Assembly (NCBI RefSeq): GCF_024029675.1
Contig: NZ_CP097121.1
Location: 1-64,000 of the forward strand
Direction of reading: 5' to 3'
Length of the DNA stretch: 64,000 nt
DNA from: Fructilactobacillus carniphilus
GTDB taxonomy: Bacteria > Bacillota > Bacilli > Lactobacillales > Lactobacillaceae
Below the pieces are notes generated by a model. It did not search any database and was not told where the DNA came from. It worked only from the letters and a program-made list of their open reading frames with translations. Positions 1 to 64,000 of this stretch are shown here, one piece after another. Position numbers and translations under genes: made by a program. Each line of letters opens with the position of its first letter. The stretch's first letter is position 1.

Positions 1-726
1 GACTAAACGATGCAGGGCAGGAATTCCCATCACTTGGCGGATAAATTCCATGGTGTCGGTAACGTCTTTTCCGTTAGTATCACGCCATCCGAAGACAAAA
101 TCTTGATTGTATTCAGAAGGATTTTTTGGTCTGGCGAAGTAATGGGCAGAATGTTGGGAAAGGATGAACTGGACTTGCACAAAACTCATTAAACCGGTGT
201 ACATTCCATCATCATCGTATTTTTTTAACTGTTCAAAGGCGTTCCACTGATTTTGTAGTGATTCGTCTTTTTCTTCCACATGAGCAACGGGAAGACCATT
301 GATTAACAATAGGACGTCAATCCGCCGTTCTTGACTTAACGTGTTGGCTAAATGTTTAAATGTAATTTGGTTGACGACCTCATATTCAGATCGTCCCCCA
401 GCAACTTCGTCACCGTAGAAAATTTCTATTTCGATTTGGGAACCGTCATCTCTAGTTAATGGGAGAGTACCGATTCCCCCAGCACCTGCAATGACGAGTT
501 GGGCATCGCAAGGCGTTTTATTTTTTTCTAGCTCTAATTTTAACTGGTTAAATTCTTCGTCAGAAAGGGGCGTACCATCTAGTTTAGCCCGATTGTTACG
601 ATTTAAAATATCGCGCCAGTGTCGGTATAAGATATCGTCTGGTTTGTTGGATAGCTCTGGACGATAGGTCCAGCCTTCATCTTCTAATTTTTTGATTACT
701 GCTTTTTCAAATTGATCTTCGGCCAT
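1..726 (-). CDS. hsdR: Type I restriction endonuclease subunit R, N-terminal 242 codons (cut by window edge)
   Basis: This is the start of the restriction/translocase subunit of a type I restriction-modification complex. It begins with MAEDQFEKAV and stays open to the window edge, so the helicase domains lie outside. The N-terminal domain carries a PD-(D/E)xK nuclease signature: the Asp in RRIDVLL, then about 14 residues later E-E-K in AHVEEKDE, close to the ELK of family members. A weak RBS (GGAA) lies upstream of the ATG at 726. The gene starts only 24 bases from the inverted hsdS copy on the other strand, so its promoter must lie inside that copy or further away. With hsdM and hsdS it would form the R2M2S complex, which cuts DNA lacking the host methylation. 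Confidence 0.9.
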   Translation of the reverse strand, partial: MAEDQFEKAVIKKLEDEGWTYRPELSNKPDDILYRHWRDILNRNNRAKLDGTPLSDEEFNQLKLELEKNKTPCDAQLVIAGAGGIGTLPLTRDDGSQIEIEIFYGDEVAGGRSEYEVVNQITFKHLANTLSQERRIDVLLLINGLPVAHVEEKDESLQNQWNAFEQLKKYDDDGMYTGLMSFVQVQFILSQHSAHYFARPKNPSEYNQDFVFGWRDTNGKDVTDTMEFIRQVMGIPALHRLV

Positions 727-749
727 GTAAGTATTCCTTTTGATTTTTA

Positions 750-1919
750 ATGATTGATTGGTTCTTTATGTATGATTTTATCATAGATATTTATGATGCT
801 AATAATTGGGAGAAGCATAGGTTAGGAGACTTATCTAAAATTGTACGTGGTGCTTCTCCGAGACCAATAAAAAATCCAAAATGGTTTGACGAAAATTCTG
901 ATATCGGGTGGCTTCGTATCGCAGATGTTACTAAACAAAATGGTAAAATTCACTTTTTAGAACAACATTTATCTAAATTAGGTCAAGAAAAAACTAGAAT
1001 TTTAAAATCACCTCATTTACTTTTAAGCATTGCTGCAACAGTTGGGAGTCCAGTTATAAACTATATTCCAACTGGAGTGCATGATGGATTTCTAATTTTT
1101 TTAAATCCAAAATTCGATAAATTATTCATGTTTCAATGGTTACAATATTTTAAAAATTACTGGAATAAATATGGACAACCAGGAAGCCAAGTTAATTTAA
1201 ATTCAGATTTAGTTCGTAACCAACAAATATATATTCCAGCTAAAAAAGAACAAATAATAATTAGTGATCTTTTTAGTATTCTTGATAATCTACTTACTGT
1301 CAATCAGCATAAATTAGAACAACTGAAATTACTAAAAAAAGCGCTATTACAGCAATTATTCCCCCAAAATGATGAAATAACTCCTCAAATTAGATTTGCT
1401 AATTTTCAAGATAATTGGGAACGGCATAAATTAAGTGATCTATTCTTAATAAAAGCTGGTGGAGACCTTCATAAGGAAGAATTATCTGAAACAGGTATAT
1501 ATCCTGTCATTTCTAATTCCTTAGAAAAAAATGGAATAATCGGATATAGTAATTCTTTTAAATTTGATAGTCCAACAATAACAGTAACTGGAAGAGGATC
1601 AATAGGTCATGCAATATCTAGACATGAAAGAATAACTCCAGTGATTAGGGTTCTTGTATTAATTCCTAAAAATAAAATTAATGTAGACTTTACTACTGAG
1701 TATATAAATCGTATAGAAATATATAATGAATCAACAGGAGTACCCCAACTTACAGCTCCACAACTTGGGATTTATAAAATATTAGTTCCAAGTTTTAAAG
1801 AAACAAATTTAATCGGATGTATAACTAGAAAAATGGATCTTCTAATTAATAAATCAAAATATAAAATTTCAATTTTAAAATCTATAAAAAAAGCACTTCT
1901 CCAAAACATGTTCATATAA
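750..1919 (+). CDS. hsdS: Inverted, probably silent hsdS copy (specificity cassette)
   Basis: This encodes two target-recognition domains of a type I specificity subunit, separated by a conserved spacer helix (VNQHKLEQLKLLKKALLQQL) and ending in a second conserved helix near KKALLQNMF. It lies opposite to hsdM and hsdS. It lacks the normal N-terminus: homology to the expressed copy begins only at NNWEKHRLGDL, and the residues before it (MIDWFFMYDF...) look like read-through of the junction. No good RBS precedes it. The TRDs differ from those of the expressed copy, except that the spacer helix is identical at DNA level over 115 bp. Known family behaviour is a storage cassette whose TRDs are exchanged into the expressed gene by inversion. 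That it is not expressed here is my inference. Confidence 0.8.
   Translation: MIDWFFMYDFIIDIYDANNWEKHRLGDLSKIVRGASPRPIKNPKWFDENSDIGWLRIADVTKQNGKIHFLEQHLSKLGQEKTRILKSPHLLLSIAATVGSPVINYIPTGVHDGFLIFLNPKFDKLFMFQWLQYFKNYWNKYGQPGSQVNLNSDLVRNQQIYIPAKKEQIIISDLFSILDNLLTVNQHKLEQLKLLKKALLQQLFPQNDEITPQIRFANFQDNWERHKLSDLFLIKAGGDLHKEELSETGIYPVISNSLEKNGIIGYSNSFKFDSPTITVTGRGSIGHAISRHERITPVIRVLVLIPKNKINVDFTTEYINRIEIYNESTGVPQLTAPQLGIYKILVPSFKETNLIGCITRKMDLLINKSKYKISILKSIKKALLQNMFI
805..819 (+). repeat. Short inverted repeat at the hsdS N-terminal junction, left arm
   Basis: A 15-bp sequence (ATTGGGAGAAGCATA) coding for the conserved NWEKH segment occurs here on the plus strand and again on the minus strand at 4143-4157, inside the expressed hsdS. 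Just beyond it the similarity continues with mismatches (GTTAGG). It marks the point where homology between the two copies starts, and could be a second crossover site that exchanges whole genes rather than only the distal TRD. Confidence 0.7.
1294..1408 (+). repeat. 115-bp perfect inverted repeat, left arm (hsdS inversion site)
   Basis: This stretch is identical to the reverse complement of 3543-3657. Both arms code for the central spacer helix of HsdS and the start of the second half (LTVNQHKLEQ... to ...IRFANF). The match ends sharply at both sides, where the TRD sequences diverge. Recombination between the arms would invert about 2.3 kb including the recombinase gene and swap the second TRD between the silent and the expressed copy. 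Confidence 0.95.
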
Positions 1920-1922
1920 AAG

Positions 1923-1956
1923 AAACCACCAAAATTCATAAAAATTTTGGTGGTTT
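1923..1956. terminator. Bidirectional terminator between silent hsdS and recombinase
   Basis: A perfect 14-bp stem (AAACCACCAAAATT / AATTTTGGTGGTTT) with a 6-base loop is flanked by T-rich sequence on both strands. It sits between the convergent ends of the silent hsdS copy and the recombinase gene. Confidence 0.85.
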
Positions 1957-1960
1957 TTAA

Positions 1961-2890
1961 CTAAACTAATTTAGACATCTGATACATAATTTTTTCACTA
2001 TCTTTAGCCTCTAACTCACGAATAATATGAATATAAGTTTCCTGAGTAGTTGTCATACTTGAATGCCCTAATCTTTGGGCTACTGTCGCAATTGAAACAT
2101 CTCCAAACAACAAAAGTGAAGCATGAGTATGACGTAACCCGTGAACAGTAATCACTGGTATTTTTGCTTTTTCGCATAATGTTTTTAAATAGTGATTTAC
2201 CGTAGAGTTGAATATCCGTTTTTTAGTAACAAAAATTGGCTTATCTTTTGGTAAATCTTTAATCAGTTGTGATAATTGCATTGCTAATTGCCAATCAATT
2301 CGAACACTACGTACTGATGATTCATTTTTGGTCTTTTGAAAACTACCATGAAATGATTTATAGTCCCATGTTTTATTAACTCGAAGCATTTGACTTTGAA
2401 AGTCAAAATCATTGGGAGTTACCGCTAACGCTTCAGAAAACCGAAGGCCAGTTTTAAGGACTAACATTAAAAACCAATCCCAATTAATTTCATTTCCTAA
2501 ATCTAATCGATGAATTAATTTTTGCAGTTCTGCCTCATTTAAAAATTTAATTTTCTTTTTCTGTGGAGATTTTCCCTTAATTACAGCATTCCTAGTTGGA
2601 TTAATTGGTATCAACCCTTCATCAACTGCATCTAGGATCGAACTTTTAATCTGGTGATGAAAATCTAATGTTGTTTGATGTTCGTGAGTAGAAGCATATT
2701 CATTAATGATTTCTTGATAGGCCCGTTTCGACAAATCCTTTAAATATAAATTCGGTGCAATTCTGCGAACCCATTTTAAATTAATTCTGTACTTATTTAG
2801 AGTTACTTCTCTAACGGCGTCCTGCTTATATAAATCGATCCACTCATCAAAGTACTCATAAAATAATTGACTTTTCTTTCTTCTTCCCAT
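1961..2890 (-). CDS. Tyrosine recombinase (phage-integrase family), hsdS inversion
   Basis: A 309-residue site-specific recombinase. An N-terminal SAM-like DNA-binding domain (about residues 5-95) is followed by the catalytic domain with Arg in TGLRFSEA, His-x-x-Arg in HGLRH, a second His in LGHSS and the nucleophilic Tyr in QETYIH. The ATG at 2890 is chosen over an in-frame ATG 11 codons upstream because GAGGAG lies 8 bases before it. The gene lies between two oppositely oriented hsdS copies, the usual place for the recombinase of phase-variable type I systems in lactobacilli, streptococci and Bacteroides. Its job is therefore inferred to be shuffling of TRDs at the 115-bp repeats. It lies inside the invertible segment, so its own orientation would flip as well. 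Confidence 0.9.
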   Translation of the reverse strand: MGRRKKSQLFYEYFDEWIDLYKQDAVREVTLNKYRINLKWVRRIAPNLYLKDLSKRAYQEIINEYASTHEHQTTLDFHHQIKSSILDAVDEGLIPINPTRNAVIKGKSPQKKKIKFLNEAELQKLIHRLDLGNEINWDWFLMLVLKTGLRFSEALAVTPNDFDFQSQMLRVNKTWDYKSFHGSFQKTKNESSVRSVRIDWQLAMQLSQLIKDLPKDKPIFVTKKRIFNSTVNHYLKTLCEKAKIPVITVHGLRHTHASLLLFGDVSIATVAQRLGHSSMTTTQETYIHIIRELEAKDSEKIMYQMSKLV

Positions 2891-3542
2891 AATAAAACTC
2901 CTCAATAAGTATATTTTGTGCAATTAAAAACACAAATACTATTATCTCGGAGTTTTGGTTAATTATAAAAACATTTTTTCCAAAAGTGCCTTTTTTAAAT
3001 CTTTTATGTGTTTAATTTTTTCATCGCAAGTATCTATTCTATTATCAACTTTTAATATAATATTTCCTATTTTTTCTTGTTCTTTAATTTCAGGAATAGG
3101 AATAGATATATCCATCATCTTTGTTTTAGATATATTAAATCTAGAAATACCTTGTGCTAATAAAATGATTTTTCTTCTAATATTTTGAGATCTAAGCATA
3201 AATGCCAGATAATTTAAATCGACTTCTTGTAGTAGACGATATCCAAATGAAAAGCTATTTAGATATACATTTGGCATATTATATTTCCAAACACTAGACA
3301 TACCAACTTCGTTTGGAGTTTCTGATGAAGTAGTAAAAAATATATCTCCACATTTAACTTCAATTTGTTTTTTATCAATTTCAATTTTATCTAAAGCAAA
3401 TTTAGAAGTAATCGGATTTTTAAAAACATTTATATAAGTAACATATTTGGCATTACCATGGCCAAAATCCTGTTTGGTTTTTCCTGAAATTCCAGAAAAC
3501 GATTTACCCATTTCTCCTAACTTTCGATAGTCCCAATCATCG

Positions 3543-3657
3543 TGAAAATTAGCAAATCTAATTTGAGGAGTTATTTCATCATTTTGGGGGAATAATTGCT
3601 GTAATAGCGCTTTTTTTAGTAATTTCAGTTGTTCTAATTTATGCTGATTGACAGTAA
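3543..3657 (-). repeat. 115-bp perfect inverted repeat, right arm
   Basis: Reverse complement of 1294-1408 with no mismatch. It lies in the middle of the expressed hsdS, between its two recognition domains, and is the likely crossover region for the adjacent tyrosine recombinase. Confidence 0.95.
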
Positions 3658-4142
3658 TTAGATCATCAATTTTTTTAAACAGATTTCCTATCTTTTCTTG
3701 TTCATCTAAATCGGGAATCGGGACCATTATATTCATTATTTTTGATTTAGAAATATTAAATCTAGAAATGCCTTGTGCCAAAATAACAATATTTTTCCTA
3801 ATGTTTTGAGATCTAAGCATAAAAGCTAAGTAATTTAAATTAAAATTATAAGTAGGACGATATCCAAATGAAAAACTATTTAAATAAATATTTTTATAAT
3901 TATAAATCCAAACGCTAGACATTCCTACTTCTAAAGGGGTTTCTGAAGAAGTAGTAAAAAAAACATCACCTTTTTTCACTTCATTTTGTTTTCTATCAAT
4001 TTCAATTTTATCCAATTGCTTTTTGAAGTAATTGGATTTTTAAAAACATTAAGATAAGTAACGTATCTAGCATTTCCATGCCCAAAATCTTTTTTAGTTT
4101 TTCCAGAGATTCCTGTAAAGGTATTTCCCAATTCGCCTAACT

Positions 4143-4157
4143 TATGCTTCTCCCAAT
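4143..4157 (-). repeat. Short inverted repeat at the hsdS N-terminal junction, right arm
   Basis: Reverse complement of 805-819. It codes for the DWEKHK segment just after the HsdS start and marks the 5' end of homology between the expressed and the silent copies. Confidence 0.7.
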
Positions 4158-4214
4158 CATCAGAGAATCTCTTGAACCGTATTTCCGGCACCTTCTTCTC
4201 TTCTTTTTCCGCCA

Positions 4215-5798
4215 TTATTTCAACACCTTCTTCAGTAATTCCAGTGTCTTTTGTGCTTCTGGAGTGGTGCCAACTAGGTCATCCATCATCGTTTTGATTT
4301 CACTAGTTAATTCTTCTTCTTGTTGGTCTAATTCATGCATATCATCGACTAGTTTTTGTACATCAACCGGTGGCTCTTCTTCAAAGGTATCTACGTAGCG
4401 GGGAATGTTGAGGTTGTAGTCATTTTCTACAATTTCGTCCATCGAAGCCACGTGGGCATACTTATCGACGTCTTCACGATCTAAATAGGTTTTTACAATT
4501 TTATCAATATCTTGTTTGCGCAGCTTATTGCTGTTTTTGGCCTTTTCAAATCCCTTGGAAGCATCAATAAAGAGCACGTCATCGTTTTCCCTATTTTTCT
4601 CCAGAATTAAAATGACAGTTGGAATTCCCGTATTGGTAAAGATTTTTTCTGGTAAACCAATTACCGCTGAAATATTGTGATTATTTAACAGGTTTTTCCG
4701 TATTTTTCCTTCAGCAGCACCTCGAAAGAGTACTCCGTGTGGTAACACGATTGCCATCCGTCCGTCTTGCTTCAAATGATACAGACAGTGCAGAAGAAAG
4801 GCATAATCAGCTTTTGATTTGGGGGCCACACCCATTCTAAATCTAGGATCATTTTCTCGGTCTTGGTTATCCCATCGCAGTGAGTAGGGTGGATTGGCCA
4901 TTACCGCGTCAAACATCCGCGGAGCATCAACGCCGTCGACCACACCATCCGGCCAATCACTATTTAAAGTATCAGCATTGCGCAGGTGAATATCGTTATA
5001 TTCCACTCCGTGCATCATTAAATTCATTCGGGCCAAGTTATAGGTGGTGGTGATTAATTCTTGACCATAGTATTTGATTGCACCTTGTTTTCCGGCATTA
5101 TGCATGTAATTGGCAGTGGTTAAGAGCAGGGAACCAGATCCCATTGCTGGATCGTACAGACTGTAATTATCGACATCTTCACGGTCTGAAGTTAAAATTT
5201 GCGCCATGATTTCAGATACTTGGTGGGGTGTGTAGAATTCTCCGGCTTTAGCACCAGAGTTCGCTGCAAACATTCCAATCAGGTATTCATACAGATCACC
5301 GAGCACGTCTGAATCTTCGTCTAACTCGATTTCGCTCATTAAGTTAATCATGTCGGTAATGGTGGCCGTCCGAGCCTGCGTGTTGTTTCCAAGTCGAGTG
5401 GAGGTTAAATCCATATCTGCAAAGATTCCGGAAAAGGCCGTTTTGGCTTTGGGAGCAATCCCTCGGTTAAACCGCGCTAGTGCGTCAGACATCATCATGA
5501 TATTGAATTTATCTGTGTTGATAGCGTCCTGCCAGTCTGAAAATAGATCGCCGGGTTGAATCACGTAACCTAGATTATCCTGCATGTAACCGGCAGCTTG
5601 TTGTTGATCTTGTTGCCAGATTTCAGCCCAACTGGTTCCTTGAGAAATGGATTGCACCCAGTTCTGAGCTTTGTCTGAGAGGTATTTATAGAACATGACT
5701 CCGAAGATGTAGTTTTTGTATTCGGATGGTTCAATTTTTCCTCGCGTTTCATTTAAAGTTTTCCACACGAGGGCTTCTTTTTTTGCGCTTAAGGCCAT
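4215..5798 (-). CDS. hsdM: Type I restriction-modification methyltransferase subunit M
   Basis: A 527-residue N6-adenine DNA methyltransferase. The N-terminal helical HsdM domain (about 1-150) is followed by the methylase fold. The SAM-binding motif I (DPAMGSGS) lies near residue 215 and the catalytic NPPY motif near residue 305, followed by a C-terminal helical region. M works with S as an M2S methylase and with R as the restriction enzyme. The stop codon overlaps the hsdS start (TAATG), so the two are translationally coupled. GGAG lies 9 bases before the ATG. Nothing looks broken. The M subunit needs a functional S to bind DNA, so the hsdS frameshift matters for its activity. Confidence 0.95.
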   Translation of the reverse strand: MALSAKKEALVWKTLNETRGKIEPSEYKNYIFGVMFYKYLSDKAQNWVQSISQGTSWAEIWQQDQQQAAGYMQDNLGYVIQPGDLFSDWQDAINTDKFNIMMMSDALARFNRGIAPKAKTAFSGIFADMDLTSTRLGNNTQARTATITDMINLMSEIELDEDSDVLGDLYEYLIGMFAANSGAKAGEFYTPHQVSEIMAQILTSDREDVDNYSLYDPAMGSGSLLLTTANYMHNAGKQGAIKYYGQELITTTYNLARMNLMMHGVEYNDIHLRNADTLNSDWPDGVVDGVDAPRMFDAVMANPPYSLRWDNQDRENDPRFRMGVAPKSKADYAFLLHCLYHLKQDGRMAIVLPHGVLFRGAAEGKIRKNLLNNHNISAVIGLPEKIFTNTGIPTVILILEKNRENDDVLFIDASKGFEKAKNSNKLRKQDIDKIVKTYLDREDVDKYAHVASMDEIVENDYNLNIPRYVDTFEEEPPVDVQKLVDDMHELDQQEEELTSEIKTMMDDLVGTTPEAQKTLELLKKVLK

Positions 5799-5841
5799 TT
5801 ATTTGACTCCGTTTCTATTGATTAGTTAATGCTAACTTTTA

Positions 5842-5869
5842 ATTATAACAAAACTAATGCTTTATCAAA
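5842..5869 (-). promoter_or_regulatory. Candidate hsdM promoter
   Basis: On the minus strand TATAAT (plus 5842-5847) is preceded by TTTGAT (plus 5864-5869) at a 16-base spacing, about 45 bases upstream of the hsdM start. No other good promoter is visible upstream of the hsdM-hsdS pair. Confidence 0.5.
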
Positions 5870-5888
5870 GCGTAAGTAAACAGAAGAA

Positions 5889-5921
5889 AACAAAAAGACC
5901 AGTCACATTAGTAGCTGATCT
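5889..5921 (-). terminator. Terminator of map
   Basis: On the minus strand an imperfect stem (AGATCAG / CTGGTCT with extra inner pairs) is followed by TTTTTGTTTTCTT. It lies just after the methionine aminopeptidase stop and before the hsdM promoter. Confidence 0.6.
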
Positions 5922-5944
5922 TGCTTAAGTTTAACTATTTAATC

Positions 5945-6736
5945 CTACAAATACTTCGCATCCACCACCGGATCCTGCGACGTCAAAATCTTAGGTCCAT
6001 CTTCCGTAATGGCGAGGGTGTGTTCGTATTGGGCTGAGAGGGAACCGTCCTCAGTAACGTAGTAGGTCCAGTCGTCCTTGGCATCAAAGCGGTCCTTAAT
6101 CTTCCAGGTTCCGAGCGTTACCATCGGTTCGATGGTAATCGTCATACCGGGACGGAGGCGTAAGCCACGCCCTTTTTCTCCGTAGGCAGGGACAGCAGGT
6201 TCTTCGTGAATCGTAGGTTGGATTCCATGACCAATCAGTTCCCGGACGTCGCCCATGTGGTTTTCGTCTTCCACGTAGTGTTGGATGGCGTAACCAATGT
6301 CACCAAGCCGGTTGCCGACCTGGGCTTGATCAATGCCCTTGTAAAGTGCTTCCTTGGTCACGTCCATCAGTTTTTGCGCTTCCGGACTAATCTTACCGAC
6401 CGCATAGGTCCAGCAGGAGTCGCTTTCAAAGCCATCCTTGTTCACACACATGTCGACCTTGACGATGTCTCCGGACTTCAACTTCAAGCCCTTACGGGGA
6501 ATCCCATGGGCCACTTCGTCGTTGATGGAGATACAAGTTCCAAACTTGTAGCCATCAAAGCCTTTTTCGGACGGCGTCGCGCCGTGCTCCGTGATGTATT
6601 TATCGGCGAATTCTTCAATTTCCCAGGTGTCTAATCCGGGTTTAATTAACTTCTGCAGGCCCTGGTGGACGCCAGCTAAAATAGCGCCAGATTCGGCCAT
6701 TTTCTTGATTTCACGATCTGATTTTAAGGTAATCAA
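5945..6736 (-). CDS. map: Methionine aminopeptidase, type I
   Basis: A cytosolic metalloprotease that removes the initiator methionine from nascent proteins. The 263 residues cover the whole pita-bread fold. Visible metal ligands and active-site residues are His in DEVAHGIP, Asp in VKVDMCV and Asp in FESDSCW, His in GHGIQPTIHE, Glu in TIEPMV and the last Glu in AQYEHT. Translation probably starts at TTG (6736), with AGGAG 9 bases upstream. The gene stands alone, followed by its own terminator. The core is ordinary. A tail of about 12 residues (ILTSQDPVVDAKYL) extends past the usual end. Confidence 0.95.
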   Translation of the reverse strand: MITLKSDREIKKMAESGAILAGVHQGLQKLIKPGLDTWEIEEFADKYITEHGATPSEKGFDGYKFGTCISINDEVAHGIPRKGLKLKSGDIVKVDMCVNKDGFESDSCWTYAVGKISPEAQKLMDVTKEALYKGIDQAQVGNRLGDIGYAIQHYVEDENHMGDVRELIGHGIQPTIHEEPAVPAYGEKGRGLRLRPGMTITIEPMVTLGTWKIKDRFDAKDDWTYYVTEDGSLSAQYEHTLAITEDGPKILTSQDPVVDAKYL

Positions 6737-6825
6737 TGTTAGTTTCTCCTTTGGTGCTCATTCGATTGTGACAAGGGTCACTACGTCCAATGATAGCACT
6801 AATTTTATAGAAACGGCACCCTGGG

Positions 6826-7344
6826 CTATTGGCGCTTCTGCTTCAGCGTGTTTTTAATCACGGGAAAGAGTCCTTTAATAAATCGTTTTTCGCGCTTCCA
6901 GCTGGTTAGGTAGTTGACGTAGTACTGCCCGGCAAAGAAGATGATCAGACTGATGATAATTAACAACCAGATTCCGAGCGTGCCTAGTTCTAGTTTTTCC
7001 ACTAATAATTCATAGGTGGAACAAACCCCGTTTAAAAAGCCGGCGTAAGCGACGAAGTACCAGGCCAGCCCCTTATTGTAGAAACTGTAGAAGCTCTTAA
7101 AGTCTTCCTTGTTGTTGACGAGGTCCTTGATTTGGGCCCGCCCCGCCGTCTTTTTTAAGCGGTGAAAAATTAGTGGGGGAATGATCCATTCTAGTAAGCT
7201 GATGGGTTTAGGTTTATGCCCTTTGATTTGGTACTTGGCAAAGACCGAGTTTGATTCCATCAGCTCCATCCGGCCCTGATACATCGGAAAGATGAACAGT
7301 AACCAGTCACCGAAAAAACCGAGAATTCCAATAATAACTTCCAT
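6826..7344 (-). CDS. Membrane protein of unknown function, 172 aa
   Basis: No family is recognised. The protein has a hydrophobic N-terminal segment (about residues 3-20, IIGILGFFGDWLLFIFP), a positively charged middle region, a weakly hydrophobic stretch near 92-108 (WYFVAYAGFLNG) and a strong membrane helix near 122-142 (GIWLLIIISLIIFFAG). It ends in a very basic tail. GGGAGG lies 7 bases before the ATG. It is encoded 89 bases upstream of map on the same strand, so they may be co-transcribed. A role cannot be deduced from the sequence. Confidence 0.75.
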   Translation of the reverse strand: MEVIIGILGFFGDWLLFIFPMYQGRMELMESNSVFAKYQIKGHKPKPISLLEWIIPPLIFHRLKKTAGRAQIKDLVNNKEDFKSFYSFYNKGLAWYFVAYAGFLNGVCSTYELLVEKLELGTLGIWLLIIISLIIFFAGQYYVNYLTSWKREKRFIKGLFPVIKNTLKQKRQ

Positions 7345-7495
7345 GCGTGTGCCTCCCTAAATTAGTTACCTTGTTATTAAATAACTAATTGCTCTAAATT
7401 GCAATTGCCTGCTGGTGAACGTGGTGGGAACCGGGTTCGCTATGGTATCATAGGTAATGATGTTTCTAGCAGAATGAAATTAAAAAGGTGATTTT

Positions 7496-8473
7496 TTGAA
7501 TAAAAAAAGATTTAATAAATTGGATCTGATTGTCCTCATTATTGGAGTCTCAGCAGCCATCTTTGGCTTCTTTTACATGAACTATAATAACGGGCAAAGC
7601 ACGGGTGGCAAGATGCACAAACCGATGCAGTCGCCGATTATCTTCGTTTCCGATCAAAATCGGACGTCATCCGCGGCCCGGCACCTCGTGACCACGGCTA
7701 GTCGCTCCGGTGGTTCTGTAGCTATGCACATTGACGTGCTGGCTAACGGTGACATTCAGTACAATAAAAATGGGAACGTGAAGGCTAAACAACCGATTAT
7801 TGAAGTGAACTTCAGTGACCGGACGAAAACCACTCACGAACAAGCCAAGTCATTAAACCAGATTCTTCGGCATTTAAACCAGAAGTATGATTACGAACAG
7901 TACGATGCGATTGGATTTGGCGCCGGCAGTTTGACGGTCTTTACCAATGCCACTCGTTATGGTGTTCCTAAAAACGGGATGCGCTTGCAGCACTTTGTGT
8001 CAGTCGCGGGTCCGTACCAAGGGGTGAAGCTCAACGTTCCACCACTGAAGCAGGGACAGACTGGAGCCCAAAATCAACAACCTGCGAACCGGCAGACTGG
8101 GACCCGGAATAATAATCAACGTCCTAACGACCAACAGCGTCCTGAGCAGAATAATCCCGAGATGATGCAACGTCAACAGATCTTAGATCGGCAACAGGCC
8201 ATTAACGATCGGCATCCGAGCTACGCCGAGTTAAAACGATTGTCGAAAAAGTTAGATCCCAACACGCAGGTGCTGAACATCTACGGCGTAGTCGATAAGA
8301 AGAGCAATTCTGACGGGATTGTTCCAGCTTCCTCAGCGAACGCGCTAAAGAATCTGGTTCCATCTAAGAATTATGAATCCTTACGACTCACAGGACCCAT
8401 GGCAGAACACGGGCAGATTATTGATAATCAAATTTCAGAACGAATTATTAACCGCTTCTTATTTAACGAATAA
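7496..8473 (+). CDS. DUF915-like alpha/beta hydrolase lacking the serine nucleophile
   Basis: A 325-residue protein with an N-terminal membrane anchor or signal (about residues 9-28), then an extracytoplasmic alpha/beta-hydrolase-like domain of the DUF915 type common in lactobacilli. Where the family has the G-x-S-x-G nucleophile elbow, this protein reads G-F-G-A-G (in DAIGFGAGSL), so the serine appears replaced by glycine. The candidate acid (SDGIVP) and histidine (EHGQI) are still present. A Gln/Asn-rich insert (about 185-230) interrupts the fold. The start is TTG (7496), supported by AAAGGTG upstream. It converges with pepO over a shared terminator. It may be a non-enzymatic binding protein. 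The family assignment is moderate. Confidence 0.7.
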   Translation: MNKKRFNKLDLIVLIIGVSAAIFGFFYMNYNNGQSTGGKMHKPMQSPIIFVSDQNRTSSAARHLVTTASRSGGSVAMHIDVLANGDIQYNKNGNVKAKQPIIEVNFSDRTKTTHEQAKSLNQILRHLNQKYDYEQYDAIGFGAGSLTVFTNATRYGVPKNGMRLQHFVSVAGPYQGVKLNVPPLKQGQTGAQNQQPANRQTGTRNNNQRPNDQQRPEQNNPEMMQRQQILDRQQAINDRHPSYAELKRLSKKLDPNTQVLNIYGVVDKKSNSDGIVPASSANALKNLVPSKNYESLRLTGPMAEHGQIIDNQISERIINRFLFNE

Positions 8474-8480
8474 CAACAAA

Positions 8481-8510
8481 AAAGCTCTGACAATTTACTG
8501 TCAGAGCTTT
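8481..8510. terminator. Bidirectional terminator between hydrolase and pepO
   Basis: A 12-bp perfect stem (AAAGCTCTGACA / TGTCAGAGCTTT) with a 6-base loop and A/T runs on both sides. It serves both convergent genes. Confidence 0.9.
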
Positions 8511-8514
8511 TTGT

Positions 8515-10434
8515 TTACCAAATTTTTACTCGTTTATCTGGTTCGAGGTACATCCCGTCACCGGGTTGCACGTTAAAGGTCGTGTAGAAGTCATCGAGGT
8601 TCTTGACTTGGACCGTAGCTCGTAATGGACCAGGAGCGTGCACGTCGACCGTGAGGAGCAGGTTTTGGTACTCAGGCGTTGCTTTCATCCGCCAGATCCG
8701 GGCCCAGTTCGTAAAGAACTCGTAGAGATCGGCGTCCGCTTCTTCCTTCGTGGCCGCTTCCGCACAGCTTAAACCACCGGCATCGGCGATGTTTTCAGAA
8801 ACGGTCAGCTTCCCGTTTACTTTCCCACCGGCGTACGGAAGACCGTCGAATTCAGCAATCATCTGTTGGGCCAATTCTTCAAAGTGTTCATGGTCGGCTT
8901 TCGTCCACCAGTTATTCATGTTTCCAAATTCATCAAAGAGGGAACCGTTGTTATCAAAAGCGTGCGAGATTTCGTGTGCGATGACTGATCCAATCCCCCC
9001 GTAGTTAGCACTTGCCGATTGATCCAGGCTATAGAATGGCGCCTGCAAGATGGCAGCGGGGAAGACAATGATGTTTTTGAACGGGTGGTAGTAGGCGTTC
9101 ACCGTGTTGGCGCTCATTTCCCATTTTTCCCGTTCGACCGGTTGGTTCCACTTGGAGAAGGTTTCCTTAGTTTCTAAGTAGTCGAAGTGGAGCAGGTTCG
9201 GTAATAAGCCGGCTGCTTTGTCGACTTTAAATTGTTGGTAAATTGGATCGAGTTGGTCGGGGTAACCCACTTGAATTCCCAGGCTCTTGAGCTTCTTGAT
9301 GGCCATTTGCTTGGTGTCGTCACCCAACCACTCGTTGTTTGCGAGGCGTTGTTCGTAGATGTCAATCATCTTTTCGACCATGTGGTGGACGTCAGCCTTC
9401 GCTTGGGGACCAAAGTACTTCTTCCCATAGTAGTCACCCACAACGTGTTTAAAGGTCCCAGAGGCCAAGTAAAAGGCAGCTTTTTCGGGTTTAGCGGCTT
9501 CCTTTTTTCCCGAGAGGGCCCGACTAAATTGACCACCAACCTGGCGGAATTCTTCCGAAAGGGCACCCGCGAGGCCATTCACCGTTTTAACTAACATCCA
9601 GGCCTTGAATTTTGCAAAGTTGTCCGGCGTCAGCAAGTCGTTCAGGTGTTTAAAGAACTCGGGTTCCGTCACGATGATTTTTTCTGGAATGGCCCCAACG
9701 AGACCTTTGACCGCTTGTTTCAGGTCCAGTGCACTCGTTGAAGCGGCTAATTCATCCGTGGTGTAAGGATTGTAGGTCTTGCTAATGTCAGCGGCTTCTT
9801 CGGCTGATTTTACGTGGGGCGCAATTTGGGAGTCAAAGTCCTTGGCAGCTGCCACTAGTTCCTGCGCTTGGTCTGCTGGGTAGCCAGCCAGGGTTAGGAG
9901 CTGTTCACTCATCTTGGTGAAGATTGGCATTAACTGGTCGTAAGCCGGGTTATCGTCTTCATAGTAGGTTTTGTCCGGTAAAAAGAGGCTTGGACTCCCG
10001 GCAAAGAGGGCGTTAACCTGCGCGTTCTTCATGTCGGCGTCAATGTCAAAGTCCAACGGAGCGGGGAAGCCGGTTAAAATCCAGTCGGCCAGTTGGTCGT
10101 TCAGATCCGCGTAGTCCGTGAGCTTTTCAATTTGATCTAGGCGCGGTTGTAAGGGAGTAGCCCCATCTTGATCCCGACGCTTGAAATCCATCGCTAATTG
10201 ATAAAACTTCACGTATTCCTGGAGTTCCGGCGTGTTCGCTGGCAAGGTTCCGTTCGCTAACGCATCAGAATCGTGCATTAAGGTTTTTTCGATGCCATCG
10301 ACAAGATCCATGAAACCACCCACGGAGGAGTGGTCCCCCGGAATGGTGGCTTGTTTGACCCAGGCGCCGTTCACGGCCGCGTAGAGATCATCTTTAATTT
10401 CCGCTTGATTCACGGGAAAATCAGCTTGTGCCAT
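8515..10434 (-). CDS. pepO: Endopeptidase O, M13 (neprilysin) family
   Basis: A zinc endopeptidase of 639 residues, the usual length of lactococcal and lactobacillus PepO. It has no signal peptide, so it is an intracellular enzyme that cuts oligopeptides imported during growth on protein. The zinc site is HEISH at residues 487-491, with the third ligand in ENIADAGG. The substrate-binding NAYY motif and the following IVFPAAILQ strand are intact, and the C-terminus has the family-typical W. AGAAGGA precedes the ATG. It is probably monocistronic, bounded by hairpin terminators on both sides. Confidence 0.95.
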   Translation of the reverse strand: MAQADFPVNQAEIKDDLYAAVNGAWVKQATIPGDHSSVGGFMDLVDGIEKTLMHDSDALANGTLPANTPELQEYVKFYQLAMDFKRRDQDGATPLQPRLDQIEKLTDYADLNDQLADWILTGFPAPLDFDIDADMKNAQVNALFAGSPSLFLPDKTYYEDDNPAYDQLMPIFTKMSEQLLTLAGYPADQAQELVAAAKDFDSQIAPHVKSAEEAADISKTYNPYTTDELAASTSALDLKQAVKGLVGAIPEKIIVTEPEFFKHLNDLLTPDNFAKFKAWMLVKTVNGLAGALSEEFRQVGGQFSRALSGKKEAAKPEKAAFYLASGTFKHVVGDYYGKKYFGPQAKADVHHMVEKMIDIYEQRLANNEWLGDDTKQMAIKKLKSLGIQVGYPDQLDPIYQQFKVDKAAGLLPNLLHFDYLETKETFSKWNQPVEREKWEMSANTVNAYYHPFKNIIVFPAAILQAPFYSLDQSASANYGGIGSVIAHEISHAFDNNGSLFDEFGNMNNWWTKADHEHFEELAQQMIAEFDGLPYAGGKVNGKLTVSENIADAGGLSCAEAATKEEADADLYEFFTNWARIWRMKATPEYQNLLLTVDVHAPGPLRATVQVKNLDDFYTTFNVQPGDGMYLEPDKRVKIW

Positions 10435-10477
10435 AAAAAGTCCTTCTTTCTTTAGGTAGGTTATGGGCTATCTTACC

Positions 10478-10516
10478 AAAAAACGGTGGTTAAGGACAAC
10501 TTAACCACCGTTTTTT
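10478..10516. terminator. Terminator of the glycine-betaine importer operon
   Basis: A 16-bp perfect stem (AAAAAACGGTGGTTAA / TTAACCACCGTTTTTT) with a 7-base loop lies immediately downstream of the betaine-binding protein gene and upstream of pepO. Confidence 0.9.
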
Positions 10517-10525
10517 CGGATTTAT

Positions 10526-11434
10526 TTACTTTTTCAGGTCTTCAATCGAGTTAATGTTCTTCATGTACTTCGGAACGGCTAGGCCGACCTTGGCACCCGG
10601 ACAGTTAACGCCCACGACTTCGACTTGGTTCTTGAACTTCTGGTATAACGGGCCAGAGGTAACGGGAAGCCAAGCAGCCGTCGTGACGTCCGCTGAACCA
10701 CGGGCAATTGAAGCCCATTCTGGTTGAGCTTCCATCGCGGAGATGGTAACCTTGTAACCCTTATCCCGCAGGATTTGGGCCGTTACGTTAGTTGAGGCAA
10801 TCGCGTCATCCCAAGTAACGTACGTCATCCGCACTTGCTTGCCGTGTCCGTCTGGCACGCCTTCGGTCCATTTAGCGACTTCCTTCGGATGGTCCTTAAT
10901 GAACTTCTTGGCGGTCTTTTGCGGATCCGCACCCTTAAAGTTAGCGTACATGACGTCACCCATCATGTTGGAATTCCATTTGAATTGCTGGAAGAATTTG
11001 TAGGCGCCGGGATTGTCCTTTTGGAAGCCCTTGCGAGCCACCGTGTTAATTTGTTCAGATTTTCCGTAGACACCCTTCGGATCCTTCAAGAACTTAATTG
11101 GGTATTTTTTAAACATCCAGTGCGGTTGCCAGGCGGTCACCACGATGGGTTGTTTGTACTTAATTGACTTTTCCAGTTGGCTACACATCGCAGCGGTGGA
11201 ACTGGTTTGTAACTGCCAGTTTTGTTGCTTTAAGCCGTAAGCAGGAATGGCCTTTTGTGTCGAAGCCATGATTCCGGCTCCGGCATCAATCCCGGTGATG
11301 GTTTCATGCACCTGGGGACCAACCGGTTTGTTGGCATCATACTTCTTCGGCGTGACGCTGCAGGCCGAGAGCATGATGGTTAAGCAACTCACTCCGATGA
11401 AGCCAAGGAAGAGTTTTAACTTTTTGTTTTTCAT
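10526..11434 (-). CDS. gbuC: Glycine betaine/proline betaine-binding lipoprotein
   Basis: The solute-binding component of an osmoprotectant ABC importer (OpuAC family), 302 residues. It has a lipoprotein signal peptide with lipobox LSAC (Cys25), so it is anchored outside the membrane. Several tryptophans fit the aromatic cage that binds quaternary ammonium groups: WQPHWMF, TYVTWDD, QPEWASI and TAAWLP. It is the last gene of the three-gene minus-strand operon and is separated from the permease by 16 bases. The symbol follows Listeria usage. The same system is called opuA or choS elsewhere, and choline or carnitine as substrate cannot be excluded. Confidence 0.9.
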   Translation of the reverse strand: MKNKKLKLFLGFIGVSCLTIMLSACSVTPKKYDANKPVGPQVHETITGIDAGAGIMASTQKAIPAYGLKQQNWQLQTSSTAAMCSQLEKSIKYKQPIVVTAWQPHWMFKKYPIKFLKDPKGVYGKSEQINTVARKGFQKDNPGAYKFFQQFKWNSNMMGDVMYANFKGADPQKTAKKFIKDHPKEVAKWTEGVPDGHGKQVRMTYVTWDDAIASTNVTAQILRDKGYKVTISAMEAQPEWASIARGSADVTTAAWLPVTSGPLYQKFKNQVEVVGVNCPGAKVGLAVPKYMKNINSIEDLKK

Positions 11435-11450
11435 CTAACCGCTCCCTTCT

Positions 11451-12326
11451 TTATTTGTTGTGGGATTGGTTGCTACCACTAACCCCTTCGGATAAGCGGT
11501 CTAGGATAATTGCAAGAATAACGATGGCAATTCCGGCAGCAAAACCAGCCCCTGCATCGTTGCGACCAACAGCGAAGTAAACCAGTGAACCAAGACCCAG
11601 GGTCCCAATCATGGAAGCAATTACGACCATGGAGAGGGCTAACATCATTCCTTGGTTAATTCCGGAAATGATGGTGGTCCGGGCTAACGGTAATTCCACC
11701 TTGAACAGTTTTTGCCATGGGGTACAACCAAAGGAAACCGCTGCTTCTTCAAGGTCAGCGGGAACTTGTTGAATCCCTAAGCAGGTCGTGCTAACGATTG
11801 GTGGTAACGAGAAAATCACAGATGCAACCACTCCGGGTACCATTCCGATTCCGAATAAAGCTACGGCTGGAATCAAGTACACGAAGGCGGGCATGGTCTG
11901 CATGAAGGAGAGGATGGGACGCACGATGACGTTCACTGTGTGGCTCTTAGCCATCCAAATTCCCAGTGGCACCCCAATGACGATGATGATTAAACTGGTT
12001 GCTAACACCAACGTCAACGTTTGGGTCATTTCGTGCCAGTAACCTTGGTTCCAGATTAAACCGAGTCCTAATGCTTCAAAAATCATGAAGCCCCAGTGCT
12101 TGGTTTTTCTAAGGATAAACCAGGTTAACAGTAAAATTAAAATGATAAAGAGCCATGCTGGAAAGAGGTCTAAGACCCATTGGATGGCATCTAAAATTGC
12201 ACCAATTCCCGCGGTTAAGGCGTTAAAGAAGCCGGCAAACCCGGTTAACCAAGTTACAAATGCGTTAATCCACTTGGCGAGGGGAATGGCAGGAATTCCG
12301 CTTAAAATTGTCAGAAAACTACTCAT
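11451..12326 (-). CDS. gbuB: Glycine betaine/proline betaine ABC transporter permease
   Basis: Integral membrane component of the betaine importer. It has about six to seven membrane helices and the inner-membrane permease loop EEAAVSFGCTPWQKLFKVELPLA, the contact site for the ATPase. The ATG at 12326 (MSSFLTILSG) is preferred over one seven codons upstream because AAGGAGG lies about 9 bases before it. The start overlaps the end of the ATPase gene by 8 bases, so the two are coupled. Unlike lactococcal OpuABC, the substrate-binding domain is encoded by a separate gene. Confidence 0.9.
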   Translation of the reverse strand: MSSFLTILSGIPAIPLAKWINAFVTWLTGFAGFFNALTAGIGAILDAIQWVLDLFPAWLFIILILLLTWFILRKTKHWGFMIFEALGLGLIWNQGYWHEMTQTLTLVLATSLIIIVIGVPLGIWMAKSHTVNVIVRPILSFMQTMPAFVYLIPAVALFGIGMVPGVVASVIFSLPPIVSTTCLGIQQVPADLEEAAVSFGCTPWQKLFKVELPLARTTIISGINQGMMLALSMVVIASMIGTLGLGSLVYFAVGRNDAGAGFAAGIAIVILAIILDRLSEGVSGSNQSHNK

Positions 12327-13542
12327 GATCAGCGCCTCCTTCGTCATCAGTATCAGAGCCAGACATTGCTTCTAGAATGGTACTCCGGAGGATGATTCCT
12401 TCGAGGCGACCATCATTATCAACCACTGCGTATGGTAGTGGTGACTTCGAAATTTTTTCGAAGAGTTCCGCAATCGGCGTGTCAGGACTAGTCTTTGGCA
12501 GACCAGCATTTACGATCTGCTTCATGTCCCGTTGATTACTTTCAATCAGTTTAATCACGTCATCGGCATCAATCAGACCGACTAAACGTTGTTGGTCATC
12601 CACAGCAAAGATACTGGAGATGTGATCTTCTTTCATGCGTCGCAGAGCCAGCTTTGGTCCATCCTTTTCGATGTTAATCGTGTTCGGGTGAATCATGACG
12701 TTTCCGGCCGTTAAGATCTTCGAACGGTCCACGTTTTGAATGAACTTCTTGACGTAGTCGTTCTTGGGATGCGTTAACAGGTCTTCTGGCGTATCGATTT
12801 GCACCACGTCCCCATCGTGCATCATCAAAATCCGATCTCCGATGCGCAGGGCTTCGTTTAAATCGTGGCTAATGAAGATGATGGTCTTGTGCAACTTGTG
12901 TTGCAGGTCAATCAGTTCGTCTTGCATGTCGCGTCGGTTTAACGGATCCAAAGCGGAGAATGCTTCGTCCATGAGCAGGATGTCAGGGTCATTGGTGATG
13001 GCCCGAGCTAACCCGACCCGTTGTTGCATCCCACCGGATAGTTCGCTCGGCAGCTGGTTATCGTAACCCTTCAAGCCCACCATTTCCAGTGATTCGTGCG
13101 CTTTCTTTTCCCGTTCGTCCTTGGCAATGCCTTGAACTTCTAAACCGAAGGCAGCGTTTTCTAACACCGTCCGGTCGGGTAAGAGGGCAAAGCCTTGAAA
13201 GACCATGCTCATTTTCTTCCGTCGCAGTTCCAGCAACCCCTTTTTGTCGAGTTGCATGATGTTTTCACCGTCGACGTAGATGGTTCCCAGCGTTGGTTCG
13301 ATCAATCGGTTAAACATCCGGAGCATCGTGGACTTTCCGGAACCAGAAAGTCCCATGATAACAAAGATTTCGTTGTCATTAATGGTGAAATTAGCGTTAT
13401 CCACCCCGACGGTACTACCGGTTTTGGCGAGGATTTCCGCCTTACTTTTTCCTTCAGATAAAAGCTCTTGTGCTTTATTGATGTGCGAACCAAATATTTT
13501 GGTTAAGTGGTCCACTTTGATCTTTTCTCGATTTTCTGTCAC
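12319..13542 (-). CDS. gbuA: Glycine betaine/proline betaine ABC transporter ATPase with CBS domains
   Basis: A 407-residue ATPase of the OpuAA/ProV type. It has Walker A GLSGSGKST, signature LSGGMQQRVGLARA, Walker B ILLMDEAFSALDP and a switch His in ISHDLNEA. After about residue 265 come two CBS repeats (around 275-330 and 345-395), which in this family sense ionic strength and gate transport. An Asp/Glu-rich tail (SDTDDEGGADHE) follows, similar in character to the anionic tail known to tune the osmotic response. It is first in the operon, after a promoter with a palindromic spacer. Confidence 0.93.
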   Translation of the reverse strand: MTENREKIKVDHLTKIFGSHINKAQELLSEGKSKAEILAKTGSTVGVDNANFTINDNEIFVIMGLSGSGKSTMLRMFNRLIEPTLGTIYVDGENIMQLDKKGLLELRRKKMSMVFQGFALLPDRTVLENAAFGLEVQGIAKDEREKKAHESLEMVGLKGYDNQLPSELSGGMQQRVGLARAITNDPDILLMDEAFSALDPLNRRDMQDELIDLQHKLHKTIIFISHDLNEALRIGDRILMMHDGDVVQIDTPEDLLTHPKNDYVKKFIQNVDRSKILTAGNVMIHPNTINIEKDGPKLALRRMKEDHISSIFAVDDQQRLVGLIDADDVIKLIESNQRDMKQIVNAGLPKTSPDTPIAELFEKISKSPLPYAVVDNDGRLEGIILRSTILEAMSGSDTDDEGGADHE

Positions 13543-13601
13543 AGAACTTCTCCTTTCATATCCAGGGCAAAATTTAAAATTAAATAAAGAACCCTCTATC
13601 T

Positions 13602-13631
13602 AACATAACAAGTTCTTGTTTGGCTTGTCAA
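13602..13631 (-). promoter_or_regulatory. Promoter of the betaine importer with a palindrome in the spacer
   Basis: On the minus strand TTGACA (plus 13626-13631) and TATGTT (plus 13602-13607) are separated by 18 bases. The spacer contains the palindrome AACAAG-TT-CTTGTT (13607-13620). A repressor bound there would block RNA polymerase. Osmoprotectant operons in lactic acid bacteria are known to be controlled by repressors such as BusR, but a match to a specific regulator is not claimed. Confidence 0.6.
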
Positions 13632-13742
13632 ATAAAGACCGGTTAAAAACGGCGAGATAGGGGGATTTTATTGGCATTTTACGGATTAAATTAGTTACAG
13701 TTAATGATAAGGTTCGGATTTTTGGAAAGGCTTACATGGTAA

Positions 13743-14441
13743 TTACATGAAGTAATCCAGCATGATGCCGACGAAGTAGTGAATGAACATCGTCAGAATG
13801 CCGACAATCACGTTGCGGATGATGGCGATTTTGACCAGTCCGTTTCCGAGCTTGGCACTTAAGAACCCCGTTAAGGCGACGGCAATGATGACAGCGACAA
13901 TCGTTCCTTCCCACTTGATGGGTCCTGGTAAGAGGGTCATGGCGAGCAACGGTAGGGTGCCCCCGGCGGCCGCGGAAACTAAGGATGAGAAGGCCGCGGA
14001 CCACGGACTCATGTATTGACCAATTTGCAGGTCGTATTTGACCGATACCAGGGTTTGTAACGGGCTCTTTTTCAGGAGGTCATCGGCAATTTCAGTGGCC
14101 GTGGCGGCTGAAATTCCTCTCCCTTGGTAATAATTAATCACGTCCTGGCGTTCCCCGGCGTAGTCGGTTTCTAAGAGCCGTTTTTCTTCTGCCACAGCTG
14201 ATTCTTCCGTATCTCGTTGGGAACTAACCGAGGCGTATTCGCCACCGGCCATCGAAAAGGCACAGGCTAACAGGTCGGACAACCCGGCGATGAAGATGGT
14301 AAACGGATTGGTGGTGGCGACTCCGACGGAGAACAGGACGCCGACAACGGTTAGAATTCCGTCGTTTGAGCCCAGCACCCCCGCTCGTAAGTTATTGAGT
14401 TTTTCATCCATTGATTGTTTTTGTTTGGTTTTCTTTTTCAT
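13743..14441 (-). CDS. VIT/CCC1-family membrane transporter, second copy
   Basis: A 232-residue member of the vacuolar iron transporter (VIT1/CCC1) family, which moves Fe(II) or Mn(II). It has the family pattern: a cytosolic N-terminus, then LRAGVLGSNDGILTVVG (first helix), a helix ending in AGGEYASVSSQRD, a cytosolic metal-binding-like helical hairpin (about 80-135, rich in Glu and Asp) and three C-terminal membrane helices. It follows a paralogue with a 15-base gap and is probably co-transcribed. Direction and substrate are unknown in bacteria, and a role in iron or manganese detoxification is inferred. The PerR-like regulator nearby at 16514 makes a metal/oxidative link plausible. Confidence 0.88.
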   Translation of the reverse strand: MKKKTKQKQSMDEKLNNLRAGVLGSNDGILTVVGVLFSVGVATTNPFTIFIAGLSDLLACAFSMAGGEYASVSSQRDTEESAVAEEKRLLETDYAGERQDVINYYQGRGISAATATEIADDLLKKSPLQTLVSVKYDLQIGQYMSPWSAAFSSLVSAAAGGTLPLLAMTLLPGPIKWEGTIVAVIIAVALTGFLSAKLGNGLVKIAIIRNVIVGILTMFIHYFVGIMLDYFM

Positions 14442-14456
14442 GCTGATTTCTCCCTT

Positions 14457-15152
14457 CTAATCCACCAAGCCCACGAGGGCCCCGATCAGGTAGGTAACGG
14501 ACATCGTCACGACTCCGGAAATTACGTTGCGGAGCACGGCTTTAAAGCGGTTGGCTTTACTCAAAAGAGCGGCAAGATAGCCGGTAATGGCGAGGGCGAT
14601 AATCACGGCTACGAAGGTGGTTACGATGTGCCAGTTGGCGGATCCGATGAAGATAGAAATTAACGGAAGGAGTGATCCTAGCGGAAAGGAAATCAAGGAT
14701 GCAATTGCTGCCGCATAGGGACTGGTAAACTTACTCGGGTCAAAGGCGTAGCGTTCCCGCACGACGGTCGTTAAGGCATCATCGTTCATCATTTCACTGG
14801 TAGCCTTGTGGGCGAGGGTCTGATTCATGCCCGTTTGCCGGTACTTATTCTCGACGTAGTTGAACTGGGCTTGATAATCAGTGTCCAGCGCCGTTTTGAC
14901 GGTCGCAATCGCTTGGCGTTCAGAGTCCTTTTGACTGTTCACCGATACGTATTCTCCCATTGACATGGAAACCGTGCCGGCTAACATCCCAGCTAATCCT
15001 GAGATCAGGATCGCCCAGTTACTGGTCGAAGCGCCAGCCACTCCAAGCACAATTCCAGCAATGGAGAGAATTCCATCGTTAGCGCCCATCACGCTCGCCC
15101 GGAGCACGTTAATCTTTTGGGCAAGTGAAAACTGCTTTTTTTGCTTTACCAT
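14457..15152 (-). CDS. VIT/CCC1-family membrane transporter, first copy
   Basis: A 231-residue paralogue of the next gene with the same architecture: LRASVMGANDGILSIAG, then MSMGEYVSVNSQKDSE, a soluble helical insert (about 85-140) and the C-terminal helices. Its own start is preceded by CTGAGGAATAC. The tandem arrangement suggests duplication or a heteromeric transporter. The substrate (Fe or Mn) is inferred from the family only. Confidence 0.88.
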   Translation of the reverse strand: MVKQKKQFSLAQKINVLRASVMGANDGILSIAGIVLGVAGASTSNWAILISGLAGMLAGTVSMSMGEYVSVNSQKDSERQAIATVKTALDTDYQAQFNYVENKYRQTGMNQTLAHKATSEMMNDDALTTVVRERYAFDPSKFTSPYAAAIASLISFPLGSLLPLISIFIGSANWHIVTTFVAVIIALAITGYLAALLSKANRFKAVLRNVISGVVTMSVTYLIGALVGLVD

Positions 15153-15239
15153 GTATTCCTCAGTCCTTTATAAAGTTTATAATTTTATAACAGATATATT
15201 TTAACTCGTTTGCCTAGATTAGTAAAGGGCTAAATAAAA

Positions 15240-15267
15240 AAACCTTCCGCAGTAATGCGCAAGGTTT
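15240..15267 (-). terminator. Terminator of the DUF3290-DUF421 gene
   Basis: On the minus strand AAACCTT-GCGC...TGCG-AAGGTTT forms a stem with a short loop and is followed by TTTTTTTAT. It lies just after the stop at 15281. Confidence 0.75.
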
Positions 15268-15280
15268 AGTGAAATGGTGC

Positions 15281-16417
15281 TTATAGGATTTTTCTGTTAG
15301 TCGGGTATAAGACCAAGTTTAACTGATGATCTTGGTATTGACCCAGGTAAACCTGTTTCAGAGAGACGTGTTGTTCATTCAGTAACTGTTTGATTTCTTC
15401 TGGATCTAAGTTGAACCGTTTCATGGCTGGCAAGTCAACCTGACCGTCAGTAATTAAGGGGTAGTTTTGGGATTCGTCATCGTCAAAGGTAGTAATGGTT
15501 AACTGTCCGTTTTGTTCCAGCGTGGCGTTTTTGACGTTGCTAAAGTCATTGACCCCGTTGCTCCGGAGCTTAAAGGACAGCTCGTTGGCGTTAATTCCAT
15601 TTTTTAGAGCCCGTTTAACGTTTACTTTTCCGTTATCAATTAAGACCTGCGGGGCTCCGTTGATAACGGTATCCAGTATATTACTTTGACTGGTTAGGTA
15701 CTTAATGGCGAAGACGATAATTGACCAGATTAGCAGGATGGCGACGAACTGGAGCACGGTAATCTGAGAATTATAGATGACACCTCCGATAATTCCCCCC
15801 AGAATATAGTTTTGTAACTGGTCGAGGGCGTTTGATGGGGCCAGGTTTCCTTTCCCCGACAGGTTAATCTGCAAGACAATCATAATTAATCCGACGATGA
15901 ATTTGAGGGCGACAGAGGCATAGTCAATCCCGTTGCTACTATTGTTACCCCAGAATTTAAACTGCCCCTTATAGACGTAACTGGGCTTGTTCACCAATTT
16001 GGTTTCTTGAATACTATAGTTGGTTTTGTCGTTATTCATGTGGACCAAGTAGAAGTGCTTGCCCAGTTTAATGGTCATGCCGTCACTTAGAACGTTACTG
16101 CTGGAATAAACCTGGTCCAGCGGTACGTGCTTTTGTTTTGCCAACGTTTTTAGAACCTGGACGGTTTGTCCCGTTTGACTATCGCTACTGCGCTGGTTGT
16201 TAAAGCGGCTGACCTGCATGACAATTACGAGGGCTCCGACGAGCGAAACCAAAATAAAGAGGTTCCGGAACCGAAAGTCATTTTGATTGCGGTAATAAAA
16301 GTAACCGGTGATTAACATGATGGCAGCCACAAAAACGATTAGACCGATGTAAAAGTAGTTGACAGCGCTGAAATTATTAATCAGGTACTGATAAGAATAA
16401 AGGTTCAAAACGTTCAC
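15281..16417 (-). CDS. DUF3290-DUF421 fusion membrane protein
   Basis: A 378-residue membrane protein. The first half (about 1-145) fits DUF3290: two membrane helices near 20-40 and 52-68, then a small extracytoplasmic domain. The second half (about 165-378) fits DUF421/YetF: helices near 165-185 and 200-240, then a soluble region with the characteristic INGAPQVLIDNGKVNVKRAL strand and a second repeat (TTFDDDESQNYPLI ... DLPAMKR). The two families usually occur as neighbouring genes in lactobacilli, while here one continuous reading frame covers both. The function of both domains is unknown. Family names are from memory of motifs, so the assignment is moderate. Confidence 0.75.
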   Translation of the reverse strand: MNVLNLYSYQYLINNFSAVNYFYIGLIVFVAAIMLITGYFYYRNQNDFRFRNLFILVSLVGALVIVMQVSRFNNQRSSDSQTGQTVQVLKTLAKQKHVPLDQVYSSSNVLSDGMTIKLGKHFYLVHMNNDKTNYSIQETKLVNKPSYVYKGQFKFWGNNSSNGIDYASVALKFIVGLIMIVLQINLSGKGNLAPSNALDQLQNYILGGIIGGVIYNSQITVLQFVAILLIWSIIVFAIKYLTSQSNILDTVINGAPQVLIDNGKVNVKRALKNGINANELSFKLRSNGVNDFSNVKNATLEQNGQLTITTFDDDESQNYPLITDGQVDLPAMKRFNLDPEEIKQLLNEQHVSLKQVYLGQYQDHQLNLVLYPTNRKIL

Positions 16418-16471
16418 CTCTGTAATTAAGTTTAGTTTGGTTATACTGCTACTTTAACCTAATTGCGTGGT

Positions 16472-16502
16472 AAAAAAAAGCCCATTGCGAACCGCAACGG
16501 AC
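16472..16502 (-). terminator. Terminator of the Fur-family gene
   Basis: On the minus strand CCGTTGCG/CGCAATGG form a stem with a short loop followed by CTTTTTTTT, immediately after the perR-like gene. Confidence 0.75.
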
Positions 16503-16513
16503 AAATTGATAAA

Positions 16514-16969
16514 TTATTTTTGTTCAGCTTTTTCTTTGGCTTGACATTCGGAACAAACCCCGTGAATTTCTACGTTCGTAACCTTCGGATCAAAGCCCTT
16601 CTCCTTAGCTAAGTCCATGAAGTGTTCGTTAATCTTGTCAAACTCGGGATCATCAATGTCGATAATCTTGTTGCACCGGTCGCAAGTAGCGTGGAGGTGC
16701 GGGTGGTCAAAGAAGTCGTACCGGTAACCACCATCGGAACTTGGCATTTCGATGATGAGGTTTAGCTTCTTGAATAAACGGAGGTTGTTATAAACCGTGG
16801 CCATACTGAGGTTCGGGAAGGTTTTTTCCAAGATATGGAAAATCGTTTCCACGGACGGATGGTCATCCGTTTCAATCATGTACTTCAAAATAATTTGTCG
16901 TTGTGGCGTAATGCGAACGTTGTTCTCCTTTAAACGTTCCATTGCCTGATCATAACGCTTGTCTGTCAT
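16514..16969 (-). CDS. perR: Fur-family regulator, PerR-like
   Basis: A 151-residue metal-dependent repressor. The winged-helix domain spans about 1-85 (ITPQRQIILKYM, ATVYNNLRLFKKL). The dimerisation domain carries a structural zinc site of two CxxC pairs, CDRC and CSEC. The regulatory site has the residues expected of PerR (His in DDHPSVE, Asp in YRYDFF, His-x-His in HPHLH, Asp in IDIDDPE), which fits an H2O2-sensing Fe/Mn repressor rather than Fur. Its targets cannot be read here, but two putative iron/manganese transporters lie nearby. An AT-rich TATAAT lies upstream. Confidence 0.85.
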   Translation of the reverse strand: MTDKRYDQAMERLKENNVRITPQRQIILKYMIETDDHPSVETIFHILEKTFPNLSMATVYNNLRLFKKLNLIIEMPSSDGGYRYDFFDHPHLHATCDRCNKIIDIDDPEFDKINEHFMDLAKEKGFDPKVTNVEIHGVCSECQAKEKAEQK

Positions 16970-17068
16970 TTGAATGACACCTCTTTCTTAAAACTTAAAA
17001 ATAATGGAAAACCACGAAACCTAATTATATCATAGTCGGTTACTAGACCAGATTTCAAGTAATAACGT

Positions 17069-19423
17069 TTATAAATTTTTCGGTGTTTGCCAAAAATGTT
17101 GTAATTGTTGTTGTAACTCAGCTTGATTGTGCACGAGGTGCGTGGCTCGCCAGGTTGCCGGAAACCAGCGTTGGTAGCGGGGTTCCGTAAACCGACGATC
17201 TAACAATAAAATCACGCCTCGATCCTGTAAACTGCGAATCACCCGGCCGGCTGCTTGAAACACGTGATTTAAGCCTGGCAACTGGTAGGCAAAGGCGAAA
17301 CCCTGTCCATTTTGTTGGTCAAAGTAATCGCGAATCAGGTTCGTTTCGGAGTTGAGTCCCGGTAACCCGACTCCAACGATGGCCGTCCCAATTAGCCGGT
17401 CCCCGACTAAATCAATGCCTTCCGAAAAAATTCCCCCTAACAGGGCAAAGCCCAAGATAGGGTGTGTTTCTGGCTGGTTGAACGCTGCTAAAAATTGCTC
17501 ACGCTCGGCCGTGTTCATATTCGAAGTTTGTTTTTGGACTGCTTGTTCTGGATATCGGGCGCGATAGGCCTGATAAATCTGGTCCAGATATGCGTTCGAG
17601 GGCGCAAAAACAAGGTAGTTGCCACGTTTACTCGTGACTAAGTTGTGAATACTGGCGACAATTGGTGCTAAACTATTGGTTCTTTGATTATAAGTTGTAT
17701 CAATGTAAGTTGCAATCAATATATTTTGGGAATTAGGAGAAAATGGAGATGGTAGCTGATATTTTAATCCATCTGGCTCATTACCTAAGACCCGTTGGTA
17801 GTATGTGAGAGGTGATAAAGTAGCCGAAAAGAGAACGGAACCGCGCCCTAGTTCTAGTTGTTCTTTAATGAACGGACTCGCATCCATGCAGAAGAGACGG
17901 ACGGTACTTTTTCCGTCCTGGAGTAACACTCGGAAGCGAAAATTATCCCCAAAGAGTTCGTTAATCTTGCTGTAGGTTAAGCAGGCAAAGAAAAACTGCC
18001 GGACGGCCTCGACTTCCGGACCGGTCGGCTGTTTGGCCAACCACTGTCTGATCCGTTCGCTGAGTTTGCCGACGGCCTGGGTAAATGGTTCGTCTGGTGC
18101 GACTAAATCCAGCTCGGTTTGGTGCGGTGGCAATTCATCCTGAAGCCGCTGAAACTGCTGGGACAATTCCTGTAAGCGACGCCGGAGGGCTCGGTTTTGC
18201 ATGTTGCGTGGTAAGTCATTCAGAAGGACCTCGCAATCAATTTGGCTCAGGCTAGTTGAATACATTTCCCGAGCCCGGTCTACTAGGTTGTGAGCTTCGT
18301 CAACTAAAAAGAAGTTCCCCTGATTTTCCACCGCAAAGAAGCGTTGCAAGTGGACCACGGGATCAAACAAGTAGTTGTAGTCGCCCACAATCACGTCGCA
18401 AAACAGGCTGACGTCTAAGGAAAATTCAAACGGATCCAAGGTATACTGACGAGCGTAGGTTTGGATGAGGTCTTTTGAGAGGTGCCGTCCTTCCGTGAGG
18501 ATGGCTTTGAGGGCTGGCTTTAAGCGGTCGTAGTAGCCCTGAAAGTAAGGATTATTTTCCGGTTCGACGTCTACCTCTTCGGGAAACTGAATTTGTTCCT
18601 TCGCTGTCAATGTAATACTTTGGATCCGTAATCCGTGCTCGCGGAGTTGCGCCAGCGCCGCTTCTGCGACCCGCCTGGTGCTTTGCTTGGCCGTGAAGTA
18701 GAAGACTCGTTCGACCTGGTCGGTAGCAAAGGCTTTGATTGCTGGAAAGAGGGTCGAGATCGTCTTGCCAGTGCCAGTCGGAGCCTCTAATAAAAGGTGT
18801 TTCCCCAGGATGGCTGATTTGTAGACGGCAGCGGCTAGTTTGCGTTGCCCTTTACGATATGTAGGGAAGGGAAAGTCCATTTGAGCTGCGGTTTGCACCC
18901 GATCCCGAGCTAAACTTTCCTGTAAGGCGAGCCAATCTTCGTATTCACTGACGACTTGTTCAAAGAAGGCAAGTGCTGTTGTCCGCGTAATGAGTTGGTG
19001 CTCCGTCGTCTGAATTTCGTCTGGAGTTTGAACGTAGGTGAGCGTGAGTTTGACCTCGTGAACTTCTGGCTGTTCTCGCATTAACAAGGCCGCGTAGAGT
19101 TTCGCCTGCCCCCAATACAGGATGAGTTGGTTCTCGGGCAGGAAATCCCAAGCGGTGTCCGAGGTTTTAATCTCCTCAATTTCAACTTGATTATCATGAA
19201 CGATTAGGCCATCGGCCCGACCGTGAATCAGCACCGGCCGTCGGTTGAGCTCAACCTCTGTTTGTAGCGTGGCTTCTGCTTGGTAATCGGGGCCGCGGTG
19301 GTGCTGAAGCCGTTTGTGAATCCGGGTACCAGCCTGGGGCGTGTTAAAACTACTTAGAGAACTATTTAAATCACCACTGCGGAGGATAAAACCAACGAGT
19401 TCACGTACCCCAATTTTTTGCAC
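17069..19423 (-). CDS. PD-(D/E)xK nuclease fused to a DinG/Rad3-type helicase
   Basis: A 784-residue DNA-processing enzyme. Residues about 1-165 resemble a Cas4/RecB-type nuclease domain: GRADG, then a beta strand with EIEEIKT (ExK), then QAKLYAAL. The rest is a superfamily 2 helicase of the XPD/DinG type, with Walker A GTGKT (Lys220), DEAH at 375-378 and C-terminal helicase motifs ending in GLNHVFQAAGRVIRS (motif VI). DinG and XPD enzymes usually have four Fe-S cysteines between motifs I and II. I see only one Cys there (SLFCDV), so the cluster is probably absent. Translation probably starts at GTG (19423) after GGGAGG. A role in repair or replication-fork maintenance is inferred. Confidence 0.88.
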   Translation of the reverse strand: MQKIGVRELVGFILRSGDLNSSLSSFNTPQAGTRIHKRLQHHRGPDYQAEATLQTEVELNRRPVLIHGRADGLIVHDNQVEIEEIKTSDTAWDFLPENQLILYWGQAKLYAALLMREQPEVHEVKLTLTYVQTPDEIQTTEHQLITRTTALAFFEQVVSEYEDWLALQESLARDRVQTAAQMDFPFPTYRKGQRKLAAAVYKSAILGKHLLLEAPTGTGKTISTLFPAIKAFATDQVERVFYFTAKQSTRRVAEAALAQLREHGLRIQSITLTAKEQIQFPEEVDVEPENNPYFQGYYDRLKPALKAILTEGRHLSKDLIQTYARQYTLDPFEFSLDVSLFCDVIVGDYNYLFDPVVHLQRFFAVENQGNFFLVDEAHNLVDRAREMYSTSLSQIDCEVLLNDLPRNMQNRALRRRLQELSQQFQRLQDELPPHQTELDLVAPDEPFTQAVGKLSERIRQWLAKQPTGPEVEAVRQFFFACLTYSKINELFGDNFRFRVLLQDGKSTVRLFCMDASPFIKEQLELGRGSVLFSATLSPLTYYQRVLGNEPDGLKYQLPSPFSPNSQNILIATYIDTTYNQRTNSLAPIVASIHNLVTSKRGNYLVFAPSNAYLDQIYQAYRARYPEQAVQKQTSNMNTAEREQFLAAFNQPETHPILGFALLGGIFSEGIDLVGDRLIGTAIVGVGLPGLNSETNLIRDYFDQQNGQGFAFAYQLPGLNHVFQAAGRVIRSLQDRGVILLLDRRFTEPRYQRWFPATWRATHLVHNQAELQQQLQHFWQTPKNL

Positions 19424-19449
19424 CGTTACCTCCCGTTTTCAAAGAAAAA

Positions 19450-19477
19450 AAGCAACCACCGTTGGGAGTGGGTTGCT
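19450..19477 (-). terminator. Terminator of the 113-aa gene
   Basis: On the minus strand AGCAACC...GGTTGCT forms a stem followed by a run of seven T. It separates the small gene at 19494 from the helicase gene. Confidence 0.7.
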
Positions 19478-19493
19478 TGCTGTTACGCTTGAG

Positions 19494-19835
19494 TTATTCC
19501 TTAATCCATTGATTCAACTGATCCCGATTCCGACCGAGATACCGGACCGCTTCGTTGATCAATTCCTGCTTTTCGGCTGCGCCGTCTTCTGGTTCGATGT
19601 GGTAATAGTCACAAATGAAGCCCTGTGCGATGTTTTCGTAGCGTTCCTTGCGACCGTACCCACCGTCGTTAAAGAGTCCGTCTAAACCAGTAACATCGTC
19701 TTGAGCAGCCTGATAGAGTTGCTCAGCTAGATTACTGTCTTTGGCTAAAACCGACTTAGCATAGGTTATGAGAAATTCGTTCATATCAGTTACGATTTTT
19801 TCTCGTTCCTGCCGTTCTAGTTTCTTTTTCGACAT
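19494..19835 (-). CDS. Conserved-looking cytosolic protein of unknown function, 113 aa
   Basis: No family is recognised. The protein is charged, helical and without membrane segments. It starts MSKKKLERQEREKIV and contains a Gly/Asp turn (TGLDGLFNDGGYGRKERYENIAQGF) and an aromatic DYYHIEPED segment. It has its own RBS (GAGGTGA) and a terminator, so it is probably a real single gene. It lies between the nuclease-helicase (same strand, downstream) and the divergent asparaginase gene. Confidence 0.7.
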   Translation of the reverse strand: MSKKKLERQEREKIVTDMNEFLITYAKSVLAKDSNLAEQLYQAAQDDVTGLDGLFNDGGYGRKERYENIAQGFICDYYHIEPEDGAAEKQELINEAVRYLGRNRDQLNQWIKE

Positions 19836-20009
19836 TTAAAAATCACCTCAGCTTTCATTATAAAACAAAAATAGTTCTAACCATACCGTTAAAACTCACC
19901 GATTGCTAAGTTTTGCTAATTCTTAATCTTTCCAACCCCAGCCAGACGCTGTTGGTTTAGGGGGTAGATATGATAAGATGGGGGCTGACGATAGCGAATA
20001 GGAGTTCGA

Positions 20010-20987
20010 ATGATGAAAAAAATTTTAGCCATCCACACGGGGGGCACGATTTCGATGTCCCTGGATGATCAGGGTAGTGTGGTTCAAAACGAAAAAAATC
20101 CAATCGACAATAATGCTGGCTTGGGATTGGATGAGATTGAAGTCGAAAATGACGAGTTGTTAAACCTGCCGTCACCGCAGATGACACCGGCCACGATGTT
20201 ACAGGTTAAAAACCGGATTCAGCAAGCGATTGCCGACGGGATTGACGGGGTCGTGGTGACCCACGGAACCGATACCTTGGAAGAAACAGCCTACTTTCTG
20301 GATTTAACTCTGCCAAACACGATTCCCGTGGTGGTAACGGGCGCAATGCGGTCCTCCAACGAAATTGGGGCCGACGGGGTGTTTAACTTTAAGAGTGCGA
20401 TTCAGGTGGCGTCTTCCGATGCAGCCCGCAACAAGGGCGTGTTGGTGGTCTTTAACACCGGGATTTATTCGGCCCGGTACGTAACCAAGACCCACACCAC
20501 TAGCGTGGACACCTTTAAGGATCCGATTTACGGAACCCTCGGAACGGTGGATCACGATCAGGTGATTTTTGCCCAACAACTAATCGGCAGTGAGTATACT
20601 GAAATTAACCACGTGGTGGACGGCGTGTACATGGTGAAAGCATACGCGGGCATGACCGGTACCCTCTTTGCAGCAATTCAGGCGGCCCGTCCAGCTGGAG
20701 TCGTGGTTGAAGCGATGGGAGCAGGAAACCTCCCCAAGGCAACTTTACCAGCAGTACAAAAATTGCTGGACGCCGGCATTCCAGTGGTACTGGTATCGCG
20801 GTGCTTTAGCGGGTACGCCCAACCAATTTACGCTTACACCGGGGGTGGGATTGAGCTGCAGTCCATGGGACTGGTTTTTTGCGAACAGCTCAACGGACCG
20901 AAAGCCCGAATTAAACTAATCGTTGGATTAAGCTGTGGAAAAAGCGGTTCTGCTTTACAGGAGTACATGTCCAACGCGCTTTCGTAA
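20010..20987 (+). CDS. ansA: L-asparaginase
   Basis: Hydrolyses L-asparagine to aspartate and ammonia. The 325 residues contain both active-site signatures: the first Thr in AIHTGGTISM near residue 14, and THGTDTLEETAYF near 90, with a catalytic Lys expected further along (GAMRSSNEIGADG region). There is no signal peptide, so it is a cytosolic type I enzyme. Two ATG codons in tandem follow TAGGAG; the second (20013) has better spacing. The gene ends 12 bases before the next start, so it forms an operon with the four-repeat protein. An asparagine synthetase (asnB) is also present in the window at 44977. Confidence 0.93.
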   Translation: MMKKILAIHTGGTISMSLDDQGSVVQNEKNPIDNNAGLGLDEIEVENDELLNLPSPQMTPATMLQVKNRIQQAIADGIDGVVVTHGTDTLEETAYFLDLTLPNTIPVVVTGAMRSSNEIGADGVFNFKSAIQVASSDAARNKGVLVVFNTGIYSARYVTKTHTTSVDTFKDPIYGTLGTVDHDQVIFAQQLIGSEYTEINHVVDGVYMVKAYAGMTGTLFAAIQAARPAGVVVEAMGAGNLPKATLPAVQKLLDAGIPVVLVSRCFSGYAQPIYAYTGGGIELQSMGLVFCEQLNGPKARIKLIVGLSCGKSGSALQEYMSNALS

Positions 20988-21002
20988 TAACGAGGTGAAA
21001 TG

Positions 21003-22172
21003 ATGGATAACTATCAAACAGAAGAAATTGAAAAGACCCTGCGGCTAGCCAAACAGCAGCAGACCCTGGTCAACGTGTTGCAAAATAGTTCCTCGATTTT
21101 TTATACCGGCCGGGTGATTGCCATGGATGACGAGGGGACCATTTTAACTACCTACACCGAAAATGGTCTGGCCAATGGGTTGGTGTACCTGACCTATCCA
21201 GATATTTTTGACGTGGACTTTGATAGTGACGACTTGATGCGGATGGAGGCCCGGATTCAAACGGCCCAGCAGTTACACCTGTTTGGCACTCAGACGAGCA
21301 GCATGAAGGTCAACGATCGGGTTGATTTACTGACCCAGGTGCTCGGGAATGCCTACGTGTACGGCCAGGCGCTGTTGTTAATCAAGCAAAACGGTCAGAT
21401 GCTCGAGGGCTTCATCCAAATGCTCGGGGATGAACAACTGACGGTGCTGAGCTTTGACAAGTTCGATAACAGTCGGATTGAGTCGGTACGCATCAATAAG
21501 ACCGCCATTCGATCGGTCGAATTTTTAGGCCAGGAATTACAACTACTGTCGCGTTCCAGAGCACAGTTGCAAGCGCCGCATCAGGAACCGGTCGTGGAAA
21601 CGGGGGCTTTGCCGATCTTTGCGAGTTTGCACCGCGCTGCAGAAACCGGACACCGGTTACTGTTGGTACCGAAGGTTAATTCAGACCTCTTCTTCATCGG
21701 TCAGGTGAAGGCAGTTAACGCCGAGGTTGCCATTTTAGCCGTTGTTGATATGAACGGTCAGTTTGGCGGCTATGAGTTAATCCGGCTAAAGGAGATTAAG
21801 GAACTCCAGTTAAAGAGTGACTACCTCCGGCTGATTAACCACTTGGTTTCGGTAAACCTCGCCCAGGGCACCTACCGGCAACCGATTTTAAACGACGACC
21901 GCAGTTTTGACCGAACCGTGGACTTAATCTACACGACGGTCCGGCAGGCAGTCTATTTCCGACGCTTCTTGCGCTTTAAAACCGAAAAGGGGAAGGCCTA
22001 CCTCGGGATTCCGTACCAACTGGAGGGCGGTAAGGTCACGTTCCGGTACTTAAATCGGGATGATCCCACCCGGACAAAAAAGAAAACGATTGAACTGAGT
22101 AAGATTGATGAGTTAGCGTTTGGTTATTTAGATGCTGAACTAACTCAACGCCGGATTCGCGGTGACCACTAA
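21003..22172 (+). CDS. Four-repeat beta-rich protein of unknown function, 389 aa
   Basis: No named family is recognised. Reading along the protein, a unit of about 65-80 residues appears four times (about 15-80, 105-180, 210-280, 315-385). Each has a basic/hydrophobic strand, a GxV or GxI turn (FYTGRVIAMD, LEGFIQMLGD, FFIGQVKAVN, YLGIPYQLEG), a strand and an ending with I-x-x-[VL]-x-[FL] followed by a short Leu-rich segment (FDVDFDSDDL, RSVEFLGQEL, KELQLKSDYL, DELAFGYLDA). The pattern recalls small barrels such as Sm-like or SH3-like folds, but this is an inference. The second of two tandem ATG codons is preferred from RBS spacing (GAGGTGA). It is translated directly after asparaginase and is soluble. 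Confidence 0.75.
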   Translation: MDNYQTEEIEKTLRLAKQQQTLVNVLQNSSSIFYTGRVIAMDDEGTILTTYTENGLANGLVYLTYPDIFDVDFDSDDLMRMEARIQTAQQLHLFGTQTSSMKVNDRVDLLTQVLGNAYVYGQALLLIKQNGQMLEGFIQMLGDEQLTVLSFDKFDNSRIESVRINKTAIRSVEFLGQELQLLSRSRAQLQAPHQEPVVETGALPIFASLHRAAETGHRLLLVPKVNSDLFFIGQVKAVNAEVAILAVVDMNGQFGGYELIRLKEIKELQLKSDYLRLINHLVSVNLAQGTYRQPILNDDRSFDRTVDLIYTTVRQAVYFRRFLRFKTEKGKAYLGIPYQLEGGKVTFRYLNRDDPTRTKKKTIELSKIDELAFGYLDAELTQRRIRGDH

Positions 22173-22212
22173 AAAAAGCCAGCTCCTGATTAATTTAGGA
22201 AGCTGGCTTTTT
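22173..22212. terminator. Bidirectional terminator
   Basis: A 12-bp perfect stem (AAAAAGCCAGCT / AGCTGGCTTTTT) plus inner CCT/AGG pairs lies between the convergent four-repeat gene and the aldo-keto reductase gene. Confidence 0.9.
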
Positions 22213-22220
22213 CGGTTTAC

Positions 22221-23051
22221 CTAAAATTCTTGATACGTGGCGGGATCCTGGTCATGGGTGCGACCATCAGGCTTGGTTAAGCCGTTGATGATTTCCATGT
22301 CTGCCGGATCGATTGAAAAGTCAAACACTTTCAGGTTATTCAGTTGGTTCTGATCGCTAGACGACTTTGGAATCGGAAGGGTGTTCAACTGGATTTCCCA
22401 CCGCAGGATTAACTGAACGACGTCTTTGTTATATTTACGCGCTAGTTCAATCAAGGTCGGATCGTTGAGCATGGTGCTGGCCCGGCCCAATGGGCTCCAG
22501 TCTTCGGTAAGAATGCCGTGTTGGTCGTCATACTGGCGTTGCTCTAACTGGTTGAAGTACGGGTGTAGTTCAATTTGGTTGAGTTGGGGCAGGACACCAG
22601 TTTCTTGGTCCAAACGGTCTAAGTGGTCTGGTAGGAAGTTGCAGACCCCAATGGCCCGGATGAGCCCGAATTTTTGGGCGTCAATCAGAGCTTGCCAGGC
22701 TTCTACGTAGTGGTCGTCCTTCGGGTTCGGCCAGTGTAGTAAGTACAGGTCAAAATAATCTAGCTGACTGCGGTAGAGCGATTCCTGAATGGTCTGAATC
22801 GCATCGTCATAGTGATAGTAACGGCCCGGTAACTTCGAGGTCACCAGTAAGTCGGAGCGACTGACGTCTGCGTCCCGGATGCCCCGGCCGAGCGCTCCTT
22901 CGTTTTCGTAGTTGTAGGCACTATCAAGTAGGCGGTATCCGTTGTTAATGGCCGCCGTGATGGAACGAGCCCCCGCAGCACCCTTTAGTTTGTAGGTTCC
23001 AAAGCCGATTTTGGGTAGTTGCATGCCGTTGGCTAACTGATAATATTCCAC
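22221..23051 (-). CDS. Aldo/keto reductase
   Basis: An NADPH-dependent oxidoreductase of 276 residues with the TIM-barrel AKR pattern. It has Asp and Tyr in RLLDSAYNYENE, the catalytic Lys in LVTSKLPG, His in YLLHWPNP and a C-terminal cofactor-binding region with IPKSSSDQNQLNNL. It belongs to the 2,5-diketogluconate reductase-like group; the actual substrate is unknown. The start is GTG at 23051 with AAGGAG upstream. It stands alone. Confidence 0.92.
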   Translation of the reverse strand: MEYYQLANGMQLPKIGFGTYKLKGAAGARSITAAINNGYRLLDSAYNYENEGALGRGIRDADVSRSDLLVTSKLPGRYYHYDDAIQTIQESLYRSQLDYFDLYLLHWPNPKDDHYVEAWQALIDAQKFGLIRAIGVCNFLPDHLDRLDQETGVLPQLNQIELHPYFNQLEQRQYDDQHGILTEDWSPLGRASTMLNDPTLIELARKYNKDVVQLILRWEIQLNTLPIPKSSSDQNQLNNLKVFDFSIDPADMEIINGLTKPDGRTHDQDPATYQEF

Positions 23052-23128
23052 AATGAAGACTCCTTTGCTAATTAATCATTAGTGTTTACGGGGCTATCCT
23101 AACACATTTTTGGCCGTTAGCTTCTGAT

Positions 23129-23671
23129 TCACGATTGCAACGAATCCAGGTTGAGCTGTAATAACTGGGTGATTTCTTGGACCAGGGCGGCCTGATCTGG
23201 TTCGGTTTGGCTGGTGACGAGGTCGTTAATCAAGCCGTCAATCCCGTGACAGATGAAACGAACCGTGGCGCTCGGAGGTAACTCTAGTTTTTCGATAAAC
23301 TGCTCGTAGGTAAAGTCAAACAGCTTTTGGCGGAACTGGTAGGGACCTTGGTCGGCGAACAAGAGGCGGAAGAAGCGCCGATGCTCCCAGAAGAAAGCGA
23401 CCCAAATCGCGGTCTTTTTCGCCACGTCATGCGGATCAGTGACGTTGGTGCAGGTGATCCGGAGTTCGTCTAAATAGTCAGTTAGAAAATCATCCATTAA
23501 CGCGTACTTATCGGCGTAGTGACTGTAAAACGTTTTGCGGCCAATGTCAGCCTGGTCACAAATTTGGGTGACGCTAATTTGCTCTAAACTACTGGTGCTT
23601 TGCAAGAGGTGTTCAAGGCTGGCGTGAATCGCCTGTTTAGTTTTGCGCACACGGCGGTCAGTTTGGTTCAT
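23129..23671 (-). CDS. TetR/AcrR-family regulator
   Basis: A 180-residue repressor. The N-terminal helix-turn-helix (about 20-50, ISVTQICDQADIGRKTFYSHYADKYALMD) is typical of TetR proteins, and the remaining helices form the ligand and dimer domain. The ATG at 23671 (MNQTDRR) is preferred over an upstream ATG because AAAGTGGG precedes it and its own promoter would lie inside a longer reading frame. It is transcribed divergently from the SDR-MDR pair with overlapping promoters, so it most likely controls both itself and those two genes. Confidence 0.85.
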   Translation of the reverse strand: MNQTDRRVRKTKQAIHASLEHLLQSTSSLEQISVTQICDQADIGRKTFYSHYADKYALMDDFLTDYLDELRITCTNVTDPHDVAKKTAIWVAFFWEHRRFFRLLFADQGPYQFRQKLFDFTYEQFIEKLELPPSATVRFICHGIDGLINDLVTSQTEPDQAALVQEITQLLQLNLDSLQS

Positions 23672-23728
23672 GTTAATACCCACTTTCTTCAATCTGTTTC
23701 CTAAGTAACAAAAGACCGAATTTGGCCC

Positions 23729-23781
23729 TTGCCGACCGGTCTTTTCAAAGATATGATACACTTGTTACTTAACATACGCAA
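23729..23781. promoter_or_regulatory. Overlapping divergent promoters with a shared operator candidate
   Basis: Forward promoter: TTGCCG (23729-23734), 17 bases, TATGAT (23752-23757), serving the SDR-MDR pair. Reverse promoter for tetR: TTGCGT (plus 23776-23781), 17 bases, TATCAT (plus 23753-23758). The two share the -10 region and face each other. Between them lies the near-palindrome GTTACTTAAC (23764-23773), placed at the forward start site and in the spacer of the reverse promoter. The sequence TAAGTAACA recurs in inverted orientation at 23702-23710. Confidence 0.7.
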
Positions 23782-23798
23782 AGGCAAGAAAGGAAGCA

Positions 23799-24617
23799 AT
23801 GACAATGAAAACAATTTTAGTGACGGGTGCTAGTTCAGGAATGGGATATCGAATCGCGCATAACTTGGCAGCGGCGGGCTACCAGGTCTTTGGAGCAGCG
23901 CGGCACGTGGACCGGATGGAACCGTTAAAAACGGTTGGGGTGATTCCACTACAACTAGACGTGACGGACGAGGCCTCCCGGACGGCGGCTGTGCACCAGT
24001 TAATCCAACGGGCACATCGGATTGATGCGGTCGTGAACGCGGCTGGCTACGGGTCGTTTGGAGCCCAGGAAACGGTGACCGATGCAGAAGCCAAGCAACA
24101 GTTTGAGGTAAACGTGTTCGGGTTGATGGCGCTAACCCGGCTTGTTCTGCCGTACATGCGCAAGCAACAGTCCGGCCGCATCATCAATATTTCGTCGATG
24201 GCGGGACGGTTTAGTAGTCCGATGGCCGGCTGGTACTTTGCTTCTAAACACGCGTTAGAAACGCTAAGCGATTCGTTACGGATGGAAGTGCGTCGCTTTG
24301 GAATTAAGGTCATTTTGATTGAACCTGGTGTGGTCAAGAGTCGCTGGGAAGCGATTGCGATGCAACACCTACAACAGTCAGCAGCGGGCACGGCGTACGA
24401 AGCTCAAGCCCGGGCCATGCAACGCAATATGGATCACACCTATGCTTCTAAACATGCGTCTCATCCCGAATTAATTGCGCGGACGGTCCAAAAGGCGTTA
24501 GAATCAAAGCATCCTCGTGCTCGGTACCTAATTGGGTACCTAGCCAAACCAACCGTCTGGGGCACCCAGTTGTTACCAACGGCGCTCAAGGATTGGTTAA
24601 TCCCGAAGTTTATGTAA
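23799..24617 (+). CDS. Short-chain dehydrogenase/reductase
   Basis: A 272-residue Rossmann oxidoreductase. The cofactor motif TGASSGMG sits at residues about 8-15 and NAAG near 84, with the active-site Ser in INISSMAG and Tyr-x-x-x-Lys in YFASKHA. The basic residue context (AARHVDRM) favours NADP(H). AAAGGA precedes the ATG. The gene is followed 9 bases later by an MDR-type reductase and is divergent from a TetR gene. The pair may detoxify reactive carbonyls or quinones sensed by the regulator, which is an inference. Confidence 0.92.
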   Translation: MTMKTILVTGASSGMGYRIAHNLAAAGYQVFGAARHVDRMEPLKTVGVIPLQLDVTDEASRTAAVHQLIQRAHRIDAVVNAAGYGSFGAQETVTDAEAKQQFEVNVFGLMALTRLVLPYMRKQQSGRIINISSMAGRFSSPMAGWYFASKHALETLSDSLRMEVRRFGIKVILIEPGVVKSRWEAIAMQHLQQSAAGTAYEAQARAMQRNMDHTYASKHASHPELIARTVQKALESKHPRARYLIGYLAKPTVWGTQLLPTALKDWLIPKFM

Positions 24618-24626
24618 GGAGAATTA

Positions 24627-25646
24627 ATGATGGAAATTCCGACCCAGATGAAAGCCTTTCGCTTTAACCGTTACGGTGATCCAGCTGAAAACCAACGGAT
24701 TCCCGTGCCAGAAATTGGTGCGAATGAAGTGCTGGTTTACATTCACAACGCTGGCTTAAATCCAGTGGACTATAAGGTACAAGCGGGAAAGATGAAAATG
24801 ATTTTTCCGTTCCATTTGCCGCTGACGATGGGCAATGAGTTTGCCGGAGAGGTCGCTCAAGTTGGGAGCAACGTGCAGGATTTTCAGGTGGGTGATCGCG
24901 TGTACGGTCGTCCGGATAACCAACATACCGGAACGTTAGCCGATTACATCGCGCTTGATCAAAGTGAGATTGCGCGCTTTCCCGCGGAGCTAGACTTTCA
25001 ATCCGCTAGTGGAGTTCCCTTAACCGGATTGACGAGCTATCAAGCCCTGGTAGAACTCGGTCACATTCAGCCCGGACAAAAGGTCTTCATTCAAGCCGGC
25101 GCTGGTGGGATCGGGACGATGGCGATTCAAATTGCGAAGGCGTTAGGCGCCTCCGTTACCACCACGGCTAGTCCCCAACAGACCGCTTTGGTGCGGTCGC
25201 TGGGAGCCGACCAGGTGATTAACTACCACGAAACCTACTTTGCTGACGTGTTGTTTCACTACGACCTGGTCTTTGATACCCTGGGCGGTCAGTATCTCAA
25301 GGATAGCTTTAAGATTTTAAAGCCGGGTGGTCATCTAGTGACCATCAACGGGTTACCGACCTATGAATTTGGTCAACAGCACCACCTGGGAATGGCAAAA
25401 TCCCTGTTGTTCGCGGCTGCGAGTGCGCCGCTACAACGCTTAGCAAAAAAGTATCACGTGTACTATGATTTCTTGATTATGCAGCCCAGCGGCGCCCAAC
25501 TGCAGCTTCTGAGTCAGATGATTGCAAACGAAAAGTTGCTCCCCATCATTGACCGAATTTATGACTTTGGCGAAGCGCAAGCCGCCTATGATTATTTAGA
25601 AAGTGGGCACGCGCACGGCAAGGTAATTGTGAATGTGAACCGTTAA
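24627..25646 (+). CDS. Zinc-independent MDR-family NADPH:quinone/enone reductase
   Basis: A medium-chain dehydrogenase/reductase of 339 residues. It has a GroES-like N-terminal domain (about 10-125: NAGLNPVDYKVQAG, GNEFAGEV) and a Rossmann domain with AGAGGIGTMAIQIAKALGA near 155. The zinc-binding Cys/His cluster is missing, as in quinone oxidoreductases. It shares an operon with the SDR gene (9-base gap) and presumably the TetR control. A terminator follows directly. The exact substrate is unknown. Confidence 0.92.
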   Translation: MMEIPTQMKAFRFNRYGDPAENQRIPVPEIGANEVLVYIHNAGLNPVDYKVQAGKMKMIFPFHLPLTMGNEFAGEVAQVGSNVQDFQVGDRVYGRPDNQHTGTLADYIALDQSEIARFPAELDFQSASGVPLTGLTSYQALVELGHIQPGQKVFIQAGAGGIGTMAIQIAKALGASVTTTASPQQTALVRSLGADQVINYHETYFADVLFHYDLVFDTLGGQYLKDSFKILKPGGHLVTINGLPTYEFGQQHHLGMAKSLLFAAASAPLQRLAKKYHVYYDFLIMQPSGAQLQLLSQMIANEKLLPIIDRIYDFGEAQAAYDYLESGHAHGKVIVNVNR

Positions 25647-25649
25647 TAC

Positions 25650-25683
25650 AAAAAAGTCGATTCAATTTTGAATCGACTTTTTT
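25650..25683. terminator. Bidirectional terminator
   Basis: A 15-bp perfect stem (AAAAAAGTCGATTCA / TGAATCGACTTTTTT) with a 4-base loop between the MDR gene and the small gene at 25686. Confidence 0.92.
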
Positions 25684-25685
25684 GT

Positions 25686-25886
25686 TTACTTATTGTGAAT
25701 TAAAAAGGATTGAATTAACTGTTGCTCATCAGGAGTGGGCTTGGACCACATGCTTTTAATGTCGTGGTACCGTTCCACCGTCATGTGCAAAGCCACGGCC
25801 ATTTGGTTATCATCCAAGTTGTGTTTTTCTTCGTACTTAATCATTTCGGTTGCGAGTTGACTGAATTCTTCGTCAATGTATGCCAT
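25686..25886 (-). CDS. Small acidic protein of unknown function, 66 aa
   Basis: A soluble 66-residue protein beginning MAYIDEEFSQLA. A central helix-turn-helix-like stretch (LDDNQMAVALHMTVERYHDI, about residues 24-43) faintly recalls the XRE-type motif, but the protein is too short for certainty. AAGGAGG lies upstream of the ATG and a strong terminator follows, so it is very probably expressed. It may be a small DNA- or protein-binding regulator; the function is not known. Confidence 0.7.
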   Translation of the reverse strand: MAYIDEEFSQLATEMIKYEEKHNLDDNQMAVALHMTVERYHDIKSMWSKPTPDEQQLIQSFLIHNK

Positions 25887-25934
25887 TGAGAAACCTCCTT
25901 GCTAGTTTGTGATTATTATAGCATTTTTTCTCAG

Positions 25935-27770
25935 TTAACTTGTGGGAAAGAGGGTGGTCGCAATTTGGTCGGCCACGCCGAAGTTGTGGTCGTGTGCCAA
26001 CGGGTGCGGAAGAGCCGTGGTCATCCATTCCTTACCACTTAACGGGAGACCCCAGACAAACAGCGTGGGATTTAGTTGACCGTCCGCTTTAAGGGCCTGA
26101 TAGGTCGGAAACTGTACGTCAATCGCGCCACTGGTGTAGGTAGTTCCGTCCGCCAGTGGATAACGGGCGGGACGAACTAGGCTTTGTTCCGCTAGTTGGT
26201 GAAGCAACGGACTAGACGAATGGGCCAAATTAGTGGCCGGAACCCGGGCTTCGACGACGGCATCGACAGCCACCGGTTCTTGGGGATAGAAGTGCGAGAA
26301 AGCCATGAAATGACCTTGAGCGCCGACCACGCGGAGTTGGGGGCCTAAGATGGTGACAATCCCTGCGCGCATGAGGGCGGATAGTTGCTGATACCGGATG
26401 AGTGGCGGACCGGCAGTTAGAAAGCCACTGGTGGCGTTAAACTGTTGCAAAAAGGAGTGGACGTAGTCATCCGGGGTAAATTTCCCGGTGACCACGAGGT
26501 GCTGTAAGAAGGGCCGGAGTTCAATGACCAGGGACAGGGCGCCGGTCAGCGGTGCGTGCTTGGATCCCAAGGCGGCATCGGCCATAATTTGGTCCATCCA
26601 CTGTAACAACGTCTGTTGGTAAGCAGCGGTGGTGGTAATCTTGGTGCCAGCGACCGGATTTAAGACCTGCTCCCAGTTGAGGCATTCATCGGTTTGAATC
26701 GGAGATTCATTGAGGAAGTGGTTCCGGTCAGCGGCAGCCACAAATCCCTGCGTAAAGGCTTGAAGGTCAACGTCGGGATAACGATCCGCTAGTAAAAGCT
26801 GGTAGTACCGGAGTTCAATTTCAGCCCGTAAGAGTTCAATGAACTTGGGACCGGGCAACTGACCGTGAACGAGGTTTTGGGTGACCGTTTCATCATTCAA
26901 AAAGTAAAAATGAGGTTGTGCGCCCATTTGTTCCTGATTAATTGGTTTCGGATAGTAAGGAACACCCCGGCGCGAACCCGCGATAATCCGGGGTTCTCGT
27001 CCGGACGGCTGGTATTCCAACTGACCGTTAGCCTGACGGACGAATTGCCCGCCTCGACTGCTGGTTAGCCGAGCGAGGTAGTCAAAAAACGACAGTCCTA
27101 GGCCGCGGATTAAGATGGTTTTGTGGGGTTGAATTGTATCAAAGTCAGCGGTCGCGGGTAACGTGGGGGCCACGTAGATGAGCTGGTGCTGGTCCGCGTA
27201 ATCCTGTAGGGCCGCTTCATCGCGACTAAGCTGATTGGGCGTGTTCCCGGTGCTGAGGACAACTTGATCCACGACGACTTGTTGGTGGTCAGCTGTTTGG
27301 AGAGTCGTTTGCTGATCCGTTGGAGTGGCCGCAATCACGTTGGTGTGATGTCTAGTGACGGTCAGGTTAGCTGGTAATTTTGCTTCAATTTGCGTGGTGA
27401 CCCACTGGGCGTAGGCACCAAATAAGGCTCGCGGCGCGTAGTCATTGGGTTGCAGGTGCTGACAAACGTTCACTAGTTCAGCGGGCAAGCCGGCCTGATT
27501 AATGAAGTCCGTGGCTTCAGCCAGTTGGGTCCACTGGTAAAACGTGGGTCCGGTGACTTTATCTGACTGGTAGTCGTTAAACAGGGTGACCAGCTGTGCC
27601 GGTGAGTTCATGATGAGGTGGAGATCCTGATGCGGATCCCAGACGTTGCCACCGGTGGGGGCAGCATCAAACCACTCAACTTGGACCGTTTGCTTGGACG
27701 GCAGGTGGCGTTTCAGGCTGTCAAGAAGCAGGATGCCCCGGGGGCCCGCTCCGATGATTCCAATTTTCAT
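25935..27770 (-). CDS. FAD/NAD(P)-binding protein, 611 aa
   Basis: A large flavoprotein-like enzyme. The N-terminal dinucleotide motif is GIIGAGPRG (residues about 3-11), and a second one near residue 220 reads ILIRGLGLSFFD. Conserved segments such as LIMNSPAQLVTLFND and GRPV-like turns fit the FAD-NAD(P)-binding family seen in lactobacilli (PF13454-like), distantly related to N-hydroxylating monooxygenases. There is no signal or membrane helix. It is monocistronic with its RBS (GGAAG) upstream of ATG 27770. The substrate is unknown. Confidence 0.8.
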   Translation of the reverse strand: MKIGIIGAGPRGILLLDSLKRHLPSKQTVQVEWFDAAPTGGNVWDPHQDLHLIMNSPAQLVTLFNDYQSDKVTGPTFYQWTQLAEATDFINQAGLPAELVNVCQHLQPNDYAPRALFGAYAQWVTTQIEAKLPANLTVTRHHTNVIAATPTDQQTTLQTADHQQVVVDQVVLSTGNTPNQLSRDEAALQDYADQHQLIYVAPTLPATADFDTIQPHKTILIRGLGLSFFDYLARLTSSRGGQFVRQANGQLEYQPSGREPRIIAGSRRGVPYYPKPINQEQMGAQPHFYFLNDETVTQNLVHGQLPGPKFIELLRAEIELRYYQLLLADRYPDVDLQAFTQGFVAAADRNHFLNESPIQTDECLNWEQVLNPVAGTKITTTAAYQQTLLQWMDQIMADAALGSKHAPLTGALSLVIELRPFLQHLVVTGKFTPDDYVHSFLQQFNATSGFLTAGPPLIRYQQLSALMRAGIVTILGPQLRVVGAQGHFMAFSHFYPQEPVAVDAVVEARVPATNLAHSSSPLLHQLAEQSLVRPARYPLADGTTYTSGAIDVQFPTYQALKADGQLNPTLFVWGLPLSGKEWMTTALPHPLAHDHNFGVADQIATTLFPTS

Positions 27771-27858
27771 AACTAGGTGACTTCCTTTCTGCTTCTTACT
27801 TTACCATAGTGGTATTAACTTCTCACATATGTTTATAATGAAGCAGAACGAGAGGATG

Positions 27859-28185
27859 ATGAAGATGATTCCAGAGAACATGGAAGAGGTCCAAAAGCGA
27901 CTCACCGACCGCCAAGCGCACGGGGAGCAGATTACGGAAGACCAACTGATTTACGAAACCGTTTGTGATTTATTGCAGGCTTACCTAATTAATGCTGAAG
28001 AAGGGCACTATGATTCGGTCAAACCAGTTGACGACCAGACCCTGGAGTTTGTTAGCGTGATGGGCAAACACCTCGGAAATTACACGGCCAAGGGCACGAG
28101 TTTAGTGGCAGATTTTAAACAAGATTCGTTTCAGATGCTCCTGGATTTAGAAGCTGCGGCCCAACGAATCGCGGGTGGTCGCTAA
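27859..28185 (+). CDS. Small protein of unknown function, about 108 aa
   Basis: A soluble, acidic, helical protein (ITEDQLIYETVCDLLQAYLINAEEGHYD ... LGNYTAKGTSLVADF). No family is recognised. An in-frame ATG exists at 27829, but a TATAAT element (27834-27839) lies just after it, so translation more likely starts at 27859 or 27865 behind GAGAGG. It lies directly upstream of tRNA-Arg on the same strand and divergent from the FAD protein. Confidence 0.65.
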   Translation: MKMIPENMEEVQKRLTDRQAHGEQITEDQLIYETVCDLLQAYLINAEEGHYDSVKPVDDQTLEFVSVMGKHLGNYTAKGTSLVADFKQDSFQMLLDLEAAAQRIAGGR

Positions 28186-28192
28186 CGCCGGG

Positions 28193-28221
28193 TTGCAAAC
28201 CAGGGTTGAAATCAGTACAAT
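28193..28221 (+). promoter_or_regulatory. Promoter of tRNA-Arg
   Basis: TTGCAA (28193-28198), 17 bases and TACAAT (28216-28221) end 11 bases before the first tRNA base, the usual distance for a tRNA promoter. It overlaps the end of the upstream gene only slightly. Confidence 0.7.
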
Positions 28222-28232
28222 AGTGCTGTAAA

Positions 28233-28304
28233 GCGTCCCTAGTGTAACGGATAGCACATGAGATTTCGGTCCTCATGATCTCGGTTCGACTCCGAGGGGA
28301 CGCA
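28233..28304 (+). tRNA. tRNA-Arg, anticodon UCG
   Basis: A 72-base cloverleaf. The acceptor stem is GCGTCCC/GGGACGC with discriminator A28304, D-stem GTGT/GCAC, and T-stem CTCGG/CCGAG with loop TTCGACT. The anticodon loop TTTCGGT gives TCG at 28266-28268, reading CGN arginine codons. The last pair of the anticodon stem (position 31-39) is an A-C mismatch. CCA is not encoded. It is followed by a hairpin terminator. No copy of its 3' end is visible downstream, so no phage-type attachment duplication can be claimed. Confidence 0.92.
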
Positions 28305-28320
28305 TTTTACGAATAACAAA

Positions 28321-28344
28321 GGGGAGCGGGTACCGCTCCTTTTT
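28321..28344 (+). terminator. Terminator of tRNA-Arg
   Basis: Stem GGAGCGG (28323-28329) / CCGCTCC (28333-28339) with a 3-base loop, followed by TTTTT. Confidence 0.8.
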
Positions 28345-28369
28345 AGTTTAAAATGGAGGAACAACGAAC

Positions 28370-28786
28370 ATGGCATTACCGACGGAACAACAAATTATTG
28401 AACAGGCCCAAACTACGGTCACACGGCTACGGAAAAAACTGGCTTACTACCGGACGCTTTCGGCGATTAGTAACATTACCCGGATTATCCTGTCTGCTTC
28501 GATCCCACTGCTGGTGTCGATGGCCTCGCATAACATTAAGATTTTAGCGATTGTTTCATTGACTGGGGTGGCAATGAGTATTATCCAGGGGATTGACTCT
28601 TTCTTTGATTTGTCTGGGAAGGTTTCTGAGCTCAAGCAATCCATTTTGTCGACCAATAAGGAGATCCTCTTATTAACGTCGCACAATGACCCTTATGATG
28701 CGGACAGCGATGCTCAGAACGTGCAACGATTTATGGGTAATCTGGCAGAAACCCTTGATGGAATTGTTGATAACATTGAAAACTAA
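28370..28786 (+). CDS. Small two-helix membrane protein (SLATT/DUF4231-like)
   Basis: A 138-residue protein with an N-terminal amphipathic helix rich in Arg/Lys (about 10-30), two close membrane helices (about 33-52 and 57-75, ending in the IIQGIDSFFD turn) and a cytosolic helical tail. This layout resembles SLATT/DUF4231 domain proteins, some of which are linked to defence or effector systems, but the match is only by shape. GGAGG lies 10 bases before the ATG. It lies just outside the left end of the accessory region. Confidence 0.6.
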   Translation: MALPTEQQIIEQAQTTVTRLRKKLAYYRTLSAISNITRIILSASIPLLVSMASHNIKILAIVSLTGVAMSIIQGIDSFFDLSGKVSELKQSILSTNKEILLLTSHNDPYDADSDAQNVQRFMGNLAETLDGIVDNIEN

Positions 28787-28804
28787 AGTTTATTTAAAAA
28801 AGTA

Positions 28805-28911
28805 AATTATAAACAAAAGGCTACAGAATCCGTTAAGGATTCCATCGCCTAGTGTCATACTCATTTATTAAATTATCTACTCATCAGTACCATTTGACAA
28901 AGAGCCTAAAT
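28805..28911 (+). mobile_element. Remnant end of an ISL3-family insertion sequence
   Basis: About 100 bases look like the terminal part of an ISL3-type element. The outer end reads GGCTCTTTGTCAAATGGTAC on the minus strand (ending at plus 28911), followed by TGATGAGTAG. Inside it lies a hairpin around GAATCC/GGATTC (28828-28850) that resembles the terminator after an ISL3 transposase. No transposase coding sequence is attached. It forms the left border of the AT-rich methylase-nuclease segment. Confidence 0.65.
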
Positions 28912-28959
28912 TATACACAAAATTTTAAAAAATATTAATATATATTTATTGAAATTTAT

Positions 28960-30702
28960 TTATTTATATAAATCATCGAAGAAATTTTTAATATCTTGTG
29001 AAAGTTTATCAGTATTTTCATTTTTTCCTGGAACTTTTGATAATTCATACTTGATTTGTCCAATTTTATAGTTATTATTTTGTAACTCTAAAGTTGATTC
29101 TAAAGATTTTATATTAGGTTGATTACTGGTCTTTAAATTACGTTTCAATAATTCTTCATCTAGGTTATCAATAAATTTTTCTCCATTTCTTGTTTTTTCT
29201 TTTTGTATTTTTATAATTTTTTCTGCAAGATCTTCTTTAGTAAAAAAATAATCTTCAATTGTTAAATCATTGCTTAAATTATATATTTTTAATTTTGAAT
29301 TTTTTCTTAATTCTTTTTCACTTTCAATATTCTTTTTAACTTTTTGGCCTTCATTGTCACCGTCTAATAAAATAAAAATATTTCTTTCAATCTTACTTAC
29401 GTAATCTAAATACTTTAATATTGGCAATATTCCATTTGCTCCAGATGAAATGAACTTCCATTTTTTGTATTCATTACCATATCTTATTTGAGGTCTATGA
29501 TCATCTGGTAAAAGATAATCTAAATAATTTTTATCTGTAATTCCTTCGACAATAATGATATCTTCGCAATCATCCACATTATCTATTAACCCATATTTTA
29601 TTAAAACTTCATTTTTAACTTTTTGATTATATTTTGATATTATCGATGATTTTACAATATCCTCTTCATTTTTTGAACGAGAAAATTTTTTCATTTCACT
29701 ATGTTGAGTTAGATTATAAAAACTGTATTTTTTGTTTGAAGTTTCAGCAATAAATTGTGGTGAATGAGTTGTTATAAAAGATTGCATTTGATCGTTAGAA
29801 TCAATTACTTTCTGAAATATATTCTTTAGAGATTTAACTAATGTAGGATATAAAAATGCTTCAGGTTCATCAAGAAGAATAATTGTATTTTTATTTTTAT
29901 ATAAATTATTCACTAAAAAAAGATTCATTAAAATTATACTACTTCTTTGTACACCGGATCCTTTTACTTTTAAAGGTTGTGAGTAAGTATCATTTATCTT
30001 CACTTGGAAGTTATCGATCAGGAAATCTGTTATTTTTTGTTCTTTAGTAATTTCTAACTCTGGATAAAATGATTGTGGTAAATTTTGAAAATCAGATTTC
30101 ATCCCTTCTGATAAAATTTGTAAATTATTTTTTAGATTAGTAATTAAAGTTTTATATGAATTTTCAAAATCATCAATTGATTTTTTTATTTTTCTGTTTT
30201 TTCTTTTATAATAAGAAAGAATCATATCTGTTAAAACTCTATCTGCTTGATCAGTAATTGATTCATCAGTTGCGCCTAGATAAACAATTTTAAATTTATT
30301 TTGTATAAAATTTAGAATATCCTTTGTTGAGCTATGTTCATTTAAATTATTTAAACTTGTTCCATCAACGATGTCATAGTTATACTGTATGCCATTGTTT
30401 TTTTTACTAAACGCTAGTTTTATTTTTAGATGCTTATCCTGATTAGTATCTAGTAAGTCAATTCTTAAAATTGGATGTGATGATCCACCACCAGTTATTC
30501 TATTTATATAATTTCTATCTTCGTATTCGTTGTATGAATCGGGATTAAAAAATAAATTTAATGCACGTAGCACATTTGTCTTTCCGGTATTATTTTCTCC
30601 TGTTAAAACGTTTATTGATTTTAGATTATTAAAATCTTTACTGTTATGCTGTTCTTTAAATGATCTAAAATTGCCTATAGTAAATGAATTTATTTTTATC
30701 AT
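28960..30702 (-). CDS. OLD-family ATP-dependent nuclease (AAA ATPase plus TOPRIM)
   Basis: A 580-residue protein. The N-terminal ABC/SMC-type ATPase has Walker A GENNTGKT (residues 35-42), a signature-like segment VKGSGVQRSSIIL, Walker B IILLDEPEAF (Asp278-Glu279) and the switch histidine in TTHSPQF. The C-terminal TOPRIM domain carries Glu386 in IIVEGITDK and Asp447/Asp449 in LLDGDNEG, the metal-binding residues of OLD nucleases. GajA of Gabija has the same domain order. The gene is translated 31 bases after the Dam-type methylase gene on the same strand, both are strikingly AT-rich, and no UvrD-like helicase partner is present. A defence role as the nuclease arm of a two-gene system is inferred. 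It could also act alone, like phage P2 Old. Confidence 0.9.
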   Translation of the reverse strand: MIKINSFTIGNFRSFKEQHNSKDFNNLKSINVLTGENNTGKTNVLRALNLFFNPDSYNEYEDRNYINRITGGGSSHPILRIDLLDTNQDKHLKIKLAFSKKNNGIQYNYDIVDGTSLNNLNEHSSTKDILNFIQNKFKIVYLGATDESITDQADRVLTDMILSYYKRKNRKIKKSIDDFENSYKTLITNLKNNLQILSEGMKSDFQNLPQSFYPELEITKEQKITDFLIDNFQVKINDTYSQPLKVKGSGVQRSSIILMNLFLVNNLYKNKNTIILLDEPEAFLYPTLVKSLKNIFQKVIDSNDQMQSFITTHSPQFIAETSNKKYSFYNLTQHSEMKKFSRSKNEEDIVKSSIISKYNQKVKNEVLIKYGLIDNVDDCEDIIIVEGITDKNYLDYLLPDDHRPQIRYGNEYKKWKFISSGANGILPILKYLDYVSKIERNIFILLDGDNEGQKVKKNIESEKELRKNSKLKIYNLSNDLTIEDYFFTKEDLAEKIIKIQKEKTRNGEKFIDNLDEELLKRNLKTSNQPNIKSLESTLELQNNNYKIGQIKYELSKVPGKNENTDKLSQDIKNFFDDLYK

Positions 30703-30733
30703 TATGCCCTTTTCCCCTAAAAATATAGTATTG

Positions 30734-31585
30734 TTAATAGTTTTTTATTAATAATTCTTGAACTTCACCGCGTCCAGAAGTATTCGAGTTTATATTTCTT
30801 TTTGCTGAAACAATTTTAGTAGTATTTTTATATTTTTCGTATAAATTTTCTATTAAAGGTACTTTTGAATTAGATAACATGGCATAGACACCCTTATTAG
30901 TTAACTCGTCAAAAACATTACGAAGTCTTATTTGTTGATCTTTTCCGAATCCATTTATTGTATATCCAACAAAACTTTCTCTATCTTGAGTTAACGGAGC
31001 ATATGGAGGATCTAAATATACAAAATCTCCTTTTTTTGCTTTTTTAATTGCATTATAGTAATCCCCGTTAAGAATAGTTGCTTCTGAATTATTTAGATAC
31101 AATGATGCTTTTCTTAAATTTTCAACATTAACAATTGAAGGATGTTTATAACGACCATAAGGTACATTAAATTGTTCCTGAGAATTTACGCGAAATAGTC
31201 CATTAAACCCAGTTTTATTTAAATAAATAAATCTTGCTGCACGCTCTGTATTGGATTTATTTTCAATGGAATTAGTTCTATCCCATGAACGTAGTTTGTA
31301 GTAATATTCTTTACTATTATTATTTTCATGTATTTTCAATAGATTGATTAAATTTTCGACATCATTCTTAACGACCATATAAGAATTAATTAATTCCCTA
31401 TTAAAATCATTAATTATTGGATGATTACATTTTATATTAAAAAATACAGCACCTCCACCTATAAAAGGTTCATAATAATTATTAATTTTATCTGGTATAT
31501 ATTTCATTATCTCTGGTAATAACTGTCTTTTTCCCCCAGCCCATTTAACAAATGGTTCAGCGGAATTGCTTTTTTCAATAACCAT
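30734..31585 (-). CDS. Dam-type DNA adenine methyltransferase (D12 class)
   Basis: A 283-residue N6-adenine methyltransferase of the alpha/D12 class. The SAM-binding motif is FVKWAGGKRQLL at about 12-23. YYEPFIGGGAVFF follows near 40, then the recognition region KTGFNGLFRVNSQEQFNVPYGRY near 135-155, and the catalytic DPPY at 192-195. The pattern resembles DpnM and Dam, which methylate GATC; that specificity is inferred. It is the first gene of an AT-rich operon with an OLD-family nuclease, in the place where a restriction enzyme would be expected. AGGGATT lies before the ATG. No DpnII-type endonuclease is present. Confidence 0.9.
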   Translation of the reverse strand: MVIEKSNSAEPFVKWAGGKRQLLPEIMKYIPDKINNYYEPFIGGGAVFFNIKCNHPIINDFNRELINSYMVVKNDVENLINLLKIHENNNSKEYYYKLRSWDRTNSIENKSNTERAARFIYLNKTGFNGLFRVNSQEQFNVPYGRYKHPSIVNVENLRKASLYLNNSEATILNGDYYNAIKKAKKGDFVYLDPPYAPLTQDRESFVGYTINGFGKDQQIRLRNVFDELTNKGVYAMLSNSKVPLIENLYEKYKNTTKIVSAKRNINSNTSGRGEVQELLIKNY

Positions 31586-31870
31586 ATTAATCCCTTCAAA
31601 ACAATAAATAAATTAATTAGTATAATTAAGATGTTAGTAGAATTATATTTTAATTAATAATATACCATTTTTTATAATTTGAATAGTTAATTTGGATTAA
31701 ATTAATTTCTCAATAAAAATAACCTAATATTAAGAGATGAAAATTTTTGAAACTAATTAATTATTTCGGAGATATTCACAAATTTTATAATTCCATTAAC
31801 TTATTATGAAAAGTAGTAACTAAAATAATTTATTCATTTTTCTATAAAAATTATGCATTATTTTTTTAAA
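31586..31870. other. AT-rich gap upstream of the methylase operon
   Basis: This stretch contains almost only A and T, with several short inverted repeats (for instance around 31650-31680). No convincing coding sequence is seen. It should hold the promoter of the methylase-OLD operon, but no single -35/-10 pair stands out. Confidence 0.5.
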
Positions 31871-32953
31871 TTTTTAATAACTTATTGCGTTTTAATGTAC
31901 GTCTGGCACGTTTCATTTTCTCAGGAAGATTTTGATATTAATCTTTATGCTTAGCTGAATTAAGAAGATTTGCTAACTTATGCTTATTATGCGGTTTGGT
32001 TACTAATGATTAATATTTTGATAGAATTCATAGGCATCACGAAGTGATGGTGATAAGGAAAGTAATCTTTCGACAAGCTCTGTATCGGTCAAACAAGCGT
32101 ATTTATAGTTTCTTCTTCGTTTGAAGATTTGGTAGTTTAATTCTTAAAATTTCTTGAAAAGTAACTTATATAAACCTTTTTAGCTGGCGGTATTCGGGAG
32201 TATTACTGCCATAAGCTTTCATTACATTAATTCGTTCTTTGTTTAGGGCTTTATATGCTTGGTTAACGACATGGAAGCGGTCCGTTATAATTTGCCACTT
32301 CTGCTTTGAATGATGTTGATTAGTTGATGTGTTTCTGAATTCATTAGTGCCATGCTCATGCCATTTGGTGACATTTTCCTCAATTTGAAATCATCAAAGG
32401 CAATATGTTGGGGTAAATAGCTATAACCAGTTTTATGATATTTAGCTAAGCCTTCGACTTATTTCATAGCGATATTAGTTGAGATAACAAAGTTTTCAGC
32501 GATTTATTTGATGTTGATATTAGAGCTTAATTGTAGTGCTGAATTTACTTTTACGTTTCTGATAATATGATCGTTAGGATTAATGTCTTTTAATTAGGGT
32601 AATTCCGTATGATGACAGTATTTACAAATTTATTTTTGTTTCTTTGTGATAAGAAAGTTTAAGCCCCAAAGCCCTGCAGGTGCTAAGTGTTAAACTGTTT
32701 TAAAGCCATTCTTATTCAAGTAATGTCCACAATTCTTGCATCTTAATTTATAGGTCAGGATAAAGCGCCAATAGTTTTTAGTAACTCCATTTGTTTTAAC
32801 AATTGTTATTTTATTTATAACAATTAACTCTTTTTAGGGAGTAGGAGCAGATCGGGAGCGACCGATATGTTCTTTTTATTTTCACTAATTATACAAAAAA
32901 GGTACTGACTACATTCGCTTAGTGAATGTCATCAGTACCAAAAAGTGTAGAAC
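31871..32953 (-). pseudogene. Degenerate ISL3-family transposase and IS end
   Basis: Conceptual translation of the minus strand gives blocks of an ISL3 transposase in the right order but in shifting frames with several stops. These are the N-terminal zinc-finger region (KLRCKNCGHYLNKNGFKTV ... ICKYCHH), FDDFKLRKMSPNGMSMALM, the catalytic segment IITDRFHVVNQAYKALNKERINVMK, SLSPSLRDAYEFYQNI and a C-terminal LPEKMKRARRTLKRNK. The expected C-terminal SNGPIEGxNNKIK part is missing. At the N-terminal side a hairpin (32901-32939, GGTACTGA ... TCAGTACC) and ATCAGTACC resemble the IS end at 28911. No intact transposase remains. It forms the right border of the accessory segment. Confidence 0.85.
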
Positions 32954-33049
32954 AAAAATAACTAAGTTATTGAAAATATTTTTAATAAATATTTATATAA
33001 TTAACTGCATATACTATATTATATAAAAAATTGATTTGGTTTATAGTAG

Positions 33050-33649
33050 TTACTTATTCAATTCAGATTGACTTAACCACTTGTGGTTGGTGTATTTTTG
33101 ACCCCCGTTAGTTGGAGTGAAGTTGACGGCGTAAGCAGGGCCGGAGCAAACTTTCACAATCTTACCCTTGGCGTTCTTCATGCCGTCCATATGATCAGCG
33201 TTGATAGTGACCTTGGTTCCCTTGCATAACTTCTTGCCTTTTTCAGCCTTTAATTCAGACTTAACCACGTACTTGTGGTTCTTAACTTCTTTGTTAGTCT
33301 TGCTGTCTTTGAAGTCAACTACGTACAACGGAGAGTCGTAAACACCGGCAACGGTCGCCTTAGCACCTTTCATGCCCATCATGTGGTCGGCAGTAATGGT
33401 TACCTTTTCTCCGACCTTGTACTTCGGATGCTTGGCCTTCTTCAAATCAGTTGGTAACTGGGCGTCATGATTCATTTCCATCTTCATGTTATCGCCCATG
33501 TTCATCTGATCTTCAGACTTCTTGTCCATTTTTTTACTGCTCATGGTTTTGTCGCTAGCGGCGTGAACCGTGCTGGGAATAATGCTTGTGGCGGTCGAAA
33601 GACCCAAACCAGCTAGGGCAGCAATTGTAAATAACTTCCGTTTTAACAT
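33050..33649 (-). CDS. Exported protein with two DUF1541 (YdhK-type) repeats
   Basis: A 199-residue secreted or surface protein. A signal peptide (MLKRKLFTIAALAGLGLSTA..., cleavage near VHA-AS) is followed by a Met/Lys/Asp-rich linker (about 28-65). Then come two tandem DUF1541 domains (about 70-130 and 135-195), each with the repeated KVTI-ADHM-GMK-AK pattern, a YVV or YAV strand and NHK-VV/WL near the end. The ATG at 33649 with GGAG upstream is preferred over an earlier in-frame ATG. DUF1541 proteins often sit with metal-resistance genes, and the His/Met residues could bind copper, but no such neighbour is here. Confidence 0.85.
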   Translation of the reverse strand: MLKRKLFTIAALAGLGLSTATSIIPSTVHAASDKTMSSKKMDKKSEDQMNMGDNMKMEMNHDAQLPTDLKKAKHPKYKVGEKVTITADHMMGMKGAKATVAGVYDSPLYVVDFKDSKTNKEVKNHKYVVKSELKAEKGKKLCKGTKVTINADHMDGMKNAKGKIVKVCSGPAYAVNFTPTNGGQKYTNHKWLSQSELNK

Positions 33650-33766
33650 CAGTAACAGCTCCTTCAAACTATCCAATTTAATATTCAACAATTTAATTGT
33701 ATATCTTGTAGTTGGGAAATGCCATAAATTAGTTTGAAACGGGCATAGGAATTTTTAAAACGAACG

Positions 33767-34015
33767 TTGACAAAAAATATAGGATTTAGTATGCTAATTT
33801 TACCCTAAACGGAGTACCAGAGGCAGAGTTAGACCAGGGATTGTTCGGAAACTGCAAAGAACAACTGCTCGACTGGGAAGGCAGTTAGGGATTAACGACA
33901 GATGAATACTTTTTCTTAGCGCTAAGAAAATGAGGCCGATTGTGAGAGCAAGCGGTAAAATAAGGTGGAACAGTGATCAGACGCCCTTGTACGAATGTAC
34001 AGAGGCGTCTTTTTT
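33767..34015 (+). promoter_or_regulatory. T-box riboswitch with its promoter, probably glycine-specific
   Basis: Promoter TTGACA (33767-33772), 17 bases, TATGCT (33790-33795). The leader shows stem I: basal helix CCCTAA (33803-33808) with TTAGGG (33885-33890), middle helix CCAG (33834-33837) with CTGG (33873-33876), and upper helix ATTGTTC with GAACAAC. The specifier loop between CTGG and TTAGGG reads GAAGGCA, giving specifier GGC (33880-33882), a glycine codon. The T-box sequence AAGGTGGAACAGTG contains TGGA (33966-33969), which pairs with the ACCA-less end of a tRNA with discriminator U, as tRNA-Gly has. The terminator AGACGCC/GGCGTCT (33979-34010) plus TTTTTT follows. Uncharged tRNA-Gly would permit transcription of glyA. 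The class is clear; the amino acid is inferred. Confidence 0.85.
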
Positions 34016-34036
34016 AGTTAGAGAGGAATAAATGAT

Positions 34037-35269
34037 ATGACTGATTGGCAAGCACAAGATCCAGAAATTTGGCAGGCAGTTCAAGCAGAAGCAGACCGGC
34101 AGGAACACGTGATTGAATTAATTGCATCGGAAAACATTGCTTCACAGGCAGTCCGGGCGGTCCAGAGCTCGGTCTTAACCAATAAGTACGCCGTGGGTTA
34201 TCCCGAAAGCCGGGTGTATACCGGAAACGAAGCGATCGATCGCATTGATAATTTAGCGCGGCAACGAGCCCAGGACCTCTTTGGGGCCGAATACGCGAAC
34301 GTCTTTCCGCATTCTGGAACCCAGGCGAACCAGGCAGTGTACGCGGCCTTGCTGGAGCCGGGGGATCGCATCTTAGCGATGAGTGAACACGCCGGGGGTC
34401 ACTTTACCCACGGTCAGGCGCATAACTTTTCGGGGCAACTGTATGATGCTCAGTTTTACGGTGTGGATCCGGCAACGGAACTATTGGATTACGAGCAGAT
34501 TGAGCGCCAGGCACGGGAGTGGCAGCCGAAGTTAATCATCACCGGAGCTTCTGCGTACAGTCAGTTAATTGACTGGGAACGGATGCGCGTAATTGCTGAC
34601 GAAGTGGGCGCCTAACTGATGGTCGACATGGCGCACATTGCCGGTCTGATTGCGGGTGAGGTGTTACCGAGTCCAGTACCGGTAGCCGACGTTGTGACTT
34701 CGACCACCCACAAAACCCTCCGGGGACCCCGGGGCGGGATGATTTTAGCCAAGCGGGAATATGCTGACCGGCTTAACGAAGCGGTCTTTCCCCGTTCTCA
34801 AAGTGGAACGTTAGAACAAATTGTGGCCGCTAAGGCAATTGCGTATCGCGAAGCCCAACAACCAGAATTTCGGCAGTACGCGCAACAGGTGGTTAACAAC
34901 GCGCAGTTGATGGCGCAGGTTTTGAACGAAACCTCCAACGTGCGGGTGGTTACCGGAGGCACGGTTAACCACGAGTTAACTTTAGACGTCCGCGCCACTG
35001 GCATGACGGGGGGAGTAGCTGCGAACTTGCTCTACTCGGTCGGAATTGCGACTAACAAGGAATTGTTGCCGTTAGAAATCGGGAACGTGATGGAAGGAAT
35101 TCGGATTGGAACACCCACGATTACCAGCCGCAACTTTACGGAGGAAGCCGTGCAAACCGTAGCTGATTTAATTGGAACCGTCTTAAATCATCCCCAGGAC
35201 GAAGCCGTCCTGACGACCGCTCGGCAGGAAGTTCAACGTCTGACCCAACAATTTCCCGCCACCCGTTAA
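34037..35269 (+). pseudogene. glyA: Serine hydroxymethyltransferase interrupted by one in-frame stop codon
   Basis: GlyA converts serine and tetrahydrofolate to glycine and methylene-tetrahydrofolate with PLP. The sequence matches the family along its whole 410 codons ([10 protein letters not shown] near 18, ESRVYTGNE, the PLP lysine Lys226 in STTHKTLRG, GTPTITSRNF near the end). At 34613-34615 a TAA stands where family members have Tyr (DEVGAYLMVDMAHIAG). Reading stays in the same frame on both sides, and nothing else is damaged. Translation would give a 192-residue fragment without the PLP lysine. The downstream part could only be made from the ATG at 34619. It is either a very recent loss, a sequencing error, or read-through. 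It is controlled by the T-box above. Confidence 0.92.
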
Positions 35270-35278
35270 GTGAAATAG

Positions 35279-35306
35279 TTGCATTTTTGCCACAATCCGC
35301 TATGAT
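35279..35306 (+). promoter_or_regulatory. Promoter of the ABC exporter
   Basis: TTGCAT (35279-35284), 16 bases, TATGAT (35301-35306), about 40 bases before the start of the exporter gene. Confidence 0.6.
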
Positions 35307-35346
35307 AGGAAGTTATTTCCATTTAATTTAAAAAAGGAGGATTGTG

Positions 35347-37089
35347 ATGCAAGAACAAGAACAGACACCAAAAAAGTTTCAATTTCGCAGTTTCATTAAG
35401 TTGATTCGCGATACCCATCCGAAGTACTGGCAACTGTGGTTGGGACTTGGCCTCGGGCTAATCGCAACCTTGGCGCAGTTACTTGTACCGAAGTTCGCGC
35501 AGACGCTGGTTAATAACTTTAAAACCGGGGTGAACGTTTGGCTGTTAGTTGGGATTATTGTGCTATTTATTGGCAGTGCGGTGATTAACGCGGTTTCCGG
35601 CGGGTTACTGGGTTCGTTTGGAGAACGAGTGGTCGCTGATTTGCGCCGGCGGCTCTGGAATAAGCTAATTCACCTGCAGGTGCCCTACTTTGACAACGTG
35701 AAGGTGGGGCAGTTGACCTCCCGGTTGGTGAACGATTCGGATCAAATTAAGGATTTACTGGCGACATCGTTTCCCAACGCGGTAACCTCGATTTTTCAAT
35801 TAGTGGGAGCCTTTCTGTTCATGATTGTCATGGACTGGAAAATGACCTTGATCATGTTAATCGCGGTACCGTTAGTTTTTACCCTGATGCGGCCACTGAT
35901 GAACCGGACGATGAAGGTGGGGCGCGCGCAACAAAAGACGTTAGCCGACTTTAGTGGTCAGGTTGACGATACCCTGAGTGAGATTCGGTTGGTCAAGGCT
36001 TCGAACGCCGAAAGCTACGAAAAAGAGAGTGGTGGAAAATTAATTCACCGGCTCTACCGGATTGGGCTCAAGGAAGCCATCTACGAATCGATTACATATC
36101 CGTTGATGGGGACCACCATGATGGCCCTGATTGTGGGGATTTTAGCCTACGGGGCACACCGGGTCGCCACCGGTACGATGACGATGGGAACCATGTTCGC
36201 CTTTCTGATGTACCTCTTCCAAGTCATTTCCCCCGTTTCGATTCTGGGGCAGTTCTCGGTTCGGTTATCAAAGGCAAGTGGAGCCACGGAACACCTGCAG
36301 GCCATTTTGCGGGAACCAGAGGAAGTCTTTGATCAGGAAGAAACACCCCGGATTCAGAACCAACCGTTGGCCTTGCAACACGTTGATTTTGCCTACGGAG
36401 ACGGACAACCGGTCTTAGAGGACGTGAACGTGGAAGCGCAACCGAACACCACGATTGCCTTTGCGGGCCCGTCTGGAAGTGGAAAGACCACGATTTTGAA
36501 CCTGATTGAACGTTACTACCAGCCGACCGGCGGGAAGATTACAGTTGGTGAGCAAGACATTAACCAGTTGGACCTCGCGGCCTGGCGGAAGGCAATTGGG
36601 TTCGTGAGTCAGGACTCCGCAATTGTGGCCGGCACGATTCGGCACAACTTAACCTACGGACTAGACGAAGAGTATTCGGATGAAGAACTGTGGCACGTCC
36701 TGAAGCTGGCTTATGCGGACGGCTTTGTGAAAGAGATGGACCACCAGCTCGATACAGAAGTGGGAGAACGCGGAATCAAGGTCAGTGGAGGACAACGGCA
36801 ACGATTGGCGATTGCCCGGGCCTTTCTGCGGGATCCAGAGCTGTTGATGCTGGATGAAGCAACGGCTAGTCTAGATTCTGAATCAGAAGCCATGATTCAA
36901 AAAGCCCTTCAACAACTGATGCAAGGCCGGACGACGCTGATTATTGCGCACCGGTTGAGCACGATTGTGGACGCGGACGAAATTTACTTTATTGATAACG
37001 GTCACGTGAGCGGACACGGAACGCATGAACAACTATTAGAGACGTTGCCGAAGTACCGGGAATACGTGAAGATTCAGTTTAAGGAATAG
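35347..37089 (+). CDS. ABC exporter, BmrA/LmrA type (fused membrane and ATPase domains)
   Basis: A 580-residue half-transporter that works as a homodimer. Six membrane helices (about 35-320) come first. The nucleotide-binding domain follows with Walker A GPSGSGKTT near 380, Q-loop FVSQDSAI, signature VSGGQRQRLAIARA, Walker B LLMLDEATASLD and H-loop in IIAHRLST. The pattern fits multidrug or lipid exporters. AAGGAGG lies before a GTG-ATG pair; the ATG (35347) has the better spacing. It is monocistronic, between glyA and a convergent ogt gene. The substrate is unknown. Confidence 0.93.
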   Translation: MQEQEQTPKKFQFRSFIKLIRDTHPKYWQLWLGLGLGLIATLAQLLVPKFAQTLVNNFKTGVNVWLLVGIIVLFIGSAVINAVSGGLLGSFGERVVADLRRRLWNKLIHLQVPYFDNVKVGQLTSRLVNDSDQIKDLLATSFPNAVTSIFQLVGAFLFMIVMDWKMTLIMLIAVPLVFTLMRPLMNRTMKVGRAQQKTLADFSGQVDDTLSEIRLVKASNAESYEKESGGKLIHRLYRIGLKEAIYESITYPLMGTTMMALIVGILAYGAHRVATGTMTMGTMFAFLMYLFQVISPVSILGQFSVRLSKASGATEHLQAILREPEEVFDQEETPRIQNQPLALQHVDFAYGDGQPVLEDVNVEAQPNTTIAFAGPSGSGKTTILNLIERYYQPTGGKITVGEQDINQLDLAAWRKAIGFVSQDSAIVAGTIRHNLTYGLDEEYSDEELWHVLKLAYADGFVKEMDHQLDTEVGERGIKVSGGQRQRLAIARAFLRDPELLMLDEATASLDSESEAMIQKALQQLMQGRTTLIIAHRLSTIVDADEIYFIDNGHVSGHGTHEQLLETLPKYREYVKIQFKE

Positions 37090-37100
37090 TGTGAAAATAC

Positions 37101-37141
37101 AAAAAATGGAGTCTGACCATCGTGGTCAGGCTCCATTTTTT
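37101..37141. terminator. Bidirectional terminator
   Basis: A 19-bp stem with one G-T pair (AAAAAATGGAGTCTGACCA / TGGTCAGGCTCCATTTTTT) and a 3-base loop between the ABC exporter and ogt. Confidence 0.92.
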
Positions 37142-37623
37142 GTATGAGATTGTTCTAATTGTAATAAAAAGCGTTTCCGGTCCAAACCGCCGGCATAACC
37201 GGTCAGTTGACCGTTCTTGCCGAGCACCCGGTGACAGGGAATCAACAGGCTAATCGGATTACGTCCAATTGCGTTGCCGACCGCCCGGGCCGATTTAGTC
37301 GGGACGGCCGCGGCCAGTTCACTGTAAGTTGTCGTGGTACCGTAGGGAACCCGTTGTAGAGCCGTTAACACTCGACTTTGAAAGGGCGTGACCGCTGGAT
37401 GCAGGGATACTAGCTGGGGGTCAGGATTCTGCCCGGCAAAGTACTGGTCGAGCCAATTTTCTGCCAGCAGGATAGGTTTGGCGAACTGATTCGGAATGTG
37501 GTTCAGTTGATAGTGAGCTGCGTAGTGCTGTTGACCTTGAAACCACAAACCCACGAGCGCGGTTTCATTGCTCACCAGTAAGATTGGTCCCAGTGGCGAT
37601 TGATAAACTTTTTGGGATAACAT
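37126..37623 (-). CDS. ogt: Methylated-DNA-[protein]-cysteine S-methyltransferase
   Basis: A 165-residue suicide repair protein that removes methyl groups from O6-methylguanine. The active-site motif is PCHRVLG with Cys130, preceded by the helix-turn-helix YGTTTTYSELAAAVPTKSARAVGNAIGRNPI. A short N-terminal domain is present. It starts immediately after the pepT stop (adjacent TAA and ATG), so the two are co-transcribed and coupled. Its end reaches into the bidirectional terminator. Confidence 0.93.
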   Translation of the reverse strand: MLSQKVYQSPLGPILLVSNETALVGLWFQGQQHYAAHYQLNHIPNQFAKPILLAENWLDQYFAGQNPDPQLVSLHPAVTPFQSRVLTALQRVPYGTTTTYSELAAAVPTKSARAVGNAIGRNPISLLIPCHRVLGKNGQLTGYAGGLDRKRFLLQLEQSHTKNGA

Positions 37624-38874
37624 TTATTTTTCCTGGGTCGGGACGTCTTCGGTGATTTGGACGATTAAATCAACCGCCTTTTCCATCGTCTGCAAGGAGA
37701 CGTATTCAAAGCGACCGTGCATGTTTTCCGGACCAGCAAAGATGTTGGGCGTTGGAATCCCCATGAAAGAAATCTTGGAGCCATCGGTCCCACCGCGAAC
37801 GGGGAAGATGTTGGGTTGAATGTCCAGTTTGTGCATGGCGTCCTTAACCAGGTTGACTGGCGTCAGGTCCTTTTCTAAGATTTCACCCATATTGTAGTAC
37901 TGGTCCTTCATGTCGAGGTCGACGCGGTTAGCCCCATATTTAGCATTCATTTGTTGGGTAATCTTTTCCAGTAATGCCTTGCGTTTTTCAAAGTTATCCT
38001 TGTCAAAGTCCCGGATAATGTATTCTAATTTGGCTTCGTCACAAGTTCCGTTCATGGAGATTAGGAAGAAGAATCCTTCCCGGCCACTGGTGGTTTCGGG
38101 ACGATCCGTAGCGGGTAATTGGTTGTGGAATTCGATGGCGAGTTGGGAAGCATTGACCATCACGTCCTTGGCGTCACCGGGGTGCACGTCGGTTCCGTGA
38201 AAGGTGACCGTGGCAGCGGCGGCGTTAAAGGTTTCGTATTCCAAGTCGCCGAGCGGACCACCGTCCACCGTGTAGGCGTAGTCGGCGCCGAAGTCCTTGA
38301 CGTCGAAGTGATCGGCTCCGGTTCCAATTTCTTCGTCGGGACCAAAACCAACTACAATCTTACCGTGCTTGATTTCTGGGTGGTTAATCAAGAATTGCAT
38401 GGCCGTCATAATTTCAGCGACCCCGGCCTTGTCGTCGGCTCCGAGGAGAGTTTCTCCGTTGGTGGTGATTAAGGTGTCACCGTTGTACTTGGTTAAGCTG
38501 GGAAACACGGCGGGATCAAGTTGGTATTTGCCGTCGTCATCCAGGTTGATTATTCCCTGGCCATCGTAGTTTTCCACCACTTGGGGTTGGATGTTGACGG
38601 AGTTAAAGTCGGCCGTGTCCACGTGAGAAATAAAGCCCACTACGGGACGCGGAGTGTCGTCTGTTGCTGGTAATTCGGCAAAGACGTAGCCAGTCGCTTG
38701 GTTAGTCCGGACGTTGCTTAAGCCAATTTCCTTGAGTTCAGTGGCTAGCTGCTTTAAAAATTCGACTTCTTTTTTGTCAGACGGAACCGTGGTGGAGTCA
38801 GGATTCGAGCGGGTGTTTTGTTTCACGTACCCTAAAAAGCGATCCAACAGTTGGGTTTGTAAGTTCTTTTCCAT
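37624..38874 (-). CDS. pepT: Peptidase T (tripeptidase)
   Basis: A cytosolic M20 zinc tripeptidase of 416 residues. Metal ligands are visible in order: His and Asp in [10 protein letters not shown], Asp in LLGADDKAG, Glu-Glu in [11 protein letters not shown], Asp in YTVDGGPLG and His near the C-terminus (ENMHGRFE). The conserved [15 protein letters not shown] segment binds the peptide. It releases amino acids from peptides in lactic acid bacteria. It is the first gene of an operon with ogt. Confidence 0.95.
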
Positions 38875-38999
38875 TGTAATGACCTCCAGTTATTTATCTC
38901 TTATCTTAATATAAATCGGGCGGCAGGGGAATTAATTGGGTTCTGCCCGCGGCTTCGTTATAATGAAGCTAACCAAATAACTACTAAAGGAGTAATACC

Positions 39000-39371
39000 A
39001 TGGACATTACCATTACACTGAATAACGGACAATTAGAAATTACTGGACCACTGAAGTTGGATACGGCGGCTGGAAAGCAAGAATTTGGGAACTTTTGGAA
39101 ACAATTTATCACCCAACAAATTCGTCGCATTTTGGATGAAATTGGCGATCATGAATTTTCTAAGATTGTGGAAGCATCCGATAACGTGCAACTGGGTGCT
39201 TTGCCAGCTTCACTAGAGTTAGTGATTAAGCTGGAAGCTCAACCGGACGAACAAGATGCCAGCCAAACCCAGTTGGTTGTGAAAGGTGTAGAAGTGACGC
39301 CGGAACTGGACGATGCTAAGTTCCTGTTCTTCTTGAGTTACGTGGATGCGGCGGTAAAGGCAATGAAATAA
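39000..39371 (+). CDS. Protein of unknown function, 123 aa
   Basis: A soluble acidic protein starting MDITITLNNGQLEITG. The first half is a predicted helical segment (FWKQFITQQIRRILDEIGDHEF), the second half alternates strands (LELVIKLEAQ, QLVVKGVEV) and ends in a helix. No family is recognised. AAAGGAG lies 10 bases before the ATG, and TATAAT sits upstream at about 38959. A terminator hairpin follows at 39398, so it is a single gene. Its role cannot be deduced. Confidence 0.7.
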   Translation: MDITITLNNGQLEITGPLKLDTAAGKQEFGNFWKQFITQQIRRILDEIGDHEFSKIVEASDNVQLGALPASLELVIKLEAQPDEQDASQTQLVVKGVEVTPELDDAKFLFFLSYVDAAVKAMK

Positions 39372-39397
39372 TCTCCAATTTATACATTAATAATTAA

Positions 39398-39436
39398 AAA
39401 ATCCTAGTTACTCTTTGTTGTAGTAACTAGGATTTT
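39398..39436. terminator. Terminator of the 123-aa gene
   Basis: A 15-bp perfect stem (AAAATCCTAGTTACT / AGTAACTAGGATTTT) with a 9-base loop. Confidence 0.88.
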
Positions 39437-39562
39437 ATTTTTATTGTTATGGTAATTTGGGTCTACCCTTAATACCCAATTCATTATTCACTTAATTCTT
39501 AATTAAATTAAGAAGTTTTATGCTCTAATAAGTTGATTATGTTCAAATTTTGATTATTAGTA

Positions 39563-39625
39563 TATAATAAGTTCGTATACGTAACTTATTACAATTGTGT
39601 AATAAGGGTAGAGGTATATTACACA
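39563..39625 (+). promoter_or_regulatory. Promoter region with two inverted repeats upstream of the LPQTG gene
   Basis: The 278-base gap between 39372 and 39650 holds a TATAAT element (39563-39568) followed by an inverted repeat with arms AATAAGTT (39566-39573) and AACTTATT (39583-39590) around GTATAC. Further downstream is a 9-bp perfect inverted repeat, TGTGTAATA (39596-39604) and TATTACACA (39617-39625), close to the RBS (GAAGGAG). The repeats could be operators or leader hairpins. Confidence 0.5.
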
Positions 39626-39650
39626 TTTAATCTTATAGAAGGAGTTTATT

Positions 39651-41042
39651 ATGAAAAATTTTAAGACTAAATTATATCCAACTGCAGCTTTAGCTGCAGC
39701 GTTAACTTTAGGAGCTGCTCCTTTAGTTGCTAGTGCGGACACTACGACACAGCCAGCCGCACAAACACAAAGTGCAATCCAATCAGTACAACAAGCCCCA
39801 ACAGTGTTAGCCAAATCTGGTGCTAATATTAATACCAGTATGGATGAAAATTGGGGTAATGAAGCCACGGTATTCTATGGTACATTAAAGCAAGACATGA
39901 AAGGACCATCTGGTCACATTTATCCTGCCGGAACCCGGGTGGCTACTTCAACTATGGGAAAAGCGACTGAACCTTATGGACCGTACTACCTATATCTTGG
40001 TGTGGAACAAATCGTTGGAAAAGGTGTTGGAGGAGCAGTTGATTCTCAATACGTAACTCCAGCCGGCACGGAATTTATTCCCGATATCGGCCGTGATGGA
40101 AAACTCATCATCAATAACGTAGCGAACCAGCAAGACGTTACGGGAACCTTAATTCCGGTGAACAGCTCTACTAATCCTGGTGGCAACACGGGATCCGGAA
40201 ATCAAGGTGGAAACACTACGAACCCCGGTCAAGGCACTGATAACGATGGTAATACTGACCAAGGTAATGGTGGATCAACCACGAACCCTGGTGACCACAA
40301 CAACGGTGGTTCGACTGGAACCGATACTGGAAACAAAGGTGATCAAGGAAATGCTGGAAACGTAAATCCTGGTAACCCAACCGACAACGGTGGTTCAACT
40401 GGAACTGACACTAGCAACAAGGGTGATCAAGGAACCCAAACTCCTGGACAATCAGACAATAGTTCAAACTCTGGTAAAACGGATCAAGGAAACCAAGGTG
40501 GTCAAATTACCAATCCTGGAACTCCTGACACCGGTAACCAAGGTAATCAGAGTAGTCAAACTCCAAACCAAGGTAATGATGACAACGCTGGTAAGACCGA
40601 TCAAGGAGCTAATGGTTCTGGGATGACACCAACTACCCCATCTGATAATGGTAGTAAAACTAAACAAGAGGTACAAAATCAAGACCAAATTGGGAACGGC
40701 ACAGGAACTCAGACTCAAAAACAAGATGCTACCACCACGAAGACCACTCCGGTAACGATTAAGAATGGTGATACTTTGAGTGGTTTATCTCAAAACCATG
40801 GAGTTTCGGTGGGACAAATTGTTAAATCCAATCCTAACATTTCTGACCCTAATCACGTTAAAGTAGGAACCCAAGTTGTGATTCCACAAGCGCAAAATAA
40901 GGCTACTGCTCAAACGAGTGGTAAGGGTAACTTACCACAAACAGGACAAGCTAATAATTCTATTTTGAGTTTAGTAGGTGCTGCCTTGATTTCTGTGGCT
41001 GGTTTATTGGGATTAAGTAAATTACGTAAAGAAAATAAATAA
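39651..41042 (+). CDS. Cell-wall-anchored LysM protein with LPQTG sorting signal
   Basis: A 463-residue surface protein. The signal peptide ends near VASA-DT (about residue 29). An N-terminal domain (about 55-165, WGNEATVFYGTLKQDM ... TEPYGPYYLYLGV) of no recognised family follows. Then comes a long Gly/Asn/Thr/Gln-rich low-complexity stalk (about 170-360) with repeats of GGSTGTDT-NKGDQG. A single LysM domain (about 372-418, NGDTLSGLSQNHGVSVGQIVK) binds peptidoglycan, and LPQTG near 428, a hydrophobic segment and the LRKENK tail complete the sortase signal. It is therefore anchored both by LysM and covalently. A role in adhesion or cell-envelope shape is inferred. Confidence 0.9.
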   Translation: MKNFKTKLYPTAALAAALTLGAAPLVASADTTTQPAAQTQSAIQSVQQAPTVLAKSGANINTSMDENWGNEATVFYGTLKQDMKGPSGHIYPAGTRVATSTMGKATEPYGPYYLYLGVEQIVGKGVGGAVDSQYVTPAGTEFIPDIGRDGKLIINNVANQQDVTGTLIPVNSSTNPGGNTGSGNQGGNTTNPGQGTDNDGNTDQGNGGSTTNPGDHNNGGSTGTDTGNKGDQGNAGNVNPGNPTDNGGSTGTDTSNKGDQGTQTPGQSDNSSNSGKTDQGNQGGQITNPGTPDTGNQGNQSSQTPNQGNDDNAGKTDQGANGSGMTPTTPSDNGSKTKQEVQNQDQIGNGTGTQTQKQDATTTKTTPVTIKNGDTLSGLSQNHGVSVGQIVKSNPNISDPNHVKVGTQVVIPQAQNKATAQTSGKGNLPQTGQANNSILSLVGAALISVAGLLGLSKLRKENK

Positions 41043-41068
41043 TAACTAAATTACACATTAGTTATGAA

Positions 41069-41104
41069 AAGGGACATCAGGATGATTCTTGATGTCCTTT
41101 TTTA
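41069..41104 (+). terminator. Terminator of the LPQTG gene
   Basis: Stem AAAGG(G)ACATCA / TGATGTCCTTT with a bulge and a T run, about 30 bases after the stop codon. Confidence 0.75.
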
Positions 41105-41201
41105 TACGGCTTTTATCTATTCACATGGTAAATGATTTATAATTTTATTCAAATGTTTCTTTACTTTTAATTTATTTGAAAATTTGTAAAAGGAATCAGG
41201 T

Positions 41202-41813
41202 ATGAAATTTGGATATGCGCGAGTTAGTTCAGCTAGCCAAAATTTGGAGCGGCAAATTAGAGCTTTAGAACAGGAGGGATGTGAGCAGATTTATCAAGAA
41301 AAAATTTCTGGGAAGAATTTAGAACGGCCCGAATTAAATGATTTATTGCGGATAATCAAGGCCGATGATGAAGTGGTAGTTTTAGACTTAGACAGATTAG
41401 GTAGAAACAATCAGGACATTACTAATGTTATGAACCAGATTAGAGAAAAACATGCGACCTTTCGGATTTTATCTTTGCCCTCTTTTGATGGGGTATCTGA
41501 CCCTAATTTAAAAGCACTTTTGAACAATTTAATTATTGAAATTTATAAGTATCAGGCAGAGGCAGAACGACAAAAAATTAGGGAACGGCAAAGACAAGGG
41601 ATTGAAATTGCCAAACAGAATGGATTGTATAAAGGACGGGCAACTAAATATTCTTTAAATTCCAAGAACCCACAGGGGCGCATCGTTGCAAAACGGATGA
41701 TAGAGATGTTTAACGTGGGACTTGGAGATAGTCAGATTGCGGAAACATTAGGAGTGAGCCGCAAAACGATTTATAATAAACGGCAAAAATTCATAAAAGA
41801 AAATAAATTTTAG
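41202..41813 (+). CDS. Serine recombinase (resolvase/invertase family)
   Basis: A 203-residue small serine recombinase. The catalytic domain (about 1-135) has the nucleophile Ser in YARVSSASQ, the Arg-rich strand LDRLGRN and the long E helix EAERQKIRERQRQGI. A C-terminal helix-turn-helix (about 170-200, DSQIAETLGVSRKTIYNKR) binds DNA. Such proteins usually resolve plasmid or Tn3 cointegrates or invert DNA. Here it lies alone in the chromosome between a surface-protein gene and a CPBP gene, without transposase or visible inverted repeats, so its target is unknown. Codon choice looks more AT-rich than that of core genes. Confidence 0.9.
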   Translation: MKFGYARVSSASQNLERQIRALEQEGCEQIYQEKISGKNLERPELNDLLRIIKADDEVVVLDLDRLGRNNQDITNVMNQIREKHATFRILSLPSFDGVSDPNLKALLNNLIIEIYKYQAEAERQKIRERQRQGIEIAKQNGLYKGRATKYSLNSKNPQGRIVAKRMIEMFNVGLGDSQIAETLGVSRKTIYNKRQKFIKENKF

Positions 41814-41975
41814 ATTAATTAGGATTTTGCTTTTTGTACTAGAAGTAGTTAATTGTTAAAATAAAAAAATCAATATCATTTTAACTAGATAATTCTAAGC
41901 TTTTGCTATTCTTGATTTATGTCGATCATGCAGATAAGACGTTGAATCAAGAAAATACCTAATTATGAAGGGACG

Positions 41976-42614
41976 ATGATGAAAAAGCTATTTGTCTGTT
42001 TAGCATTCCCATTTTTGGTCGGATTAATTCAAATTCCGACTTTGGGAGAATTATTGTGGGGTAATGAAACAAGCCACCATTTCAATTATTGGGCTCATTT
42101 GGGAGTTAGTGGTGGGAGTTTTTTAGTTTTAGGATTGGTCTTACTTTTAATTTATAAAGGATTAGGTGGGACTTCCATTGATTGGAGCTGGAAAATAATT
42201 GGGATTGCTGTTGTAGCCGCGGTCCTTTCGCAAACGATTCAATTTGGATTATCAATAATCACTAAGACACCTACTAGTGATCCAGAAACTTTGATGGCGT
42301 TACATTCCGGGATTGGAAGCGTTACGGTTTTAACTTTACTGGTTTTCAGTCCCATTTTAGAAGAACTTCTATTTCAAGGAATTTTACAGCAGAGAATTCT
42401 GGGAAAACTCAATCCTTATTTAGCGGTGGTAATTACTGCCATTATTTTTGCAGTGATTCATGGCTATGCGTTTGGAATTGGCACCCTCGAATTATTATTC
42501 TCGGGATTAGCGTATGCATTGGCGTTCAATTATGCGGAGGATTTAAAGTGCCCCATGCTAGCTCACGGTCTATCCAATTTAATCGTGATGTTATTGCTGT
42601 TGTGGTCGGCCTAA
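41976..42614 (+). CDS. CPBP-family intramembrane protease (first of two)
   Basis: A membrane protein of 212 residues with about six helices. The Abi/CAAX-protease signature is present: EELLFQGILQQRIL (Glu-Glu, with Gln where most members have Arg) and the histidine motif FAVIHGYAF, followed by the asparagine motif HGLSNLIVM. These proteins may process peptides or give immunity to bacteriocins. The start at MMKKLF follows AAGGGACG. A 9-bp inverted repeat TTCTTGATT / AATCAAGAA (41909-41953) lies just upstream. It is convergent with a second CPBP gene. Confidence 0.88.
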   Translation: MMKKLFVCLAFPFLVGLIQIPTLGELLWGNETSHHFNYWAHLGVSGGSFLVLGLVLLLIYKGLGGTSIDWSWKIIGIAVVAAVLSQTIQFGLSIITKTPTSDPETLMALHSGIGSVTVLTLLVFSPILEELLFQGILQQRILGKLNPYLAVVITAIIFAVIHGYAFGIGTLELLFSGLAYALAFNYAEDLKCPMLAHGLSNLIVMLLLLWSA

Positions 42615-42630
42615 CTAATTAAATAAGCTA

Positions 42631-42660
42631 AAAAGATTGCGATTTATTTCGCAATCTTTT
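42631..42660. terminator. Bidirectional terminator between the two CPBP genes
   Basis: A 12-bp perfect stem (AAAAGATTGCGA / TCGCAATCTTTT) with a 6-base loop. The stop codon of the minus-strand CPBP gene (42644) falls inside the loop. Confidence 0.9.
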
Positions 42661-43414
42661 TTAGTTGGAAGGCCTGTAAATTATGCTCACACTTAGTGGA
42701 ACGGACCAAGCCCAGCAAAAGGCAACTGACCAGTCCCAGACAAACGATTATGATACTAATGAAACCCCAGATTGAATTGATTTGGAGGGCGTTATTAGTG
42801 ACATCAACCCAAAAATGGAGTCCCATTGCTAGCCAGAGATTTCGTGTCTGGAAATACAAAATGGCGGTGATGGTGCCCAAGCAAAAGGTAAAGGAGATTT
42901 GCAGAATGGTTGGAAGTAAAGCCTGACCTAACGTCATAAGGTTCAAGATGTGTAGGAAACTAAAGAGAGCACTGCTCGTTAGGATAGCTAATCGCGTTGT
43001 GGCAATCGGAGAGTATTGGGCTCCAAATAATTGCAAGGTTAACGGAAAGATTAATCCGCGAAAACAAAGTTCTTCTAAAATTCCTGCATTTAGTGCCATT
43101 AGAAAAGTTTGCAAGTTTAAATGAAATGAGACCGGCAGAGTCATCAAGATGATCAGCATTCCGGTGACTCCTAAACTGGGCCAACTATTTTTCCATTCTG
43201 ATTGGGTTAGCCGATGATAGTAGAACAGGGGCTGATGGAGATAGAAATGATTCAGAAGGGTTAGCGCCAGCCACATGATGGGGAGGGCGATGCTGAGGAT
43301 GACGGTACGGGACAACTGCGGGACCACTAACCGGTGAAAAAAGTTTAAACCGAGAATTAAGCCGATGTAAATTATTAGAGTTAATCCAATTTTAAGGTGG
43401 AAATGATTAGTCAT
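42644..43414 (-). CDS. CPBP-family intramembrane protease (second of two)
   Basis: A 256-residue polytopic protein with about seven helices. The Abi motifs are complete: EELCFRGLIFPL (EExxxRG), LFSFLHIL (His) and MGLHFWVDVTNN (His and Asn). It is more typical than its convergent neighbour, with which it shares a terminator but little sequence. An HTH-membrane regulator gene lies 119 bases upstream on the same strand. Function as bacteriocin immunity or signalling protease is inferred only. Confidence 0.9.
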   Translation of the reverse strand: MTNHFHLKIGLTLIIYIGLILGLNFFHRLVVPQLSRTVILSIALPIMWLALTLLNHFYLHQPLFYYHRLTQSEWKNSWPSLGVTGMLIILMTLPVSFHLNLQTFLMALNAGILEELCFRGLIFPLTLQLFGAQYSPIATTRLAILTSSALFSFLHILNLMTLGQALLPTILQISFTFCLGTITAILYFQTRNLWLAMGLHFWVDVTNNALQINSIWGFISIIIVCLGLVSCLLLGLVRSTKCEHNLQAFQLKKIAK

Positions 43415-43533
43415 GAGAAAACCTCCGAAAGTTTGGTGACGTTTATTTCTAACTTTAGGAGATCTAAGTGGTCAGAACTAGCTCAAAAAGAGCTCATTGA
43501 GCAATGTAACCCTTTTTACTCATGCCCGTTCGC

Positions 43534-44124
43534 CTAATTTTTTCCCAAGAATAGCATGATAATGAATCCAATGGCTAATACGACTCCATGGATTAGTAAG
43601 CCAAAACAATTACCCAGTGTCATATTCATTTGTTGGACTTCGAGGACGATGCCTAGTTCTGCGAGAATTGAAAAGGAAAATATCACTAAACTGATGGTGA
43701 TGATAGCTAAGCGATTTTGACGCAATGGTCGTGCATTATGCGGATGTAATACGAAGAAAATGCAGAAATTGAATATCATCAACGGAGTTATGAAGAAGAG
43801 ATGATCTTGTCCGACCACAAATAAATTGTAAATGCTAAGTGCCACGAGTAGCAGGTTAGCACCGTAGCTGCCGGCCAAGACCCAGCGGTGCCAGCGGCTC
43901 GATTTAACCGCTGGTTGTGTCGGATTTTGATGGTTAGCTGCAAAGTAATCGAGAGGAACCTGATACAGTTCACACAGTAAATTGAGTGAGTCTAAATCAG
44001 GAGTACTCCGGTGATTTTCCCAATTTGAAATAGTCTTGCGGGAAACGTGAATTTTGTCTGCTAGTTGGGACTGAGTGAGCTGGTGTTGTTTGCGCAGGGT
44101 GATTAATTTAGTGGCTAAATCCAT
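43534..44124 (-). CDS. XRE-type HTH regulator with C-terminal membrane helices (first)
   Basis: A 196-residue protein. The helix-turn-helix (about 6-62, LRKQHQLTQSQLADKIHVSRKTISNWENHRSTPDLDSL) is of the XRE/Cro class. The rest contains about four membrane helices (about 82-105, 108-125, 138-160, 170-192). This architecture, a DNA-binding domain tethered to the membrane, is common in lactobacilli. It may control the CPBP gene downstream. Its paralogue at 47007 has the same design. Confidence 0.85.
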   Translation of the reverse strand: MDLATKLITLRKQHQLTQSQLADKIHVSRKTISNWENHRSTPDLDSLNLLCELYQVPLDYFAANHQNPTQPAVKSSRWHRWVLAGSYGANLLLVALSIYNLFVVGQDHLFFITPLMIFNFCIFFVLHPHNARPLRQNRLAIITISLVIFSFSILAELGIVLEVQQMNMTLGNCFGLLIHGVVLAIGFIIMLFLGKN

Positions 44125-44138
44125 GGAAGACCTCTAGT

Positions 44139-44774
44139 TTAATTTTTTAAATATCCTTTTATCTCGTCATAATAGCGATTAATTAAATCTTTAGCGTATA
44201 TTTTTTCTTTATCACTATTTTTAACGTGTTTCCATAATATAGATGCAACCTTCATGGTTGAATTAAATTTAGTTGACTGACAATCCTGCCTGAAATTTTT
44301 CACGAAAGTATTCCATTGATATGTTTTTTCTTCGTTATTAACATCTAAATTTATAATGTCTTTATTTTCATATACAGCTAACAAATCTTTTACAACTGCC
44401 TTTTTGTCATTTGACCTTTCAATTTCTCTCATTTTAATTCCCATTGCTTTAGTAAAAGAAAATTTTTTGACACCGTAGAACTTACAAAAAAATTTTCGAG
44501 CATCACTATTTAAACTAAAACCAGAATCTAAAATTGGAGTTGATAATGTTATATGATTTAGTGATTTTGATTTACGTCTTTTGATTCTCACAGGCTTTAT
44601 TTCTTTGCTGGGTTTTCCGTCTAAAAAGCTAACGATGTAACTTGTTAATTCATATTTTGTTCCGTAGGATGGTAAATCATATTTTTTACAAATATCTTGT
44701 AATTCTGATTTATACCAATAATATTTTTTGAAATTTTCAGACTTCATGTAGCAATTGAATATTGGTCTATCCAT
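44139..44774 (-). CDS. SAP-domain/DUF6434-type protein, 211 aa
   Basis: Very Lys-rich and AT-rich. The N-terminal part (about 1-50, WYKSELQDICKKYDLPSYGTKYELTSYIVSFLDG) fits a SAP helix-turn-helix that binds nucleic acid. It is followed by a basic linker (PVRIKRRKSKS), then LSTPILDSGFSLNSDARKFFCKFYG... (about 75-130), which resembles DUF6434, and a C-terminal helical region (WNTFVKNFRQDCQ ... KVASILWKHVK). The ATG at 44774 with GGAG 7 bases upstream is preferred. Composition differs from its neighbours, so transfer is likely. The function is unknown, with DNA binding inferred. It starts about 150 bases from the asnB terminator. Confidence 0.75.
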   Translation of the reverse strand: MDRPIFNCYMKSENFKKYYWYKSELQDICKKYDLPSYGTKYELTSYIVSFLDGKPSKEIKPVRIKRRKSKSLNHITLSTPILDSGFSLNSDARKFFCKFYGVKKFSFTKAMGIKMREIERSNDKKAVVKDLLAVYENKDIINLDVNNEEKTYQWNTFVKNFRQDCQSTKFNSTMKVASILWKHVKNSDKEKIYAKDLINRYYDEIKGYLKN

Positions 44775-44929
44775 TTTAATCTCCATATATTTTCCACAAA
44801 ATATAAATAACTTAAATGACATTTTACTCTTATCGTAAAAATTAAACAGGTTGGAAATTATAGATATCTTTTACTAATAAGTAATTTATGCATAGCTTAG
44901 CATATGCTCGGCAAATAGAAGACAAACAA

Positions 44930-44960
44930 AAAAGGATGTCCAGTAGATGGACATCCTTTT
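44930..44960 (-). terminator. Terminator of asnB
   Basis: A 13-bp perfect stem (AAAAGGATGTCCA / TGGACATCCTTTT) with a 5-base loop right after the asnB stop; it works in both directions. Confidence 0.9.
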
Positions 44961-44976
44961 CGTTTAAACTATTTAA

Positions 44977-46878
44977 TTACCGATCATTCGGTGTCAAAAC
45001 CACTTTCTTGTTGTAGTCCATGTTGGTGTTTTCTGGGAAGTAAACCCCGTACCAAAGAATGAACGTGTAGATTGTGAAGATCTTCTGCATGCTGGACTTA
45101 CCGTTGGCATGTTGTTCCAAGATGTAATCCAACTGATCAACGTTAAAGAAGCGTTGCGAAATGTCTGAGTGGAAGGCTTCCACAATCCGTTCGTGGTACT
45201 TCGGATCGTTGATCCACTGCGCGATTGGAGATGGGAAACCGAGCTTTTCCTTGTCGGCTACGACTTCTGGAACTTGTGAAGCAGCTGCTTTTCGGAAGGA
45301 AGCCTTCGTTACCGGGTTGCCGTCTTTAAAGGTAATCCGGGTCTTCGTTGGCATCGTAGCGGCAAAGTTAGCGACTACTTTATCAACCAATGGCGTCCGG
45401 ACTTCGAGACTGTTGGCCATGCTCATCCGGTCCGCCTTGTGGAGGATATCGAATGGCAACCAAGTGTTAATGTCGAAGTATTGTTCTTGGGTCACTTCGT
45501 CCTTTCCTTGCACTTCGTCAAAGATGTGTTTGGAGTATTCGGCCGTATCGCGGTTAAGTTTGGGATTCTTCAAAACCTTAGCACGGTCAACTTCATCAAA
45601 GACGTAGTTGACCCGGTAGTAACGGCGCCAAAGTGGTTCTGCCCCCCGGATTAAGAAGCGACGACCGTGGAAACGAGGGAACTTAGCAGCAATGTTACCC
45701 AAGCCACTCCGAACAAATTGTGGGACCCATTTTTGGTAGCGTTCGAAAGTAAAGGCTTCGAGATAGGTGTTGTAACCCCCAAAGAATTCATCGGCACCTT
45801 CACCAGATAGGGTAACCGGGACGTCTTTCCGGGCTCCTTGCGAGAGGTAGAAGAGTTGCGGAGCCGATGGGTTCGACAACGGTTCGTCCATGTAGTACAT
45901 CATGGTTGGCAAGAAGTCGAAGTAGTCGTCCCCAGTCATGGTAATTGGCGTGTTTTCCTGCTTAATTTCCTTGGCAAATTTGGTCGACCAAGCTAGTTCA
46001 CTGAACTTTGAGTCATTAAATCCAAGCGAGAAGGAGTGAATTGGTTGTAACTTAGCCGCTTCGTTAAAGACGTAGCTGGAGTCTACTCCACTAGATAAGA
46101 AACTTCCCACTGGCACGTCGGCAATCATGTGAGCTTTCACGGAGTCATCCACTAATTTTTCAATTTGTTTGGCGTCGCCATCGATCGTTTGACTGTTGTC
46201 AATGTGGTCGTAGTTGTATTTGTAGTACGTGTCAGTCGTTACGTTGCCGTCTTTGTAGATGAAGTATTGACCCGGCATCACCTTGTAGACGTTTTTGAAC
46301 ATCGTTTCCTTCGACGGAATGAATTCAAAACTAAGGTGGACGGCCAACAGGTCTTCGTTAAATTCACGCTTGAAGTTTGGGTTGCCCAAGAATGCTTTGA
46401 TTTCTGAGCCCCACATGAAGTTCGTACCGTCATCGTAGTAGTACAACGGCTTAATTCCAAAGTGATCCCGAGCGCCAAAGACTTGGTGTTTCTTTTCGTC
46501 GTAGATGACGAAGGCAAACATCCCACGCAACTTGCTGAGCAACTTCTTTGGACCCCAAGCTTCGTAACCGCGAATCAATACTTCAGAGTCACAGTCCGTC
46601 TTGAAGGTTTGGCCTTCGCTGACCAGTTCTTGTTGTAAATCCTTGTAGTTGTAAATTTCACCATTAAAGGTTAATGCGAGTGAGTTGTTGTCACCATACA
46701 TTGGTTGCGCCCCGTGGGCTAAGTCAATGATGGAGAGCCGCCGAAACCCGAGTGAGACATCTTCGTTTTGGAAGTACCCACTGTCATCAGGGCCCCGGTG
46801 TTTAATTTTATTAGCCATGTTTTCGATTGATTCTTTCGGAATCCCAGCTTGGTTAATGTAACCGCAAAATCCACACAT
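44977..46878 (-). CDS. asnB: Asparagine synthetase, glutamine-hydrolysing
   Basis: Makes asparagine from aspartate, glutamine and ATP. The 633 residues contain an N-terminal glutaminase domain with the nucleophile Cys2 (MCGFCGY, after Met removal), RGPDDSG and NGEIYN, then the synthetase domain with the PP-loop SFLSSGVDSSYV near 270 and the SGEGADEFFGGY segment. The length fits the family. A good AGGAG RBS precedes ATG 46878. Upstream are four TGTAAC elements that could regulate it. Together with the asparaginase at 20010, asparagine can be both made and degraded. Confidence 0.95.
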   Translation of the reverse strand: MCGFCGYINQAGIPKESIENMANKIKHRGPDDSGYFQNEDVSLGFRRLSIIDLAHGAQPMYGDNNSLALTFNGEIYNYKDLQQELVSEGQTFKTDCDSEVLIRGYEAWGPKKLLSKLRGMFAFVIYDEKKHQVFGARDHFGIKPLYYYDDGTNFMWGSEIKAFLGNPNFKREFNEDLLAVHLSFEFIPSKETMFKNVYKVMPGQYFIYKDGNVTTDTYYKYNYDHIDNSQTIDGDAKQIEKLVDDSVKAHMIADVPVGSFLSSGVDSSYVFNEAAKLQPIHSFSLGFNDSKFSELAWSTKFAKEIKQENTPITMTGDDYFDFLPTMMYYMDEPLSNPSAPQLFYLSQGARKDVPVTLSGEGADEFFGGYNTYLEAFTFERYQKWVPQFVRSGLGNIAAKFPRFHGRRFLIRGAEPLWRRYYRVNYVFDEVDRAKVLKNPKLNRDTAEYSKHIFDEVQGKDEVTQEQYFDINTWLPFDILHKADRMSMANSLEVRTPLVDKVVANFAATMPTKTRITFKDGNPVTKASFRKAAASQVPEVVADKEKLGFPSPIAQWINDPKYHERIVEAFHSDISQRFFNVDQLDYILEQHANGKSSMQKIFTIYTFILWYGVYFPENTNMDYNKKVVLTPNDR

Positions 46879-46960
46879 AGTTAAATCTCCTTTTTCTTGT
46901 TCATTTTAAACTCTAATATTAATTGTACGTAATTTAGTTTATTTTACCAGTCAAACCTCT

Positions 46961-47011
46961 GTTACAGATGTCTAATTAACGGTTACATCCTTAGTTACAC
47001 AAGGGGTTACA
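46961..47011 (-). repeat. Phased TGTAAC direct repeats upstream of asnB
   Basis: On the minus strand TGTAAC occurs at plus positions 47006-47011, 46994-46999, 46982-46987 and 46961-46966. The first three are spaced exactly 12 bases apart, the fourth 21 bases. They end just before TTGACT (-35-like, plus 46951-46956) on the asnB side and overlap the stop codon of the upstream regulator gene. Repeats on one helical face are typical of binding sites for OmpR-type or similar regulators. Confidence 0.65.
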
Positions 47012-47663
47012 CGGATGTTGACCGTTTAACCGTGAGGCGTTTAAGCGGAAAAATAATCGTCATCAAGACGCCAGCCGTGGTAGTAATGGCTAATAAAAGC
47101 AGGCCCATCCAGTTTGCCGGTTGGTGCATGAAAGCCAACGAATGATAAACGTAGCCGTTTAATAAGTAGCCGGTGGCCAACAAGATGAGCAACAAAATCG
47201 GGGTAACTAGGACTAATTTCCACAAAAAGGGCCGGTTCGTGGTAATCGTCTGCCAGCGTTGCTCACACAGAATAATGATGACGAGGGTGAGCACTAGTGG
47301 TGGCACGATTAACAGCTTTGTGACGGTAAACGGCAGAACTAAAAGCATGAGCGCCAGCGCCGTGAACAACACGTTGCAGTAAAAAGCATACTTACTAAAG
47401 TAGCCCCAGCGTTTGTAGCGAATCAACCGCTTCCGATAGGGGGAGGCGTCAGCGTTCTTTGCCGGGGGCTGCTCATCCAGCAGTTCCGCTAGAGAAACAT
47501 GGTAGAGAGTAGCCAGGGAACGGAGATCGTCTAGGCTAGCGGTACTCCGACCGTTTTCCCAACTAGACACGGTTTTACGGGACACGTTCAGTTGTTCGGC
47601 CACCTCTGCCTGAGTTAACTGGCGGGCTTGACGAATCGTTTTTAACCGGTCGGCGAGTTCCAT
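47007..47663 (-). CDS. XRE-type HTH regulator with C-terminal membrane helices (second)
   Basis: A 218-residue protein. The helix-turn-helix (about 6-62, LTQAEVAEQLNVSRKTVSSWENGRSTASLDDL) is close to that of the gene at 43534, and about four membrane helices follow (about 98-115, 118-135, 147-168, 182-205). The two paralogues flank asnB and the SAP protein. The gene lies upstream of asnB on the same strand, with repeats between them. Its ligand and targets are unknown. Confidence 0.85.
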   Translation of the reverse strand: MELADRLKTIRQARQLTQAEVAEQLNVSRKTVSSWENGRSTASLDDLRSLATLYHVSLAELLDEQPPAKNADASPYRKRLIRYKRWGYFSKYAFYCNVLFTALALMLLVLPFTVTKLLIVPPLVLTLVIIILCEQRWQTITTNRPFLWKLVLVTPILLLILLATGYLLNGYVYHSLAFMHQPANWMGLLLLAITTTAGVLMTIIFPLKRLTVKRSTSV

Positions 47664-47693
47664 CTCTGGCTCCTCCTCTCTTAATCCATGTCA

Positions 47694-47725
47694 GAAAAAA
47701 AGCTTACTGAAAATTTCCAGTAAGC
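47694..47725 (-). terminator. Terminator of uspA gene
   Basis: On the minus strand GCTTACTG / CAGTAAGC with an 8-base loop, followed by eight T, just after the universal stress protein gene. Confidence 0.85.
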
Positions 47726-47746
47726 AAATTACAGTGAATAACAAAA

Positions 47747-48220
47747 TTATTTAGTCGGTTTTGGTTTGTTATCTAAACCGGTTCGGACGATAGCAACGTC
47801 ACAGCTAGCGTGCGTGTTGACGAAGCTAGCCACAGAACCTTCTAATAAGCGTGAAACGGCGTTTTTACCAGTGGCGCCCATTATGATCAAGTCAACGGCG
47901 TAGTCATGGGGAAAGTCGTAGGTAATCACGTTCCGGGGACTTCCAAACCGCAAGTGCATGTGAATGTTTTTAATGCCGGTTTGTTTTTTCACTCGTTGAA
48001 TCAGGTCTTTTAAGTAGTCAATTTCGTCGTTTACCATATCAGTGATGGCATCGCCGTCGACCACTCCGTAGGAAAAGCCGAAGCTCGTGGTGTTTAAGAC
48101 GTTTAAAACGTCTAATCGAGCGTCGTTCCGAATGGCAACTTCAGCGGCTTTCATCAGGGCATTTTCGGCTTGTTGGGAGCCATCGACTGGAACTAGAATG
48201 TTTTTGTATTCGTTGTACAT
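47747..48220 (-). CDS. Universal stress protein, UspA family
   Basis: A 157-residue single-domain Usp. It begins with the strand YKNILVPVDGSQQAENA, and the ATP-binding motif appears near the end as IIMGATGKNAVSRLLEGSVA (G-x2-G-x9-G-S), which indicates an ATP-binding type. It acts in the cytosol, usually under starvation or acid stress. It lies 12 bases downstream of a PEBP-like gene on the same strand and ends with a terminator, so the two form an operon. Confidence 0.93.
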   Translation of the reverse strand: MYNEYKNILVPVDGSQQAENALMKAAEVAIRNDARLDVLNVLNTTSFGFSYGVVDGDAITDMVNDEIDYLKDLIQRVKKQTGIKNIHMHLRFGSPRNVITYDFPHDYAVDLIIMGATGKNAVSRLLEGSVASFVNTHASCDVAIVRTGLDNKPKPTK

Positions 48221-48232
48221 GGTATTTTCCCC

Positions 48233-48742
48233 CTAGTTACGAACTGGTAACACGGCCGTTGCTTGCGCAAGCACGTGACCAGTCATTTTCTTTTCTAATT
48301 GATTTAGCCAAAATCCGTCGGGTAAATCGAGCTTTTGATCCAGAGCGAACACGGTTAGGTGATAATCGTGGGGTTGGTCTGGAGGGGTGGGACCGATGTA
48401 ATGACGGTTTAGTTGTTCGTCCGTCACGTGTAAAAGGCCCCCCGCAAGACTATTATTACCCAAGGTCATGGGAATCTTTCCGGATTGACTGGCATCGGTG
48501 GGAAGCTCCGTCAAACTCGGATCGAGGTTCGCAGCGACCCAGTGAATGTAGGCAAACCCACACACCGGAATTGAATCCGGATCGATGAGGGTCAGTGCTA
48601 GCGAGGCTGCGTTTTCAGGCACATTCTGAAACTCGATGGGAAAAGAAACAACGGGATGCTGGTCAATTTTATCAGCTGCATCAGCATGCTTGGTAAATTG
48701 ATCCGACAGTAATCCAGCTTGTAATGGTACGTTAATCTTCAT
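48233..48742 (-). CDS. YbhB/YbcL-type PEBP-like protein
   Basis: A 169-residue phosphatidylethanolamine-binding/Raf-kinase-inhibitor-like protein. The conserved ligand pocket is visible in LTLIDPDSIPVCGFAYIHWVAANLDPS and in YIGPTPPDQPHDYHLTVFALD. Bacterial members have no settled function. There is no signal peptide. It is the first gene of an operon with the universal stress protein gene (12-base gap). Confidence 0.92.
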   Translation of the reverse strand: MKINVPLQAGLLSDQFTKHADAADKIDQHPVVSFPIEFQNVPENAASLALTLIDPDSIPVCGFAYIHWVAANLDPSLTELPTDASQSGKIPMTLGNNSLAGGLLHVTDEQLNRHYIGPTPPDQPHDYHLTVFALDQKLDLPDGFWLNQLEKKMTGHVLAQATAVLPVRN

Positions 48743-48819
48743 TGTTAAACGCCTCCCTTGGCTTCATTATAACTTAAATCCAGCCAAATGAAAAAACAAT
48801 CAAGGGCAAATTAAGTCGC

Positions 48820-49434
48820 TTATTTGGTAAAGGTGAGTACGTAGAAACTTTGTCCGTTTTGGGTAATCGTGTAGTTGTTGTACCCAGCGGCTAACCATTG
48901 TGACTGTGTGGCCCGGGCCCAATTCTTGGCGTCTTCGACCGAACTAAAGGTCCGGGGCTGACTAAAGTCATCAGTGTTGGGCTCATTGGTAGTCGTAACG
49001 GACTTACTAGGCGTACTAGAGCTAGCGGAGTTAGTTGTTTCGGAGCCCTGTTTATTAGTACTACTATTATTGGGAGTTGTACTAGTTTGTGATTTAGTCG
49101 CCGTTTGGTTGCCATTAGAATCATCATCAGCCGTGTTAGTTGCGCCCTGATCTGCTTGCGTTTGATCGGATTGGGTGGTCTGCTTTTTGGTTGGAGTTGT
49201 TTTGGTTTTATTGGTGGACTTTGCCACCTTGGCACTGCGCGGTTGCTTGGCAGTGGCCGTTTGTGGTTTCGTGGTTTTACTAATGGCAAACCGGAGACCG
49301 AAGGCAAGGGCTAAAACCACCACGACTAATAACAGAATCCAGGGCCAAATTAATGGTTCCTTGCGTTGTGATGTTTGCTTTGATTCTCCAAAATTGTAAC
49401 GTTGATATCTTGAGTTTGGATCTGGTTTTTGCAT
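48820..49434 (-). CDS. Membrane-anchored protein with Ser/Thr/Asn-rich linker and small C-terminal domain
   Basis: 204 residues. A cytoplasmic N-terminus of about 28 residues (Asn/Arg/Gln rich) is followed by one membrane helix (about 30-52, WPWILLLVVVVLALAFGL). A long extracytoplasmic Thr/Ser/Asn/Gln linker (about 60-158) comes next, then a compact C-terminal domain (about 160-204, SSVEDAKNWARATQSQWLAAGYNNYTITQ...YVLTF), which looks like an SPOR-type fold. The ATG at 49434 with GGAGG is preferred over the upstream ATG. A role at the cell wall or septum is inferred. The family is not certain. Confidence 0.75.
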   Translation of the reverse strand: MQKPDPNSRYQRYNFGESKQTSQRKEPLIWPWILLLVVVVLALAFGLRFAISKTTKPQTATAKQPRSAKVAKSTNKTKTTPTKKQTTQSDQTQADQGATNTADDDSNGNQTATKSQTSTTPNNSSTNKQGSETTNSASSSTPSKSVTTTNEPNTDDFSQPRTFSSVEDAKNWARATQSQWLAAGYNNYTITQNGQSFYVLTFTK

Positions 49435-49470
49435 TAAGCGTTCCTCCATCCATTTCAAGTGAACTTAAAT

Positions 49471-49501
49471 AATGGCATGAGAAGCGAGTTCTCATGCCAT
49501 T
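49471..49501 (-). terminator. Hairpin between the permease and the anchored protein
   Basis: A 13-bp perfect stem (AATGGCATGAGAA / TTCTCATGCCATT) with a 5-base loop. The T tail on the minus strand is weak (ATTTAAG), so it may be a terminator of the permease gene or a leader hairpin of the next gene. Confidence 0.6.
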
Positions 49502-49513
49502 ATTATACTAGAT

Positions 49514-51130
49514 TTAGTTGGGTTTTACTTTATCGTTAACCATCTTGGCGTGTGCCATTTCTTCGGTGTTTTGATAACTATTAACTCCCCAGTAGTAGAA
49601 GAGTAGCGAAGCGATGATGATGACTACGAAGTCAAACGGATAGTGGACCCAGTTTTGACCGTGGAACGGGGTCGATCCAATGTAAGAGAAGAACGACATG
49701 AAGGCTAGATAAACTAGCATCCATAAACTTCCGTTGAATTTCTTCTTGGAATCTTTCCAGTTCAGCTTTCCTTCGTAGAAGAAGTAGAACGGTAATCCCA
49801 GAGCGATTACGAGGATTACTTCCACTGTCGTTGGCCACATTGCCCAGTAGATGGCTAAACTAGCCAAAACAAAGGCAAATGGGGCAATGATATCCGCAAT
49901 GTTAATCCGAACGGGCCGCTTGAACTCAGGTGCGTGCTTTCTCAAAGCAACCAGAGTTACCGGACCAGTTAGGTAAGCAATCAGTGTTGATGTAGAAATC
50001 ACACTGGCTAAGATCGCCCAGTTTTTAAATACGGAAACCAGGATACAACTAATAATAAAGTTGGCAACCATGGCCACCCGTGGAGTTCCCCACTTTTTGT
50101 CAATATTACCTAAAAACTTCGGTAAGTGACCAGTTTGAGTCATAGCAGCAAGTGTCCGGCTGGTTGAGGCCACGAAGGAAACTCCGGTTCCGAATGGGGA
50201 AACAAACGCATCCAAGTACAGCAGGATTACTAACCAGTGAATGTTTAACATGATGGCTAAGTCGGCGAACGGTGATTCGAAGTTGATTCCGTGCCAACCA
50301 ACCTTAGCTAACATGTCCGGCTTAATGGCTCCGATGAAGGTAAATTGCAGCATTACGTAGATTACAATACTGATTAAGAGGGCAATTACAATTCCCCGCC
50401 AGATGTTTTTCTTGGGGTTGGTAATTTCGTCTCCCACGTTAATCACCGTTTGAAAGGCGTTGTAAGAGAAGATAATTCCAGAAACCGTGGTAGCGGCAAA
50501 AATTGGAGCCGTTCCGTATGGTAAGAAACCACCGAAGTTGGCGTTGGTAAAGTTACCGATGTGGAAACCAGAAATCAGTAACATGATGATGGTAACTGAT
50601 GGAACCACCAGTTTGAAAATCGAGGTTAAACTAGTAAACCGAGTTAACAGGTTCACAGACCAGTAGTTTAATAATGTAAAAATCAAGATGAACACGAAAA
50701 CGGCGAATAAACCAATGGTTGTAACCGTTCCGTTGGCAACAAAGCCGTGGGTCCAGCTTGCCCAACTCCAAGGCCAGGAACTCATGTATTGGACGGCGGC
50801 TACAGCTTCGATGGGAAGCAAGGTTACCAAGGATACCCAGTTGGCCCACGAGGCGATGAAACCTAGCAACGGCCCGTGGGTATAACCGGCGTACTTACTC
50901 ATTCCCCCACTTTCCGGGAACATGGTACCCAGTTCAATGTAAACGTAGGCAATGGAACCAATCACGATGGCTCCAATAATCCATGAAATAATGGCAGCGG
51001 GACCAGAAATCTTGGCTGCTTCCCAAGACCCAAAGAGCCATCCAGAACCGATAATCGAACTTAGTGCCAACATGACGACACTAAATAAAGACATCTTGGT
51101 CTTTTTGACTTTCGTTGTATTTTTCTCCAT
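49514..51130 (-). CDS. APC-family amino acid permease
   Basis: A 538-residue transporter with 12 or more membrane helices. The first helix carries the APC signature SSIIGSGWLFGSWEAA (the GSG turn for substrate amino and carboxyl groups), and GGMSKYAGYTHG near 78 is typical for the glutamate/aspartate/other APC subgroup. Substrate specificity cannot be read. It lies 36 bases downstream of a VOC-protein gene on the same strand. A hairpin follows the stop. Confidence 0.9.
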   Translation of the reverse strand: MEKNTTKVKKTKMSLFSVVMLALSSIIGSGWLFGSWEAAKISGPAAIISWIIGAIVIGSIAYVYIELGTMFPESGGMSKYAGYTHGPLLGFIASWANWVSLVTLLPIEAVAAVQYMSSWPWSWASWTHGFVANGTVTTIGLFAVFVFILIFTLLNYWSVNLLTRFTSLTSIFKLVVPSVTIIMLLISGFHIGNFTNANFGGFLPYGTAPIFAATTVSGIIFSYNAFQTVINVGDEITNPKKNIWRGIVIALLISIVIYVMLQFTFIGAIKPDMLAKVGWHGINFESPFADLAIMLNIHWLVILLYLDAFVSPFGTGVSFVASTSRTLAAMTQTGHLPKFLGNIDKKWGTPRVAMVANFIISCILVSVFKNWAILASVISTSTLIAYLTGPVTLVALRKHAPEFKRPVRINIADIIAPFAFVLASLAIYWAMWPTTVEVILVIALGLPFYFFYEGKLNWKDSKKKFNGSLWMLVYLAFMSFFSYIGSTPFHGQNWVHYPFDFVVIIIASLLFYYWGVNSYQNTEEMAHAKMVNDKVKPN

Positions 51131-51166
51131 AAAGTTTAACTAAATTCCTTTCTTAAAAACGAACTT

Positions 51167-51550
51167 CTAATTTGATTGGGATTCTTTAATTTCAATCAGG
51201 TTTCCGGCTGGATCGTTAATCAACAGCGAATGTCCCTGATGCTTAGTCAGTTGCCGATCAAGGGGACCAGCAACGATATCAATAAAGTAGTTGGCTAAGT
51301 GCGCTTCAATCGTTGCTAAAGAATCCTTTACGAGGATGCTTAGGGTCGTAGAACCAACGGTCGGGTGAGCCGACTGTAGGCCGGCAGCGGTTGGTAACTG
51401 ACATACCAACGTCTGTTTTCCTAATTGAAACAAAAGTTTGGTTTCCGTTTCAGCTAGCACCGGCAGATCTAAAACTTCATGGTAAAAACCACGAGCAGCT
51501 TCTAGGTCATCAACCGTGATTACCACTTGATCGACGTCTTTTACGCGCAA
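51167..51550 (-). CDS. VOC-superfamily protein (glyoxalase/dioxygenase-like)
   Basis: A 127-residue metalloenzyme-fold protein with two beta-alpha-beta-beta-beta repeats: DQVVITVDDLEAARGFYHEVLDLP at the start and GHSLLINDPAGNLIEIKE at the end (the final Glu is a likely metal ligand). The TTG at 51550 is chosen because AAAGGAG would touch an earlier TTG (51559) directly, while it lies 9 bases before this one. The substrate is unknown; fosfomycin or glyoxal chemistry should not be assumed. Confidence 0.85.
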   Translation of the reverse strand: MRVKDVDQVVITVDDLEAARGFYHEVLDLPVLAETETKLLFQLGKQTLVCQLPTAAGLQSAHPTVGSTTLSILVKDSLATIEAHLANYFIDIVAGPLDRQLTKHQGHSLLINDPAGNLIEIKESQSN

Positions 51551-51670
51551 AGATTTCAACTCCTTTCAAAAAGATACGTACCAGTATAACATTAATATTG
51601 ATTGACTCCAAATCCAGCTAGATGATATTGTAGTAGTTATGGATTAAAACACGGAATATGAGGGAGATTA

Positions 51671-53212
51671 ATGGCACTTTTAGAAGTATCTAATTTGAGT
51701 ATGAGTTTTGCGGATAAGCAACTATATTCAAACGCCAACTTTCAGTTAAATAAAGGGGAACACATGGGAGTGGTCGGTCAAAACGGAGTGGGAAAATCCA
51801 CACTGATTAAGATTTTGACTGGCAAAGAACTCCCGGTGACCGGCTCCATTCAGTGGCAAAAGGGAACCAAAATTGGGTATCTGGATCAGTACGTGGACAT
51901 TCCGAAGGGGATGACTCTGATTGATTTCCTGCATACCGCCTTTGCCGATTTGTACGAGATGAACGATCGGATGATTGAACTGTACACGAGGTACGCGGAA
52001 ACCATGGATGATAGTTTAATGGAAAAAGCGACTCGTTTGTCTGGGCAATTAGACGCCCAGGGCTTTTACGAAGTGGAAACCAAAATTGAACAAGTGATTA
52101 GTGGGCTGGGACTGGACGACATCGGTCGGGACCACGAAATTGCCGAGATGAGTGGCGGACAACGGTCTAAAATTATTTTGGCTAAGTTGATCCTGGAACA
52201 TCCGGATGTATTGTTGTTGGATGAACCGACGAACTACCTGGATACAGCTCACATTAAGTGGCTCGAGGATTACTTAAACTCCTTTGACGGTGCTGCGCTT
52301 ATCATTTCTCACGATTACGATTTCTTAGAACCAGTTACGAACTGCATCATTAACCTGGCGTTTGGCAAGATTACCAAGTACCGGGGCGATTTTAAATCAG
52401 CAATGCGGCAACGGGCCGAAAAGGAAAAGACCCAACAACGCGAATACGAGAAGCAGCAAGTTGAGATTGACAAGGCCAAGAAGTTCATTCAAAAGAACAA
52501 GGCCGGGAGTCGGTCGACGATGGCGAAGTCCCGGGAAAAGATGTTGGATCGGATGGACGTCATTGAACCACCCAAGAGTAACATTAAGGCTGAGTTTGCG
52601 TTTCCGTATGCTGAAACGGGATCGCAAAACGCGCTGGTTGTGAACCAACTCTCGGTTGGATATGAGCAACCGTTGCTGGCCCCGGTGACCTTCTCGGTTG
52701 ATACGGACCAAAAGGTGGTCTTACAGGGATTTAACGGGGTCGGAAAGTCGACCTTGATCAAGAGCATTTTGGGCTTAATCCCAGCTCTAGGTGGAGAGGC
52801 AGACTTTTCGCCCTCAGCTAAGGTCAGCTACTTTAGCCAGGATTTAGTTTGGGATGATCCAGACTTAAAACCGATGCAGTTGATTCAAAACAAGTACCCG
52901 AAGCTGACCCAAAAGGAAATTCGAACTAAGTTGGCCCAGGCCGGCCTAGACGCCGCGAACGCTTTTAAACCAATTGGAACGTTATCCGGGGGTGAACAGG
53001 TCAAAGTTAAACTAGCCTTGCTGGAATTTGAACCCAGCAACTTCTTGATTCTAGACGAACCATCCAACCACTTGGATGATGAAACCAAGGAATCACTAAA
53101 GCAGGCGATTAAGCGCTTCCCGGGCAACGTCATCGTGGTGAGTCACGAGGAGAGTTTTGCCGAGGGCCTGGCTGATAAAGTGATTGACGTGGAAAAACTG
53201 AGTTTGAGTTAA
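51671..53212 (+). CDS. ABC-F family ATPase
   Basis: A 513-residue protein with two ATPase domains and no membrane helices. Domain 1 (about 1-245) has GQNGVGKST and MSGGQRSKIILAKL with LLLDEPTNYLD. A charged helical linker (about 250-315, interaction arm rich in Lys/Gln) follows. Domain 2 has GFNGVGKST, LSGGEQVKVKLALL and FLILDEPSNHLDD. ABC-F proteins bind the ribosome and release stalled translation or antibiotics. This short type is closer to YbiT/YkpA than to antibiotic-resistance members. It is monocistronic. Confidence 0.93.
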   Translation: MALLEVSNLSMSFADKQLYSNANFQLNKGEHMGVVGQNGVGKSTLIKILTGKELPVTGSIQWQKGTKIGYLDQYVDIPKGMTLIDFLHTAFADLYEMNDRMIELYTRYAETMDDSLMEKATRLSGQLDAQGFYEVETKIEQVISGLGLDDIGRDHEIAEMSGGQRSKIILAKLILEHPDVLLLDEPTNYLDTAHIKWLEDYLNSFDGAALIISHDYDFLEPVTNCIINLAFGKITKYRGDFKSAMRQRAEKEKTQQREYEKQQVEIDKAKKFIQKNKAGSRSTMAKSREKMLDRMDVIEPPKSNIKAEFAFPYAETGSQNALVVNQLSVGYEQPLLAPVTFSVDTDQKVVLQGFNGVGKSTLIKSILGLIPALGGEADFSPSAKVSYFSQDLVWDDPDLKPMQLIQNKYPKLTQKEIRTKLAQAGLDAANAFKPIGTLSGGEQVKVKLALLEFEPSNFLILDEPSNHLDDETKESLKQAIKRFPGNVIVVSHEESFAEGLADKVIDVEKLSLS

Positions 53213-53348
53213 ACCGAATAAATTAAAAAGCGACCCCGCAAATGGTTCGCTTTTTTTCTGGTGTCAGTTTTGATTCAAGTTGCATTCTAACTCAGAATTC
53301 GGTAACATAGTACCAATTTAAGCAAATTCTGAACTGAGGAGGAATAAA

Positions 53349-54365
53349 ATGTTAACTCGAGCTGAGATTCAAAGATTCCCCAAAGCCGAACTTCATTGTC
53401 ACCTTGATGGTTCGATTCGCCCCCACACCCTGCGCCAAATTGCCCGGAGCCAGGGAATGGCAGTGGATTCTAACCTCATGGAGTTGACCCGCAAAATGGT
53501 GGCGCCCAAAAGGTGTGAGAACTTAGAGGAGTACCTAAAGACCTTTGACTTTGTCTTGCCCTTTTTACAAACGGTGCCAGCCTTACAACGCGCTGCCTAT
53601 GACGTGATGGAACAGGCGCATCAAGATGGCGTGGTGTATTTGGAACTACGCTTTGCCCCGGTTCTTTCGACCCAGGGACAACTGACGATTCCAGAAACGG
53701 TGCAAGCCGTGGCCGCCGGAATGGACGAAGCCTACCGGACCTATGGGATCAGAGGGAACTTGATTGTGTGTGGAATGCGAACGGAAGATGGCGACGCCGT
53801 GCACCACGATTTTGCGGCTCTTGAAGAAGTCCAAGACCAAGTGGCGGGGATTGACCTCGCGGGTCCCGAAGTAGACGGATTCGTTCCCGAATACGAACAG
53901 GCCCTGCAGGAAGCCGTGGCCGACTTAGACGTGCAACTGACCTTACATGCCGGTGAATGTGGTTGTGCTCACAACGTGGTCGAAGCGATTCAAGCGGGAA
54001 GCCAACGGATCGGGCACGGGATTGCCGCCAATGGGGACGCGGAAGCTGAACGCCTGTTAAAGGAACGGCAGATCTGCATCGAAGGCTGCCCCACCAGCAA
54101 CTGTCAAACCGGAGCTTTGGACCGGATCGAGGATTACCCGTTACAACGATGGTTAAACCAGGGACAAGCATTGTGCATTAACACCGACAACCGGACCGTT
54201 TCTGACACTACTTTAACGGAGGAATACTTCCAGCTGGCGCACCACGATGGCTTGACCAAGGACCAATTGCGCCTGTGCAACCAAAACGCCGTGCGCCATT
54301 CCTTTGCGGACGAAGTCACTAAGGCGTCGTTATTGCAGGAAATCACCAACTTTGAAGCAGAATAA
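53349..54365 (+). CDS. add: Adenosine deaminase
   Basis: Converts adenosine to inosine in purine salvage. The zinc-binding motif is HCHLDGSIRP at residues 15-24, and HAGECGC (His and Glu), the catalytic HGIAANGD segment and the metal Asp in NTDNRTVSDT are present. The length (338) and complete motifs fit the family. It is preceded by GAGGAGG and followed by a bidirectional terminator. It is probably single. Confidence 0.95.
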   Translation: MLTRAEIQRFPKAELHCHLDGSIRPHTLRQIARSQGMAVDSNLMELTRKMVAPKRCENLEEYLKTFDFVLPFLQTVPALQRAAYDVMEQAHQDGVVYLELRFAPVLSTQGQLTIPETVQAVAAGMDEAYRTYGIRGNLIVCGMRTEDGDAVHHDFAALEEVQDQVAGIDLAGPEVDGFVPEYEQALQEAVADLDVQLTLHAGECGCAHNVVEAIQAGSQRIGHGIAANGDAEAERLLKERQICIEGCPTSNCQTGALDRIEDYPLQRWLNQGQALCINTDNRTVSDTTLTEEYFQLAHHDGLTKDQLRLCNQNAVRHSFADEVTKASLLQEITNFEAE

Positions 54366-54396
54366 TTTTCAATTAGTGCAATCTTGATTGCATAGT

Positions 54397-54432
54397 AAAA
54401 AGCCTAGCAGATTGGTTTCTGCTAGGCTTTTT
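54397..54432. terminator. Bidirectional terminator
   Basis: A 15-bp perfect stem (AAAAAGCCTAGCAGA / TCTGCTAGGCTTTTT) with a 6-base loop, between the convergent add and proline iminopeptidase genes. Confidence 0.92.
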
Positions 54433-54448
54433 AGTGTGCTGCGTTAAA

Positions 54449-55354
54449 TTAAAATTGGTTATTTTCCACGTCACGAATGAAACTAGCCAAGTGGTCGTAG
54501 TACACGGGCGCGTTGTCAATCATGTGGTGGTGACCACCGTTGGGAGTAGAAGCAAAGCGGGCGTTAGGAATCATCTGCGCCATCCGTTTTCCGGTTGCAA
54601 GTGGCATTGTTTCGTGTTCCCCAAAGGTAACCAAGGTTGGAACTTGGATGTCCTTTAAGTGGTCGGTGAAGTTCCAATCCTTCAATTTTCCGGTAATCAC
54701 GAATTCGTTGTCACCCTGAAAGGCGTTGTAAAGCGGTACGCTCATCGTGTCGACGAGGTGGGCAATGGCTGCCGGTTGTTTCCGGTCCACGTATTGTTCG
54801 TTTAACCGGGTCACGAGGGCCTGGTAACGGTCGTTATCGTAGTTATTTTCTGCTTCACATTTTTGCATGTAAGCTAATTCGTCGGGAGTTAAGGCTTCCT
54901 TACGAATTTGGGCCAGATGGTCGGTGTAGTCGCTGATCCGGTCGACCATGGAAGAGATGATAGCTCCCTTCAGGTGGTCACCGTACTTAGCGGCATACAG
55001 TTGTACGAGGGCGCCTCCCCAGGACTGACCAATCAGGTAGAAGTTGTCGAGGCCCAATTTTTGCCGAACTTCTTCTACTTCGTCGACGTAGTAGTCGTAG
55101 GTTTCAATGTTATTCGCTACCGCAGGGTCGTCCCAGTCGGGCGTGTCTGAATACCATGAACCCAGTTGGTCGTACATGTGGACCTGGACGTTTAAGCCCT
55201 GTTTTTGTAATTGTTGGGCTGTGTCTTCCCAGTATTCGTGGGTGCCACCGGGGCCACCGTGTAAAGCGAGCAAGTGAATGTCGCCAGTTCCTTGCGTGTT
55301 GGTCCATAAGTGATAACCGTTCTCAAGGGTAATGATTTTTGTTCCTGTTTTCAT
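54449..55354 (-). CDS. pepI: Proline iminopeptidase, alpha/beta hydrolase (S33)
   Basis: A cytosolic peptidase of about 301 residues that removes N-terminal proline. The oxyanion segment LHGGPGGTHEYW near 32 and the nucleophile GQSWGG (Ser111) are present, followed by an acidic residue region (VTFGEHETMPL) and the catalytic His in NGGHHHM. The ATG at 55354 is used because GGTGG lies 7 bases before it, while a GTG nine bases upstream has none. The gene name is the usual lactobacillus name for this family. A broader-substrate alpha/beta hydrolase is possible. Confidence 0.88.
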   Translation of the reverse strand: MKTGTKIITLENGYHLWTNTQGTGDIHLLALHGGPGGTHEYWEDTAQQLQKQGLNVQVHMYDQLGSWYSDTPDWDDPAVANNIETYDYYVDEVEEVRQKLGLDNFYLIGQSWGGALVQLYAAKYGDHLKGAIISSMVDRISDYTDHLAQIRKEALTPDELAYMQKCEAENNYDNDRYQALVTRLNEQYVDRKQPAAIAHLVDTMSVPLYNAFQGDNEFVITGKLKDWNFTDHLKDIQVPTLVTFGEHETMPLATGKRMAQMIPNARFASTPNGGHHHMIDNAPVYYDHLASFIRDVENNQF

Positions 55355-55502
55355 CTTTTCCACCTACTTTATTAGTTTAACTGTATGATACCACGATTAG
55401 AGCTGGGGTCCACACCGAGCAGTTTCTCGGAGTACCCAAACTGATCGAAAGTGTGTAAGATAGTAATTAGATTGACAAGAAAAGAGCAAAGTTGAGGTAA
55501 GA

Positions 55503-56630
55503 ATGGAATATTTAGGAAGCATTTGGATTGTACTAGTCGCCGCGCTGTTATTTGGATACGGAGCCAGTCGGATCGGGCTCCCCAGCGTGGTCGGACAGAT
55601 TATTGCCGGAATCATCATTGGCCCGGCGTTACTGAACTGGGTCAAGTTAAACGAGATTCTGTCGGTGAGCGCCGATCTCGGGATTATTTTACTGATGTTT
55701 TTAGCCGGACTGGAGTGCGATTTCAATCAGGTTAAAAAATACTTGAAGTCCGCCACGGGGATTGCCGTCTGCGGGGTCGTGTTGCCGATGCTGGTCTTCT
55801 TTGGACTGGGAATGCTGCTCAAGCAGGGGATGGTCGAAGCGTTGTTCTGGGGGGTAATTTTCTCAGCGACCTCCGTTTCGATTAGTGTGGCCGTGCTGCA
55901 GGAATACGGCAAATTGCAGTCGGTGGCCGGAGCGGTGATTTTGGGGGCCGCGGTAGTCGATGACATCATCTCAATCGTGCTGCTGAGCCTGTTTACCAGT
56001 TTCTTTACGGGCGGTGGCAACATCGCCCTGGTGATCGGCCTGCAGGTTCTTTACCTGATTTTCCTCTTCGTGATGGTGAAGTGGGTGGTGCCAGAAATCA
56101 TTAAAATCGGGATGTACTTTCACGATGACATTGCGCTAGCCATCATTGGAATCGTGTTGTGCTTCTCCTTAGCCGAACTGGCCGAGGTGTGCCACCTAAG
56201 TTCCGTGTTAGGGGCTTTCTTTGCCGGAATCGCCGTCGGCTTTACGCCCGCCCGGGACACGATTGAACACAGTACGAACATCATTGGTTATGCCTTGCTA
56301 ATTCCCATCTTCTTTGTCTCCGTGGGGTTAGAATTAAAGTTGGTTACCAGTTGGAATGGGTTCTTAATCGTGATCTTATTGACAGTGGTGGCTCTGCTCA
56401 CCAAGTGGGTCGGCTGTGGCCTGGGCGCGCGCGCCTTTGGCTTTAGCTGGAAGGATAGTAACGTGATTGGAGCCGGGATGGTTTCGCGAGGGGAAATGGC
56501 CCTGATTGTGGCGCAGGTCGGACTTAGCAGTCATTTACTATCGAACCATTTGTACTCGGAAATTATTTTCGTAATCATCTTAACCACCATTTTGTCACCA
56601 ATTATGTTAAAGTGGGGGCTTAAAAAATAA
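55503..56630 (+). CDS. CPA2-family cation/proton antiporter, short form
   Basis: A 375-residue transporter with about 11-12 membrane helices and no cytosolic nucleotide domain. Motifs of the NapA/KefB group are visible: LPSVVGQIIAGIIIGPALL, AVVDDIIS near 155 (the Asp-Asp pair for Na+ or H+) and GAFFAGIAVGF. It exchanges Na+ or K+ for protons. A guanylate-kinase-like gene follows 19 bases later, so they may be co-transcribed. A larger relative with a TrkA-N domain is at 60217. Confidence 0.92.
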   Translation: MEYLGSIWIVLVAALLFGYGASRIGLPSVVGQIIAGIIIGPALLNWVKLNEILSVSADLGIILLMFLAGLECDFNQVKKYLKSATGIAVCGVVLPMLVFFGLGMLLKQGMVEALFWGVIFSATSVSISVAVLQEYGKLQSVAGAVILGAAVVDDIISIVLLSLFTSFFTGGGNIALVIGLQVLYLIFLFVMVKWVVPEIIKIGMYFHDDIALAIIGIVLCFSLAELAEVCHLSSVLGAFFAGIAVGFTPARDTIEHSTNIIGYALLIPIFFVSVGLELKLVTSWNGFLIVILLTVVALLTKWVGCGLGARAFGFSWKDSNVIGAGMVSRGEMALIVAQVGLSSHLLSNHLYSEIIFVIILTTILSPIMLKWGLKK

Positions 56631-56652
56631 ATTAGAAACCGGGGGAATTGTG

Positions 56653-57231
56653 ATGAAATCACGCCAACCACAGCAACATTACATCATCGTACTAACGGGT
56701 CCGGCGGGCGCCGGGAAGACGACCGTGCAAAATTATTTAGCGACGGAGTACGGGATTCCCAAGATCATCACACATACCACCAGACCGCCGCGAGCACACG
56801 AGCAAGCGGGAGTCCATTACTACTTTGAAACGCCGGCGAGTTTTAACCAGTTGGATCTCTTAGAATCCGTGCACTATGCTGGTCATCAATATGGGTCCTC
56901 GAGAGAGGCACTGGACCGGGTGTGGCAACAAAACCCTCTGGCTTCGATCGTGCTGGATACCCAGGGAGCATTGACATATCGAAAACGGCTCGGTGAGCAA
57001 GCCGTGATTATTTACCTGGCCGTGCCGGAAACGGCGGAGTTACACCGGCGAATGTTGAAACGGGGTGATTCTCCGGCTGCCGTGCAAGCGCGGTTACATA
57101 GCGCTGAAACCCAGCGCGATCTGGAGTTGCCAGCAGAGTTGAAAGACGTGGGGATTTATCTGCCCAACCGGGAGTGGGAGCAGACCACCGCGCAACTGCA
57201 GCAAATTATTGAAAAATTAAACAACGGTTAA
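56653..57231 (+). CDS. Guanylate-kinase-like protein
   Basis: 192 residues with the P-loop GPAGAGKTT near 15, the substrate segment HTTRPPRAHEQAGVHYYF near 45-62 and YGSSREAL near 80. The last part contains an AVIIYLAVPE strand and lid helix RMLKRGD. The protein is somewhat divergent from canonical Gmk, so it may be a second guanylate kinase or another nucleotide kinase. A GTG-ATG pair follows GGGGG, and the ATG has better spacing. It is downstream of the antiporter gene. Confidence 0.85.
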   Translation: MKSRQPQQHYIIVLTGPAGAGKTTVQNYLATEYGIPKIITHTTRPPRAHEQAGVHYYFETPASFNQLDLLESVHYAGHQYGSSREALDRVWQQNPLASIVLDTQGALTYRKRLGEQAVIIYLAVPETAELHRRMLKRGDSPAAVQARLHSAETQRDLELPAELKDVGIYLPNREWEQTTAQLQQIIEKLNNG

Positions 57232-57281
57232 GCAATTTTTAAATGCGCTTTGCGATACTAGGTTGTAAAGGAGCTGAGGTT

Positions 57282-57782
57282 ATGAATCGCATTCCACCAT
57301 TCATCACGCCGTTTGCCATTTTCGCCATTTGTTTGGCGTTAGGAACAACAAACGTGGTGACGAATAAGGTGACCCACACCCAGGAAGGGGCGAAGGTTAC
57401 CAACCAAAAAACCACTAATGACAATCAGAATAATTCGAATAAGCAAAATCAGGCAAATGATACCACCAAAACGGATCAGAATAAGACTGACAACACCACG
57501 AATAACGATAATCAGAAGACTGATCAAAAACAAAATACTACGGATCAAACTGATACAAAGCAGAATAACGAGACTAAAAACAATTCAGAAACGAACAGCG
57601 ATACCACTAAGCAGAACCAGAATAACACCACGAACGACACCCAGAAGAATGAATCAGGGACAACGAGTGGCTCTAATTCTGACAACAAACAAAGCTCAGG
57701 AAGTACAGGTAGTTCCACTTCCAATCAACCAGCAAGCTCGTCCTCAACTAGCAACAATCAGAGTCAGGAAGGGGGTAACTAA
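57282..57782 (+). CDS. Exported Asn/Thr/Gln/Asp-rich low-complexity protein
   Basis: 166 residues. An N-terminal hydrophobic segment (about 4-22, FITPFAIFAICLALG) acts as signal or anchor. Everything after it is made of Asn, Thr, Gln, Lys, Asp and Ser, ending in a Ser/Gly/Asn-rich tail. The ATG at 57282 (MNRIPPF) with AAGGAG 8 bases upstream is preferred. There is no sorting signal or folded domain. It is 2 bases from the start of the next gene, so it forms a pair with the DUF6681-type protein. A cell-surface or spacer function is inferred, but a role cannot be read. Confidence 0.7.
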   Translation: MNRIPPFITPFAIFAICLALGTTNVVTNKVTHTQEGAKVTNQKTTNDNQNNSNKQNQANDTTKTDQNKTDNTTNNDNQKTDQKQNTTDQTDTKQNNETKNNSETNSDTTKQNQNNTTNDTQKNESGTTSGSNSDNKQSSGSTGSSTSNQPASSSSTSNNQSQEGGN

Positions 57783-57784
57783 GC

Positions 57785-58579
57785 ATGTTTAGCTTTTTAG
57801 ATGCGATTAATTCGTGGCTAGGGTATATCAATATTGAACCAAGGACTAAGGGTCGCCTTTACGACATCTTGTCGTTTTTAGGAGAACTCTACATGGCTTA
57901 CATTACCTACCGGTTCCTCGCGAATGGTTTTTGGGCGCGCGGTTTACTCCTTCTAGTGGTGACGGTGGTGTTGGCCTACTTCTTGTACCTGAACACGATT
58001 TATTACTTTACCAATCGGACCTCTAAGATTGACGTAACTCCCTGGATTTACAAGATCTTGCACATTAAACCACAGCCGCAGGCACAAGGCCCTAAGGTCC
58101 GCAACATCCCTGCGAATGGGATTTACGATAAGCGTAAAACGATGCCCGGTAAGTTAACTAGTAATGCACCAGAGCAACAGTTCATCAACCAATTAGCTGC
58201 TGAGTTGTTACAACAAGGACTGCTGAAAGCTAACTATGAAGGCTTAAGTGATCGGGAGTTGAAGCAACGCTTGCAACACGAACCACGGGTGGATGCCATT
58301 GGTCAGGGAACCCTCTTGCCGTACTTTGCCATGAAGGCCGAAAACGGTCACCACGTGGTGTATGCGGGACTCAACGAAGCCCATGCGCAACCAATCGGAA
58401 CGGTGACTCAAGTTGGGTTGCAGAGCATTGACCAAGTCGACGCTAATCACGTCCAAATCTTTTTAGCTGCGGCGTACTTAACCGGCGGAAAATTTAAACA
58501 GTTAGGGCGTCGGGGCGTTCTGGAACAACCGGCTGATTATCACATTGAACTAGAAATTGCCTCAAAGGCCACCAATTAA
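57785..58579 (+). CDS. DUF6681-type membrane protein
   Basis: A 264-residue protein. Two membrane helices lie near residues 30-50 and 55-75 (AYITYRFLANGFWARGLLLLVV), followed by a large soluble domain with MPGKLTSNAPEQQF, a helix rich in Leu/Gln (about 130-165) and several strands. The overall sequence matches the lactobacillus family DUF6681 as I remember it; no biochemical function is known. It follows the low-complexity exported protein almost without gap, so the two probably act together. A terminator follows. Confidence 0.75.
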   Translation: MFSFLDAINSWLGYINIEPRTKGRLYDILSFLGELYMAYITYRFLANGFWARGLLLLVVTVVLAYFLYLNTIYYFTNRTSKIDVTPWIYKILHIKPQPQAQGPKVRNIPANGIYDKRKTMPGKLTSNAPEQQFINQLAAELLQQGLLKANYEGLSDRELKQRLQHEPRVDAIGQGTLLPYFAMKAENGHHVVYAGLNEAHAQPIGTVTQVGLQSIDQVDANHVQIFLAAAYLTGGKFKQLGRRGVLEQPADYHIELEIASKATN

Positions 58580-58583
58580 GCAA

Positions 58584-58611
58584 AAGACCATCCCAAATGG
58601 GGTGGTTTTTT
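58584..58611 (+). terminator. Terminator of the DUF6681 gene
   Basis: A stem with an A-A-A loop (AAGACCATCCC / TGGGGTGGTTTT, imperfect) followed by TTTTTT, just upstream of the xylB promoter. Confidence 0.7.
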
Positions 58612-58640
58612 GCGTTGGAAGCGCTTAAATCATCTATAAT
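58610..58640 (+). promoter_or_regulatory. xylB promoter with a catabolite-repression (cre) site
   Basis: TTGCGT (58610-58615) and TATAAT (58635-58640) frame the sequence TTGGAAGCGCTTAAAT (58615-58630), which differs at one consensus position from the CcpA operator WTGNAANCGNWWNCAW. Bound CcpA between -35 and -10 would repress the kinase gene while glucose is present. Confidence 0.7.
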
Positions 58641-58669
58641 AGAGAAAAGAAGATGAGGAGGACAACGTT

Positions 58670-60166
58670 ATGACAGAGTGTGTGTTAGGAATTGACTTGG
58701 GAACCAGTGCGGTGAAGGTTTCTGCGGTGGATCGGTCCGGAAAGATTATTGCCCAGGAGTCGTTTGACTATCCGTTAAGCCAACCCCAATCAGGTTACAG
58801 TGAACAAAATCCCAACGACTGGGTAATGTCGACCACGGTCGCCATTGTCCGTTTGATTTTGGATGATCACATTGACCCCAATGACATTGCCGGGGTTAGC
58901 TACTCCGGCCAGATGCACGGCTTAGTGCTCCTGGATCAGGATTACCACGTGCTACGGCCCGCCATTTTGTGGAACGACACCCGGACTACGGCGGAACGCG
59001 AAGAAATTGAACAGATTATGGGCGACGAGTTCGTGCGAATTACGGGGAACCGGCCGCTCGAAGGGTTCACGTTGCCAAAACTCTTGTGGGTGAAAAAGCA
59101 CGAACCAGAACTATGGCAGCAAACAGCCGTCTTTTTAACGCCAAAGGACTACGTGCGCTATCGGATGACGGGACAACTGGGGATTGATTATTCTGATGCA
59201 ACCGGAACCACATTGCTAGACATCCACACGAATCAATGGAGTACGGAGATTTGTGACCGGTTAGGCATTCCAGAAAGCATTCTTCCACCCCTGCTGCATT
59301 CGGACGACCAAGCAGGAACGATTACCGCTGAATACGCGGAATTCTCGGGCTTGAGTCAAGCAACCAAGGTCTTTGCTGGGGGAGCCGATAATGCTTGTGG
59401 AGCCCTTGGAGCCGGAATTCTTCGTCCCGAAGTAGTGCTTTCTAGCATTGGGACTTCCGGAGTAATCTTGAAGTATGAAGATCAACCGACGGATGCCTAT
59501 CACGGCCAGGTCCAAATGGAAGACCACGTGGTTAACGATGCCTACTACTCGATGGGAGTGACACTCGCAGCCGGCTATTCTTTGAGTTGGTTTAAAAAGA
59601 CCTTCTGTTCAGACATTACCTTTGACCAGATGATGGCCGGAGCAGCAGAATCAGAAATCGGTGCCAAGGGGTTACTCTTTACGCCGTACATCGTCGGGGA
59701 ACGAACTCCGTACGCAGATGCAGACGTGCGGGGAAGCTTCATTGGGATTGATGCCACCCAAAAACGGGGCGACTTTACCCGTGCCGTGATTGAGGGGGTC
59801 ACCTTTAGTTTCCGGGATTTACTGGAAATTTATCGGCAGGCTGGCGCGCACTTCCAGCAAGTGGTAGCTATCGGAGGTGGAGCCAAGAGTCCCATGTGGC
59901 TACAAATGCAGGCTGATATTTTCAACGTTCCCGTGCAAAAACTAGCCAACGAACAGGGTCCCGGTTTGGGAGCGGCCATGATTGCCGCGGTTGGCCTCGG
60001 TTGGTATCCGGATTACCAAGCTTGCGCGGACCAGTTTGTGCACGTTGACAAGGTTTACCAACCAATTCCGGCGAACGTTGCGCGCTACAACCAGATTTAC
60101 CGGTTGTACCACGAAGTGTACCCCCAAACTAAGTCATTGACGCACCAACTCCAAGCATTGAAATAA
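58670..60166 (+). CDS. xylB: Xylulokinase
   Basis: Phosphorylates D-xylulose to xylulose-5-phosphate, the entry point to the phosphoketolase pathway of heterofermenters. The FGGY-kinase pattern is complete: [11 protein letters not shown] (phosphate 1), [20 protein letters not shown] (substrate), [13 protein letters not shown] (phosphate 2) and [16 protein letters not shown] (adenosine). At 498 residues, the length fits XylB. GAGGAGG precedes the ATG. The gene is not next to a xylose isomerase here. Gluconate or other pentulose kinase activity is less likely. Confidence 0.9.
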
Positions 60167-60169
60167 ACT

Positions 60170-60207
60170 AAAAAACCGTTCAGAATTAATTTTCTGAGCG
60201 GTTTTTT
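60170..60207. terminator. Bidirectional terminator
   Basis: A 16-bp stem with one G-T pair (AAAAAACCGTTCAGAA / TTCTGAGCGGTTTTTT) and a 6-base loop, between xylB and the convergent antiporter gene. Confidence 0.9.
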
Positions 60208-60216
60208 GCATAAATG

Positions 60217-62079
60217 CTAATTTAATTTTGCCATTTCTTCCCGAATCTTGGCACTATCGTCCGTATCGGTAGAGAAAATAATTTTGTCACCTAGGCGCAG
60301 GATGGTATCTCCAGTGGGTTGGATAATTTGTTTGTCTCGGAAGATCCGGTTGACGGTAATGCCTTCCCCAAACGGGAGGTCTTTAATGCGCGTGCCGACA
60401 AATTTCCGGTTCTGGAGATTAACTTCGTGCAGTTCGATGCTGTTGGATTTAATCATGTTGAAGGTTGATGGGACCTCAATCATTTCGCGCAGCATGGCAA
60501 TGTTAATGGCAAAGGTGTTGTAAACTTCCACCCCGAGGCTGGTAAGTTCCTTTTCGTGTTTGTTTAAAATATTGCGGTCCTCAAACCGGGCAATCACCCG
60601 TTTGACCCCGTATTGCTTAGCAGCCTTCGCCAACCGGTAGTTCGTTTCCGAATCAAAGTAGGCAAAAACGGCAATGTCACAGTCGAAGTCAGCTTGGTTA
60701 ATTAGCTGTTGGACGTCCAAACTCGGTAACAAGTGGACGTTTTTAGCTTCTCTGTGAAAGGTTTTGAAATTTTGCTCATGATCCGTGTAGATATTGACGT
60801 CGTACCAACTTTTCTCTAACTGTTGGGCAACGGGCATGGTGGTGAGGTTCACCCCAAAGATATTGACCTTTAGTTTGTGGTAAATATCAGCCTTCGGGTT
60901 GAAGAAGTGGTTGAACGCCAGGGGTCCAATTAAACAGGTGATGATGGCGGCCAGTAAGAAGGCCCCGGATTGTTGGCTGGTTAGGACCTTCATGTTGTTG
61001 GCCACGCTCAAGATGGCTAGCACCATGGTTAAAGTGGTCATTGGTAGTGCCATCCCGGCAATCGAGTTCTGGCGGTTAAACCGGAGCCGGAAAATTGGGT
61101 AGAGCCCCATTTTGGCAATTAAGTATCCCAATAAAATTAAGGGAATTAGCAAGAGCGCCTTGGGATCCCCCAGGATTTTTTTAAGGTCTAGACCAACTCC
61201 GCTCATAATGAAGAAGATGGGAATGAAGAACCCGTACCCAATGGAATCTAGTTTGTCCTTGGTTGATTCGGATGGTTTCAAGAGTTTGTAAACCATCCCA
61301 CCGACAAAGGCCCCCAGGACGGCTTCAGAACCCACCGTCACAGCTACCACGGAAAGCAGGGCAATGATGAAGAAGGCGAGCCGAACGTCGATTTGCGTGG
61401 TGGATTTATTAATCTTATCGAAGTAATCAAAGAAGTTGTGAAACCGCATTAAAATCAAGGCAGCGACCGCAAAGAGAATTAAAATCAGCCACAGTGACTT
61501 GGAATCTGATCCAAAGATGGACGCGTAAATGGTTAAGCCAAAGACTGGCACGATTTCTCCGAGCGCCGAGATTAGCAAAATAGTCTGCCCAAAGGGAGTA
61601 CTGAGCGCGCTGCGTTCCTTGAGGGCCGCCAGTACAATCCCTAATGAAATGGTCATAAACAGAATGGAGGCCAGCCAGACGTCACTGAACATCCCAGTGA
61701 TTTTGGTCAGGTACCCGAGCGCAAAGGAAAGGACTACAATCGTCAGGTAACCGTAAATGGCTAAGCGCACCGGCGTGTACTTGGACACCTGTTGCCGAGC
61801 CTTTTGTTCCAGTTGACTGGGGTTTTTGGTCTTCGGTCGAAACAGGTCAAAATCGATTTCAATCCCACTTAGAAACAGCAGGATAATCACCCCAATGCTT
61901 GATAGGGACGATAAAATGGTATCATGCGGATTGATCCAGTTCAAAAGACTGGGACCGAGAATAATTCCGACCAGGATTTCTACGACGGACGTCGGTAACG
62001 CAGAAATTTTGAAGCGGCTGAGCAGCAAGGGAATTAACAGGGCTGCCAGTAAGATAATCACTAAGGACAGTTGGTTCAT
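60217..62079 (-). CDS. CPA2-family cation/proton antiporter with C-terminal TrkA-N/TrkA-C domains
   Basis: A 620-residue transporter. The first 400 residues form about 12-13 membrane helices with the CPA2 motifs TSVVEILVGIILGPSLL and GAFVGGMVYKL. A TrkA-N (RCK, NAD-binding) domain follows (about 405-520, NIFGVNLTTMPVAQQLEKS ... RVIARFEDRNIL; the glycines of the classic GxGxxG are less clear), then a TrkA-C domain (about 540-615, with TRIKDLPFGEGITVNRIFRDKQIIQPTGDTIL). It resembles KefB/KefC, K+/H+ antiporters gated by cytosolic ligands. The direction and ion are inferred. Confidence 0.92.
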   Translation of the reverse strand: MNQLSLVIILLAALLIPLLLSRFKISALPTSVVEILVGIILGPSLLNWINPHDTILSSLSSIGVIILLFLSGIEIDFDLFRPKTKNPSQLEQKARQQVSKYTPVRLAIYGYLTIVVLSFALGYLTKITGMFSDVWLASILFMTISLGIVLAALKERSALSTPFGQTILLISALGEIVPVFGLTIYASIFGSDSKSLWLILILFAVAALILMRFHNFFDYFDKINKSTTQIDVRLAFFIIALLSVVAVTVGSEAVLGAFVGGMVYKLLKPSESTKDKLDSIGYGFFIPIFFIMSGVGLDLKKILGDPKALLLIPLILLGYLIAKMGLYPIFRLRFNRQNSIAGMALPMTTLTMVLAILSVANNMKVLTSQQSGAFLLAAIITCLIGPLAFNHFFNPKADIYHKLKVNIFGVNLTTMPVAQQLEKSWYDVNIYTDHEQNFKTFHREAKNVHLLPSLDVQQLINQADFDCDIAVFAYFDSETNYRLAKAAKQYGVKRVIARFEDRNILNKHEKELTSLGVEVYNTFAINIAMLREMIEVPSTFNMIKSNSIELHEVNLQNRKFVGTRIKDLPFGEGITVNRIFRDKQIIQPTGDTILRLGDKIIFSTDTDDSAKIREEMAKLN

Positions 62080-62165
62080 AAGTTCCTCCGTTTGGTTGTG
62101 AAATTAAAAGATTCACAGTTAGTTATAAAAGATTTTACCTGATTTGTCCACGAGAATGTTAAGAA

Positions 62166-62214
62166 AAAATAAAAAGCGGCTTGCTCCGCCCCAAAACGGG
62201 AGCAGCAAACCGCT
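62166..62214 (-). terminator. Terminator of ldhD
   Basis: On the minus strand AGCGGTTTGCTGCTCC pairs with GGAGCAAGCCGCT across a short loop, followed by TTTTTATTTTTTC. It lies between ldhD and the antiporter gene. Confidence 0.85.
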
Positions 62215-62230
62215 AGTTAAACCCTTAAAT

Positions 62231-63229
62231 TTAAAGGTTTACTTCTTTATCAGATTTTCCGGTGGTTAACAGGGATAAGTTAGCATCCATGGCAAATTGA
62301 ACCATGTTCTTAACGGCGACCTTCGTGTAGAAGGCGATGTGTGGCGTAATTAAAACGTTATCGCGTTGCATCAAGTCCTTGAGCCGAGCGTCTGGAATCT
62401 TGTCGAAGCTACCGAAGTTGGTGTTAAAGACGCCCACTTCGTCTTCGTAAACGTCCAGGGCGGCACCAGCAATTTTACCACTGTCTAAACCACGAATTAA
62501 AGCATCGGTATCAATTAAGGAACCCCGAGCGGCGTTGATAATCCGAATACCAGGTTTCATTTGCCCAATGGTTTCATCGTTAATCATGTGGTCATTTTCT
62601 TTTAAAGCGGGGGCGTGCAAAGTCAAAATGTCGGAGTTTGCGTATAACTCTGCTGGGGTATCAACGTAGATGCCTTCTTTTTGCAGTTCAGAGTTGGGGA
62701 ATGGATCGTAGGCAATGACCTTAGCGCCAAAGCCCTTCACAATCTTAACCACTTCGCGTCCAATTCGACCGGTGGCGTAAACCCCGACCGTTTGTTGGTT
62801 CATTTCTTCGGCAATGTCTGGAGCCCAGGTTAAGTCCCCGTGCCGCATTTTATCTTCAAATTTTTTCGTATTTCTGAGGAGCCGCATCATTTCGGTCACG
62901 GCTAGTTCAGCAATTGCAGATGGAGAATAAGCCGGAACGTTAGTAACGTGAATGTCGTTAGCCTTGGCAGCGTCAGCATCGACGTTATCAACTCCCACGT
63001 TTCGTAAGGAGAGCGCGTGGACCCCGTATTGACCTAGTTGGTCTAATACTGCCTTGGTGTAAGGCTTTTGTTGGTAAGCGACGACCCCGTCAAAGCCTTC
63101 TGCTTCTTTGACCGTGTCTTCATCAAGGAGCTGGGATTCACTTTTGACCTCAACGTCTGGGTGTTGTGCTTCCCAGTCCTTTAAATATGGTGCTTCATCG
63201 TCACGAATTCCGTAAGCAATAATCTTCAT
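62231..63229 (-). CDS. ldhD: D-lactate dehydrogenase
   Basis: Reduces pyruvate to D-lactate with NADH. The 332 residues follow the D-2-hydroxyacid dehydrogenase pattern: the NAD motif GVYATGRIGREVVKI near 150, the catalytic Arg in NAARGSLIDT near 235, Glu in DVYEDEVG and His in ITPHIAFYT near 296. The protein closely follows the LdhD signature (VDNVDADAAK, KMRHGDLTW). An NAD(H)-dependent 2-hydroxyisocaproate dehydrogenase is the alternative, but the fit to LdhD is better. It is single, under its own promoter. Confidence 0.92.
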   Translation of the reverse strand: MKIIAYGIRDDEAPYLKDWEAQHPDVEVKSESQLLDEDTVKEAEGFDGVVAYQQKPYTKAVLDQLGQYGVHALSLRNVGVDNVDADAAKANDIHVTNVPAYSPSAIAELAVTEMMRLLRNTKKFEDKMRHGDLTWAPDIAEEMNQQTVGVYATGRIGREVVKIVKGFGAKVIAYDPFPNSELQKEGIYVDTPAELYANSDILTLHAPALKENDHMINDETIGQMKPGIRIINAARGSLIDTDALIRGLDSGKIAGAALDVYEDEVGVFNTNFGSFDKIPDARLKDLMQRDNVLITPHIAFYTKVAVKNMVQFAMDANLSLLTTGKSDKEVNL

Positions 63230-63260
63230 GATTAATTTCCTCCTTTGCTTTTACGCCCTC

Positions 63261-63291
63261 ATTATAGCATTTTCACCGCGCCAAATTTCAA
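63261..63291 (-). promoter_or_regulatory. ldhD promoter
   Basis: On the minus strand TTGAAA (plus 63286-63291) and TATAAT (plus 63261-63266), separated by 19 bases, about 35 bases upstream of the ldhD start. Confidence 0.6.
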
Positions 63292-63300
63292 GGATTCGCC

Positions 63301-63936
63301 TCAGGAATTTGGGGTCGGTAAACCCAGCCATTTGAGCCAACTTGGCGTGAAGAAACGTTCCAGGTTGTGGGTCAGCACCAGAGTTTCTTGCTGGGGATAA
63401 TCGTGCTTGAGAATGTCACAGACGGTGGCATAAAAGGAGAAGGCGTGGAAGTGGAGTTCCTGGTAATTAAACTGGAAGGTAATTGCGATGATCCCCCGTT
63501 CCTGCATCACGCTAATGACCTGGATGATCTTGGTAGTAAAGTACTGGGTGGCAATTTCTGCGAGCTGGTCGTAGCGGGAACCATCGGTCCGAAAGAGAAG
63601 GAGCTGCTTTAGTTCGGAGTCCTGGTAGAGCGCGCTAATCACCTGATCGAGGTTTAAGACCGTTTTCTGCCAAAAGGAAGCTGCGTTGTGTCGCGTAAGT
63701 TGATCTAAGCCATGCTGTAGTTGGTGTTCATAATCAGTCGTGAGCTGCTTAAACAACGGGGCAATGAGTTCGTCCAGCAACTCAGCTTTAGATGCAAAGT
63801 ATTGATAAAAGGCGCCGGTAGTGCGATGAGCTTTACGACAAATTTCTCTGAGGGTCGTTTGTTCGTAGCCGTGCTCTAAAAAGGCCGCTAAGCCTGCTTG
63901 TAACAGCAGATCGTGAGTAGATTGTTTAGTCGTCAT
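63301..63936 (-). CDS. TetR/AcrR-family regulator at the window edge
   Basis: A 211-residue repressor with a classical helix-turn-helix (about 24-48, TTLREICRKAHRTTGAFYQYFASKAELLD) and a ligand-binding C-terminal domain. AGGAG lies 7 bases before ATG 63936. A 13-base palindrome (63973-63985) upstream is a good candidate for its own operator. The controlled gene is likely divergent and outside the window. Confidence 0.88.
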   Translation of the reverse strand: MTTKQSTHDLLLQAGLAAFLEHGYEQTTLREICRKAHRTTGAFYQYFASKAELLDELIAPLFKQLTTDYEHQLQHGLDQLTRHNAASFWQKTVLNLDQVISALYQDSELKQLLLFRTDGSRYDQLAEIATQYFTTKIIQVISVMQERGIIAITFQFNYQELHFHAFSFYATVCDILKHDYPQQETLVLTHNLERFFTPSWLKWLGLPTPNS

Positions 63937-63972
63937 GAAAAAACTCCTAGATAAATGGTTGCGATAATTTAG

Positions 63973-63985
63973 ATAACAGTGTTAT
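63973..63985. promoter_or_regulatory. Palindromic operator candidate upstream of the TetR gene
   Basis: ATAACA-G-TGTTAT is a perfect odd palindrome about 37 bases upstream of the TetR start codon and overlaps TATAAC-like -10 sequence on the minus strand. TetR proteins commonly repress themselves through such sites. Confidence 0.6.
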
Positions 63986-64000
63986 ATTATTAAACGAAAT

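Follow-up and report, generated by a model that had tools for sequence, protein, structure and literature searches.

A rare pairing of a DpnM-like adenine methylase with an OLD-family ATPase/TOPRIM protein, resembling a remodelled bacterial defence system

The two-gene cassette and its insertion site

The window, by which we mean the whole stretch of 64,000 nucleotides analysed, carries two intact minus-strand genes within an AT-rich insertion (Table 1): a DpnM-like adenine methylase gene (MTase) and, behind it, a gene for an OLD-family protein (OLD). The order, strand, coordinates and 31-bp gap given in the original prediction agree with both the open reading frame list and the sequence. A terminator scan found no terminator-like site in the gap between the genes and placed one past the OLD stop, two such sites being found in the region against 1.1 expected by chance. 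The only other open reading frame of at least 60 aa in the insertion is a 73-aa antisense one.

Table 1. Coordinates of the features at the MTase-OLD locus
Feature	Position	Strand	Basis
Whole 4.25-kb AT-rich insertion	28787..33036		Comparison with genus relatives
Left remnant, terminal part of an ISL3-family element, in opposite orientation to the right remnant	28804..28906	-	94% to G224:C1:595177-595279
Terminator-like hairpin, 114 bp past the OLD stop	28823..28845	-	Terminator scan
OLD-family ATPase/TOPRIM gene, 580 aa	28960..30702	-	ORF; AAA_15/AAA_21; full-length PADLOC Old; invariant motifs in 60 relatives; AF2 model and Foldseek
31-bp intergenic gap, purine-rich ribosome-binding-like stretches ahead of the OLD start	30703..30733	-	Sequence read and scan
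DpnM/Dam-type N6-adenine methyltransferase gene, 283 aa	30734..31585	-	TIGR00571; DpnM 2dpm; tree
Right remnant, decayed body of the same ISL3-family element	31884..32951		Three pieces, 85-90% to G224:C1:595444-596699; DDE_Tnp_ISL3 fragment

Both genes were predicted to be far richer in AT than their surroundings, and so they are: GC content is 23.5% in OLD and 27.1% in MTase versus 45.8% in the window once the insertion is set aside, while GC3 is nearly equal in the two (13.4% and 14.4%, respectively). The nearest MTases of other loci have 36% GC, compared with the 27.1% found here, and from this low and matched composition we infer that the two genes have probably resided together in AT-rich DNA for a time. 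Further very AT-rich open reading frames, at 750-4015 and 44139-44822 of the window (26-32% GC; whole window 44.5%), are candidate insertions.

Compared with the genus relative G207, whose flanks are 92-93% identical, the 4.25 kb are extra DNA in the window. The site is empty in three of the four genus relatives examined (G207, G224 and G144), where 40-61 bp stand in its place, and the fourth (G167) holds a different 2.2-kb insert carrying a Schlafen AlbA_2-type gene (L132:5247-6791; window flank 28370-28786). The site thus collects unrelated genes and may be a hotspot at which defence-type genes are inserted. It lies between a gene close to tRNA-Arg, called SLATT-like on a score below that model's cut-off, and a DUF1541 gene. 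The insertion sequence remnants said to bracket the pair are indeed present and, judged against fuller copies in G224, are two parts of a single ISL3-family element lying in opposite orientations; one fragment of the right remnant matches DDE_Tnp_ISL3 at 24.2 bits (cut-off 23). Elsewhere in the window, at 34037-35269, a glyA-like (SHMT) gene is split into two open reading frames by one in-frame stop; G207 has an uninterrupted frame at the matching position, and a second glyA-like place, 65% similar, is found at 685339-686254 of the same genome.

The methylase, its usual partners and the OLD protein

The MTase scores 286 bits against the Dam family model TIGR00571 (cut-off 115) and 221 bits against MethyltransfD12 (cut-off 22), its best PDB relative is DpnM (2dpm, E 2e-85) and the DPPY motif is present, in line with the Dam/DpnM-like adenine methyltransferase with catalytic motif originally proposed. 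Profiles, 2dpm and tree all identify it as the cognate-methylase component of a DpnII-kind type II restriction-modification (R-M) system. Its recognition stretch aligns with that of E. coli Dam, an alignment read by what we take to be the DNA-contact residues of that enzyme. It is also 54% and 52% identical to the MTases of the S. thermophilus CNRZ1202 and lactococcal pSRQ700 plasmids, respectively, both tied to GATC systems in an excerpt of PMC11514479. Relatives and Dam alignment together point to GATC as its probable specificity.

The nearest MTases, 70-72% identical, belong to Lactobacillaceae plasmids and to the genus relative G063, all with REase_II systems; the closest among the loci examined is that of G063 (71%, locus L102), with its restriction enzyme gene 14 bp downstream. 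In a tree of 44 rows, from which one MTase with stops (L126) was left out, the window MTase joins an L. brevis plasmid MTase and that of L102 at 100/99, and this group sits inside an REase_II-linked clade (99/97), apart from the clade of Streptococcus MTases linked to OLD. At least three label changes are needed on the tree to account for the OLD-linked MTases, which therefore lack a single origin.

Matches to the window MTase occur in 50 of 301 Lactobacillaceae genomes (51 places). Among the best 30 of these places, L126 included and partner classes being assigned by eye, the neighbour is REase_II-like in 15, a DpnII enzyme in 9 and a small PD-(D/E)XK-type protein in 4; in one of the remaining two no restriction-type gene was seen, and the other is the window, the only one with OLD. 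REase_II-like here denotes DUF6996/DUF6997/DUF7226 proteins (PADLOC type II restriction enzyme PDLC03513) and includes three weak cases: L112 (28%, convergent), L118 (26%, two open reading frames) and L129 (31%, divergent). The PD-(D/E)XK-type neighbours are presumed restriction enzymes, with PDDEXK_11 scores at the cut-off. The expectation that DpnM-type methylases usually pair with a restriction enzyme is hence borne out in 28 of the best 30 Lactobacillaceae loci, or 28 of the 29 other than the window. No DpnII, REase_II or PDDEXK-type match was found in 28701-33100, and a distinct restriction partner elsewhere, which would have told against the original prediction, was not found when the organism's own genome was searched with proteins of all three types (the REase_II and PD-(D/E)XK-type searches ran without a positive control). 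Since the window MTase is nested in the REase_II-linked clade, OLD occupies the position held by the restriction enzyme in its relatives.

The OLD protein exceeds the cut-offs of both AAA_15 and AAA_21 and matches the PADLOC 'Old' profile over its full length (1-575 to 1-575 of 578), while no Pfam TOPRIM model matched it at E 0.01. The residues Lys41, Asp278/Glu279, Glu386/Asp390, Asp447/Asp449, Glu483/Asp484 and Lys551 do not vary among the 60 relatives aligned. An AF2 model (pLDDT 83.5) retrieved OLD, GajA and the retron Eco8 effector in Foldseek at E-values of 1e-17 to 1e-13 with TM-scores of only ~0.4, the latter two being among the best full-length folds. An N-terminal ABC-type ATPase and C-terminal TOPRIM-type residues thus occur in one protein, as expected of the OLD family and as predicted at the outset, complete motifs included; these motifs suggest a nuclease.

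Rarity and linkage of the OLD subfamily

A protein search returned 72 sequences of at least 36% identity (the window's own included) among 120 listed of 141 matches, below which scores fall from 291 to 101 bits. The ten relatives with organism names, among the matches listed, are all Bacillota (Weissella, Staphylococcus, Mammaliicoccus, Macrococcus, Lactococcus, Streptococcus, Erysipelothrix and Lachnospira). Scans for OLD gave 16 loci in genome contigs, four of them in the subfamily, and 27 viral loci, none in the subfamily. Among sampled species it was seen only in the organism's own genome out of 301 Lactobacillaceae, in 2 of 247 Streptococcus, in 3 of 395 from the order and in 2 of 398 from the class, one of the latter distant. 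The subfamily is distinct and rare.

All six subfamily loci found have a DpnM-like MTase within 5 kb, versus 6 of 47 more distant OLD-like loci. Besides the window, with its two genes 31 bp apart, they are Streptococcus taonis (L024), a minimal two-gene pair in which OLD comes first, the opposite order, and the genes abut; another Streptococcus (G821, locus L073) with nearly the same cassette but a broken OLD; a Bacillota MAG (L025) with one gene between MTase and OLD; Lachnospira (L026), with the MTase at 2.0 kb; and a Clostridia MAG (L027), with the MTase at 2.8 kb and OLD broken. The cassettes of L024 and L073, both downstream of valS, are nearly identical; counting such near-copies once gives 5/5 versus 6/47 (one-sided Fisher p 2e-4, or 8e-4 without the window), in a small sample and for genes of a kind that clusters anyway.

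The 47 comparison loci, many of which are not proven OLD genes but partial matches to ATPase motifs, consist of 39 from the scans (12 genome and 27 viral) and eight others: G483, the L. plantarum plasmid L080 and L083-L088. A D12 MTase lies near 4 of the 39 (4/27 viral and 0/12 genome contigs, five of the 12 having less than 5 kb of DNA on one side); one of the 12, L038, has an MTase at 7.2 kb, beyond the 5-kb limit. Two of the eight others are near an MTase, G483 (3.9 kb) and L080 (1.1 kb), the latter taken into the comparison because OLD and MTase matches fell on the same plasmid, and L083-L088 gave 0/6.

Two pairs of OLD and MTase clusters (P0042/P0243 and P0024/P0301) have an identical longest-contig size above 5 kb, for 0.08 expected, and their MTases, which are near that of S. 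taonis, group with the Streptococcus OLD-linked MTases at 100/99. Applied to the window MTase, the same test matched nothing beyond itself in the 120 entries listed out of 8000 scored. Within the Streptococcus-type trio, OLD and MTase diverge alike, with identities of 62-66% for either protein; longest-contig size matches underlie two of the three pairs. OLD is broken beside an intact MTase in two of the six loci, and the reverse was never seen. Overall, the pairing looks non-random. The anticipated recurrence of the two genes as neighbours is therefore confirmed for the OLD subfamily and DpnM-like MTases at large, the S. taonis pair included, but the exact pair of window-type MTase and window-type OLD was not seen outside the window.

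Several loci are more elaborate. In L025, a 152-aa protein corresponding to the DUF7226 domain at the C-terminus of REase_II (L025:7531-7986) stands alone between MTase and OLD and may represent a detached component serving target recognition or as an adaptor. L026 holds an HNH gene, OLD, a PDDEXK_11-like gene (below cut-off), a D12 MTase, a second MTase and a DpnII enzyme, and L027 an MTase, a DpnII enzyme, a weakly NucS-like protein, a second MTase and an OLD remnant. A complete DpnII enzyme is thus kept in two of the six subfamily loci, where OLD may be an accessory effector. On plasmid L080 (L080:10-3870), an MTase, a small PD-(D/E)XK-type gene and a distant OLD stand one after another, and a MazF-type toxin-antitoxin pair comes next; there, as in L026 and L027, OLD is no replacement of the restriction enzyme. 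The next related OLD, in G483 (29%), lies alongside a D12 MTase, a HerA-like ATPase and a 444-aa protein with no Pfam or PADLOC match (L074:6215-12712), perhaps another methylase-OLD system. In G821 the cassette is followed by a protein that is C5 methylase-like by eye and one with weak NgoFVII C-terminal similarity. The arrangements in L026, L027, L080, G483 and G821 are equally compatible with an accessory effector and with a replacement.

Readings of the pair and known systems

To our knowledge, OLD proteins act in several defence systems and the trigger and restraint of many are unknown, and the tenor of excerpts of PMC6755086 and PMC10952713 is the same. We tentatively favour a defence pair in which methylation restrains a nuclease. 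It starts from the observed pair, its insertion, the intact motifs, the restriction slot and the recurrent linkage, and would work as an inserted, restriction-modification-like cassette: the MTase would mark host GATC sites, and OLD, in the slot of the restriction enzyme, would be an ATP-gated nuclease effector held off while GATC is methylated or the methylase present, its TOPRIM domain cutting upon arrival of unmethylated DNA or loss of methylation. GATC specificity, nuclease activity and methylation control are here all presumptive. The 6/6 linkage, the direct meeting of both genes in the window and the Streptococcus cassette, the parallel divergence of the Streptococcus-type trio, the near-equal GC3 and, suggestively, the L025 gene order speak for this pair, as does the broken OLD beside an intact MTase in two loci, small as that number is. 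Against it stand the complete DpnII enzymes of L026 and L027, the L080 arrangement, the separate clade of the Streptococcus OLD-linked MTases and the want of a co-located OLD for window-type MTases in the longest-contig size test. An excerpt of PMC8136825 describes GajA as a site-specific nicking enzyme silenced by nucleotides, which gives a precedent for an OLD-type protein cutting DNA at preferred sequences but places GajA under nucleotide control. It is doubtful, though conceivable, that the pair represents R-M of a new make-up, under GATC-methylation control, in which an ATP-gated OLD/TOPRIM protein displaced the classical enzyme and the subfamily joined GATC-type methylases of different lineages (Streptococcus and Lactobacillaceae types) more than once.

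PARIS and retron Eco8 effectors fire on a phage protein or an anti-restriction factor. OLD could likewise be a backup or guard effector added to GATC R-M loci, firing whatever the methylation state, with the restriction enzyme lost from the window. We consider this somewhat unlikely: it agrees with OLD near complete DpnII systems, with its place on L080 and with the retron Eco8 and GajA folds, as well as with an excerpt of PMC12839542 in which OLD ATPases are likely backup effectors in BREX loci and PARIS senses Ocr, but no restriction enzyme was seen beside the pair in the window or in S. taonis and OLD holds the restriction slot in the former. That an orphan GATC methylase from an R-M system and an independent class 1 OLD were merely brought together by insertion sequences would explain the flanking element parts, the descent of the MTase from an REase_II-linked line, the unrelated gene at the same site in G167 and the singularity of the exact pair; the subfamily linkage over a lower background, the shared strand, short gap and matched composition, and the abutting genes in Streptococcus make such chance neighbourhood improbable. 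The methylase-OLD defence pair originally predicted is partly supported: it gains from the linkage, the S. taonis pair and the restriction searches of its own genome, and loses from the complete DpnII enzymes near OLD in two of six loci.

An OLD subfamily linked to a methylase whose specificity can be predicted offers a concrete and testable candidate restraint, DNA methylation. If true, the methylation-restrained pair would form a bridge between R-M and OLD-type systems, an ATP-gated nuclease having naturally taken the place of a restriction enzyme. The claim that no named system has exactly this pair holds in that no title or abstract start found names it, among the matches listed from the open-licence literature; an excerpt of PMC10853773 likewise has nothing bearing on a DpnM-like MTase with OLD. 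Excerpts elsewhere name Menshen among the further systems for which an OLD nuclease is predicted (PMC10952713) and describe PD-lambda-5, with a predicted methyltransferase, as a compacted RM plus Abi system (PMC9519451).

Like class 1 OLD proteins and P2 Old, the window protein combines ATPase and TOPRIM-type motifs in a single polypeptide with a full-length profile match, but class 1 genes are isolated whereas this one follows a same-strand methylase; the excerpted survey sets them against helicase-linked class 2 genes and places 107 of 837 OLD genes in species-specific operons (PMC6755086). Fold and domain order resemble GajA of Gabija, but the insertion lacks a UvrD-like helicase gene. It also has no open reading frame of reverse-transcriptase size, as an Eco8-type retron would need together with its msr-msd RNA, and an Rfam search of 28000-34200 at the gathering cut-off returned tRNA only. 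With PARIS (AriA/AriB) and BREX-linked effectors it shares an OLD-type ATPase of a kind described beside DNA modification systems in an excerpt of PMC12839542, a survey of OLD ATPases as backup effectors in BREX that also cites previous accounts in which such ATPases accompany nucleases in RM-like systems; unlike these, the unit comprises one GATC-type MTase and one OLD, and the insertion holds no further genes, AriB included. PARIS combines the ATPase AriA with the TOPRIM protein AriB (DUF4435), either as separate proteins or fused; AriA/AriAB profiles match OLD partially (64-94 bits), the full-length match being to Old alone. Type II R-M systems with REase_II (PDLC03513) own the nearest methylases, but no trace of an REase_II gene is left in the insertion. 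Whereas DpnII and LlaDCHI-type II systems (GATC) pair their methylase with a known type of endonuclease, the partner here is an OLD ATPase/TOPRIM protein, with no DpnII or other known restriction enzyme beside it; what the cassette has in common with them is a DpnM-type methylase, which shares 51-54% identity with the methylases of GATC plasmid systems (L079 and L081), and an operon layout in which the effector directly adjoins the methylase.
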